From Nannobrachium achirus (Eukaryota; Chordata; Actinopteri; Myctophiformes; Myctophidae), in the NCBI GenBank assembly GCA_963921795.1, contig OY997642.1, forward strand, positions 32,563,693 through 32,627,692: 64,000 nucleotides of DNA. Reading direction: 5' to 3'. Under the pieces are notes generated by a model. The model did no database searches. It saw only the letters and a list, made by a program, of their open reading frames with translations, and was not told the origin of the DNA. Positions 1 through 64,000 of this stretch are shown here, piece after piece (position 1 is the stretch's first letter; every line of letters starts with the position of its first letter). Position numbers and translations under genes: made by a program.

Positions 1-79
1 CTTGGTTACTGGCTGGGCTGCACGCTGTGAACACGTGGGTAGCTAGGTTAAATAGTATTTTTTATTGTATTCTAAATCA

Positions 80-151
80 GACCTCGTGGCGCAACGGTAG
101 CGCGTCTGACTCCAGATCAGAAGGTTGCGTGTTCAAATCACGTCGGGGTCA
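80..151 (+). tRNA. tRNA-Trp (anticodon CCA)
   Basis: The 72-nt stretch folds as a cloverleaf. The acceptor stem GACCTCG pairs with CGGGGTC (one T-G wobble) and is followed by discriminator A. The D-arm region contains TGGCGCAACGGTAGCGC (A box), the anticodon loop CTCCAGA presents CCA, and the T arm carries the B box GTTCAAATC. No CCA tail is encoded, as expected for a eukaryotic nuclear gene. There is no intron. A T run about 9 nt downstream (around 160-165) can serve as the Pol III terminator. All stems look intact, so it is probably functional. Confidence 0.95.
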
Positions 152-479
152 GAGTGCTTTTTTGTTTTCCCCCCCATTTGCGATACTAGAAGCTGCCTTG
201 AACAGTGCAATAATCTCTTATGGTTGAGAGTGAGACCACAACGAAACGAATAGAGAATCAGTCCATGACAATAGAGACTCTATTGGAGAAATAACACCTG
301 ACCTTAATAAGCCAAACATAACACTCCGACTCGCCACTGTCTTCAATTCAAATGAGTTTTATTGGCATGAAAAACATACCGGTAATGGAAAACAGTTGTA
401 ATGTAATGGAAACAGTTGAAAATTCGGAACATACGGTATACAGTTGGAGGGGCTGAAGGTATAAGGCTCGGTGAGCTAA

Positions 480-1290
480 GGGTTGCTTTTTGCGGATGAC
501 GTGGTCCTGATGGCACCATCGGTCCGAGACCTTGATCAGCTCTCACTGGATCGGTTCGCAGCCGAGTGTACAGCGGCCGGAATGAGGATCAGCATCTCTT
601 CAATCTGAGGCCATGGTTCTCAGCAGGAAACCGATGGATTGTGCAGTCCAAGTAGGGAATGAGGCTTTACTCCAGGTGAAGGAGTACCTCAGGGTCTTGT
701 TCATGAATGAGAGAAAGGGGAAGACGGAGAAGGAGATCAGCCTTAGAATCGGAGCAGCAGGCGCGGTTTTGCAGTTGCTAAATCGCACTGTTGTGAAGAA
801 AAAAGAGTTGAGCCGGAAGGCAAAGCTCTCTGTCTACCGAGCAATCTTCGTTCCTACTCTCACCTATGGTCATGAAGTGTGGCTCATTACCAAAAGTATA
901 AGGTCGCGGCTACTAGCGGACAAAATGGGTTTCCTCAGACGGGTGGCTGGTATCTTCCTTAGAGATAGGGTGAGAAGTTCAGTCACCCGAGACCTTGATC
1001 AGCTCTCACTTGGAAAGGAGTCAGCTTAGGTGGTTCGGACATCTAGTACGGATTCCCCTCAAGGCAAGCGCCTTCCTAGGAAGGTCCTTGATGGAGGAGA
1101 CCCCGTGGCAGACCAAAGACCAGATGGAAGGATTATATCTCCAAACTGGCTTGGGAACGCCTTGGTATACTCCCTGAGGGAGTGGAGGAAGTTGCTCGGG
1201 ATAAGGAAATCTGGAAGTCTCAGTTGGAACTGTTACCCTCGCGACCCGATTCCGGATAAGCGGTTGAAGATGGATGGATGGATGGGGCTA
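480..1290 (+). mobile_element. Rex3-like (RTE clade) non-LTR retrotransposon, 3' fragment, degenerate
   Basis: The broken reading frames carry a reverse transcriptase FADDVVLMA motif (about 490-520), then the segment SRKAKLSVYRAIFVPTLTY and FLRRVAGIFLRD typical of the C-terminal half of fish Rex3/RTE polyproteins. Stops and frame changes (after 607, around 1029) show it is dead. It ends in a short GATG tandem run (about 1268-1287), the hallmark 3' end of Rex3. The 5' part is missing (5' truncation). A segment near 525-545 recurs near 990-1010 (a 'gaccttgatcagctctcact' copy), so there is also internal rearrangement. Confidence 0.85.
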
Positions 1291-1419
1291 CAGCATTGTG
1301 TAAACAGAGATTCAATGTCTTCATTGTCTCATCAATATTGAAATGAATAGGCTTTGATATTAGGTTTATTGCCCATGAGAAATTGCCATTGGTCAAGCTA
1401 TGTGCTTTATCAAAAAATT

Positions 1420-1491
1420 GGGCTCGTCCGGGATTTGAACCCGGGACCTCTCGCACCCTAAGCGAGAATCATACCCCTAGACCAACGAGCC
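1420..1491 (-). tRNA. tRNA-Pro (anticodon AGG)
   Basis: On the minus strand this 72-nt sequence begins GGCTCGTTGGTCTAGGGGTA and has the anticodon loop TTAGGGT with anticodon AGG. The T arm is GGGTTCAAATCCC and the acceptor stem GGCTCGT pairs with ACGAGCC, with discriminator C. It matches the vertebrate tRNA-Pro consensus from end to end with no visible stem defects. A run of T on the minus strand just past the 3' end (the A run at 1412-1418 on plus) gives the Pol III terminator. Confidence 0.96.
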
Positions 1492-2063
1492 ACGCAGAAC
1501 CTCAAACCACATGTCTGAATATCTCCGACTCCAAGCCTTTTTCGTTTTTTTTGGACGGCAATATATTGATTATGTGGCAGTATGAAACAACAATATTCAA
1601 TTATATTAACGCAAGCAACTAGTTCTAAAACTTTCTCTTGAAAGGTTTATATTTTTGAACAAACTGAGCTAGGAATACAAAACAATAGCTAAAATGCCCC
1701 AAGTATGGTTGTAGCTTGAGTGAGTTTTCAGTGGTAAACGGTTGTGGAATACTGGAATCTCAGCTTGCGTGACACATGCACTCACTCATGCAGCAGCTGA
1801 GCTGAGCTAAGCGAATGTTTGTCAATGCTGCCAAGACCACGCCCATATATCAATTAAAGTCTCTGAGCGTCCCATGGTGGAACTGGAAACTAGTAAAAAT
1901 ATAATAAATAACAAAAAAACACCACCACCAACGTGTACAATCCAAAAGTCTACATTACTACAGCACTTCTTGTGTTGTAGCCTATGCACTTTGGGCGAGG
2001 TACGTACGTGTGTGCATGTGCGTGCATGTGTTTGCTCGCGCACGTGTGTGTGTGAGATAATTG
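1492..2063. other. intergenic, no gene seen
   Basis: No coding signal is recognised. The stretch is AT-rich. Around 2005-2055 there is a purine/pyrimidine-alternating TG/CG microsatellite-like tract. It precedes the repeat element starting near 2064. Confidence 0.5.
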
Positions 2064-2852
2064 GGACCGTAAGGTCGCAGTTTAGTATGAAAACCTCCAC
2101 CGGCCGTCCGTCGGTCACACGTGCGGTCGACCGCACGTCACACGTGCGGTCGACGTGTGATGAGGTCACGATGAGTCATCTATGCCCAAATATAGATTTC
2201 TAGGTCAGATGGCCCATAGAGTTTGTGATGTCAAACCTAGCAACCCAATATAAACAAACCTGATGTCAGACCTGAAGTATCCTTTTATACCCATATATGG
2301 AGATACAGAGATCTCCATATATGGGCATATTAGAAAGCCCATATATGGGCATATACGGATGACATCAGGGATATCCATATATGGGCATAAAAGGGACAAG
2401 GGCTTACAGTTAAGAGATCTCCATATATGGGCATATCAGAAAGCCCATATATGTTCATATACTGATGACATCAGGAATATCCATATATGGGCATAAAAGG
2501 GACAAGGACTTACAGTTAAGAGATCTCCATATATGGGCATAAAGGGACAAGGACTGTTACAGTAGATATAGAGATGTCCATATATGGGCATAAATGAACA
2601 AGGACTGACAAACACTGAGATCTCCATATAACCTATGGGAATATAAGGGACGAGGACTGTCAGCTTGTAGACCTATTTTCTAAATATTGTTGTACATTAA
2701 AAACTTGAAATGGGTCGTTCTGCATAGTACTTGGGATTTGTTGATGTAAATGTTCACATAGAGTGTAATAATTGGTAAAACAAACTTTTGGCCTATTTGT
2801 GGAGATAAGCGACCAACGGTCGCTTATCTCCCGATTAGGGAGTCTTACTGGT
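2064..2852 (+). mobile_element. HINE/Helitron-like non-autonomous element with CArG-type minisatellite (copy 1)
   Basis: The element opens with GACCGTAAGGTCGC (2065-2078). This is nearly the inverse of GCGACCAACGGTCGC near the other end (2809-2823). That end is followed by a hairpin, CTCCC-gatta-GGGAG (2828-2842), and a short tail ending TCTTACTGGT. Between the ends lies a tandem array based on a CCATATATGGGCATA unit. The same two ends recur at 19.6, 23.4, 27.8, 31.4 and 35.7 kb. Subterminal inverted repeats, central tandem repeats and a 3' hairpin are the architecture known for Helentron-derived HINEs. The class assignment is inference, because no transposase or Rep/helicase is present here. 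Confidence 0.55.
2287..2600. repeat. tandem array with about eight perfect CArG boxes
   Basis: Units share the core CCATATATGG in the context ccatatatgggcata(aaagggacaagg). At least eight exact copies of CCATATATGG are visible, plus a mutated one (CCATATATGT). CCATATATGG fits the SRF binding consensus CC(A/T)6GG exactly and is self-complementary. Confidence 0.85.
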
Positions 2853-3159
2853 AGTTTACTTTAGATTAGGTAGTCACCACTGTTGGCTTTAATTCATGGC
2901 TGCAAATGTTTGTCTATGCAGTATGTTCATTGTTTTATCCTGACAATATTAAGCTCAGTCATGAACTGTATGCAATTCGTTGTCATAAAAGCAATGTTTT
3001 CTTTTTTTAAAGCACCAACTTGAATGGTGGCATAATGACAGAAACCACAAATACAGTAAACTGGATCATATTCAAATTTGATTCTCCCACTATTCACCAA
3101 ACCGTTGCAGTCATCAGAAACGTCTCTCAACTGCATACGGGTGGTTTTATGTGTTGTCA

Positions 3160-3520
3160 TGTGACCACATTCAGCCATCTTGTGGAAAACGGAGAGCGAG
3201 AGTCACACAACTCGAACACAAACCCTGTGCTGTCAGTACTTACTAGCAGAGGTAAGATAGTGAACGTTTAATACACCGATCATCTTCCTAGCGAACTTTG
3301 TTGACCCAATTAATCAAATGGCGATGACACGGAGTCCCGTCGGGTCGAATTGGGAGTGTTTTGGGACTGTTGTCTACTGGGCCCTGCAGCCCCGGGTCTC
3401 CAGTTGCCCGGTGCCCCGCGCTGGAGCGCTGCGGAGCCGCGGGACGAAGAGACCAGGGGTCTGAGGCCGCGTGTGGGGCTAAAACTGTTAGCATGCTAGC
3501 TACAAAGTGTTGAGGTTAAG
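3160..3520 (+). promoter_or_regulatory. gigyf2: probable gigyf2 promoter, noncoding exon 1 and CpG-rich segment
   Basis: GCCATCTTG (about 3173-3181) is the reverse of the YY1 motif CAAGATGGC, which often sits at housekeeping start sites. About 75 nt later a good donor (GCAGAG|GTAAGATAG, exon end 3251) could end a noncoding first exon. The following 3320-3480 is CpG-rich (CGGGTCG, CCCGCG, GCCGCGGG), unlike the AT-rich surroundings, and holds a second AAATGGCG motif. The assignment rests on motifs and position only; the true start site is not shown. Confidence 0.5.
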
Positions 3521-6500
3521 GATTAACTCGTGTCAGCGACGCGTAAGCTTGTCTGCCTTAAGAACCACACTTGACATGGCTTATTTTGTTTCGAACATTT
3601 TATTAACAGTCACCCGGATATCACAATGCGTGCCAAAAGCCCGCATCACGTACATGACATTCTTCCTTCACTAGTAGCGAACTAGCTGGTGTCACCACCA
3701 CCAGCATGATGCACCGAACCCATGGCTAACAGAGACTGTAGCATTAAACACTTAACAGCTGTGCTGGACAGCTCGCCATGGCTAAAGAGTTGCTCATAAA
3801 GTCTAATACAAAGTTTGACAGTAATCAGTATTTGCTTGACTTGGCACTGGCAGCTGATGCAATGTTAAATGCAGTGGTGGAAAAAGTACTCAAATGTTTA
3901 CTGCATTGTAGAAATACTGTTACATTGTAAACTGCATGTGTTAGAAAGGTTACTCGAGTAAAAGTACAAAAGTATTGGCATCAAAATGTACTTAGTATTG
4001 AAAGTAAAAGTTCTAAAATGTGAGCTTGTAGACTATTTTCCAAATGTCCGAAATGTGCGGTATATAGGGCTGAAGTGGTTAATTTATGTTTTGTAATGAT
4101 ACTCTAAATCTACAAAGTAACTAAAGTTTTAAATCGATTATAGTGGAGTAAAAGTACAAGGTTTATTGTTTGGATCCGAGATGTAGTTGAGTAGAAGTAA
4201 AAGTATTGGAAATTGGAAATAGGCCTACTCCAGTAAATGTACTATAGTTACTTTACACCACAGATGTTAACTGAATGAGTGTCAGTCAGTCATTGTAGGT
4301 AGCAATACTGAACTTACATACCACCCACTTGTTTGTGATTACTTCATTACATGATATGAGTGGTACTTGATCATTAGACCATATGGGACATCGGGGCAAG
4401 CAATATTCGCAAGCCGACTAGTTCTGTCATGAGTCATGACTCTGAGTATGTTCAAGTTTTTTGGTGTGATTAACGCTTAAACGAAGGCAACGTTAACTTG
4501 GAATACGATTAAAGTTTGTTTACTATTGAAGTAAAGCTACACGCCGCACAGTAACATTACACTGTTAGGTTAATGGTTGATTGACTGAAGTAATGCTGCA
4601 CTGTCATCTCACGTTTAGGTTAGTGGTTGAAGAAGTAATGCTGTACAGTGTAAATAACGTTTCACGTTTAGGTTAGTGGTTGAAATAATGCTGTACAGTG
4701 TAACGAAATGGCCTATCACTTTTACAGGTTTTGTCTTCGGTCGCTTTCCCTTATCAAAACCCGAAGTTCAAACTGATAAAAGCTGGGAGACGTTGGCGAA
4801 ACTTGGCACTGTTGTCATACTTGTCTGTGTTTGCTTAATGATAGCTTTAATATTGTTATGTAATCCTTTGTCTTCGGATGTGTGTGTCAGTGTGATATAT
4901 GTGAGGGGGGTCTCACACTCTACACGTGGCTTAATTTGTGACTACTTGGTGTGTGGGTGTGTCGGATGCATCTGTTTGTGAATTTTATGATCCTGTGATT
5001 CCTGTCGCCTTTTTGGTGACTGACACTTTGCTTTCACAAGTAGGCATTGAAAATCTTTTGCAGTATTAATAGATTCCCATAGTTTCAAACAACAGATCTG
5101 GCTGTTAAGTGATGCAACTCCAAAGCTGACTGGACCACTGTTGTCAATTACAGGTGTCCAAGAGAACCCTCCTCCCAAACTGTGAGACTTCCCAAAATAG
5201 CTGTTTAGCAGATTGAAACTGTATCTGGTTGTCTTGAGGCAGGGACAGGCTACCCTATGGAATGAGCTGGGAATACCAGCCGTCAAAGCATCTGTGATGT
5301 TGCCAAATTGAAGGGCACAGCATGTTGTTGAAGAAACTTTTGCTTTTATCCCTCTTTGTTTTGGTTTAAATTCTTTCGTTAAACTGAGATTTGGCAGATA
5401 AATCGTGAAATGAAAATAAGATACTTAGCTTAAGGTACCAGTAATACCAGGCCAACTGTCAGTCAGTGTACCACAGACACCCTGCCCTTAAAAAATGGGC
5501 ACATTTATGAAATCCAGGAAATCAAAAACGTCTTGATCAAAAGGGAAGTGTTTTCAGCACTACAAAGGTGTTCCACAGCTGTCAAAACAGACTGTGAAAC
5601 ATTGAATACCTACCACATATCCAAAGTTCTTGTAGGCATTTTGAAGATAAACAATGACAAGTGGGGATGGATGCATTTATTCCAGATTTGAGTTTTAGTT
5701 TTAATTTCAAACAAAGCTACATATTATGCTATGCTATAATAGTTCAACTATACCTAGCAAAACTACATTTTGTTTTCCTTTCATTTTTAGAACTTTGAGG
5801 AAGAATGGCCGAAACCCAGACGCTTAACTTTGGACCAGAATGGTAAGTGATCAGTCATTGAGTTCTTAATATCTTAATGTCTCTGAAGTTATTGCTGTCC
5901 ACGTATATGGGTTGGCAACACTGATGAGGGCTGTTAAACTGGTTTTCTAATGCAGCTGTGCTCCACATGTTGAGACATGCAAATTACCATCTCAGCCTTT
6001 GTATTGTCTCCCACTCCTCTGTCCCCTCTGTTATTGTTACCTTTCTTCCTTCTCAACAGGCTGCGGGCCCTGTCTAGTGGTGGTGGTGGGGGCAGTGGTG
6101 GCGAGCGCACCAGCATTGTTGCCTCGTCTCCTCCCCTCTCACCTGCATTGCCAAAGTACAAACTTGCAGACTACCGCTATGGGAGAGAAGAAATGTTAGC
6201 ACTTTATGTAAAGGAAAACAAGGTTGGTAACGTCAATGTTATGCTAGTACATTATGTATTTTAACACTTGACTAATTTGCTTTGTGGCTTAAAATATATT
6301 TATTTATTTCTTAATAAAAATGTAATGTCTTGCATTTTATATTGAAACCCCCAAATTGCATATTTCCCTCTTTAGATCCCTATAGACCTACATGATAAGG
6401 AGTTTCTGCCCATTTTACAAGAAGAGCCCTTGCCACCACTGGCACTTGTGTCTTTTACAGAGGAAGAACAGGTAGGAGTGCTTTGGGAAATGTCATGTCA

Positions 6501-9500
6501 ATATACAAATATTTGTGAATAGATGGTAAATGTCCCCTCCCCCATGTTTCTTTTGCAGAGAAACTTTTCCATGTCTGTAAACAGTGCAGCTGTACTTCGA
6601 CTGACCGGCAGAGGAGTTGGTCCGGTAGTGATGGCACCAAGAGGCCGAAGTACCTCTAGGGGTAGAGGTGAGTCCATCACCCCATCGTCCCCATCTAATT
6701 TCACTGACCACTTTTTCACTCTTGATACCAATGCCGAATACAGAACTTTGATTGTGAGCCCATAAAGGAGTACCAATCCAATATTGACCCCTTTGTAGAA
6801 TTAAAAAGCTGTATGTAATCCATATGGCCAAATCTACATATATAATGGTAGATAAATACTCCACTTTAAGAGCAGAGTTCAAATCGGTTCGGCTCTGTCC
6901 AAACTACAATATGACATTATTCGGGGGGGGGGGGGGGGGGGGGGTACCATCACAAACTCGGCTGCTAGGTGATCTCGAGATGTTGTGACACCCCAAACCG
7001 ATTTAAACTTAGACTACTCAATTTGCATAATAAAAACGAAATACATAAAACAGCTAAATTATGTCATTATACTTCCTTCCGTTTGAAAGCGAGGAGGTCG
7101 CACAGCTCATAGCCATGTTGCACAATCTTTTTATTTTTAGAACTTCTTCCTTCCATAGAATTGAGTTTTCATCTCCCCTGCAAGCAAGTCATGCCACATT
7201 ATTTTACTGGAAATTGCATTTCTGGATTAGAAAAGAAATTGTCACTGATATCAAATCCAGCATCTTAGGCCAGTATTGGATCTGTTGCCTAGTATCAGAA
7301 CGAGGTACCTTAAAGAATTTATCCAGTTTCTGTACAGCTTGAGATGAGGGATGTAACATTAGTACTCTGTAGGCATTGTGCTTACTTGGCAGATAGATTC
7401 CCCACTGACGGAAATCAGCTTAATCATGTGATGTAACCTTTTCACAACAGTTGAGTTCAGGTTTTTGTTATACAGTGAGTGTAATGGAATACGTTATTTA
7501 AATCTTAAAGAGCAATTCGCCATATGGACTGTATCGGCTTATAATTAAGATACGATGGAACGTTTTTAATCTTGTTTTAAAGGGACTAATAATGGAAAGA
7601 ACTGTCCAAGAGAATAAGTTGCATGACGATGGGTACAGCAGCAGAACCCATCCTGCAGCAAGGAGTGCTATGCAGTGTAATCCATGTCTAGACAAGCTCA
7701 CAGAGTACCTCTTCAAATATATTATGCATAAAGTATATCTCTGTGAGTGCATGTTACATAATGATGGCATAATAGTTAATGAAACAAAGCAACTAGGTCC
7801 TATACTGCTAGAAACCAGGAGTCTACAACGGGGACCACAGAAATTTCTCCCACAGCCAGTACATAACGTGTGCCATAAGCACCAATGTAAAGGTTTTCAC
7901 AATTTCAACATGCTAATCAAGTCACTGAAGTCAGCCAACACGAGTCGACATGCCAATCTGGGAATTCCAGAGGGCTGGGATCTGCAGGACTGAATGTTAT
8001 TTTGTTTACTTATCGCCATCACATTTAGTGTCTGAACAATGTTTTTGTTTTGTTTTCTGCAGGTAGAGGCAGAGGAGATGGAGGTTTTTACCAAAGAAGT
8101 TTTGATGATGTGGAAGGAGGATTTGGCCGTGGGGGTAGGGAGATGCATCGTTCCCAGAGTTGGGAGGAAAGGTAATGAAACGGCTCTTTCAGCGGCATCT
8201 ATAGGGTTGTTATCATTCTTTTATCAAGGAATAAGTCAGGTTAGATATGGACATTAATTATTCTATAATTTAATTATGGCTTTCTTTCCCTCCCTAGGGG
8301 CGATAGAAGGTTTGAAAAGCCAGGTCGAAAAGAAACTGGTAAGTGTTCTGATAAGTTTCTCAAATAATCGATACATGATGTACTCGCTGGCAAATGCTTG
8401 CGACTTATGTACTTTCTTTCTTTTATTTCTCTTTATCTGACCTGGCAGATGTTCCTCCAGCCCATTTCCAGATGAATCACAGTAAGTGTGCCCTGGTGCT
8501 GTCTGCTGTGTCATGCTTTGCTGAGAGGAAGTGTAGCTTCTTGAGCATAGGTGTAAATTACGCAAATACATTGTTGAAAGCTTCCACAGAGAGCCTGCCT
8601 AATGGTAATGGCATCCATGCCTCGCCTTGCCCTAAACCACCCTCCCACTCCCTGCTCTCTGCAGTTCGAGCAAACTATGAAGAGGTCGGAACAGGACTGC
8701 CGAGGAAGCACGACTTCACACGCTCAGAGAGCGAGAACTGGCGTACCACACGTGATGACCAGAATGGTGAGGAGGATGAGGGGGGCTGGTGCCTGGCAGG
8801 GTCTCGACGGTCACGGGACAGTGATCGGTGGTGCCCGCCGAGCCCAGGTGTGCACTGTCTTGACTCCACATTAATGCACTATATTGCGTTGTGTTAACCG
8901 GGTGATAAAACAAGCAGGAGGCCGCACAGCTCATAGCCATGATTCAATATTTGTTATTAAAACCAAAATTTCGAAGGTGTAGTCTTCTTCAGGGTTTGCC
9001 TGTTATATGGGTGGACATTTTCTGCTATGAGCTGCAAGTGGAATTTGGGGCAACCTGTTCAACCACTATCTTTTTGTCATTATATAGCATCCTTGAAATG
9101 AAATCTTTCACATATATTAAGTATATCAAGTAGGATAGTTGGTTTAGGACCCACACCAGCCTGGTAACATTGCATTGTAATGGATTCCTAACACAATCAT
9201 TGTATCGAACCTATTATAATACCAAGTTCCTTTTGATAAGATTCACGGTACTCAGTTGAGTTCACTGACTCCTGGTGTCCACCACCCCACCACACCCACC
9301 CAGACGCGCCTCGCTCAGCGGGGGTGGCGAGAACTCCCAGAGCAGCGGCGCCGGTTCCCTTTCGACGCCAGAGAGGATGAGCGGGGATACCGCCGCTCAC
9401 GGTCAGGCAGTGGCAGCCTGGATGAAGAGAGGGACAGCCTGCCAGAATGGTGTCTGGAGGATGCAGAGGAAGAGACGGGCACCTTTGACTCGTCAGGAGC

Positions 9501-12500
9501 CTTCCTCTCACTCAAGGTGAGGAGTGTGGGGGGTTTCAGTGAATACGAATCGGCTTTCAATGACTTAAGCCCCTCGGAGGTAAGGCGAGAGGAGACGGAG
9601 TACCTGGGGTGAGGAGTATCAAATATGAGAAATGAGTTTATGCTCTTTATGCTCTCCAAAAAAAAGCATGTATTCCATTCAGGAGTGTAGGCCAAACGAT
9701 ATACAAGTAAAGAAAAAGGAATGCTCTCAACCAACCCATCAACAAAGGGAATGTCCACAGAGCTTCTCAACATGCTTATCTTAATGATCCGTAGAGAGAA
9801 TAAATAAGAAGTTTATAAAAAAACAAAAAAAAAACATCCTCAGTCTGCAGTCAAGCAGATGAGTCTATTAAAATAGTATTTAAGCATACAGTAGTGTTAT
9901 TATTCCCCTCTTATTTTATTTCTTAAGAAAAGCATTTAAAACTGCTGTCAGTTGTTTGCTGATTGTATGCTACTGCTCTATACAAATGAGATCATGACTT
10001 AGGTCAAGGTGCAGATGTACGTATGAGCTTGCTGTACACACCAACATCTATTAATAGTTTATTTGTTTAGCACCAGACTGAACTCAGCCATTATTAGGGA
10101 CTCAAAGTCCATCAGAGATAATAATGGGTGAAAATCAGGACAGAGGAATTTGGGGTGGGCTGTGGATGTGACCACGGTGGGCAATTTAGGGATCTGCATG
10201 ATCGTTTTAAATTTTGAAATATTCTACTTTTGACTTGGAGAATATTAAGACTGACACCCTACTTGTGCATGGCCTTCAGTACATTATAAGTGTCACAAGC
10301 AAGATATTTTTCGTCATGAAGTCAACTGTCACAACAGTTATTGTGTTTGTTTTTCCTAACGACAGCATATCAATTATCTGTTGCATCAAATCTGATTGGT
10401 GTAGTCATATCAGTGGCTGCCTGCTGTAGCTATCCCCAACTACACTAGAAAGAGGGTGTTTCCACCCCTAGTTGTAATGACTGCTGGAAATGACTTGACT
10501 TTTATTGAAAGACAAAGACAAGCAGATTATATATTAGACTTTCACTTAATACTCCAACCACACACACTATTTGAGGGGTTTAGACACAGATCTCTGATAA
10601 TGATGAGGTTGACAATGCGACTCTTGCTCTCTGCTCTGCTTTTTAGAAATCCTCCAAGGAGCCAATCCTGGAGGAGGCAGAGCTGGACTTTAGGCCACTG
10701 GATGAGTGTGAGGAAGGTCTGGAAGAGGAGGACAGTCAGCCCAAGGAGACCAAAGACACAGAGCCAGAGGCCAAGAAAGAGGCTGACAGAAGAGAGGGTC
10801 AGTGTCCCTTAGGGTTTTTTCCACTGTTCCACAGAGTCGTAACGGATGATGTGGGTGTGAGGAGCACAACGTGGACTGGTATCTTGATACAACTGATGTG
10901 AACCAGACAAAGATCTCCACTATTCAAAGGAGAGGACAAAAGCAACAGTTCATTGTCTCTGAATCGTCCTTTTGTTTGACATTAAAAAGAAATGTGCAAA
11001 ATGATAAATAATTAAAATCAGGGGCACCGCTGGCCTAGCGTTTAAGGCGCATACCGCAACCGCATACTGTATAGGCGCTAATGCAGCCCATCAGCAAGTT
11101 GCGGGTTTGATTCCCGAGCCCAATGGCCTTTGCTGCGTGTTACTCCCCGTCTCTCTCCCTGTTTCCTGTCTGTGTGTACCATCAATAAAGGAAGAAAAGA
11201 CTCCAAAATATCTTAAAAAATTATAATTCAAAACAATATGTAATGGTTATATGGTTATATTTTTATTATTAACTCATTTAGTGCCACCCCTTTCACCACT
11301 AGAGGGCGCCCAGTGGCCAGAGAAAATCCCATAGAGATATGCTGGTATATGCAGAAGCCCTGCAGCCATGACTTGCCTGAACACTTTCCTTTGTGCATGA
11401 CTGCATGTACAGGAAGAGGATGAAGTTAGCTTGAAGTTAGCTATTGGCTACCAAGCATTTTAGAAGCCTTATTTTCGTCAACTTAGCCATGATTAAACCT
11501 TGCACACCTCATGCATGGGAAAAAAACAGAGAAGAATGAGCTCTGAAAAATCCAATGCAATCCTGGATTGCATTGGAGTGGATTTGTGCAGTTTGTTCAC
11601 AGCTTTCAAACAAAAAAATCCGATTGGAAATCCGTTCAGGCATTCTTGAGATAATCGCCCTTATGTTTTACATGTAATGTAACCAAAAATGGCTGCCCTG
11701 TATGTTAGATGGGGTTGTATGGAGGTGGAACATGCAAAATCGCGATTGAAATCATGTTCACCAGATTTGATGGGGTCCAAAAAAAAAAAAAAAAAAAATC
11801 AAAAAAAAATGTTTCAAAAAAAAAAAAAAATGTTTTTCTTTTTTTTTTTTTTTTTTTTTATATCCCGAACTTGTTCGGGATAGGCACTCTGTGATACGAT
11901 AATATATCCCGAACTAATTCGGGATAGGCACTCAATGAGTTAAATGCTATCGTTTGTTGGAATCAATACAAAATAAAGCGCTAATCTTTGACAACCATCT
12001 CAACTTGGAACTCTTCCAGAGTTGCCCAGAGTGGAGGAAGAGGCTCCACCGGCTGCTCCACCAGTCCAAGAAGCCCAGCCTCCCTCCCAGATCCTCCCCT
12101 CTAGTCAGCCCTGCAAAGCAGAAGAGCCAGAGAGGCCGTTGGAGCGGACAGAACGGCGCTCTCCCCCGGTATCGCGACTAGAGCCTAGCAAAGCCCCGGT
12201 GCATCATGTCCCCATGAGCAACAGCATGTTGGAGTCCCTGCCCATGACCCATATCGCCACCACTCTCTCAGGTGGGTGACGGCGATACACTGAAATGTAC
12301 TGAAATAGTTTTCCTCTTTGTCCTGTGTCTTGCTGCTGGTAGGGCCGTTACAATCATGAAGGTGAACTAATTTTCATCAAATAATTGCGATGATTTTAAT
12401 TATTTTTGACATTGGATATTGGAACACGGATAAAAGAATATTCACATTCTGTTTTTTGTAAACACAAATTTCACAGGGCAGATATGGGAAAAATAAAAGT

Positions 12501-15500
12501 TAGCCAAGAAATAATCAAGGTACATGCTCACAAGTTGAACATGGAGATCTGATTTTTCCGCTATTTGGGGAAAATGTTTGAAAATGGAAAAAAATTAACT
12601 ATTATGATTGATGATTATGACAGGCCTTCCTGTTGGACATTTTATATATTTTTTTATATTCACCGCCTTCCATACCCTGTCCCATGCAGAAGTCTCTGCC
12701 CCATCGCCCACCATTCACCTACAGCAGCAGAAGCCGATGGAGGTGCCCGTAGCCATGTCCAACCCCCTGCCCTTTCCCACCAGTATGCTGGCTCCCATCG
12801 GCCGGCCCGCCACCATGCAGCATGACACGGATGAAGATGAGGGACTCAGACACTTTGAGCAGGTTGGTGAGCGCATTGGCGTTTTGGACAAAGTCGGATG
12901 CTAAATCAAAAATAATGTTCGAAAATATTTTATAAAAAAAAGAAAAAAGTTTCAAATATGTGTTTCTGTTAAAAAAAAGTCCAAGTACCGTACTGTTTTA
13001 GCACTGTTGCTGGATAAAACATCCAAGTGACATTATTCAATGTTGGTGTGCCCGAAATGCAGCGTTGTGCATGGGGTCTTCTCACTCTGTTCTCTTCCGT
13101 CTCCAGGAGGCAGAGAAGATGGTGGCCTACCTTCAGGATGGCGTGGCAGATGACGACAGGCTGGTAGCCAAGAGTTCGGAGAAGCCCAAGCCGACAGGCC
13201 TGCCTCTCACCCACGAGGCGGCTCTCAAGTGGTTCTACAAAGATCCCCAGGGGGAGATACAGGGTAAGGCCTGGGGATGAAAGGAGAGGATCTGTGTTCT
13301 GGAGCTGGGGTAGAAAACGAATAAGTGAGTAAACATGTTAACCTCCTGTGTGTGTCTCAGGTCCTTTCAGTAACCTTGAGATGACGGAGTGGTTCCAGGC
13401 GGGTTACTTCCCTATGACTCTCTTGGTGAAGCGGGGCTGTGACGAGGTGTTTCAACCCCTGGGAGAAATAATGAAGATGTGGGGAAGGGTCCCCTTCGCC
13501 TCGGGTCCTGCACCTCCACCTCTACAGGTAGAGATTAAGAACTATATTTATTCAATGTTTCCTCAACTGGGGTCAGTGCAGTGACCTTATTATAATCTCC
13601 CAAACCTGCCATTTGTGAAATATTAAAGGCCCAGTTTCCAGATCTTATTTTATTGTTGTTTGGGACAAGATCAACACAATCCTGAGTTATTTTTTGTGTT
13701 CAATCTGTGTTTTGAGATATTTTCGTATGTCAGCATGAATGATGATGCATTTTGCATCATATGATGCAGCATGATGCATCTAAGCCTTCAAGTACTGACT
13801 GTCAGCTCTAGGTGGCGTGCCACCACACCAATTTGACCCTCAGTGTCCTTATGTCAGAGAAAGCCTTGATGGCTACGTTAGTCTGGAGTTGGGATGAATT
13901 TTAATTATAGCAATCAAAATGCTTGATTTTGTGGTACATTTTCTCAGAAGTTGCAGTACGTTTTATTTTCATTGTGCCATGAATTGACCTATTTGAAGTC
14001 TTGAAGATGGCTTGTTTAAGCACAAAGTTGGCACATAACACTTTTTAAACCTATACTTCGTCATATGGCAAATAGCAAAACTACCGAAACTATAAGCTCA
14101 CAAAAATGACAAAATGATCACCATTGTGATACATACTATTTATGGGGATTGATTTTCCTTGAATCTACCAATCACCCCCTTAAGGGACTTTGATTGTGAT
14201 TTGTGACCTGTCTCTCATGCCCAGGGTGATGGCGATCAGGAGAGGATAAAGAGGCAGCAAGAGCTCACTGCCATCAACCTGTACCAGTTACAACAACTCC
14301 AATACCAATACCTCCTCAGGTGCGGTTCCTCTAAAACTTGTACAGTGTAGCAGCACAGCATTGTTGTTGATTGACAATGTATTATATACAACAGCAAGCA
14401 CACTGCAGTCAGCAGACAATATTTGTCTGTTGACAAATATATACAGATTGCATTTTTTCAATGGAACGGTGTACCTAATTTTTATTTAAATTCTACATTT
14501 AATAAATCCCCCTTGTTTAGCGGTTTAAAAAATATGTAATCACAGAATCAAATACTTAATATAAATATGTGTCTACATCTCTATGGGGAAAAATGAATTG
14601 CTGATGATTATATTTTTTTTTTCTGTGGCACCAGAAAACCACACCCACTGCTATGCCCTATAATTGCAGACCCACGCAGCGTTCCTATATGTATTAATGT
14701 ATTTAGTTACATGCTTCTGTTCTTCACCAATTCCACATGGCACAGACATCGGTCCACTGATAGTTAATTCCTCTCTTCTCCTTCGTTCTACCCTTCAGGC
14801 AGCAGTACGCCCAGGCCTTAGCCCAGCAGAAAGCTGCCGCCCTCAGCTCGGCTCCTATTCAGCAGCAGCAGCAACAGCAACAGCAGATCAACCTGCTCTT
14901 ACAGCAATACCAGACTCTCAAGACCAGGTCCGTTTCCTACACATTGACTGATTGATTTGCCTTTTTTTTGTACTTTGCATACACACAGAGAATGACTTCA
15001 TCTCTCTTCAATAGAGGCTCTGAAATGTTTATTGGAAAGTATATTTTGGCACTTTTAGATTTGCTATTAATACCTATTAATACCCTTCATACCTGCTTTA
15101 GTTGTTTTTTTTCATAGCTGCCCCTGTAGATTTCAGATGCCCCTGTTGCTAGATTTCGCGGGCCCTCTCATAACTAACAGAGTAGATAAACTTTATTCTA
15201 GTGTGGTTATTTCTTTATTTTTTTATTGGATTGTGTTTACACAACGTCCTGAGACGAACCAAACCGCTGTTTTGACCTCACAGGCACCCTTACTTGTCAA
15301 ACGGCTTCTGCTCTGCACCAGAGCAAGGAGAGGAGAGCCTAGAAAGGGAGGGGAGGAGCAGAGGATCTTCTCGTCTGTTTGACAAGTAAGGGTGCCTGTG
15401 TGGTCAAAACAGTGGTTTGGTTGGTCTCAGGACGTTGTGTAAACACAATCAATAAAAAATACTAACTTTGAAGCTAAAGAAATAACCGCACTAGAATAAA

Positions 15501-18500
15501 GTCTATCTGCTCTGTTAGTTATGAGAGGGCCCGCGAAATCTAGCAACAGGGGCATCCAAAATCTAGCAACAGGGGCAGCTATGAAAAAAATCTACTAAAG
15601 CAGGTATGAAGGGGTATGATAAAAGACAGATTTAACCCTATATGCGTTTTGGTCCGAACGACTCCTTTAAAAGGTTGGGAACCCCTTAACACAAACATAA
15701 AGTAAGCTTTCTCTCCCTTTCCCCTCTCTCTCTCTCTCTCCTGCACAGAGCAAGTGAGAGCAGCTTACCTCCTGTTACTCGGTCCCTGTCTGTACCAGAC
15801 TCGGGTTCTGTGTGGGAAATGCAGAACCCCTCTACTCAGGCCTCCTGCACACCAAACCTTCCACAAGCTGCACCAAGCAGTACGTTCCAATCACAAGAGC
15901 TCACACATTAGTTTGTTTTTTCAGTGTTTTTATTTTATTTTCCCCCAAGAAATTTCAGGTGGATTTCAGTGCAGTATTAGAGGATTAAAATATTCCCCTT
16001 GTGTATGCTATACATTAAACTCCTGATTGTCCACAGCATGGGATGGAAGCAGTGTATGGGATTTACCTATAGACTCCCTGGCCCAGGCTCCCTCCATCGA
16101 GCAAATGCAACAGCTAGAGAAGGCTAAGACTGCCAAGGTAACCTATGCTCTGCTTTGTCAATTAAGTTTGATTTAGTACACAGCCTTTTACCTGATGTCA
16201 CAGGGAGCAGACCATTCCAGTGTTATTGCATGTTAAGCCTATTGACTACAAGGCATGTGTAATCACTGTAATGTAACATTACTGATGAAAATTTTCCAAA
16301 GCATAATGTAGTCCTTTTTAACGATTATTTGTTTCCATTCATTTCAGTACAGAATGAAAATCATTCAATTGTAGTGGAAAACACAGATAAAGTATAGCCT
16401 AAAATAGTCTGGAGAAATAAATGGAAAATGTATATAGCGCTTTTATCCAAGGCGCTTTACATAGATTGTGCATTACATTCACCCATTCACGCACACATTC
16501 ATACACCGGTGGCAGAGGAAACCATGCAAGGCACCAACCTACTCACCGGGAGCAATTAGGGGTTCAGAGTCTTGCTCAAGGACTCTTCGACATTAACTCA
16601 GGGGGAGCCCGGATTCTAACTGGGAACCCTTCGGGAACCCTTTGTGCTCTAATAACGGTTTCTCTACCCCTGAGCTATGCCTCCCCGATAAAGAAAAACG
16701 TTATTTTAGAAAAATCGGAACAGCTTAATGATGAGGGGAGCAAGAGAAGCAGATTATTAGTTGGGTTTATCACCTGAAAGTTAGAATTCATTTAATAGGG
16801 AAATGGTGTATGAAAAGTATACATGACTTCAGTCATGTCAATAGGCTAAACATGCACTAACACCAATATGGTCCTTGTAAGACATCAGGCCAGAACTAAG
16901 GAAAGGTGTAGTTAAGTTTTTTGTGATAACTTTGCATCTGTGGATGTTGTAATCATATTCCATGTACTCCTTTATCAGCAGGATCTGGAGCGGCGTGAGG
17001 CGGAAATGAGGGCCAAGAGGGAGGAGGAAGAAAGGAAACGGCTAGAGGAGGCGTTACGGGCGAGGCAGGAGGAGGAACGCAAGCGCCTGGAGGAAGAGGA
17101 GCTGGCACGGCAGAAACAGGTGAAACACCAGAGTAGGACTGAAATGGTTAACCCATTTAGGCCTAGAATTATTGAATGCTTTAACCAGTGAAAAATAGCA
17201 GATATACAAGCTCACAGCGAGCTTGTAGATCTGCTATTTTTTGAAAACGTCGTGAAAATGAGTGCAAATCTTTGAATATATGTATTTTCAAAGCAAACGT
17301 TTGTAACTCAAATTTTGCTTCTGGGGGGGTCCCTGGAACTAAATATTTTGAGATGGGGGGTCTGTGGCCAAATAAATATCATTTTGGGGGTCCTTCAAAT
17401 GAAAAGGTTTGAGAACCACTGACATAGTAGTCTCTCAAGAACAGACTAACTGAGCTCCATTTAAAGGGCCACTACACCTCTGGGACAACCCTATCTTATT
17501 TTATTGTTGTTTGGGACACGATCAACACATATTTTCTGTGTTCAATCTGTTTTTTGAGATTTTTTTGTATTTCAGCATGACTAGTGATGCATTTTGCATC
17601 ATCAGTGATGCGTTTTTCATCATATGATGCATCACTAGTACATGGCAAGGCATGGATGAAAATATAGCTCATTATATGAGAGGGCACAGTCATCATTGGC
17701 ACTACAGTTAAGCTGTTAAGGATCGAGGCACTTTATGGCACAAATGTAATATTGCCAATATACAGTGATTATCAACAAAATTAATATAATCAAAATGTAT
17801 TCGTATTGTGGGGTAATTGGCTAAAAAAAGAAAAACACTGCTAGTGTTATGTTTTCCTGGAAATACTTGGGGTCTGAGTAGGCCTGTCCGAATCGACGCG
17901 TCGTTTTAAGCCCCCGGAATCGACGCCAATTGTTTGAGTCGAGCCGTCAAAAATATATAATTTTTTTTATCACACCAGTATACTGTGGTGCGGTATGAGA
18001 GCGCTGGACTGTGACTGTCATGTAATTCTTATTGAGTCCATACTTCCTACTACTAGACTTAACTAGACCAGGTCACCTGGTTGTGCCAGACCCGCAATGA
18101 AAACTAGTATGGCACTGAACTAACACATGAACACACAGGATTTTATAGTCTCAGCAACAAAGCGTAGTGAGCTTGTAGATCGGCTGTTTTCACTAGTATG
18201 GCACTGAACTAACACATGAACACACAGGATTTTATAGTCTCAGCAACAAAGCGTAGTGAGCTTGTAGATCGGCTGTTTTGACTAGTATGGCACTGAACTA
18301 ACACATGAACACACAGGATTGTATAGGCTGAGCAGCTGGAAATGTTTGTGAGCTTGTAGATGGGCTGTTTTCACTAGTATGGCTGTGGGGCAAATGTTTT
18401 GCAGCACTGAACTAACACATGAACACACAGGAATTTATAGTCTCAGCAGCTCGTCAGCCAACTCAACTCAGCTGGTCCCGTACAGGTGACGGCACTCAAG

Positions 18501-21500
18501 GCAATCAGCCGAGCAAGGGAAGGGAGGGGCAGATGAGCAGTCAGAGGCAAACACAGGCACACTGAGGAAAAGAGGGACCGACCGACAGACAGACCGACAG
18601 ACCGACAAAGCCTTATGTAGGCCGACCCCCTGGGTCTGGCAAAAATAAAATCAGTTCACGTGACTTGAAAGTTGCCTTGATCATATAACAGGGAGCTCTT
18701 ATTTTGAAGTTAACCGCTTGGAAAGGAAATGCGTCGACGAGTTGTTATTCTACTTGAGAGCTGGCCAAAGAAGCAGCAGAGCCAGCGCGATGCGCTTTCA
18801 CTTTCACTGCCGTGGGTGTGTGGTGGTTGGACTCAGGCTGAGGAATAGCGACGGGCGAACTGTTTTCTTTTTATTATCTCGCACCAGATCGGCAACATAG
18901 CTCTTTTGATACAGCAGCGGTGCACTGAGAAAATACAACTTGTGGAAATAATACACGACATGCTGTCAAAGAGATGCATTATTCTCTCCTCCGTTGTTCT
19001 ACTCTGCTCCACAATTCACAATTACGCACGGCAAATTACGCACGGCTGGACGCAATCTTATAGTCATTAATGTCCAGTGTGCTGTTTTATTGTATTACGT
19101 TGACGTGGTTTAAAAGCTTAAAGCACCACTTTTTCTTTCTTTTTTTTTCTTTTTTTTTTACATAAACGATTCGTCGACGCGTCGGATTAACCCCCGCGAC
19201 TCGAATCGACTTGATAAATCCTGCGTCGAGGACAGCCCTAGGTCTGACTAATAACTTGAAAACGTGGGTGGAATCCTATATAATGAAACCTAGATTACTA
19301 CTCCAGCAGCAGCAAGTAGGCCAACCTTTAGTAACGACCTAAAAACCGCCTTTCCTTGCTCAATTTTGTTATAAGAAATCTGCTGAAATGTGTTTTCTTC
19401 CATTGACTGATTGAGCTACTAGGTCCCCAAAATTCACATGTATTTTTTTATTTATCTCTGTGGATTTTGAAATGTTGACAGGTAACCTTAATAACAAACA
19501 TTGAGTTGCTACACAGCAGCCTTCAATCAGTGTTAACTTTTAGTAGAACAGTAAACATCATGCTGTAGCAAAGGTTCCTACCAATGTAATTTTGTGCCTT
19601 TTTATTATTTGGACCGTTAGGTCGCAAGTTACTATGAAAACTTCCACCGGCTGTCTTATCAGTCAGTCTGTCCGTCACGTCACACTTTTGACCCTAGTCT
19701 TATCTCGGCACTGTTGCCCCTATCCATGCCAAAATTTGCACACACCACTCCTTGGCTGGCAAACCACAACTTCCGCCCCTGATTTCTCACATGCCCCTCT
19801 TCTAGCTCCATGAGGTTGCCGACCTGATGGTCGCTTATCTCCCGATTAGGGAGTCTTACTGGTTATTGAAGTATCTGTTTAGGCACCAGCACCCTTTGTC
19901 TGAGTATCAGCATTGGAAAAAACACAAACGATGTTATGATAGAGAGACTAACCCTGCTGTCCTCCTGCCACTCAGGAGGAGGCATTGCGGAGTCAGCGGG
20001 AGCAAGAAGAAGCACATCGCAGGCAGAAGGAAGAGGAGGAACGATTGGCGCAAGAAGAGGCTCTCCGCAGACTGGAGGAGAGGCGGAGGGAAGAGGAGGA
20101 GCGGAAACAAAGGGAAGAGTTCCTACGTAAACAGGTAAGCATGCTACTCAAGGAGGGGGTCTCGGGCTGAAAAGGTTGAGAACCACTGGGTTATGGGATG
20201 TCATTGGTAAGGGAAACTGCAGTTTATTAGCTTCACTATATAACGAGTGCGACTCGCCACCGCCTCTCCAGGAGGAAGAGCGGAGAAAGCAGGAGCAGCT
20301 GGAAGCTCTGAGACGGCGCGAAGAGGAGAAGCGAGCGGAGGAGGAGGCCGCCGCCGCTGCCCTCTTGCTCCAGCAACAGCAGGAGGAGCAGAAAAGGAGG
20401 GAACTGGAGGCACAGAGGCAGCAGGAGCTGCAGAGACAGAGACTGCAGCAGCAGGAGGCACTCAGACGACTCCAGCAACAGCAGCAGCAGCAGCAGCTCG
20501 CCCAAATGAAGGTATAAGGTCTACATGTCTATTCTCTGCTTTGATCTAGGCTGACTTCCTGCTCCAGAGTCCTCTTTAGCAAGGTTGGGTACTTTCCTCA
20601 ACCACAAACTGTACCTGTGAGACAGCGGTTTCACTCTTCCTTATCGAGTGAGGCTGGATTCTGAATTGTTTCCGGACACATTTCAAGCTACCCTCTGTGA
20701 GAGAATGGTTGCAAATGTTTTGAATTAAGGCAGATAAGAACCAGAAAACAAAACATAAAGAGAAAACAAGTAGTAACTAGCCCTTACCCGTTCAAAGATA
20801 TGAGCTCTGAAATGATGTGCAGTGTGTGGGTTATGGGGTGTGCACTGTGCATACAGTATATGAGGGATGGAAAGTAACTTAAACTGGTGCTTACATGATA
20901 TGTAGGAGCATCAATGTAAGAAATACCGGTTTTGTTTAATGGCTACAGAGATACTGTGTACCGATCTGCATGATTTTTGGACAACATCTGTAACAGGGCC
21001 AGACACCCCAGCCCCCTTGCACTCAAATATGTAAATATATATGAATTCCAAAGTTTGTTCAGACAGTTGCATTGCATGTTGAATTAAATAAATAAATGAA
21101 TGCTGCTGAATACAGAATATGAATGTGTGAATGCATTTGATCAGATCCCTCTAGTACACTTCAATTCCTTGTTAAAGTTAAAGTGTTAAACTATATTATA
21201 TAACTATATACCTAATTTATGGGGAATCCCTCCAACCTTCATGGGCCACAAAGTTTACCATACATGGCTCTTTGTAAACAATTAATTTAAATAAGCGCAG
21301 CGCAAATCACAGGATATCTAGTTTAACATTTGTATTGCTTTATACCTTAGCTCCCGTCCTCATCTAAGTGGGGCCAGCAGTCAACACACACAGCATCCAT
21401 AAACCAGAGTCAGAACGCCCTGTCACTCGCTGAGATCCAGAAACTGGAGGAGGAGAGAGAACGACAGTCACAGGCGGAGGTAAAGATGAGGCGGGTTCTT

Positions 21501-24428
21501 TCCTTCCCTTCTCCAGCCACTAGTTGTATGATCAGCAATGTTGCATTACTTGCAAGTGTGATGAGTAATGCACACTTGACTCATTTGTGTGTGGGAACTA
21601 TGTGGTAAAACAGGGTTTCTCAAGCTTTTACATTTCAAGGTTTCCCCTTAACTCTGACAGTGTACAAATGGAACCAAATGGACCTGTTAGGATCCATTTG
21701 GTTCCATTTGTATACTGTTTAAGTTACAGACTTGTATGGGTCAATTTGGTTCCATTTGTATACTGTTAAGCTGGCTTTTTGGTGTGGAGACACCTTTAGA
21801 GTTATAGACTTGTATGAGTCAATTTAGACCCCCATAAAGGAACCCACAGAGTCCCTGGAATCCACTTTGAGAACCACTGTGGTAATGGACCAAGTGCATT
21901 TTATAGTCAGAAAGTCCATGAGTGACGTTAATGAGCTCAATTACGGCACTGCTGTAGGTGTCCAAAGGCATATTCACAGGCAGGCAGACATCTGATGCAA
22001 CTTCGATCTCTCTAGTCTTGTAGGGCTGCAACTAACGATTATTTTCATAATCGATTAATTGGTCGATTATTTAAACGATTAATCGGATTACGGCACTTAT
22101 TTCGCTATTACCTTATACATTAGATTTGAGGTTCTGTTAGACATGTTTTAACTAACAAAAAATACATTAAAGATGAATAATTCATTCAAAAATACACAAT
22201 TTATTACATTTTGCTCAGCTGCCGATTAGTTTGCTACTAAAAGACAAAAAATAAATAAATTTTTCTAGCTAGTACACATTTGTCAGGCTAAAGGGTAACG
22301 GTACTCTTTTCAAAAAGGTAATTTAAAAATAAATATTCAAGTCATATTCTTTGTTCTTGACCCTATATTTCTGCACGATATTAAGACAAATTCCAGTGAT
22401 TAGGTGCCGATTCGATTACGATTACTAAATTATTTGGCAATTAATTGAATAATCGATTAGATGACGATTAATCGTTGCAGCCCTATAGTCTAGAGGGCTT
22501 TTTCGGCGGCATCTACTGGCAAATGTTACAGGGGACGTGTAAACCATTCAGATTATGTTTGAACCTTTTGGGTACCAAATGACATGCATGTTGGGGACAA
22601 ACTCCTGCTAGTGCCCTTGCCTAAGGCACTGTCCTCAGACCTGGAGCTTTGGGACTCTGGGACGACTTTCACTGCCCTACAAACTTTAAGCTACAAAGTA
22701 AAGGAGCTAAAGGAATTATCATGGTAATTGAATGGATATTCATCTGTGCTAAAAATGTAATAGCCTCCTGACTTGCATGCTTTGTGACCTTTTTATATAA
22801 AAAGCCTCAGTATTGTTTTATTCTTCAGGACATATATCGAATAGACACTATTTCCTCTTGGTAGGCCTACAACACACTTTATTTGTGGTGCATGGTATTG
22901 TGTTTTTGTTGTTTTCGTTGTTTCGTTGTTTTCAGCATTCCCTGGTAGATGGATTTGACACATAAATTCCAGAAATCTCTGTATGTAGGTACATTGTACA
23001 TGCATAAACTCTCCCCATCGCATATCGTGAGAACATTGTTTTTGAGCTAAGCTCCAACATCGGGCTCTGTCCAGTTCCCAAACTGGCGGGAATAACATGT
23101 TCAAAAATGTCCGGCCCCTAAAGTAAACTGAAGCGTGGCCTACATCTGGCGTAGATATGGCTCAAAGTTTGTTTTACGCCCAGCGTCTCATTGGCCAAGC
23201 TTCGCAGGGCGCGCTGTGATTGGCTAGCGGGACGCTTGATGAAAATAACTCATAAATAGCACCTTCACACTAGGTGTGATTTTTCCCATTGGCACTCGCA
23301 TTCGCTCAAACTAGCCCCTCGCCCCAGTGATCCCAGTGCATGATGGAGGATAATTTCACGATAAACTCAAATCTCCACAATACGATTATTGTGTGTTTTA
23401 TACCACTAAGACTCCCTATCGGGAGATAGGCGACCGTCAGGTCCCATACACAAACTTTAGAAGGCAATGGTAGCCAATCAGGAGGGAATATGGGAAATGG
23501 GACCGATCCATGTTGATGACATGACTTACGAGATACTGTGTACCGCTTTGTGTGATTTTAGGCCAAAATCTGTAGGAGCAGTGTCCAAAAATGTGTTTTG
23601 CAAGAATCTGCCTCATGGTGGCGCTAGAAGAGGGCCATGTGAGAAATGAGGGAGGTTGTGGTTTGGCAGCCAAGGAGTGTGTGTGCAAAGTTTGGCATGG
23701 ATAGGGGCAACGGTGGCGGAGATATGAGTAGGGCAAAAGTGTGACGTGACAGCCGGTGGAGGTTTTGATAGTAACTGCGACCCTCCACGATATGATTATT
23801 GTGAGTGTTTTATATCACGATAAAGGATAATAACGATTATCTTCCCTTCCTGCAGCAGCGGCGTCAGCAACAGGAGCTATTGAAGCTGCAGCAGCAGCAG
23901 GCGCTGCAGCAGGCGCAGCAGGCCCAGAGCAAGCTGAGCGGCTGGGGCAGCGTGGCCAAGCAGCCGGCCGCCACCAACTCCCTGCTGGAGATCCAGAGGG
24001 AGGAGGCCCAGCAGATGAGGCAGAGGAAGGAGCAGCAGCAACAGCAGCAGACTCACCCCACCGTCACCCAGCAGAACAGAGCCGTCACCCAGCAGAACAG
24101 AGCAGTACGTTTTTTAGAGAACATTTGTGTCCCCAAGCAGTTGGTCGGGACCCGTTTGCGGGTCGCGGACACATTTTTATGGGTTCCTTAAGTTTTTGTT
24201 TATTTTTTTGTTTTTTTGTTTCCTACATTTAGTTTTTCATTATTATTATATTATTTTCATGAATTAATTAAAGAACAATCAAATAAATTCTATGAATTAG
24301 AAAACACATGTTTAGAAGTATTGAAAATAGCTGATCTACAAGCTCACAACGCAGTATGAAGCGACGTGTTGTGAGATTGTTGTGTAGATCTGGTATTTTT
24401 ACTAGTTTGGATCAAAAGATTTTTTTAA

Positions 24429-24464
<36 letters not shown>

Positions 24465-27400
24465 CATTTTAAAACAAACAATTCTAATAAATGCCGTCTA
24501 ATCTCTTTTGAGTCTCAACCTGAAAAGTTTTGGAACCACTGTTCAATCCATCCATCTGTCCGGAATCGGGTCGCGGGGGTAACGGTTCCAACTGAGACTT
24601 TATTTCCTTATCCCGAGCAACTTCCTCCACTCCCTCAGGGAGTATACCGAGGCTGTTGCCACGCTGTTTCTCAACCACCAGTAGTCCAATGGATTCTTGG
24701 GTCTAACTGAGAGTGTGTGAATGGAACCATTTTTTAAAGCTTTACTCTACACTGTAAAATGGTTGTTAAACTTAAGAGATGAGTCATTTTGGTTCCTTCT
24801 GTACGCTCTCGGAGTTACAGACCTGTAACGGTCCATTTGGACCCCCTGATGGCCCCCGGACCCAATATTGAGAAATCAGTGTTAACTGTTCGTCTGGCAT
24901 TGCACCGGTTATGTTTTCTGAGTAATGGAGTTATTTTTGCTTTGGGTTTATCTGCTAAAAAAGCAAGTATGCACATATTGTAAATTTGTAATGCTGTAAT
25001 CCAAGAGAGAACGTGGGGGAAAATATTCATTTGAAATCTGTGCAAAGGGGAATTTCCATTTTTATGGATTATAAAGTATCACGGTTCTAAACCAAGAGAC
25101 TGGCACTGTTAACTGAAGAGTTGGATCGGTTTCAACGTGTTGAAATGGAATGTATTTTCTGCTGCTCTATTCTGACTTCACTGTCATCCTCCTACGTGTT
25201 GGCGATGCATCCCTTCAGGTGTCACTTGATGAAATTCACATTTGAGTCGTGACTACTCTTCATGGTGTTTTCTCCATAAGGCTTTTTCTAAATAGAGCCC
25301 TGTATGAAAGGAGGAGGAGGTCTACAGTAATGAGTCTACGTCTGTCTGTAGATCCACACGTTATTCTTAACCTTCTCAGCACCACTAGGACATAGCTCTT
25401 CCTGACAGCCCAGACTATTCCTAGTTAATATTTAACTGTAAAATATGGTTGCATATACAGCGTGGGTCCTATTAAAGAGGTGATACTTATTGCCCCTAAT
25501 CTCTGGTTCACAGGTAGAGATGCTCCGATTGCAATTTTTGGGGCCGATATGATCACTAATCAACTTGAATCAGTATCTGCCGATACCGATATTCCCGATC
25601 ACAGCGTCAAATCTGTAAATTCTTCTATTTATTGTGTTACTTTAACAGCATTTATATATTTAATGATTCTTTTTACAAAACATTGACATTGTATATTAAG
25701 TATAAACATTAGGAGATTGCAGGCTGATCCTTTAGTATCCAATTCAACTTGTAGGAGTTGAAGCTGAGGTTACATTCAGTCCCACAGTTAAATATTGTGA
25801 AAATAGGTGATCTAGCTTGTAGATCGGCAAAGCCGATACCGTTCAAAGCTGATAAGCTGCTAAGACATTTGATCGATATCACTCACCGATCAATCGGCAC
25901 ATCTCTATTGACAGGTTTATAGATTGTCATGTGTCTCTCTCCTTCGCAGCCCTCTCTGTCCTCCTCTGTGTGGGGGGCCGTCACCACGAGCAGTAGCAAC
26001 TGGGGGTCAGACTCCAGCAGCATCTGGGGTGACACACACAACTCCAACATGGGCTTCTGGGACGAGGCTGTGAAGGAGGCTGCCCAGCCAGCTCCCCCAC
26101 CCAAGAAAGCCAGCACTCAGAAGAACAACAAGGGCAATGCCAACCTCAGGTACTGTTGCTCGTACCCTGCGCTGGATTTAACGCAGGTCGTCTCAACCAC
26201 AGTGCATCACGGTTCCTAGTAAAGACGTACTTGATTGCGACTGTCAGGTCGCAGTTACTATCAAAACCTCCACGGTTGTCCCTCCCTCCAGTCTGTCCGT
26301 CACGCCCCAGATTTCTCACATGCCCCTCTTCTAGCGCCACCACGAGGTTGCTTTTTGCAGACTCTTACGGTATCTCCGGTATTGTTGCTCCTATAGAGAC
26401 ACACAGGCGCCTACAAAATCACGCCCACAATTAAGACAGCGGCCCCACTTCGGGTAAGGGAGAACGGTGTACTGCAAGCCAGCCCATAGAAAGTCATTGC
26501 AATTCAACTGTGGTTAGCCTAATATTAACGAACTGAAGACTATATTGATTTAAATAAAAATATGTTTCCAAATGTATGGACTGACTCTGCCAACATATCT
26601 TAGTGTTTTCTAAATACATGATGTGTGTCACATTTAATTTGCCACTTGAATGGATTACCCATAATGTTAAGAGAGCAGAGTGGAAATGCCAGACAGAGAA
26701 CCTGTCGCTTTTCAGTGACATCACTGTCTTATTGCTATGCATTTACAAGCGCCGACTTTGAAGATCACAACTTTTTCAACTACTGAGTGAATTCTCCAGG
26801 TTAGTATTAACCAAAAAATAACTTGCAAGACTCCGTTTGAAGAAGCAAGATGCCACAATGTCCCAAATTAAATAGCCTAATTATACATGAGAGACGAGCG
26901 TATCTGGGTATGGAAAACCTCAAGGGATGCGTCCATGACGTGTGTACCATGCGACCACGGCGCCGTTGTTTTTTCTTTTTTTCCTTTTTTTGGTCCCCCG
27001 GTCGTAATCTCACCATAAATATCTGGATCTCCATTGGCATATAGTGGGGATTTTGGCCGAGTCGTCTTGCCACCCGTGCGTTTCGCGTGCAGGATCCGTG
27101 TGCATCGATGTGGGCGCATGTGATCATCTCCATATGAAGAATCCACGGAAGAATTTTCATTAGCCTAGCCGCTAGGACAACGGCTATGCTAGCGCTAACG
27201 TCCACACAGTAAGTCAATGGCTAGAAGGCTAATCTGCCCCGGAAGCGATCAAAAGCACTTCCGGTTCATGCGCAGAGAAGAATCATGCTATTGGTTAGAC
27301 CGGTGCTGAGACAGAGAAAGGGCTAGCGATCGTTTGTTTTCGATCATTATCACTTATTTCATTTTTAATGACCTAGTACGGAAAATTACGGTCGGCTAAT

Positions 27401-29604
27401 TTAAGTACAGATGATGTCCGGTATATTACGGTTTTAATATGGGCATCTCCATACGGCTGTAAAAGAGTTAAACTCATGGCACAATTTATTAGAACACAAA
27501 AAAAATCGCTACGGTCTCAGTAGTCAACCACTGAAATTGTTATTTCACAATGCCTCTCATTGGGATTGCATTGGCAGCTGCAGTACATTGTTCATCCTTA
27601 CCCAAAGTGGGGCTGCTATCACAATAGGGGGTGTGAATTTGTAGGAGCCCGTGTTTGTCTATCCATGCCAAACTTTGCACACACTCCTTGGCTGAGAAAC
27701 TACAACTTCCGCCCCTGATTTCTCACATGCCCCTCTTCTAGCGCCACCATGAGGTTGCTTTTTGCAGACAACATAAATGCGACCTGACGGTCGCTTATCT
27801 CCCGATTAGGGAGTCTTACTGGTCATATTGTGGATTAACATTTGCCTGTGTGTGTGTCGTATGTTTAGTGGACGGCCCAACAAGAAGGCAGAGGAGGAGG
27901 AGAAGCTGTTAAAGCTGTTTCAGGGAGTCAATAAGAGCCAGCAGGATGGCTTCATGCAGTGGTGTGAGCAGACTTTGCACACGCTCAACACAGCCAACAA
28001 CCTGGATGGTGAGTCTTATTAAAACAAATATGCATTTCAAAAATACACGGGTGACCCATTTCTGGAAGCAGTCGCACCAACTCACAGCCGTTCTCTGCTT
28101 CCCCTCCCCTCCTTTTCCTTCCTCCAGTTCCGACGTTTGCGTCCTTCCTGAAGGAGGTGGACTCTCCGTACGAGGTGCACGACTACGTCAGGGCCTACCT
28201 GGGAGACACACCCGAGGCCAAGGAGTTTGCCAAGCAGTTCCTGGAGCGCCGTGCCAAACAGAATGCCAACCAACAGAAAGCAGCCCCACAGCACCAACAA
28301 CAAGCCCTCAAGCAGCAGCAGGTGAGGACAGACGCACCAAATCCAGCGACAACGCCCTAAAGGAGTAGTTCGCCCCCAAAATGACTTTTTTTTTTTCTTC
28401 TATTGATTACTCACGCCACGGAGATGTGAGTTCAATAATATTTTTGGGTTTTTGTGACATTCCTAATACCCCCATTGATTCCGGATGGAGACCCAAATGC
28501 ATGGCGTTAGTAATCAATAGAAAAAGTCATTTTGGGGGTGAACTACTCCTTTAAGCTATGTTCCCACCTAGTTGCTTGAATCTACAAGCTCACAACGTGT
28601 CGCGATGTGACACGTGAGCTTGTAGATCGGCTATTTCCACCATCAATGTTCTTTCTCGAGTATAAAGTTGTCAAACATGTCAGTCATTTCTTTGTATACT
28701 TAGGTTATGTGTCATATCTGCCATGTGCAACTTCAAAGCCTACAAGCCAAACAGAAATGTGATTTTCAATGTAATTTGAGGGGGGTTCTTTCAGTTTCAG
28801 TGCAAGTCTCTTTCTCTCTCCATCCCCCAGGACTCTGTATGGGGTGGGACAGTTTCTTCGTCTCTCTACCAGTCAAACCACACCAGCCTCCAGCAGCCAC
28901 GCTTCGAGACGGTCACCTCAGGGAAGAAGAAGAAAAAGCAGAAGATGGTCCGTGCAGACCCCAGTCTACTAGGTGAGTGCACACACCAATAAGGATGGGA
29001 CGATACGAAAATGTCATATCACGATTATTGTGACAAAAGAAATTGTGATTTATGATATTATCGCGATAATCAAAATCAATTATCCTGGGGTGGAACATTT
29101 GATAGAGTGCAAAAAAGACTATCAAGTACATATATTATAAGTACCTTTTACCAATTAGCCAGTAGCTATGCCCCTCCCCTAAAAGCTTTTGTCCAATGCT
29201 AGCTTGGCAACCGACAAAAGGTTTTTGGGAGGGGCATAGCTACTGGCTAATTACAGAGGGTTTAAGTACTACCGGGTATGCAGCTCGGCAAATAAAAGGT
29301 GTATTGATCCCAGTGCATGACGGAGGACGATATCACGATAAATGAAATCTCCACGATATGATTATCGTGAGTGTTTTTCATCACGGTGAACGATAATATC
29401 GATTATCGTCCTATCCCTACATACAAACCACTGTATGTTGTTAGTGGTGGGAAGATATCTGTGACATGTTGTGGAGATCAAACGACAACTTGACATTTTT
29501 AGTCCTGCGTTTTAAAGATTCTTATCTTTCACACAGGTTTTTCTGTGAATGCCGCATCCGAGAGATTGAATATGGGAGAGATTGAGACTCTGGAGGACTT
29601 TTAA
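3170..29604 (+). CDS. gigyf2: GRB10-interacting GYF protein 2 (4EHP-GIGYF2 translational repressor)
   Basis: This is a scaffold that joins the cap-binding protein 4EHP to mRNA repressors and decay factors in the cytoplasm. The span includes a noncoding exon 1 (to 3251). Coding exons: 5805-5842, 6060-6222, 6376-6471, 6559-6667, 8063-8171, 8298-8338, 8449-8481, 8590-8849, 9304-9516, 10647-10797, 12020-12271, 12690-12862, 13107-13263, 13361-13527, 14225-14319, 14799-14927, 15749-15879, 16037-16137, 16982-17119, 19976-20134, 20272-20511, 21351-21479, 23856-24104, 25950-26149, 27869-28008, 28128-28321, 28831-28972, 29537-29604. All junctions are GT-AG and in phase, giving about 1358 aa (human about 1300). 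Order of domains: [14 protein letters not shown]-terminus, YRYGREEML 4EHP motif (residues 51-59), [18 protein letters not shown] (about 328-350), GYF domain (about 585-645), a long E/R/Q coiled coil (about 805-1110), and a conserved C-terminus ending [15 protein letters not shown]1 fits less well: the Q-rich helix and the [17 protein letters not shown] ending are GIGYF2-like. One exon has a probable extra G (see 9320-9324). Confidence 0.95.
3873..4263 (+). mobile_element. dispersed fish repeat 'CAGTGGTGGAAAAAGTACTC' (MITE-like)
   Basis: It starts GCAGTGGTGGAAAAAGTACT and ends ACTTTACACCACAG, with internal 'agtaaaagtacaaaagtatt' text. Terminal CAGTGGTG / CACCACTG-like inverted ends mark it as a short non-autonomous element. 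Related copies, some inverted, lie at about 58.33-58.70, 59.15-59.57, 60.17-60.50 and 62.77-63.23 kb. This copy also contains a half of the GAGCTTGTAGA palindromic repeat (4021-4034). Confidence 0.65.
4555..4705 (+). repeat. three imperfect tandem units of about 50-55 bp
   Basis: The phrase TTAGGTTAGTGGTTGA followed by AGTAATGCTGTACAGTGTAA occurs three times with drift (starting about 4564, 4615 and 4669). It lies in the first intron of gigyf2. No function is apparent. Confidence 0.7.
4706..5790. other. gigyf2 intron 1, no further feature recognised
   Basis: This is moderately AT-rich intronic sequence between the noncoding first exon and the ATG exon. Open frames here lack recognisable protein features. 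The 3' end has a T-rich tract leading to the acceptor TTTTTAG at 5790. Confidence 0.5.
5791..5842 (+). other. gigyf2: gigyf2 first coding exon with start codon
   Basis: The exon follows a clear polypyrimidine tract and TTTTTAG acceptor. It carries 14 nt of 5' UTR and the ATG at 5805 (context AAGAATGG, purine at -3 and G at +4), and ends TGG split by a strong GTAAGTGA donor. It encodes [13 protein letters not shown] with the next exon, the invariant GIGYF N-terminus. That homology is why this ATG was chosen. Confidence 0.93.
6060..6222 (+). other. gigyf2: gigyf2 exon with 4EHP-binding motif
   Basis: It encodes [18 protein letters not shown], then [19 protein letters not shown] and [13 protein letters not shown]. 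The YxYxxxxL-phi motif (YRYGREEML) is the known binding site for the cap-binding protein 4EHP (eIF4E2) in GIGYF1/2. The Gly-rich insert [10 protein letters not shown] looks longer than in mammalian GIGYF2. The donor is a weak GTTGGT; a GTAACG 4 nt later would break the frame, so AAG|gttggt is preferred. Confidence 0.9.
6780..7110. repeat. intronic repeat with 22-G homopolymer and flanking inverted sequence
   Basis: A run of 22 G lies at 6923-6944. It is flanked by related inverted text (TTCAAATCGGTTCGG at about 6880 and CCAAACCGATTTAAAC at about 6993), suggesting a small foldback element carrying the G run. Assembly through such a run is often unreliable. Confidence 0.55.
8590..8849 (+). other. 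gigyf2: gigyf2 exon with an optional 60-nt internal intron
   Basis: The frame stays open from the acceptor TTCCACAG (8589) through [20 protein letters not shown] and [10 protein letters not shown] to two overlapping donors (GTGTGC at 8848, GTGCAC at 8850). Inside, AATG|GTAATG (8605) and CTCTGCAG (8664) would remove exactly 60 nt and keep the frame, leaving a 15-nt microexon. Both forms are coding-competent; transcripts are needed to choose. Confidence 0.75.
9304..9516 (+). other. gigyf2: gigyf2 exon with SLPEWCLED motif and apparent +1 G
   Basis: Downstream of 9325 it encodes [31 protein letters not shown] and the [17 protein letters not shown]...SGAFLSLK block conserved in GIGYF proteins (reported in the mammalian proteins as a DDX6-contacting region; recalled, not checked). 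The first 20 nt read DAPRSAG in the family-expected frame, but a run of five G (9320-9324) puts them one base out of register with the rest. Confidence 0.85.
11021..11215 (+). mobile_element. tRNA-derived SINE
   Basis: The head resembles a tRNA. An A-box-like TGGCCTAGCGTTTAAGGCG lies at 11031, and a B-box-like GGGTTTGATTCCCG at about 11103. They are followed by the fish SINE body (CTCTCTCCCTGTTTCCTGTC) and an AATAAAGG/AAGACTCC tail ending in A-rich sequence. It lies in a gigyf2 intron, in the sense orientation. Confidence 0.8.
11270..11946. repeat. repeat-rich intronic block with poly-A/poly-T foldback
   Basis: Two TATCCCGAAC(T)...TTCGGGATAGGCACT units (11862-11888, 11905-11932) follow A runs and T runs between 11779 and 11861 that can fold back. 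The block is bounded by 'aactcatttagtgcc' (11273) and 'ggcactcaatgagtt' (11926), which are inverted. This suggests one non-autonomous element with TIR GGCACTNAATGAGTT. Confidence 0.6.
11296..11310 (+). promoter_or_regulatory. CTCF-like motif
   Basis: CCACTAGAGGGCGCC agrees at all positions with the CTCF core consensus CCASYAGRKGGCRSC. It sits inside the repeat block in a gigyf2 intron. Occupancy cannot be judged from sequence. Confidence 0.5.
13107..13527 (+). other. gigyf2: gigyf2 exons encoding the GYF domain
   Basis: Two exons (13107-13263 and 13361-13527) join in phase 1 to give [19 protein letters not shown] and [18 protein letters not shown]. The GP[YF]xxxx[MV]xxWxxx[GN]YF signature of GYF domains is complete. 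This domain binds proline-rich PPGphi ligands, as known for GIGYF partners such as the CCR4-NOT/TNRC6/ZNF598 axis. The intron between is only 97 nt. Confidence 0.93.
13620..14200. other. gigyf2 intron with a repeat shared with 17.46-17.65 kb
   Basis: Text 'tcttattttattgttgtttg' with 'atgatgcattttgcatcat' recurs in the intron at 17.49-17.62 kb. TGATGCAxxTGCATCA palindromes are included. This is a dispersed non-coding repeat; nothing else is seen. Confidence 0.5.
15081..15615. mobile_element. foldback element with arms of about 220-240 bp
   Basis: Left arm 15081-15303 (TACCCTTCATACCTGCTTTA ... ACTTGTCAAACGG) is the inverse of 15378-15615 (TTTGACAAGTAAGGGTGCC ... CTAAAGCAGGTATGAAGGGG). Small indels and an extra 'atctagcaacaggggc' repeat are in the right arm. 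The loop is about 74 nt and GA-rich. It lies in a gigyf2 intron just upstream of an exon. Confidence 0.85.
16422..16690 (-). mobile_element. tRNA-derived SINE, antisense copy
   Basis: Read on minus it starts GGCATAGCTCAGGGGTAGAG, an A-box-like tRNA head. The body contains CTTGAGCAAGAC and GCCTTGCATGGTTTCC text, and the end is GCGCCTTGGATAAAAGCGC followed by 'tatataca'. A related copy is at about 47.7-47.9 kb. It lies in a gigyf2 intron. Confidence 0.7.
17879..19240 (+). mobile_element. hAT-type non-autonomous DNA transposon, 1.36 kb, with 8-bp TSD
   Basis: The ends are TAGGCCTGTCC (17879) and GGACAGCCCTA (to 19240), inverse of each other apart from one base. They are flanked by GGTCTGAG (17871-17878) and GGTCTGAC (19241-19248), an 8-bp target duplication with one mismatch. 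Subterminal GACGCGTCG motifs occur at both ends. No transposase frame survives. It contains a tandem array (18104-18440). Confidence 0.85.
18104..18440 (+). repeat. 89-bp tandem repeat, about 3.5 copies, inside the hAT element
   Basis: CTAGTATGGCACTGAACTAA recurs at 18104, 18193 and 18282 (period 89), and a fourth, altered copy starts at 18374. Each full unit ends with GTGAGCTTGTAGATCGGCTG, which is one half of the dispersed palindromic repeat described elsewhere in the window. Confidence 0.85.
19612..19863 (+). mobile_element. HINE-like element, copy 2 (no CArG array)
   Basis: It begins GACCGTTAGGTCGC and runs through 'actatgaaaacttccaccgg', then 'tatccatgccaaaatttgca' and 'tttctcacatgcccctcttc'. 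It closes with GACCTGATGGTCGC, CTCCCGATTAGGGAG and TCTTACTGGT. It has the same ends as the element at 2064-2852 but a different, shorter interior. It lies in a gigyf2 intron 112 bp before an exon. Confidence 0.65.
21611..21879 (+). mobile_element. hAT-type MITE (CAGTGGTTCTCAAAC family), copy A
   Basis: The ends are CAGGGTTTCTCAAGC and CTTTGAGAACCACTG. The flanks TGGTAAAA (21603) and TGGTAATG (21880) form an imperfect 8-bp duplication. The interior shares 'ctgacagtgtacaaatgg' and 'gagtccctggaatccacttt' with copies at 30003 and 61014. Within it a segment around GTTCCATTTGTATACTGTT is duplicated. Confidence 0.75.
22021..22485 (+). mobile_element. hAT-type MITE (TAGGGCTGCAACTAACGATT family)
   Basis: Terminal inverted repeats TAGGGCTGCAACTAACGATT and AATCGTTGCAGCCCTA are intact. 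The flanking duplication is TAGTCTTG (22013-22020) / TAGTCTAG (22486-22493). Many ATAATCGATTA-type internal repeats are typical of this widespread fish hAT family. It is non-coding and lies in a gigyf2 intron. Confidence 0.9.
22500..23300. other. gigyf2 intron, nothing recognised
   Basis: No gene or clear repeat boundary was seen between the hAT MITE and the nested element beginning near 23300. Open frames here are short and lack family features. Confidence 0.4.
23300..23845 (-). mobile_element. HINE-like element (copy 3, minus) nested in an ACGATAT-type MITE
   Basis: A minus-strand copy of the HINE-like family spans about 23402-23782 (ACCACTAAGACTCCCTATCGGGAG ... CGGTGGAGGTTTTGATAG). It is embedded in text matching the MITE at 28990-29419. 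The MITE segment 'cacgatatgattattgtgag' appears on both sides (about 23376 and 23787), so roughly 30 bp of host sequence is duplicated around the insertion. The gigyf2 exon at 23856 starts just downstream. Confidence 0.6.
24062..24104 (+). repeat. gigyf2: 21-nt tandem duplication inside a gigyf2 exon
   Basis: The end of exon 23856-24104 encodes two back-to-back copies of AVTQQNR-type sequence (GTCACCCAGCAGAACAGAGC repeated). It adds seven residues without shifting frame. The exon also codes Q-rich and [20 protein letters not shown] segments typical of GIGYF2. Confidence 0.8.
24541..24665 (-). mobile_element. Rex3-like LINE 3' tail, antisense
   Basis: On minus it reads the same 3' end as the Rex3 copy at 480-1290: 'ctccctgagggagtggagga', 'ataaggaaataaagtctcag', then CGACCCGATTCCGGA and a short GATG run (24541-24551). 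Only the last 120 bp or so is present. It appears inserted within a decayed hAT MITE whose ends flank it (GGAACCACTG at 24531-24540). Confidence 0.75.
24666..25500. other. gigyf2 intron with a partial hAT MITE
   Basis: About 24720-24892 matches the right half of the CAGTGGTTCTCAAAC MITE ('gagttacagacctgtaacgg', ending ATTGAGAAATCAGTG). The rest shows no gene or recognised element. Confidence 0.5.
25515..25907 (+). mobile_element. hAT-type MITE (TAGAGATGCTCCGAT family)
   Basis: The ends TAGAGATG(CTCCGATT) and (AATCGGCA)CATCTCTA are inverted. The flanks TTCACAGG (25507-25514) and TTGACAGG (25908-25915) give an 8-bp duplication with one mismatch. Internally it carries a compact copy of the GATC..AGCTTGTAGATC repeat (25808-25830). 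Confidence 0.88.
26239..26365 (+). mobile_element. HINE-like element, partial copy 4
   Basis: GACTGTCAGGTCGCAGTTAC, then 'tatcaaaacctccacggttg' and TTTCTCACATGCCCCTCTTC, TAGCGCCACCACGAGGTTGC: the 5' part and middle of the family seen at 19612-19863. It lacks the 3' hairpin end. Confidence 0.6.
27645..27823 (+). mobile_element. HINE-like element, 3' part, copy 5
   Basis: It contains 'tatccatgccaaactttgca', TTTCTCACATGCCCCTCTTC, then GCGACCTGACGGTCGC, CTCCCGATTAGGGAG and TCTTACTGGT. The 5' end is missing. It lies 46 bp upstream of a gigyf2 exon. Confidence 0.65.
28358..28554 (+). mobile_element. MITE with long TIRs and TTAA/CTAA ends
   Basis: The left end TAAAGGAGTAGTTCGCCCCC with AAAATGACTTTTTTTTTTTC is inverted at the right end as GTCATTTTGGGGGTGAACTA, CTCCTTTAA. 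TIRs are about 45 bp (ATTGATTACT / AGTAATCAAT inside). Ends at TTAA suggest a TTAA-targeting family. Intronic, 36 bp after a gigyf2 donor. Confidence 0.8.
28990..29419 (+). mobile_element. MITE (TARGGATGGGACGATA family) with internal foldback
   Basis: The ends TAAGGATGGGACGATA and TATCGTCCTATCCCTA are near-inverse. The candidate 8-bp duplication is CACACCAA / CATACAAA (two mismatches). Inside, 29153-29252 is a second inverted repeat (AATTAGCCAGTAGCTATGCC / GGCATAGCTACTGGCTAATT). Confidence 0.75.
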
Positions 29605-30626
29605 GGGACTGCTGCTGCCAACCAACCAACCCCAGTGACTGTCTGTTTTGAACAGCTGCCATTTTTTCCCTGCGCCCAAGCCCCTGCTCCCTGCCCAGGC
29701 CCTTTACACCCGACCCGTTGTTCACTTTTTGTTCTTTCTTTTAAACATGGATTCTTTGTTTTCTTCTTTTAAACATGAATTCTTTGTTTATCTTAAGTTA
29801 ATTCCAAACAAGTGATGGGAGGCGGGGGGTGCTTCCGCATTCGTAAAGGACTCCCATCTAACGAAAACCCTTGAGAGAACGGCGCAGCCCGGTAATGCAC
29901 CCACCCACCCATCCAACCAAGAGACCCCACCTAGGCTTTTGGAAAAGGCCACAGAGGGGGATGTCCATATCTCGGGTCCGCCATCGGCTGCTTAGTCTAG
30001 GCCAGTGGTTCTCAAACTTTGACATTTGAAGGTCTCCCCTTAACTTTGACAGTGTACAAATGGAAGGGTTAGGGTCCATTTGGTTCCATTTGTACACTGT
30101 CAGAGTTACAGACCGAGTCTGTGAAATCTACTTTGAGAACCACTGGTCTAGGCAGCTCATATGACACGTTTGAAATTTGCAATAACAAATCATTCTAAAA
30201 AAAAAAGAACATTCTAAATTCTTTATCCCATGGGATCTTTTTTTTTTTTTTAAGTGTGGATTTATGGGGGTAGGGTGGTGGTGAGGGGGGTGGTCAATGG
30301 GAATGGTATAGATTATATCTATTTTGTTTTGTTTTGTTTTATTTTATTTATTAAAAGTCTTCTCCACACTTTAATTCCCCATTCTTCCCACACCCCCCCA
30401 TCTTCTGCTGGTTGTTCATGGATAATAATGGCAAAGTAGGACCCACGGATTCGTTGCCCACTTATGTCCTGTTTTAAGGACATGTTTGAAAGTTCCAAGT
30501 AGTAGTTATCTATTTCTTGTAAAATACTAGGCTGTTTAAAGAATAAACTTTCAATTCTGCATCTGTATTATAATATATGGAAATGAACGCTGGAGTCATA
30601 CATTTTTTATTGCGGTATGAAATAAA
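29605..30626 (+). other. gigyf2: gigyf2 3' UTR with two polyadenylation signals
   Basis: The sequence after the TAA at 29602 holds AATAAA at 30542-30547 and again at 30621-30626. The 3' UTR includes a hAT MITE (30003-30145), so part of the mRNA tail is transposon-derived. Confidence 0.6.
30003..30145 (+). mobile_element. hAT-type MITE (CAGTGGTTCTCAAAC family), copy B, with perfect TSD
   Basis: The 143-bp element starts CAGTGGTTCTCAAACTTTGA and ends TACTTTGAGAACCACTG. It is flanked by perfect GTCTAGGC repeats (29995-30002 and 30146-30153). The clean 8-bp duplication suggests recent insertion into the gigyf2 3' UTR. Confidence 0.92.
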
Positions 30627-30809
30627 ACAGTCTCTTGTGTGGGCTGTTCACACCTCTCCTGTGTCTGAATGGGTGAATGGAGAAATATGCATCATAAATT
30701 AAATACCTGTTTTAAACAGGGTTCTTATGGAGGGCTGGAAAGGACAGAAAAAGATTATTTGTAATAAGATTTTATTTGTCAAAGATTGTTATTTCACATG
30801 TATTATTTT

Positions 30810-31376
30810 AGAGCAGGGGTCTTTAATGGTTTTTCAGGCCAACGACCCCTTAGCGGAGAAATTGATGAAGCTGGGACCCCTCCACTACATATAATTAATG
30901 TATTCATATAGCTTTTTCAATTGCTTTCATAGATAGCTACATATACTTCACATCACTGTCAGTGTAAATTAACTTATTGATTCAAGACATTTAACCACTT
31001 GACACACACAATACTTGGCTAGCTCTTTTTTCCCCTCCACAAAATCTAATCCGAAAATAGATCTACAAGATCTGTTTTCGGTTAATGCTCCCCTCTAAAG
31101 CTAAAAAGACATGTAACTCCTCCTGTTGAAGACATCATCACGGTGTACTTTGCAAGCCAATCCCCAAAATCAATCCTACAGTTCTAGGCAACACAGAAGT
31201 GGTGGGGGGGGGGACTTTTTCTTATTTCCACATAACTCAAAGGTATGTTAATGACACAGTTCAATGTTGAAAATGGGTGGTTCTCCCCTTTAATCCACCT
31301 ACAATTCATCCCTTACCCAACATGGATCTCTGCCATAGTAGTCTGCTAAAGTTGTTCTATTTATGCGGATGGTAAA
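30810..31376. other. intergenic with decayed repeat
   Basis: GCAGGGGTCTTTAATGG with 'ttcaggccaacgacccctta' opens a sequence resembling a common fish non-autonomous repeat. A short palindromic AGATCTACAAGATCT lies near 31061. No gene is seen between gigyf2 and snorc. Confidence 0.45.
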
Positions 31377-31670
31377 GGACCAGTTTATTGCCGTCACACC
31401 GTATCCGTTCGTCCGTCCGCCCGGGTAACACCTGACACTGGTTCCCCTGACACATCACTGTGACATTACAGGTGACAACACAGATACTCAGAGCAGTGAT
31501 CTCCATATATGGGCATAAAAAGGGATTCTGTTAGGGATCTCCATATATGGGCATAAAAGGGATCTTATCCCAGGTGATGCCCTGTTAAGAAAACCACACT
31601 AACAGAATCCATATATGGCCAAGCCAGATAAAGGGCGTGGTCACTTTTTTACCTTAGGCGTCTTACTGGT
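31377..31670 (+). mobile_element. HINE-like element with CArG motifs, copy 6
   Basis: It starts GGACCAGTTTATTGCCGTCA with 'ttcgtccgtccgcccgg' and ends CCTTAGGCGTCTTACTGGT. It contains three CCATATATGG sites (about 31504, 31542 and 31612) in the same GGGATTCTGTTAGGGATCTC context as the large array at 34.9 kb, but in opposite orientation. Confidence 0.6.
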
Positions 31671-31672
31671 AT

Positions 31673-32050
31673 TTTAGATCGTAATTAGAGAAAAGATGAG
31701 TGTTAAAATGTTTTCATTTACTGCTTTCTATCGTTTTAGCAATTTTAATGATTTTGATTTCAGTGGATGGGGGCATTTTCAGTGGATGGGGGCATGCGTA
31801 CAACTATGTGGCTAAATATATATTTTTGGACGCAATAAGCCCATTCCCAAGATGCACCGCAATCTTTCATGGGCAGATGCATGTGACGTATGGGTCCAGG
31901 TAGTGTTACTGTAAAAAAAACATATATATATATTGTTTTATTTATTGTCTAAAAATACATATTTAGTACACATGCCCCACTCACTGAAATAAAAAACGAT
32001 AGAAAGCGGTAAAATCTTTTCTTTTCTCTAATTACAATCCAAAATATGAA
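31673..32050. repeat. MITE-like inverted repeat
   Basis: GTAATTAGAGAAAAGATGAG ... CTTTCTATCGTTTTAGC (31680-31740) is the inverse of AACGATAGAAAGCGGTAAAA ... CTCTAATTACAATCC (31994-32040). The interior is AT-rich. It lies just upstream of snorc. Confidence 0.6.
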
Positions 32051-32119
32051 CCAATTTTGTTGTCAAAACAAAGTTGTCCTTTAAGGACATGTTAATACAA
32101 GCACGTAAACATGACCCTT

Positions 32120-41351
<9,232 letters not shown>

Positions 41352-42720
41352 TCACTACCAAATGTCTTTGGCTCCAACATGTTTTTTGTTTGTCGACTCA
41401 GTGTTTATAGAGGACACACTTTTGGGGGACAAAGTAGTTGAAGTGGGATAAAGAAAACATTTAGTTGGCTCTTTATAAAGAGCTCTAAAGACCTCCTTCC
41501 CCTTTTTATTTATTCACAGTAGATACAACAGAGACAGGAAACCGAAGGGGAATGTGCAACACATGTCTCTGTCTCCAGCCACAATCAAATCAGAGACATT
41601 GCAATTACATAATTGACACACTATCCGTGTTGACCCACCTACTGTACCAGCGCACCCCCAAGCCTTAACTTTGTTGAAGACCCTCAGAGAGGACTGAAGA
41701 TGCTCTAAACCTGATGTAATAATGTGTCTAAACACAAGGTGGCAGTTGTTGGTTCTTACAAATAAGCATATATACAGTATTCATGTCATTACATAATTTA
41801 TCCAAATCAAGCCAATAGAATAGCCTTTATTACAAAACATTGCTGTGTTAAAGGGATATTCCACTTTCAACAGGGAAACAGCTTATGGGCTTCTCTCCAC
41901 ATACACAACCATTGTAACTTCAAACTCCATTTTAACCATGATAGATTCATTAAAAACACCCATTATTTTTTCTAGTGACTCATACTACCCTCCTAATATG
42001 TGAGCAGGCCGTGTTTTTTCCATAACTTTTTTCATTTATTTTTAATAATTATTTGGGAAATGGAAAAAATGAAATACAAAAAATAATTATTAAAAATAAA
42101 TGAAAAAAGTTATTGAAAAAACACACGTATTAGGAGGGTAATATGAGTCACCAGAAAAAAATAATGGGTGTTTTTAATGAATCTATCATGGTTCAAATGA
42201 AGTTTGAAGTTACAATGGGTGTGTTTGGGGAGAGGCCCTGGGCCTGGAGGGCCTGGTAACATTTACATCAAATATCTAAATATTGAATCAAGCAAATTAA
42301 AAACTGTTCAGGGTGTTCATAAAAGCCTGATTAGACAATAAAATTACCAAAAGTTTTTTGAAAGTGGAATATCCCTTTAACTGGTGATTGCATTTTACTG
42401 TAAATACCTAGAGTAGACTGGCAGACTTGCTGCAACAGTACAGTAGTTCAAGTCAGCCAGTCACCTGAAAGCCGGAAAGCCTCATGCACAATCACAGTAA
42501 ACCTCTTTCATGTGGGTTTCTCATACAATTCTGCACCATTTTTGCAATAACTAGTTAGACTAATTGACGAGAAAGTGTGCGTGCATAAACATGACTTCTA
42601 TGTCTACTGGTCCTGGCTCATATTAGGTCTGTGGTTAGACGTCTGTCGTTCATATCACTTCATAGGGTACATCACATGTCAGGAAGTGGTGGTGGAAATA
42701 GTGTAGGTAGAGAAAGGAGA
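41352..42720. other. snorc-gpr55 intergenic stretch
   Basis: Apart from the MITE at 41848-42380, no gene or strong element was seen here. Confidence 0.5.
41848..42380 (+). mobile_element. 533-bp MITE with long inverted arms (TTAAAGGGATATTCC family)
   Basis: The ends TTAAAGGGATATTCCACTTT and AAAGTGGAATATCCCTTTAA are exact inverses. Internal arms (CATAACTTTTTTCATTTATT / AATAAATGAAAAAAGTTATT; ATGATAGATTCATTAAAAAC / GTTTTTAATGAATCTATCAT) extend the foldback to about 190 bp each side. TTAA at both ends fits a TTAA target duplication. Confidence 0.9.
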
Positions 42721-42763
42721 AGTATGTCTGGCTCACTCAGACAGACAGACAGCCGTTGGTGAG
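42700..42763 (+). other. gpr55: possible 5' UTR exon of gpr55
   Basis: CTCACTCAGACAGACAGACA...GGTGAG|GTAAGGA offers a good donor after 42763. It could splice to the acceptor TTCTCTTCAG at 43309, 9 nt before the ATG. The start of this exon is not defined. Confidence 0.35.
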
Positions 42764-43117
42764 GTAAGGACATTACTCTTACTAACATTACACATCCTTG
42801 ATACTAAAACTACTGTATATGTACTGTATGGACATTTGTAAATCATCAGCACTGAGTGGTAGTGTTTCTGCCCAAATGAAACATTGTATATCAGAGGTTG
42901 AACATTCCACAGTCACTTTTCTTTAGAATCTGTGTTTTTAGACTTGTGACCTCTCACATGAGAAGCAGCTACTGACTCTACACAACTGAGAATTCAAGTT
43001 TGGGCATTGTCAGCTGCTTTTGTAGTGACACATTAAGTGTGTTTTTGTGACTCATTTTTCACTTCTTTCTTTTCTTTTTTTTATTAATCATTTAGTAAGC
43101 ACCCTATATGGTTGACC

Positions 43118-43175
43118 GGAGTCCCTCAGGGCTCTTATTCCTTTTCGCTCTACATTAAATATCTTCGCAGACAAT
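43118..43175 (+). mobile_element. LINE reverse-transcriptase relic
   Basis: GGAGTCCCTCAGGGCTC encodes GVPQGS, the conserved RT motif of L2/CR1-type LINEs, followed by SLYIK-like residues. It is only about 60 bp and precedes gpr55. Confidence 0.5.
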
Positions 43176-43318
43176 AGCTCGCAATAGGGATGCTGCGGTT
43201 TAGGTATCATCTGACCTTTTGAAGTGTAAGTTAATTCATCATTGTTGACATGTTAGTTCTTCAAATCAAACGAGAATCCTTTAAAAACTTTCCACTCCCT
43301 TCTCTTCAGTAAAACATC

Positions 43319-45135
43319 ATGACAGCCAACTGTTCCTTTGAAGAGGTGGACCAGCTGATGAAATACCTGGAGCTGGTGATCTACGTACCCATCTTCCTGT
43401 TTGGCTTGACACTCAACATCATGGCACTGTTGGTGTTCTGTGTGCTCCTTCGCAAATGGACTGAGTCGACCATCTACATGACCAACTTGGTTCTGATGGA
43501 CCTGGTCCTCCTCTTCCCCCTGCCCTTCAAAATGCATGCCACTAACCACCTCTGGTCCGCCAACCTTCATCCCCTCTGCTCCTTTCTGGAAAGCCTGTAC
43601 TTTATTGGCATGTATGGCAGCATCTACACCATTATGTGTATTTCGGTTGATCGCTGGGTGGCTATCCGACACCCTTTCAAAGCCAAGCAGCTCCGCTCGT
43701 GCAAAGTAGCTCTGGGGATCTGCATAGTGGTTTGGTTACTGGTGGTGGCAGCAGTGTCCCCAGTATATAGCTTTCGTTCAGCCGAGCGGAGAGACTTCCA
43801 CTGCTTCCATGGCTTTTCAGATAAAGGCTGGAGCCCAGGGATCATCTTCTGTCTGGAGGTGTTTGGGTTTGTGGTTCCAGCGCTGGTCCTGGTGGGTTGC
43901 TCGGCCCAGATCATCTGGACGCTGAAGAAGTCCGACCAGCAGAGCCAGAAGAGCAGAGCCTGTGTGAGGATCATCTACAGTAGCCTGTGTGCCTTCCTTA
44001 TACCTTTCACCCCCAGCCACCTGGCCATACTGCTGCAGTTCCTGGTGAGACGTCATCTACATTATTCAAAGTGTATGCAGGAGTGTCGTTGGTGTAATTC
44101 TATGTATGGTTTTATGTAGGCATGGAACAGAAGTATAGTTTACACAAACCCAAACGGTAGAAAGTAGAGACGTTGAAGTAAAACATATAGAATGAACAAT
44201 GTCAACGAATATAATCACAATGCAGATCAGAAAACAGGATGAACTGGGCAGCAACAATAACAACAACAACAGTACAGGCTGTGTGTCTGGAGGTTGCTGT
44301 ACTGTACAGCAACCTCCAGACACAATGTTCTGTGCAGCAGGCAGTTGAAAGTGAGAATGCAGAAAGAGGCGGAAAGAGGTTGTGGTGCCACTTCATTTGA
44401 CCACAAGCTACTTTTTACGAAACTATTGAGGACAGGTCGACCGGAGAGTCAGGGTAAGGATAGCAGTTGTGCATTATTACAAAGCAGAGCAGGATAAGAT
44501 GAACAATTCTAAGTACAGGATTTAAGCTGGAGAGGAGGGAAGAGGGCTCGATATACTTTCTGTGGGCTGTGCTGTGCACCAAAAATAGATCATCTACAAG
44601 CTCAAAAACCTGTGCATAGAACAACAGGACAGGACAGAAATACTGAGGTGTTCAGCTGGGAAATCGAATACAAAGACATTATCATAATAAGCAAATAAGA
44701 TTGAAGACAAGACGCAGGAGACAAGACTGCTTCCATAGCTCATCTATCATGCTAATGTTGACACTGGTGTCTGTTATCCATCAATCTGACATTGTCAAAG
44801 AAAAGTTCCTCTTCCTTCCTTTCGCGTAGCATAGAGTCTGTTCTTGAGAGACTAGTTATCTATACAGGATAGCCTCGTAGTGTGTGGTGCGTTCCTCTGA
44901 CCTCTGGCTCTGATTCACTTTATCCCAGGTTCGTCAGGGTGTAATTGAGGACTGCATCATGAAGACCAGAATCAGCTTGTTCATCCAGATAACTTTGAAC
45001 TTGTCTAACATCACCTGCTGCCTGGATGCTCTGTGTTATTATTTCATTGCCGACGAGGTGAGGCGTTCCAAAAATAACTTCAGAAGACATTCAGGAAGCC
45101 AGAGAAGGCCAACATTTAGCAACTCTGAGGTCTGA
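43319..45135 (+). CDS. gpr55: G-protein-coupled receptor 55 (class A, lysophosphatidylinositol receptor-like)
   Basis: A seven-helix receptor of the plasma membrane. Mammalian GPR55 responds to lysophosphatidylinositol and couples to G12/13. Two coding exons, 43319-44044 and 44929-45135, join in frame (310 aa; human 319). Features: N-terminal sequon NCS, TM1 from LELVIYVPIFLFGLTLN, conserved SIYMTNL-like TM2 (STIYMTNLVLMDLVLLFPLP), disulfide Cys after TM2 and in ECL2, DRW in place of DRY (human GPR55 has DRF), VYSFRSAERRDFHCFHGFSD and LEVFGFVVPA matching the GPR55 ECL2/TM5, and CCLDALCYYF in TM7. GPR35 is the closest alternative, but the ECL2 block fits GPR55 better. The donor CTG|GTGAGA and acceptor CCCAG|GTT fall after TM6. 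Without splicing the frame stops at 44117-44119 (266 aa). Confidence 0.9.
44282..44324. repeat. perfect 20-bp inverted repeat in the gpr55 intron
   Basis: TGTGTCTGGAGGTTGCTGTA (44282-44301) and its exact inverse (44305-44324) are separated by 3 nt. It would form a stable hairpin in the pre-mRNA of the 884-nt intron. Confidence 0.93.
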
Positions 45136-45480
45136 GCACGAGGGAGGCTGAGACAACTCTTTTAAAAATGTCTTTATTGTCCTCAGAGGACAGCAGTTGA
45201 GATGAACTATCTTGAATTGTAAAAAAAAAAAAGAAGAAGAAAAAAAAGAGGAGCTGGGTATAATTGAGTTGGCATGCTCCAGTGCCGGCTCAGTTCTCTG
45301 ATCTCCTCACCATTGAAAGGGGTCTGTCAAGACATACTGTATATACCTGTACATAGGACCACAATGGAAACAAGTCCCCAGGACATTTTTTGTGTTATCC
45401 TTTTAACCGTAATGTCTTACTGTACCATGTGCTGTTTACATTTATGACTAACAAAGTATTCAATCAATCAAACCCCTACC
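45136..45480 (+). other. gpr55 3' region with LINE tail
   Basis: After the stop, an A-rich tract (45218-45250) is followed by 45345-45475, which matches the 3' end of an L2-like LINE ('ggaccacaatggaaacaagt' ... AAAGTATTCAATCAATCAAA). The same tail recurs at about 56.80-56.95 kb. Confidence 0.5.
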
Positions 45481-45639
45481 ATTGTCACATTGGTCTGATT
45501 CCCAAAGAAACTGAGAGGTGTGCTCAGTGTGCCTGAAACTACACCACCATGGGTAACGCTAAAGCCATGTATAGTATAGGAAAGGACTGATTCTGGCTTT
45601 TGACTGGAAGCCAGCATTTACTGCCAGGGAACAACCATG

Positions 45640-47350
45640 TTATTTTTAATTGATTTATTGATTGATTGAAGACTTTATTAGAATTTTGCATAGGAAAAGG
45701 TACAGTTTCATGACGGTACAGTTCACTGAGTACAAGGTCAACTAAAAGGAGATCCTAGAAAGAACTTGGCTTATTTGCACAGGAAACCATTAAAGTATCT
45801 CATATAACATTGCATGACAGACGGATAGAACACAGTACTATGCAGTAGATAGTCAGAAAAAGAAAACAGTGTAGGAAAAATATATACAGTAGATATTTAC
45901 AATAGAAGGGTCAGGGGAAGGGTAAGGCTGGGCTAGGTTTGTTTTTACCAGTTATGAGTGGCTGCCGCCTTTAGGTGGTTTTTCAGGGCGATTTTAAAGG
46001 ATGTTAGGGATTTACACTCCTTTAAGGCCGGTAAGGCGTTCCACATTTTGGTGGTATAGCAGAAGAACGAGTTTGACCCTTTGTTTGAATTGATTCTGGG
46101 TTGAACGTGATCTGAGGCGCTGCCTCTGGTGTTGTAATTATGGACATCCTTAACGTTTTCAAAGTATTTTGTCAGGTACATGGGTATCTTAGTGGTGTAC
46201 TGTATCTTGTACACCAGGCCCATTGCAAGATGCTGTACTCTGTCATCTACTCTGAGCCACCCCACTCTTAACTGGTGAGTAGCGGTGAGGTGAGTCTGAT
46301 AGGAAAAGTTAAGCAGGACCCTAATTAGTTTGTTTTGGGCTGTTTGGAGCTTAGTTTTTAGGGCTGCTGGGTACCAGTAGCCCTATACCATCACCTATAC
46401 CATTCACCCTCTTTGATTGTGAAGTTATCGACCTTTTTGAGGTTATGATTTGATCCAAAGAGTTATGATAATTTGTTGTCGTTAAGCCATGTGCAGATCT
46501 TACTAAGTTCAGAGTCTAGGAGAGCCGAGTCATCCGCAAACAGGAACAGGTTGCAGTCGCAGGCAAATGCCATGTCGTTTACATATATTAGGAACAACAG
46601 AGTACCCAGTATGCTACCTTGAGGGACACCACAGCTTACTGGGAGGGGGGGGGACGTGGTTCACCTCCACGGACGTGGTTCACCTCCACGAACCACCTGT
46701 TCCCTCCCCACCAGGTAAGATTGCATCCAACTCACTGCTGCGCTGTCAAGACCGATAGCTTTTAGTTTCTCAATCAGAATAGAGTGATTCACGGTGTCAA
46801 ATGCCTTCTGGAGGTCCATCATGCTGCGCGTTTGATTTGGTCTGTCAAATAGAGAAGGCATGTGTCAGTGGAATGGGATTTTCTGAATCCAGATTGGAAC
46901 TCATAAAATCAGATTTTTCTCATCGAGATATCTTGCAATCTGTTCGTAGACTATTTTTTCCATGACTTTGGATATGGAACTAAGATGGGGCGGTAGTTAC
47001 CAGAGGGTCTAGTTTGCTACCTTTTTGTGCAGGGGCGTTACTTTTGCTAGTTTGAAGTCCTGGGGGACATGACCCTGTTCGATAGATAGGTTAATTATGT
47101 GGGTAATGATTGGAGCAATGGAGACGGCTGAGTCTCTGAGAAATCTGGCGGGAATTTTATCAAGGCTGTGGCCTTGTGTTGAGGTAGGGCGCTCAATTTT
47201 TTAAACACTTCATCAGTAGTCACCGTGGCGAGTTTAAAACTATCTTTGCTAACCCCTAGTTTTTTGTAGTATTTATTAACAAACTCTTTACCATACTGCC
47301 CAGATGGGGGACCAGTGAACGGGCTGTGGTGACAACTCTGCTCTGACATG
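45640..47350 (-). mobile_element. L2-like non-LTR retrotransposon, 3' part, degenerate
   Basis: On minus the pieces read, in order, the N-terminal RT side (GKEFVNKYYKKLG..., DEVFKKLSALPQ), RT motif DLQKAFDTVNHSILIEKLKA with SWMQSYLVGREQVV, and the C-terminal HNYNTRGSASDHVQPR, FCYTTKMWNALPALK. The 3' end is AATAAAGTCTTCAATCAATC (about 45650). Many frame breaks show it is dead. It separates gpr55 from itm2c. Confidence 0.85.
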
Positions 47351-47408
47351 TTTTGTTTAAAAGCATGTAGGCCTACACAGTATTATTTGCTTTTGATGTC
47401 ACTGTAAT

Positions 47409-47432
47409 TTTTTTTTTTTTTTTTTTTTTTTT
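47409..47432 (+). repeat. poly-T run
   Basis: A run of about 24 T lies just beyond the L2-like element. Confidence 0.95.
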
Positions 47433-47699
47433 CATTTTCATAACTGAATGTGCAGGTCTCTTACAGTTTACCAAAAATAATGTAAGCTAACTTTTCATTG
47501 TCTCTACACAGTATCCCACTGAGCACACGTCTAAAATTGGTAAAGTGAACGTCTAACTAAGCTTAGACTATATAGACGGTCTATCTATTATATATCACAA
47601 ACTGTGAGCTCTTATTTGCCAGCACAGCTGGAAGAATGATTGTTAAAAATGATTGTTAGGAAATTGGAGAACCTACCTTAATAAAACATAATATTCTAC

Positions 47700-48370
47700 T
47701 CTTGATGAGATCCTATATAATCTACGAGTGGCCAGTAGAGCGGCCGGATGGAGAACCGCAAGGCTCCCAGTTTGAGTGTCGAAGTTTCGAAGAGTCCTTG
47801 AGCAAGACGCTGATTGATGCCTTGCATGGTTTCCTCCACCATCGGTGTATGAATGTGTGTGTGAATGGAACAAAGACAAATCTTGACTATAGCTACAGAC
47901 TCAGTGAGCACTCAGCACAGTCTGCACACAAAATGAAGTACTGGAGAGTGGAGACAGAGCTACACTTCCTAACCGCCTGTCCACTGTACCAAGACATCAG
48001 AGACACATGTAGGCTTTAGGCTACTTCCCACAGATCATAATCACCCAAGGAGAGTTTTAAAACATGATGACCAATAATAAAAAATGAAAAATAAAAATAA
48101 AACATCTGTTGGGTGAAGTACAACAACGTGCAGACACAGCAGCAAGATTCGTGAGCTGCTGTGACAGGAGAAGGATATCAAATGGAACACAACCACCTTA
48201 AAGACTACTAATAATTGTGTATCCCTGCACTGTTTGCATTTAACCTTGATACATGAAAAGTGTTTCACTCCTTTCACTTGTACATATTTTATTTTTATTA
48301 TATAGTGTACACTTTGCAATGTAAAAGTATGTTTTCTCAAGCCAATAAAGCCCTTTGAATTGAAATTAAT
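47700..48370 (+). mobile_element. SINE fragment followed by LINE C-terminal/3' tail
   Basis: 47713-47870 repeats (in plus) the SINE seen inverted at 16422-16690 ('agagtccttgagcaagacgc', 'gccttgcatggtttcctcca'). 47900-48015 encodes KMKYWRVETELHFLTACPLY, a motif at the C-terminus of fish LINE polyproteins. It ends AATAAAGCCCTTTGAATTGA. This is a composite or nested retroposon. Confidence 0.6.
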
Positions 48371-50540
48371 GTGAATTTACCATTTATTATTGTGTGAGTG
48401 TTTCCATGTTTTCAATTTGGTAGATTGCACATCCATCCATTCTTTAGTCTTTAATGCTTTGTACTATTTATATGGAGATGTTGGGGCTGGGGGAGGTTGT
48501 TGGATTTTTTTTTTTTCATTCATTTTATATTATTTTTATTGCCAATAAAGGTTCTTTTTAATCTAATGTATTGTGAGTTGGGAACCACGTGTATAATTTT
48601 TGCCTTACCACTTCCTTGACAAAGAAGAGTGAAATGCTGCTGTTGTGCACATAGTTTTTCTTTAAGCTGAGGGATTGTGTAACTTTTGGTTTCAGTTCGA
48701 TCATGCAGAACATCACAGCTTCAGCTTGTGGTAAGGTTGGAAGATATTCAGATATATCAGAATGGTAAATGCCACTAAGTTCAATAATGTATTGTTCAAT
48801 TCAAACTATGACATTTAGATAATTCAATTTAAGCCAAAACATGTTTTGTCCCAGGCACTATATTTTGGCCAATAAAATTCAATGTGGGGGTCAGTGAGCC
48901 CTCTGGTGGCCAAAAACGGTTTTATTCAAAGATTTTAAGGGTTGATTATGAGACTACTGCAGGGAATCTCAAACTCAAGTCTGTGTGGGGGTCCCAAGCT
49001 AAATTAGTTAATACAGCATCACAAATCTGTTTACATTGCAGATGTAATGAAAATTGCATATCTGCTATTTTAGCCAGGAGGACCCTCATACATTTGTATG
49101 GAGGTCACTTTTCATCATTTTCAGATGGGTTCCATGGTCAAATATTCTAGCCTGGCATTAGCCAGACTGATCTCACTGTCCTCCATGGTATCATGGAGGA
49201 ATGTGTGAGTGAATCCACGTTATCAGTCTGGCTAATGAAGGCTACAAATGTTCAGGGGTCCCTGACTTGAAAGAGTCTGAGAACCAGTGATTTGGAGTCT
49301 CCAAAATCACTCACACATATTATTCACACATTATTTCCTGTTGGTTACAAATTGTAACCCTATGCTAGTGGTCCTTTAAGCCGTTTGCTGGCTGTAGAGG
49401 AGTATTATGGGATGTTCGGGTTCTGTTGTTGACTTTTGTGTACTGGTAGTTGAGGTAAGTTATATTATTAGAACCCTGGCTGATTTATTTGAATCTATTT
49501 TTGTTATTGTCATTTTTGTTATCACCAGTACTCCTGCTCGGACTCATTCTTTCTTTAAGTATAGAATAATAAAGGAAATAATTACTCTGAAACAAAGAGG
49601 AGATTGCTTGGTTATAACTTTTTGAAAACACATCCCTGTCTTCTATGGTATGATGCTTACTATGGAGCTTCCCTGTCATCTATGGGGCTTTCTATGGTGC
49701 TTCCCTGTCTTCTATGGGGCTTTCTATCGTGCTTCCCTGTCTTCTATGGGGCTTTCTATGGTGCTTCCCTGTCTTGTATGGTGCTTCCTATATTGCTAAG
49801 CAACACAAATACATGTATGCATAGCATACAGATGTACCTGTATAGTACATTATGTACAGCTTGCTATCTATTATGACCATGAATTAAATATGTAAAAAAG
49901 ACAGTTAAAGGTCTTATTTGAGATGTTCCTTTTAGGCAGGGTGTTTAATTGTACTTGTACTGTACTACATTTCAATTGTATTGACTATACTGTTCTCTAT
50001 TTTTGTCTAATAAAATAATCAATCAATCAGGCAGGGTCCATAAATGACCAAACCATTTGGGTATTTTACAGTTTGGCGTATAGTCTGTGGTATAACACTA
50101 CACCAGGGATTAGATATTCAAATAGCCGAACCTGTGGGCCACATTACAAAAATGACAAGGGGCCAGTTGATAAAATGACAACATTAATAATACTTGATCA
50201 CTTCTGTATTTCATTGGCGCCTTCATTGGCGTCAGTCTTAACAACTGACACTGTTTTCTATCAAATTAAACATAGTGGTATTGAATGTGCATGAGATGGT
50301 AATATTAAAGCGAAAGCATCCAGACCGGTTATCCGCATCAACTTTTCAGCGCTTGTTGAGGCTCATCTTTATTGCTGCTCTGAATGCAGCTTTCCCTTTC
50401 TGGATGATTATTCATGTTACAGTAATCTAATTAGGCTAAAGATAATATGCTTTTTATTAGTATCGCTGCACTACACCACCCTGGACTGATGATTGGCAGG
50501 CTCAGGTGTTTGGTAAATTTGAGAATTCTAGAAACAACAA
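48371..50540. other. intergenic, repeats only
   Basis: Short repeats are seen: a retroposon tail ending near 48565 (CCAATAAAGGTTC), a palindromic MITE (49148-49245, TAGCCAGACTGAT / ATCAGTCTGGCTA), a hAT-end relic (TCTGAGAACCAGTG at 49277), a minisatellite (49669-49795) and a LINE tail (to about 50032). No gene is recognised. Confidence 0.55.
49669..49795 (+). repeat. 32-bp minisatellite, about four units
   Basis: GCTTCCCTGTCTTCTATGGG followed by GCTTTCTATGGT repeats with few changes. Nothing suggests coding. Confidence 0.85.
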
Positions 50541-50559
50541 ACAAAAACATAATGTTTGA

Positions 50560-52031
50560 TCATTTATTCTTTAGTGAGTGAGATATTACAAGCAGAGTTA
50601 ACTGTACAGCAGGAGATTGTTTTGGGGAAGAATGAACTCATGGTCACGTTATCACAGGTCTTTCTCAGTCAGCACAGCTCCATATTATACAATAGAAAGA
50701 CCCACCCAGCATATAAAAATCATCAAGTGGGAGAGAGATACAGGAGGATATGACAGGAGATTATGGATTGAGAAGTGGTGGTCACTGGCCACAAATAAAA
50801 GTGAGAAGTACATCTAACCACCAGGAGGAAGAGAAAGACAAACCAGAAGAAAATACTTTGATAAAGTATCATTTAGTACTGTATATTCTGCCATCTACAC
50901 TATAAAGCATCCTTCCTAAATAGTTCAAAGACAACACTAAGTATAGCATTGGTCACTGAAGACTTTGGTTCGGCCTGCCTTCATCAGAAGCTCTGCTACT
51001 ACAGGAAGTACAGTACAGTCTGAAGCCATGGGAGACCATAGGAAGAAAAACTATTATTCAAAGAAGGATAAAATGTAAACGAAATGATCATTCACAATTG
51101 AATTTCAGATAAAAATCTAGCCATGTTACAATATGAAAAAAAGAAGAAAATAATCAATTTACAGTATTGCTTAGGAAGAGTGACATTAACTTACATAAAC
51201 AACACTGGCAAAAAGGCCAAACTACATGAGGTATGCCATTTCTTGGACATAATAAAATAAAACAGGCAACAATTAAACATGGGAGTGCACAGCACAAGCC
51301 TAGGTATGCCTCCAAGTATAATGTCCTACAGCGCACTGAACTGACAAAACAAACATGTAAAAATCAAGTATCCCAGTGAAAACCAATAAATAAATGTGTA
51401 CATTAGACAGCAATCATAATCTTTTACACAACATGATAAGCTACGGGTATATGCAATTACATTTACAACTTCACTCAAATATACATTCCGTCTGAATAAA
51501 AAAAGATTCAAAATATCAATCGAGGACAAACAAAAGAGCATTAACAATTCAACTTGAGACAAACAAAACAGAAAACGGTTTCGGACAAAATACATGCTCT
51601 TAAAGTGCAGTAAAAGCCTAAAGCATCTAAGAGGTATGGTTTTTAAAGAACTGGCTTCAGTGTTGGCTGTTTCTGAGTCCCATATCAGAGTCAGGCCCTG
51701 TCACAGATGACAGTCTCAACCACAAAGGTGTTCTCAAAGTGACGGATACTGTGGCACCTCTTCACCTCACGCTTATCAATTCCTGAAAAGGAAAAGAGGA
51801 AAGGATATTTTAGACTTGGTCTCACCACATGGCATCTAATACCCAGCCTACAATCCTGAAAAGTTGATAATTATTGCTTGTTGGCATGGTGCAAACCCAT
51901 CTACTGTAAGTGTTCCAGAGGAAGTGCGTTACATCACTGTCTCAGCCAGCCAATAAATTCAGCATCGATGAGCGTAACACTACCTCCTACACAATGTGTG
52001 GTTCTATCAAGTATAGTAGGAATGACTCAGG

Positions 52032-52096
<65 letters not shown>

Positions 52097-55000
52097 CAGG
52101 AAGCCCCTATTTGGTGCTGTTCATATGGGCACCATGTCTTCATTCCTCACACCACGGCAGCCTGTCCAGACCCACGGATTTCCCTCGACTTTTGGCTGTG
52201 ACATAATATGTCGCAGCCAAAAGTCGAAGGAAATCACATACGTGTATAGGCGGTGAGTGTACGACACACAGGCTAAAGTTTCCCTCGCTTATTACATAAC
52301 ATGGCATCTCAAACTCATAAGGGGTAGCCCCATATATTCAATATATCCTGAATAAACATGTAGAAGGGGCGTGTTCATGCGTGAGTGGAATGTGTGTATG
52401 CGAGCTGCACTCACTTCGGTGCGGGTTGCGACGTCTGAGGCGATAGGTCTCTTTGCCATAGCAGAGTCTGTGGATGAAGGGCCCCAGCTGCCTCATGTTC
52501 CTCACCCTCCCTGTCACCATCATCTCCTCCTGGATGATGTACGTATGAGGCAAGTATGTCCCTCTCTGTGGGAGAAAGAGACAAGAACACATCCCAAAGG
52601 TTACAACATTGACCCACACACAGGCGCAAGTGACAGCGTCATCCGGTTAAGTCACTCAAGGCTTTGAATGAGGCGGACCCACCTTGACGTTAATGAGGAG
52701 TTCCCACAGATTTCGCGGGGGCATAACTAGAGTGGTGTTGAGCTCAATGACGTAGCACTTGTCCAAAGCAATGTCATGATAAGCTGTGAGGCCCTGTGAG
52801 AAAGACAACAGTAGTCAGATTACATGAGCTGCATGTCAAAATAATTCCCTGTGAGAAGACAGATGGACACTTGGACAGAATGTCTAGGGACAGATTCTAA
52901 GAGACAGTTCTTTCAAGCCTCCAATCGGTTTTAATCATTAAGATTTGAGCCACTTATATATATATTTCTATTGGGTCTCTTTTGTGGATATTGTTGGCTG
53001 TTATGATATGGTTGTATGATTATATACACATTTTGAGCAACTTATAATGCTTATACTTATAATGTGTTTTCCCTGTGAATATTCTGTATGTGGTGCCATG
53101 ACTGCTATTACACCTGATTTGGCGATTGAGGTCAGTCGAGGTTTGATCTGATTGGTCAATCTTGGTCGTCATATGATTGGTCCATGCGGACCAACCAGAC
53201 TATAACCAGACTATAAAAAATAAAATACTCTCTCCAGTGTTTTTGTAACTTAATATAGTAATTAATAAGTACTAAGTAAATACAATAATAAACCGAGTTC
53301 TGTCTTTCTTGCTAGTTTGCTGGTAAACAGGGTGGACTACTTTGGGTGGAATCATAGCCTCTTACCCTTTGAAAGTCATGGATGATGTCAGCAGGGTCAC
53401 TGCCTCCAAAATGGGGCATGGGCACACTGATTTGCTCGTAGTTATCATCGAGGTAGATGCCAACGTTCTCCTCCAGCTCGTGACGGCCTCTCACAGGAGC
53501 AAACATGGAGTCCTCGTACACAACCCGACAGTGGAACATACTGTCCTCTGGGATCTGCTGGTGGGTCGAAACACAATTCTTTTAGACTCATTTCTTAGCA
53601 CTAGCTACACAGTAAATTCAGTGCTGTTAAGTGTTAATTTAACCCATGCAAGTTTTACAGTAATGTATTCATATGGTTGTTAAACTAACTTTCATTTTAT
53701 GTAGGGTCAATGGTATATTGGTACATAGGCTACAGTTTACAAAATAAAGGATGTTAACAGACCTGAGGTATGAAGTAATAGCGGTATATGTAGATGGAGG
53801 CCAGCACCAATCCTGACATGAAAATCACGAGGCCAAACGTGAGGCAGCAAAGGGCATTCAGAAGAGACCTCTTAGGGCTGAGGGGGAGAACCAGCTCCTC
53901 CTGCAAAAAGGGGAGAAACTAGGTTACACAACAGACCGTGGGTGACAAAGAGATGCTTAATTTTCCATGTTAATTATCTGCAAGGTTTCGATGTCAGCCA
54001 GGGTATGCTCTTTCACTCAAGGAACTTGCATTGATTGTTTGATCGATTGGTTGGTTGATTGAAATGCTTAGTTTGCCAGGTTAATTATTAGCAAGGTTTT
54101 AAAGTCAGCCATGATGCTCTTCCACTCAAGGCACTCAGCATTGGATTAAAAGCGTCTGCTAAATGCCTAAACTGTAAACTGTAAACTGCATCAGCAATGC
54201 ATAATCTAATGTAGTGTACTGTATGGCATACAACCATGCAGTTGAGCATGGCTGTGTGTGCGTGCATAATGTTCTCTCACATCACCACGCTTTCCTGTGA
54301 ACACTCTAAACCTAAAATCTTGTAAGGTTGTGGCTGCCAAGTGAGATGATCAGATCTGATAAACGTAGGCTGGCTTGGGAGGATGGACCATGCCAAATAC
54401 CCACCCACAATCTCTCAATCAATCTGCTGCCTCTCTGTACTACTGTTGCTATGGAGAACCAGAGAGGAGGGAGCAGATTGCGCCTAGCTCTGACGAAGAT
54501 GCACATGGCTGTCTGGGACTTCTATTCTATTCTTGTCCGCCTACTTCCACGCTCCATATTTGTCGATAGTTTCCCTGGCAGAACAATTGCGTGGGAGAGG
54601 CGTCCCATGACAGAGGTGGTCCTATTAATATGCCTACACACACACTTCTGATGACGTTGAACTGCCATTTCCGCCAATATCACACCACTAAGCTCAAGCG
54701 TAATGTGTTCCCTGACGTAATAAGCGCCAAGCGGTTTCAGATGCAGACTATGTATTGGTGCCAGACATGTCATATGTAATCTAATGTGTACATTATGAAT
54801 TTGAAAAGGATTAGACTTGGATCTATGTCTTAGATTGTGTGCCCACTTTTCTGGCATTCAAATAATTATTGGGTCATGGTGCCTCCAAAAAAAAAAAAAA
54901 AAAGGATGTCTCAGATGTCTATAATTTGGTCCCCTGGCTGCTTTATACCCCACTACACTAAACGTCTTCAGTAAAAATAGCAGATCTAAAAGGCCTCATA

Positions 55001-56916
55001 AGATGTTGCATTGTGATGCATTGTGAGCTTGTAGATCTGCATTTTTTTATTTTGCCAAATGTTCACTCGTTATTGTACATGCCCATAATTGGGACTCCAG
55101 GGTCCATGTGGTTAAACCTCAGGCTTGTGAGTAGCCCTCTGACCATTTATAATCACACTACAGGGAACAATAGCAGTCTTTCTTGCAGAAAGATTAAGAA
55201 AAGGTGTGCATGTGGAATTTAAAAGCAGCTCTACTTCACCCCATAAGTAGGCTACATTTGACATTGTTTGTGTTCTGTTTATTTTATGTGTATGACTGTT
55301 TGTTTTAGAAAATAGGTAAGCGCTGTATAAGTATTTGATTCGAAACTGTATATAGGTCTGGGTACTATACCTCTCTAAAAAAAGCCTCTCTTTTTTTTGG
55401 CCCCTGGTCATGGAATGACCTTCAGTCCAGACTCAAATTGCCCGTGCTAATTCCTTTGAAAAGTTTTAAGAGAATCACTCTAGACAGATCTACAAACACT
55501 TGTACTTGTTCAGACCTGTAAAAGTTGCTCTGTAGATCTCTTCCTTTTTGGGTACATTTTGCACATTGTGCTTGTATTGCTACCTGAGAAATGTAAGCTA
55601 GTTTTTTTAAACTGTGTAAAGGCCCATTCCCAATGGGCCAGATAACAGATAAAAAAATCTCTTTCTCCAGATATTTTTTCCATTCAAAGTGGATGGTAGA
55701 TAGAGATAAACAAAATCTGCCACAGATAAAAAAAAAATATTTTTTTTTATCTCTATCTACCTTCCACTTTGAATGGAAAAATATCTGGCCCAGTAGGAAT
55801 GGGCCTTACATTTTTATTATTTTGGACTGAGTTGTTCTTAGGTATTTGTTGTGTATCATGGATGTTCTATTTTTGTTGTTGATGTCTTGTATGTAAAGCA
55901 AGGATCGTGTAATTTTTATTTCTGCCTCTTTGCCAGGTCACACTCGTAAAAGAGATCATGTCTCAATGTGTTTTTATCTGGTTAAAAAAAGGTTAAATAA
56001 AAAAATAATAATAATCTGTGCTTTACAATAAAAAATATTTGAAACATAAAAGCAGCTCTACCCATAGTCTACATGACATTTGGAGTGGTTCCCAAACCTT
56101 TTAGCTGGTGACCAACAACTTGTCACAAGAGAAATTAGATGTTTGCCCAGGACTCAAAATAATGAAAACAGCACAAGCTCACAACGCATCTCTTCGCTTG
56201 TAGATCGGCTAGACATTTGTTTTCTAATTTATAGAATTTCTTAGATTTTTATTTTATTTATTAAAGAAATTACTTATTCATAAATGTCTTAACTTTTCTG
56301 GGAATGTTTTTTGAAAATGTAAAAAAAAAAAAACAAGATGTAGGAATTCTAGGAAACTAAATTAAGGGACCCATAGCTACTATTTGGACATAGCTACTAG
56401 ATGCTGCCACCTGCAGGAATGACTGGGTATTAAGCTATTAAGCAGCACCTCAGCAGTGACGTAAGGAGTGGTGCAGTGATAGCATAGAAATAAGAGTAGC
56501 CTACACTTGTTTCCTCAAATCCACAAGCTTTGCTAACTTTCTATTCTATCAATAAGAGCAAGGGGTGTTTAAACATTAATGCACCTTGACCTTGAGCGTG
56601 AACCTAATGCTTTATTCTTATAAATAAATAAATATGCACATAGGCCTAGGTTTCTTATCTGTAGACAGCGTCCCAGACTGTAACCCAAACAAGATGACGT
56701 AATGTAAACATCCCAGGCTTGTATCGATGTCTATTTAATCACTATATAATCAATTATTATTTAAATATAAAAATCACAAATTATACTCTATCTCTACCTA
56801 TAAAAATGGTACCACAATGGAAACAAGACCTTTTTTGTGTTCTCCTTTTGTATAAACTGTAGAATACCTCTGTAGCCTACTTTTTGCAAACTGTTAATAA
56901 AGTATTCAATCAAATG

Positions 56917-56947
<31 letters not shown>

Positions 56948-57182
56948 TCAAATCATATAACATGCAATAATAATAACAGTCCTGGTGATGACACACGCGT
57001 GTTAAAAGGGAGATGCAATGACAAATAGGCTACTGAGGAGAATTCGCATGCTGGAAGAAAATGAAATGGAACAAAGAATGAGACTGCACACTCACGTGAG
57101 CCTGGGGTATAATAATCTTGTCTCCATCGCTCTCCTTCTCTGGCTTCTGCGCCGAAACGGACTGGAAAGTGATCTTCACCAT
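50560..57182 (-). CDS. itm2c: integral membrane protein 2C (BRI3), BRICHOS domain
   Basis: A type II membrane protein of the Golgi and cell surface; the mammalian protein restrains APP processing. Coding exons on minus, in order: 57096-57182, 53763-53900, 53366-53557, 52683-52793, 52415-52565, 51691-51782 (256 aa; human 267). The start MVKITFQSVSAQKPEKE was chosen by homology. One transmembrane helix (CCLTFGLVIFMSGLVLASIY, about 47-66) is followed by a BRICHOS domain (about 115-215) with Cys in LDKCYVIELN and HRLCYGKETY. A furin-type site RIDKR|EVKR would release a 25-residue C-terminal peptide with Cys in KRCHSIRH and ETVICDRA. HFENTFVVET identifies ITM2C rather than ITM2A/B. A minus-strand AATAAA (50563-50568 on plus) could end the 3' UTR. 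Exon 3 starts at a CAGCAG acceptor. Confidence 0.95.
52036..52096 (+). repeat. (CA)n microsatellite in itm2c intron 5
   Basis: About 30 CA units on plus (TG in the itm2c transcript). Confidence 0.95.
52184..52236. repeat. near-perfect palindrome in itm2c intron 5
   Basis: TTTCCCTCGACTTTTGGCTG (about 52184) is inverted as CAGCCAAAAGTCGAAGGAAA, joined at GACATAATATGTC. It is probably the remnant of a short MITE. Confidence 0.85.
55090..56010 (+). mobile_element. LINE 3' fragment (with MITE inserted)
   Basis: WNDLQSRLKLPVLIPLKSFK is readable near 55407-55470, typical of the C-terminus of fish L2/Rex1-like LINEs. The 3' tail 'actcgtaaaagagatcatg', ATCTGGTTAAAAAAAGGTTA, AATAAAAAAA closes it. A MITE at 55618-55807 interrupts it. 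Confidence 0.65.
55618..55807 (+). mobile_element. MITE with ~80-bp inverted arms
   Basis: AAAGGCCCATTCCCAATGGG ... TTTTTTCCATTCAAAGTGGA and GTAGATAGAGATAAA are inverted as TTTATCTCTATCTAC, TCCACTTTGAATGGAAAAAT and GGAATGGGCCTT. A poly-A/poly-T hinge lies at the centre. Confidence 0.8.
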
Positions 57183-57285
57183 GTCTGTATAATAACAGCC
57201 TGTATCTGCTTGTTGTTTGTCTACCTGGTTGTGGGTGCACTGGATCCAGCTACAGAGCAATGAAGCATTATATACTGTAGTAGTA
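57183..57285 (-). promoter_or_regulatory. itm2c: itm2c core promoter candidate with TATA box
   Basis: On minus, AGTATATAATG (TATATAA at about 57268-57275) lies 86-93 bp upstream of the ATG, leaving room for a start site near 57240 and a short 5' UTR. The assignment is by spacing only. Confidence 0.45.
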
Positions 57286-58720
57286 CAACTCGCCCCCGCC
57301 GGACAGCAGTGACATCACACACGCGTATTCTCTCTCTGACGAACGAGCTATGTGTGGGAATGGAGGAAAATCCTCCGCTCTAATACCAAAATAAGAGTCA
57401 AATGAAATCCAACACAAACTCATATCAAATGTATGTAAGCCTTTGATAGTTGTTGTGTTTCTAGTCTGGTGGCCTTTGCACAATCAAGTCGAAGCAATGC
57501 GAAAACTTCTCATACAGAATAATGACCCTCCCAAACCAGCTGCAAATAATTATTAATCGCAAATCTCTCCAAATTATTCATCACGAATGACTCCACATCT
57601 CTTACTTTGAAGATGAACTCCAAATATGGTAGTGTTCCGTGTTTAATTTAAATATGCATAGGCCTATCTGCTGTGTGCCTATCTTTGTGGCAGCTTTTAC
57701 ATCCATGGATGGATGTGGTGGGTTACATCTGATGATCATCCGGAAATTGCTCCTGAAATAGGTAGGTTCATATCCATAGAACCTAGCAAAAGATTCAATT
57801 GCTCTAATCATGGAAATCCTCATCCACAAATCTATTTCTCTGAAATGTCAGACTGAAACAAGTTTGGTCAATGAATATTTTTAATATCCTATGGATATCC
57901 TAATATGTGAATGATTATTTGCATTTATAATGTGTAGAATGTATTAGTTGCTCATTGATTTCTCAATCAGGCATTGACATTTCACAGAGCTGGATGTGAC
58001 AATTTCTGACAAATGTCTCCCATTTCCCAGCAGTGCCAGAGAATGGCTATAATGGTCAACGGGTTGAAACAACAGACCTCAAAGTTTATGGCTCACAATC
58101 CAACATGAAGGTGATGGCGTGAGAAGAGGACTGGCTGTAAGCATCATACAGAAACAACTTTATTTAGCCTATTATGTTTATAACTATTCTATTACAGTCT
58201 ATATAAGCCTACTTTATATAGCCTATAGGCCTACCTATCTGACCAAAACATTTTTGGGGGGGTTTTACAACCAACATTTGGAAGCTAAATGTCTTTCTTT
58301 CATATTATAAGTTGTATAATATTTTCAGTAGGCTTACCTCTACTCAACTACATTGTAGCCTACTTTTTCTCCACTTGAATTATTTGAAAACGAGTTAGGC
58401 CTACTACTTTGTAGATTTTGATTATTATTACAAAACACACATTAACCATTTCAGCCCTATATATTTCGCCCATATGAAAATAGATCTACAAGCTCGCATT
58501 GTGAGCTTGTAGATCTGCTATTTTCAAAATATGTTATTTGAAAACTTGACATGGGACATTCTGTATAATGAGTGCATTCCACTTAATTGAATTCTGTAGG
58601 CCTACTTCTTCTGTATAAGAAGTAGAGTAGCTATATTTATGCATTGCAGTATTGATACTTAAGTCAAAAAATGTGAGTCGGCTATTTTTCCCACCACTGC
58701 TTCAATTTATTTATATGTTA
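57286..58720. other. itm2c-hes6 divergent intergenic region
   Basis: Between the two 5' ends. 58330-58700 is an inverted copy of the CAGTGGTGG repeat with an internal palindrome (58477-58528). The rest shows no gene and may hold shared regulatory sequence. Confidence 0.45.
58477..58528. repeat. palindromic GAGCTTGTAGATCT repeat, full copy
   Basis: GAAAATAGATCTACAAGCTC, then 'gcatt', then GTGAGCTTGTAGATCTGCTATTTTC in two pieces: an almost perfect hairpin with a 5-6 nt loop. It is one of more than a dozen copies across the window. Confidence 0.85.
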
Positions 58721-58730
58721 TAAATGTCTT

Positions 58731-58747
58731 CCCCCCCCCCCCCCCCC
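58731..58747 (+). repeat. poly-C run
   Basis: About 17 C in a row, upstream of the hes6 promoter. Length is likely unreliable. Confidence 0.95.
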
Positions 58748-58804
58748 TACAATGAGACAGATAAAAGCCCCTTGACCGACGATTGGCTGTTGGAGCAGCC
58801 AGCT

Positions 58805-59018
58805 CCCGCATTCACATGTAAATCAACCGTTATAAATAAGTGCCCGTGCCCTCATCCCCTCGCTCCAAGCTGCATAACAAGTCCTGCATCACCCCGTCTG
58901 CAACCTTTGTTGGCAGCTGCAGGGACCGCCAGCCATCTGTCCCATTGACGAGCTCTGTAACGGCTGGATTAGACAATCACTTCTGTTCTGTGGCAGAGCC
59001 TGGGTTAACTTCACCAAC
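58805..59018 (+). promoter_or_regulatory. hes6: hes6 core promoter and 5' UTR
   Basis: A TATA box (TATAAATA, 58831-58838) stands 181 bp before the ATG, with an E-box CACATG (58813-58818) just upstream. The start site is expected near 58860. No intron in the 5' UTR is needed. Confidence 0.6.
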
Positions 59019-60995
59019 ATGGCCCCCATCCGCAACAACACGAACGGAATGGACAGGGATGAGGAAGATCTTGGCACTAGGGTGGACAGAAAGGTAAATG
59101 ATGATGTCTTTATCATGCAATGTGATGATCACGGTGTTTATGTTTACTTTTAACCAGTCGAGGGAAAAGTGGCCTACTTAGGCTACATGTTTAAGTAAAA
59201 GTATCAATACTGCAATCATTGTAGAAGTGCGCTGTTACAATTAAAAGTTCGGAATTCAATATTTAGCCTACTTGTAGTACTTGAGTAAAAAGTACAAAAG
59301 TAGCCTATTAGTCTACATTGTTATCAGAATGTACTTAAAGTAGGCTACCAAAAGTAGGCCTACTCATTGTGCAGAATTATGTCCCATTTCAAGATTACGT
59401 TTTCAAATATGTAGTGGCGTAAAAGTAGCAATATTTGGATCCGAGATGTGGAGTCGAAGTTCAAGTAGCCTATATTGGAAAATGGAAATACTCAAGTAAC
59501 GGACAAAAGCCTCAACACTGTAGACCTACTTGAGTACAGCACTTAAGTACATTTACTTACTTTACACCACTGGTGGTATCGCCGTAGCTATTTAACAAAT
59601 AGCGAAATGTACAAGCACACACAGCTTCGAGTCTTGTCGCTTTGTGAGCGTGTATTTCTTTTTTACGATCACAATAGCGTGCCCAAATAAACATGGACAA
59701 GCCGGATTGAAAGCAAAGCCACTCACATATCGTTTTGTTTTGTTTGTGTATTTACAGATCAGGAAACCTCTGGTTGAGAAGAAGAGGAGGGCTCGCATCA
59801 ATGAAAGTTTACAAGAACTCAGAGTTCTTATGGCAGACACGGATGATGTAAGTTGAGCTATATGCAAACATTTTTCTTATACAACATTATTGTGCGAGCC
59901 TACACGAATGGGGACTGAATCATCATATAGCATAATAACCATAAACTAACTGTTGTTTACAGTTGCAATCAAAGATGGAGAATGCTGAAGTGCTGGAGGT
60001 GACAGTGAAAAGGGTCGAGGGTATTCTGCAAAGCCGGGCTCAAGGTAAACCTTTAGCTATTCGCTACATGTGTGTAATAAGCTAGCCTACATGTTATGTC
60101 TATGCTTGTGAGGACTTGTTTTTTTTAGCAGCTTCTGTACTCACTGGTTTATGGTTTTGAGGTACTTTTAACTTTACTGGAGTATTTCCAATTATCAGTA
60201 CTTTTACTTCTACTCTGCTGCATCTCAGAGACAAATAGTGTACTTTTACTCCACTACAATTAGCCTATTTGAGAACTTTTGTTACTGTTATTTTATTATT
60301 ATTTTCAAACGATTATTATTTGATTATACGTTAAACTTTAAACTTGAAATGTAATAATGAGTACTTTTACTTTTGGTACTTTAAGTACATTTTGATACCA
60401 ATACTTTTTGTACTTTTACTCAAGTACATTCAGCCTTGTACTTGAGTACTTGAGTATTTCTACATTGCAGTATTGATACTTTTACAATGAGAGTACTTTA
60501 TCCGCCCCTGCTCACTGAGTTTGTCTCGTGTTTTTATGTTTTTTATCAGAGGTGGACGCAGAGAACCGGGAGGCGTGTGAGAGGTTTGCTGCGGGATACA
60601 TCCAGTGCATGCACGAGGTTCACACTTTCATCGCCAACTGTCCGGGCATCGACCCCGCCATCGCCGCAGAGCTCCTGAACCACCTCCTCGAAAGCATGCC
60701 CTTGAATGACGAGGACCGTCTCCAGGTGATACTGTCGGACATCGCCAGAGAATGCCCCAACAGCAACAACAACAGCACTTGGCCTGTGTCTGAGTATGCA
60801 GCACTGATCTCCCCCGGGGGAAGGAGCTGCTCATCGGCCCTGTCCCCGGCTCCCTCGACCTCCTCCTCCACCGACGACTTGTGCTCTGATCTGGACGAGA
60901 CGGACTCTGATCAAAGCCAGATCTTCATGGAAGAGGTCGAGAGTCTGGGTGCGTCCCCCTTAATGTACAGTGAATCAGTATGGAGGCCATGGTAG
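59019..60995 (+). CDS. hes6: Hes family bHLH transcription factor 6
   Basis: A nuclear bHLH-Orange protein. HES6 antagonises HES1 and promotes neurogenesis and myogenesis; the zebrafish homologue (her13.2) links FGF to the somite clock. Coding exons: 59019-59093, 59758-59847, 59963-60044, 60550-60995 (230 aa; human 224). The basic region RKPLVEKKRRARINESLQEL carries the Hes-type proline and is followed by helix 2 (SKMENAEVLEVTVKRVEGIL). The Orange domain is CERFAAGYIQCMHEVHTFIA. A serine-rich linker leads to C-terminal WRPW, the Groucho/TLE-recruiting motif. The loop is short (LMADTDDLQSKMENAEVLE), as in HES6. The ATG has context AACATGG. Another her gene is possible, but exon layout, the short loop and the 2q37-like neighbourhood favour hes6. 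Confidence 0.93.
60045..60549 (+). other. hes6 intron 3 filled by a CAGTGGTGG-family repeat
   Basis: 60160-60500 ('tacttttacttctactctgc', 'agtacattcagccttgtact') is an inverted or partial copy of the 3873-4263 repeat. No other feature is seen. Confidence 0.55.
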
Positions 60996-61013
60996 ATACA
61001 AAGTCAATTAAAC

Positions 61014-61169
61014 CAGTGTTTCTCAAACTTTCACATTTCACGGTCTCCCAGGCCAGCCCAGTGTACATTTGTACACTGTCAGAGTTACAGACTTGTATGG
61101 GTCAGTCAGGTCATAGACCCCCCCTAAAGGAACCCACAGAGTCCCTGGAATCCACTTTGAGAACCACTG
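61014..61169 (+). mobile_element. hAT-type MITE in the hes6 3' UTR, copy C, perfect TSD
   Basis: CAGTGTTTCTCAAACTTTCA ... CCACTTTGAGAACCACTG, flanked by exact AATTAAAC repeats (61006-61013 and 61170-61177). It begins 18 nt after the hes6 stop codon. Confidence 0.92.
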
Positions 61170-61661
61170 AATTAAACAAATGCATTATGCTTTTTTTCTT
61201 CTTCTTTTTTTTTTTTTAATCTTTTTTAATTTTATTTGTCTTCAGACCGTTGTGTGTAGGACATGTTATGATAAGACTAGCCTACTGTTTTTAAGGACTG
61301 TCAGCTTGTTGAATGACATCTGATAAGCTCTTTGTGTAATTATTTTGGTGTTGCAATTGAACTAATAACTAAACTTTATTTAAGAATAACTATTTAAAAA
61401 CAACTTCGCAGAGATCCATAATTAGACCCATAGGGTGTTCACCTGTTTCATCAAAGTGGAAGCAGGTATAGGCCTAGATATAAATATGTACATCATGGCT
61501 GCATAGAAAAATACATGTCCCAGTGTTAGTTGTAAGTCATTTTCGATGTTTAGGCCTGTGTTTACAATTTTGTATTTATAAATGTCTATAAATGTCTGTT
61601 ATTACCTCAGCTGATTTTCCAGTTCATAAAGTCTTACACTGACTTTTCAATATGTCTTTTG

Positions 61662-61667
61662 AATAAA
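61662..61667 (+). terminator. hes6: hes6 polyadenylation signal
   Basis: AATAAA about 670 nt after the stop codon. It is the first canonical signal in that direction and would give a 3' UTR of about 0.7 kb. Confidence 0.65.
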
Positions 61668-61679
61668 AACGAATTCACT

Positions 61680-64000
61680 GAATATAATGAGTTGTGTGGT
61701 AGCCTATTATTTGATACAGTGGTGTAATAACTAGACCTTCGTTTACTCAAGTACTGTAAAGAACTATTTTGATGTAGCCTATACTTTTACTTGAGAAGTT
61801 AACATTTTCAATCTGCCTAATACGAAGTTGGGGCATAACTCGGTTCAACCGATAAATATTGTGAAAATAGCAGATCTACAAGCTCACAACGCCTACGAGT
61901 TGTTGTGAGCTCAGCTTGCAGAATGCAGATCTGCTATTTTCAAAGTCTTTGCCTCTTTCTTATAGGCTAATTTGACAATTTGGCCAATGTTTGACCAGAT
62001 TTTATAGTAGTCCTAGCCCTATAGGCCTATAGTTTTTTTAGGTAATTAAACATATATAAAGACTTAAAGGACTTAACTACTCCTTTAAGTCTATATATAT
62101 TTTTAATACCTAAAAAACTATATGCCTATAGGCTACTATAAAATCTGGTCAAACACTGGCCAAATTGTCAAATTAGCCTATATCTTAAATTATGACTTCA
62201 CTGTCTGGAGATCCCCCAAGATCACCTGGGCTGGGGCTCCTGACTGACCCAGAGGTTGAGAACTACATTTTGATCATTTTGTAATTTTATTCTAGTAGGC
62301 TAACATTTTGAATAGGTAATGCCTGGCCTTGTAACTGAGTAGAGTCTAATCAGTAGACTATAGTTTAGTGTTTTCAAATTATTGGCTTAATGAGGTGAGA
62401 ATGGATTGGGGTTATTACTTATTAGTCTAAAACCTTAGCTTTGTTCAGTGTGAAGGCTGTCTGGATTAAGAGAAATGCCCAATAGTTAATGGAATGTGAC
62501 AGGAATGTTGTGCATGCATACCAGTATAGCTGATGATAGATGTGGGTCATTTCTAAACAGGCTAAAATCACAGTAGGGCCTATCAGAGACGCCAGGCTAA
62601 ACGTATTTAAACTGGGTTAATTTCTCTGTTTAGAAGAAAATGTGTTCTTCCTATGCCTCGATTGGTATTTGCGCTTTTCGGTAGACAAACACACACTGTC
62701 GTGAAGTTAAAGTAGGTTATGTCTAGCCTATACCTATTACCTATTATCATTCTCAGCCATTCTCAGATGGTGCAGTGGTGTAAAGTAACCACGTAGGCCT
62801 ACATTCCAAATATTAGACCTATACTTTTAGGCCTACTCCACCACAATTATTTGCTTTAGTTACTTTGTAAATTTAGATTAGGCTATTGTTATTACATGAA
62901 CAACTTCAGCCCTATAGCCTACATTTCGGTCATTTGAAAATAGCCGATCTACAAGCTCATTGTGAGCTAGCTTGTAGGTCTGCTTTTCAAGATACAAATT
63001 TCAGTGGAATGGGACATTCTGCATAACGAGTAGGCCTAGGCTACTTTTACTTTTTGTAGGCCTACTTTAAGTAGGCTACATTTTTATACCAATAGCCTAC
63101 TTTACTTTTCTAACATTTTTAATTCCGGACTTTTACTTTGTAACAGAGTATTTCTACATTGTAGCCTAGGCTATCGATAATTTTACGCAAGTAACAAATG
63201 TGAGTAGCCTACTTTTTTCCACCACTGCCCAGGTGTTGCGACAAATGAATACGAAAAGAAGCGACCTGTAGTTAAGGTTTTAGGCTAATCTCAGCTGGCA
63301 CCTCGATCAAGTTCTGATGTCATCAAGTGTTACTTTTTACACTGTCGACAAACTGAAAGCTTTCATTCAGTTGGGATTTTTCTCCCTCCCATTTACGAAA
63401 AGGACAGTAGTAGGCCTAGGGCACCCTGACCCTATAGTTTATATGGTGCAATAAAATCTTACCCCGCGTCATTTCCAATGCCAAGAGCAGGAAGACAGCT
63501 GACGAGAGGCCTTGGCTTCTCAACTTTTATTTTTCGCAGATTTGTGTCGTGAAGCCCGGGAGACCGGATTTGCGGAACTCCAAAGGTGCAAATAACTACA
63601 GGGGGGCGGTTTTGGATGTTTCGCACCTCCTCGTCTACAAATTGGGGAATCTGAGGTGTGAACAGAGGGGATGTAAATCAGCATGTCCTCTTTGATCAAA
63701 TGCGGTAAACCACGGAGGATCTGTGAGGACAGACCGGCTGCTATCTTTAAGCTTTCATTCAAAATTTAACAAGGCACCAAGCAAAGCAGACAGGCATGAA
63801 CTAGGCCTACTACATGCATGCCAATCACAGGATTAGAAAGCTGTAGACTAAATTATATGTCACACGAGTCATTAATTGATCATACATTTAGGTAACTTGA
63901 TGCGTCCAGATTAGGCCTAAATTATATTACACTAAAAACTGTTTATGGTCTATGTATAACACTTGACTAACATTATTACACCTTTATGAAAGACATGAAG
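61680..64000. other. downstream intergenic region, repeats only
   Basis: It contains a palindrome copy with an extra inner hairpin (61863-61944), a foldback (61968-62180) and an inverted CAGTGGTGG repeat (about 62770-63232) with another palindrome inside (62935-62985). 63470-63780 has slightly higher GC and an open minus frame (63520-63762) with no recognisable features. No gene is called. Confidence 0.5.
61968..62180. repeat. foldback of about 100-bp arms
   Basis: GACAATTTGGCCAATGTTTG, ACCAGATTTTATAGTAGTCC ... AGACTTAAAGGA is inverted as TCCTTTAAGTCT ... CTACTATAAAATCTGGTCAA, ACACTGGCCAAATTGTC. The loop is only a few bases around ACTTAACTACT. Confidence 0.88.

Follow-up and report, generated by a model that had tools for sequence, protein, structure and literature searches.

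One palindromic 10-bp CArG box, CCATATATGG, occurs 211,913 times in the genome studied here (1,658,514,493 bases in 564 contigs), roughly one copy per 8 kb. The same sequence reversed, GGTATATACC, likewise a palindrome and of equal composition, occurs 748 times. This scale is the real surprise: the ~212,000 identical boxes lie in repeats whose ends and flanks differ. Among these repeats are transposable elements with the features of HINEs, the non-autonomous Helentrons, in some of which the box forms tandem arrays. We consider it reasonably probable, judging from the sequences, that this tandem CArG box is kept as a host SRF site aiding transposition. The original prediction that the family had spread clustered SRF-type sites holds at the level of sequence, with the qualification that only some members carry such sites and that other repeats carry them as well. 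Mobile DNA has in this way built a large reservoir of candidate SRF sites in this genome.

The family was characterized in the window, that is, the whole 64-kb stretch of DNA analysed, where copies A to G were delimited. A scan with the 14-base end motif GACCGTMAGGTCGC, allowing up to two mismatches, gave seven matches against 0.17 expected; the claim of at least seven copies sharing common ends is confirmed, with corrections at the ends of D, E, F and G. Copy A is a CArG-bearing HINE with both ends present on the plus strand, reading ATT/GGGACCGTAAGGTCGC...CTCCCGATTAGGGAGTCTTACTGG/T (slashes mark element boundaries). The copy is real, but the span first proposed for it, 2064-2852, is displaced, since the ACTGG/T boundary gives 2063-2851. 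All parts of A lie on the plus strand: a 5' palindromic subterminal inverted repeat (subTIR) at 2063-2078, a CArG array at 2279-2651 with ten recognisable units and eight exact CCATATATGG, a 3' subTIR at 2809-2823 (GCGACCAACGGTCGC) and a 3' hairpin sequence, CTCCC-GATTA-GGGAG, at 2828-2842, 9 nt before the 3' terminus. Copy B (19610-19862, plus strand, 253 bp) has both ends and is without CArG boxes. Copy C (23403-23782, minus strand) also lacks them; its 3' end is present and its 5' end is clipped inside the subTIR. Copy D (26237-26362, plus strand) consists of a 5' part only, and copy E (27659-27822, plus strand) of a 3' part with subTIR, hairpin and ACTGG/T. Searches in the window for a 3' end belonging to D (5' end at 26237) and for a 5' end belonging to E (3' end at 27822) found neither; the two may be one interrupted element of 1.59 kb, with D as its left half. 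Copy F (31377-31669, plus strand, 5' boundary approximate) is a decayed CArG-bearing HINE that has lost the standard 5' end, holds three exact CCATATATGG and ends in TCTTACTGG/T. Copy G (34817-35687, minus strand) has an intact 5' end and 11 exact CCATATATGG, most of them set 37 bp apart, in an array at 34886-35368 (minus strand).

Two body types can be told apart among these copies, A/F/G and B/C/D/E, and A, F and G have in common an array whose orientation within the element is identical in all three. The window holds 22 exact CCATATATGG against 0.07 expected. These make up 22 of the 27 CC(A/T)6GG boxes in the 64 kb, and all of them lie inside A, F and G. Of the predicted site counts (8, 3 and 10), those of A and F were correct, and that of G rises to 11. 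The CTCCC..GGGAG hairpin, proposed as a shared feature, was found in A, B, C and E. A TCTTACTGGT terminus, also proposed as common, closes A, B, E and F without a mismatch and C with one, but is not found at the end of G. Taken alone and allowing one mismatch, TCTTACTGGT is as frequent in the window as chance would have it (7 found, 4.94 expected), so that the informative feature is its position adjoining the hairpin.

On the minus strand G halts at an internal weak hairpin and CCTGG/T, and when it is set against two related genome copies, L016 and L027, this 3' end lies inside the element. At 34817-34840 (minus strand) G follows L016 and L027 up to ...GAAGAAATGCTTCTTTCCTGG and departs from them exactly after CTGG, with T as the next base; a weak 5-bp hairpin (z -1.5) precedes the departure point. 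The end of G looks like an early rolling-circle stop at a cryptic internal terminator, a chance deletion being the alternative. G contains in addition a second array, of 20-bp units GGTTGCTAGGGTAAACAGTT, at 35382-35540. A single strict X-box-like site of RFX type, GTTGCCATAGCAAC, stands beside the CArG array at 35526 and matches the RFX consensus.

Comparison of window and genome copies yielded a typical element of the form TT/GCGACC-GTCA-GGTCGC-AG ... GCGACC-TGAC-GGTCGC-TTAT-CTCCC-GATTA-GGGAG-TCTTACTGG/T. Its 5' subTIR, GCGACCGTCAGGTCGC, is 16 bp long, has palindromic arms and lies directly 3' of the host TT, and an inverted GCGACCGTCAGGTCGC is found near the 3' end in E and in several genome copies. 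At the very terminus the 5' repeat is itself palindromic; in E, 28 bp separate the 3' repeat from the 3' end. CTCCC-GATTA-GGGAG precedes the terminal G by 9 nt in A, B, E and other genome copies. The scan for 5' ends returned 21 rows, two of which were 3' repeats read backwards and were dropped; TT stands directly before 18 of the 19 true 5' ends, compared with a background TT frequency of 8.5%. At the opposite side T is the next base after all 27 3' ends of the stricter scan, which does not take in F and G. A looser scan, whose 30 rows include clear chance matches, had T next in 21. When folding was compared with that of shuffled sequences, the 3' subTIR stem of A (z -6.7) and the two 3' hairpins of E (z -3.8) stood out, C was weak (z -0.7), and in A the subTIR stem outcompeted the 3' hairpin. 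Inspection by eye of the sequence next to A and B revealed no target-site duplication (TSD). Imperfect direct repeats of about 30 bp enclose copy C, at 23373-23402 and about 23783-23814, a feature that Helentrons would not be expected to show. C could have arisen by "one-ended" insertion accompanied by a long target duplication, some Helitron2 copies being reported with TSDs of 7-19 bp (PMC3627910), or it could have entered between two tandem units already in place. Central tandem repeats recur every 106 and 51 bp in A and every 37 bp in G. By length, no coding capacity is apparent: A measures 789 bp with open stretches of 76-80 codons in its array, B measures 253 bp, and the longest open stretches overlapping the 5' part of A (130 and 117 codons) enter from the flank. 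Inspection by eye (first 60 residues, 30 longest open stretches, sampled genome loci) recognised no RepHel.

This organization agrees with published definitions. As described in the pertinent parts of Thomas et al. 2014 (PMC4067079), HINEs carry palindromic subTIRs of 12-15 bp, set about 2-4 nt inside the 5' terminus, and a short palindrome that lies 8-35 bp short of the 3' terminus; they insert at TT or T-rich sites without modifying the target, in some cases contain tandem repeats, and lack coding capacity. The hallmarks that had been ascribed to HINEs at the outset, namely subterminal repeats, central tandem repeats and a 3' hairpin, match that account. The present elements resemble HINEs and Helentrons (PMC4067079) in their palindromic subTIRs, placed 5' and upstream of the 3' palindrome, in their TT target and in having central repeats in some members, and differ in that the central repeats of some subfamilies carry perfect CArG boxes. 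Helitron2 has asymmetric inverted repeats with two hairpins (Bao & Jurka 2013, PMC3627910). As in the Helitron2 elements described there, the terminal 5' inverted repeat is able to form a hairpin, and the 3' copy precedes the 3' hairpin at a distance of 20-30 bp from the end (28 bp in E); the likeness is to the description rather than to letter-by-letter ends, and differs in that no RepHel was seen here. With palindromic subTIRs, a 3' hairpin and a strong TT target all agreeing with the definitions, the predicted HINE/Helentron assignment, and with it classification of the A-type family as HINE/Helitron2, a non-autonomous Helentron, appears well supported. Canonical Helitron1 inserts between A and T. 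It was rejected as a candidate: the 5'-TC start is absent, the elements begin with GCGACC after TT, and the CTGG 3' end alone fits CTRR.

The family is found far beyond this locus. An exact search of the genome with GACCGTMAGGTCGC returned 13,651 matches (6,779 + 6,872), whereas a reversed-pattern control returned 10 (7 + 3). Occurrence outside the window had been set as a test of the family, and these counts confirm it; together with the counts of the box, they rule out a purely local cluster. Five exact GACCGTAAGGTCGC matches lie on one strand at C1:3129963-3138696, spaced about 2.1-2.3 kb apart, possibly a head-to-tail rolling-circle concatemer.

The distribution of the box over elements was examined in two samples. 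The first comprises 19 regions (L009-L027) around the first 100 CCATATATGG places, covering about the first 643 kb of C1, and holds 104 boxes; one further region, L028, was added to it. Two of these loci are G-type elements: L016 (1,323 bp, 16 boxes) has both ends, and L027 (1,269 bp, 15 boxes) has lost the 3' subTIR and kept hairpin and terminus. Aligned with window copy G, L016 shows 11 differences over 867 bases and L027 shows 7 over 868, so that the G subfamily was probably active fairly recently. L016 shares with A an 85-bp stretch at 100% identity on the 3' side, while its 5' repeats read GGGAGC against GGTCGC in A. A HINE-like element at L023, recognised by eye, has another subTIR, the same TCTTACTGG/T terminus as the main family, and four boxes; copy F of the window appears by eye to be like this sister family. 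Other boxes belong to a satellite with a 31-bp unit, to a TTTTTGAAAAAGCCTGTTCATTCTGGACTG repeat or to further repeats. The satellite, ACATGTAGAACATCCTGTAGT-CCATATATGG, occupies L019 8303-8653 with 12 exact boxes; scanning L019 for ends of the present HINE family found none. Scored by flanks, 50 of the 104 boxes are HINE-unit-like (at least 9/12) and 35 are unlike (6/12 or less). Linking 29 clusters by Blast, the window included and the boxes masked, gave one group of 16, in which part of the chaining is weak, and nine smaller groups.

The second sample consists of 17 non-overlapping loci chosen by the exact end motif in the first 10.8 Mb of C1 (L007 and L029 were dropped as overlapping L006 and L008). 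It favours short elements, ten loci having been taken for two close end motifs and several of the other seven being one-ended, and it misses the GGGAGC ends of G-type copies. Boxes occur in three of these loci (L006, L033 and L034) and lie inside the element only in L033; in this biased sample, then, one in 17 has boxes within the element, which indicates that the array is not needed for the success of the family. Altogether, the CArG array is modular: some HINE subfamilies and other repeats carry it, and it is no fixed component of the family. A search of viral_contigs with the array pattern gave 0 matches.

Conservation of the box relative to its surroundings was measured in the array of A. 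One of its ten recognisable units is inverted, one has a single core mismatch, and one has a 3-bp insertion in the core. Units were aligned in a hand-set register to the G-array consensus, leaving the 3-bp insertion out; the test concerns one element, whose units were recognised partly by their core. Over the ten units mismatches number 1/100 in the core and 43/170 in the flanks (column permutation, p 0.0003). With the 106-bp duplication collapsed the figures become 0/70 and 27/119 (Fisher, p 1e-6; column permutation, p 0.0008), and in the six units with five or fewer flank mismatches they are 0/60 and 19/102 (permutation, p 0.005). The contrast is much weaker, 24/230 against 56/391, in a flank-only scan allowing up to seven flank mismatches, a cruder procedure than the hand register in that several of its 23 matches are out of register. 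Among sites whose flanks are at most one mismatch from the consensus, in loci mostly chosen for boxes, 63 of 75 have an intact core. CpG is absent from core and flank consensus alike, so the difference between them is not explained by CpG decay.

The symmetry of the box was followed outward in 138 boxes, which represent 81 distinct contexts. Complementarity of the pair immediately beyond the box edge is seen in 25% of contexts, the chance level; for pairs three and four the share rises to 60% and 57%. In 61 of the 81 contexts the palindrome is confined to the 10-bp box. That strict symmetry mostly halts at the box edge, while the core is nearly invariant in A, favours a protein site over a hairpin. 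The original prediction had allowed that the self-complementary core might act structurally instead. Self-complementarity is indeed strong, whole A folding far better than shuffled sequences (z -8.05, 20 shuffles), but the structural alternative is weakened by the end of strict symmetry at the box edge in most contexts, although outer positions 3 and 4 are partly symmetric.

The main rival of the SRF reading retains the HINE assignment and takes the arrays to be passive: the TATA-core palindrome would be a point of slippage or template switching, every new unit junction would keep the core while the flanks vary, and SRF would play no role in vivo. We hold this to be possible, if less probable than not. 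Central tandem repeats with no known function have been described in HINEs and DINE-1 in the parts of PMC4067079 that deal with them, and the folding of A, the presence of the box in the 31-bp satellite and other repeats, and its occurrence inside the element at one of 17 end-motif loci (a biased sample) all accord with passivity. Against it, the reversed palindrome of equal composition is found 748 times against 211,913 (one control palindrome), and complementarity of the first outer pair stays at the chance level. The arrays might instead act structurally, inter-unit hairpins on the displaced single strand helping or stopping rolling-circle replication, which we regard as very unlikely. The folding of A, its one inverted unit, which creates a head-to-head pair, and the complementarity of outer pairs three and four speak for such hairpins; the confinement of the palindrome to 10 bp in most contexts speaks against them, as do elements having both ends and no array (L003, L006, L031, L032 and B).

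Least probable, and barely credible to us, is that the copies form a MITE-like or other TIR/TSD family rather than a rolling-circle one. Inverted repeats are present at both ends, and imperfect direct repeats flank C. The inverted repeats are, however, subterminal and asymmetric, TT precedes nearly all 5' ends, the 3' hairpin adjoins ACTGG/T, and by eye neither A nor B shows an adjoining TSD of fixed length. Asymmetric subterminal repeats and the TT target thus disfavour a TIR/MITE family.

Returning to the reading in which the box serves as an SRF site, CCATATATGG ranks among the best sites for SRF that selection experiments have yielded. It is very likely that SRF binds this sequence in vitro; whether it would have a function on the arrays in vivo is, on present evidence, a coin-toss. 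The identification of CC(A/T)6GG as the SRF CArG box, on which the prediction relied, agrees with the published consensus, CC[A/T]6GG, as given in the part of PMC4524680 concerned with it. According to the same source, SRF binds 6,759 sites in mouse myocytes, and CArG boxes under a broad definition number 3.1 million in that genome (PMC4524680). Given the latter figure, the oddity here lies in the number of one exact box and not in the number of potential sites.

The sequence of events that we propose is as follows. HINEs would be copied by rolling-circle transposition into TT sites through a RepHel enzyme presumably encoded elsewhere. Some of their subfamilies carry a central tandem array whose unit includes the palindromic 10-bp box CCATATATGG; these arrays grew by tandem amplification, as the 37-bp and 106-bp periods show, and the array module recurs in L023, a HINE-like element whose ends differ, and by eye in F. 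The box would be kept because a host factor binds it, SRF being the most likely binder. As the most likely consequence, SRF-bound arrays could act as an enhancer or open-chromatin module that aids transposition, and in spreading they would seed potential SRF-responsive sites or decoys across the genome. A bolder version supposes that an optimal SRF site was reached by convergence in several rolling-circle families of a single vertebrate lineage, or passed between them, that it multiplied to more than 200,000 copies because SRF binding opens the elements in a cell type in which they transpose, and that the host lives with an SRF sink and partly rewired SRF/MRTF or SRF/TCF control. We think this rather doubtful. 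If true, the sink would be far larger than the host's own targets, to judge by the 6,759 sites of mouse myocytes in the cited portion of PMC4524680.

Spread of factor-binding sites by rolling-circle elements has precedents. In Arabidopsis, RC/Helitrons distribute CArG-like PHERES1 sites, as seen by ChIP-seq in the results available from PMC6914339. The likeness lies in rolling-circle elements spreading MADS-box (CArG-like) sites; the differences are that the host there is a plant, the binder PHERES1 and the evidence ChIP-seq, whereas here the host is a vertebrate, the elements are of Helitron2/HINE type with tandem arrays, and the evidence is sequence (PMC6914339). In Caenorhabditis, 953 Helitrons contain heat-shock elements (HSEs) for HSF-1, and eight copies of one type have more than 100 such elements each, according to the pertinent sections of PMC6927752. 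Many sites of one factor per Helitron are common to both systems; that case involves HSF-1 and another host, and both binding and an effect on expression were demonstrated (PMC6927752). Among the top-ranked matches in the open-licence PubMed Central literature we found no vertebrate case linking Helitrons and CArG boxes. The present elements may be a vertebrate case of factor-site spread by rolling-circle transposons, on a much larger scale, with part of the ~212,000 boxes residing in such elements. They open two testable questions: does a transposon gain from carrying an optimal binding site, and how does a transcription factor cope with a vast excess of perfect sites?

The two genes named in the original prediction are both in the window, as indicated by Pfam matches to the GYF domain at 13.3 kb (gigyf2) and to the SNORC family at 39.5-40.2 kb (snorc). 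Other gene pieces in the window correspond to a rhodopsin-type receptor and to Hairy-Orange/HLH. Two open reading frames, 586-1026 (plus strand) and 45948-46382 (minus strand), look by eye like remnants of LINE reverse transcriptase; Pfam gave no match for either. An 89-bp tandem repeat with 3.1 copies at 18103-18383 is unrelated to the HINEs. In the window and L009-L027 taken together, TGACATCA/TGATGTCA occur 56 times in the 24 kb lying within 300 bp of CArG boxes, compared with 46 times in 211 kb elsewhere, and are thus 10.6-fold denser, in counts drawn from related, non-independent copies. The intact CRE TGACGTCA is not enriched near CArG boxes in the same regions (1 vs 9); TGACATCA and TGATGTCA are the products expected from its CpG decay.
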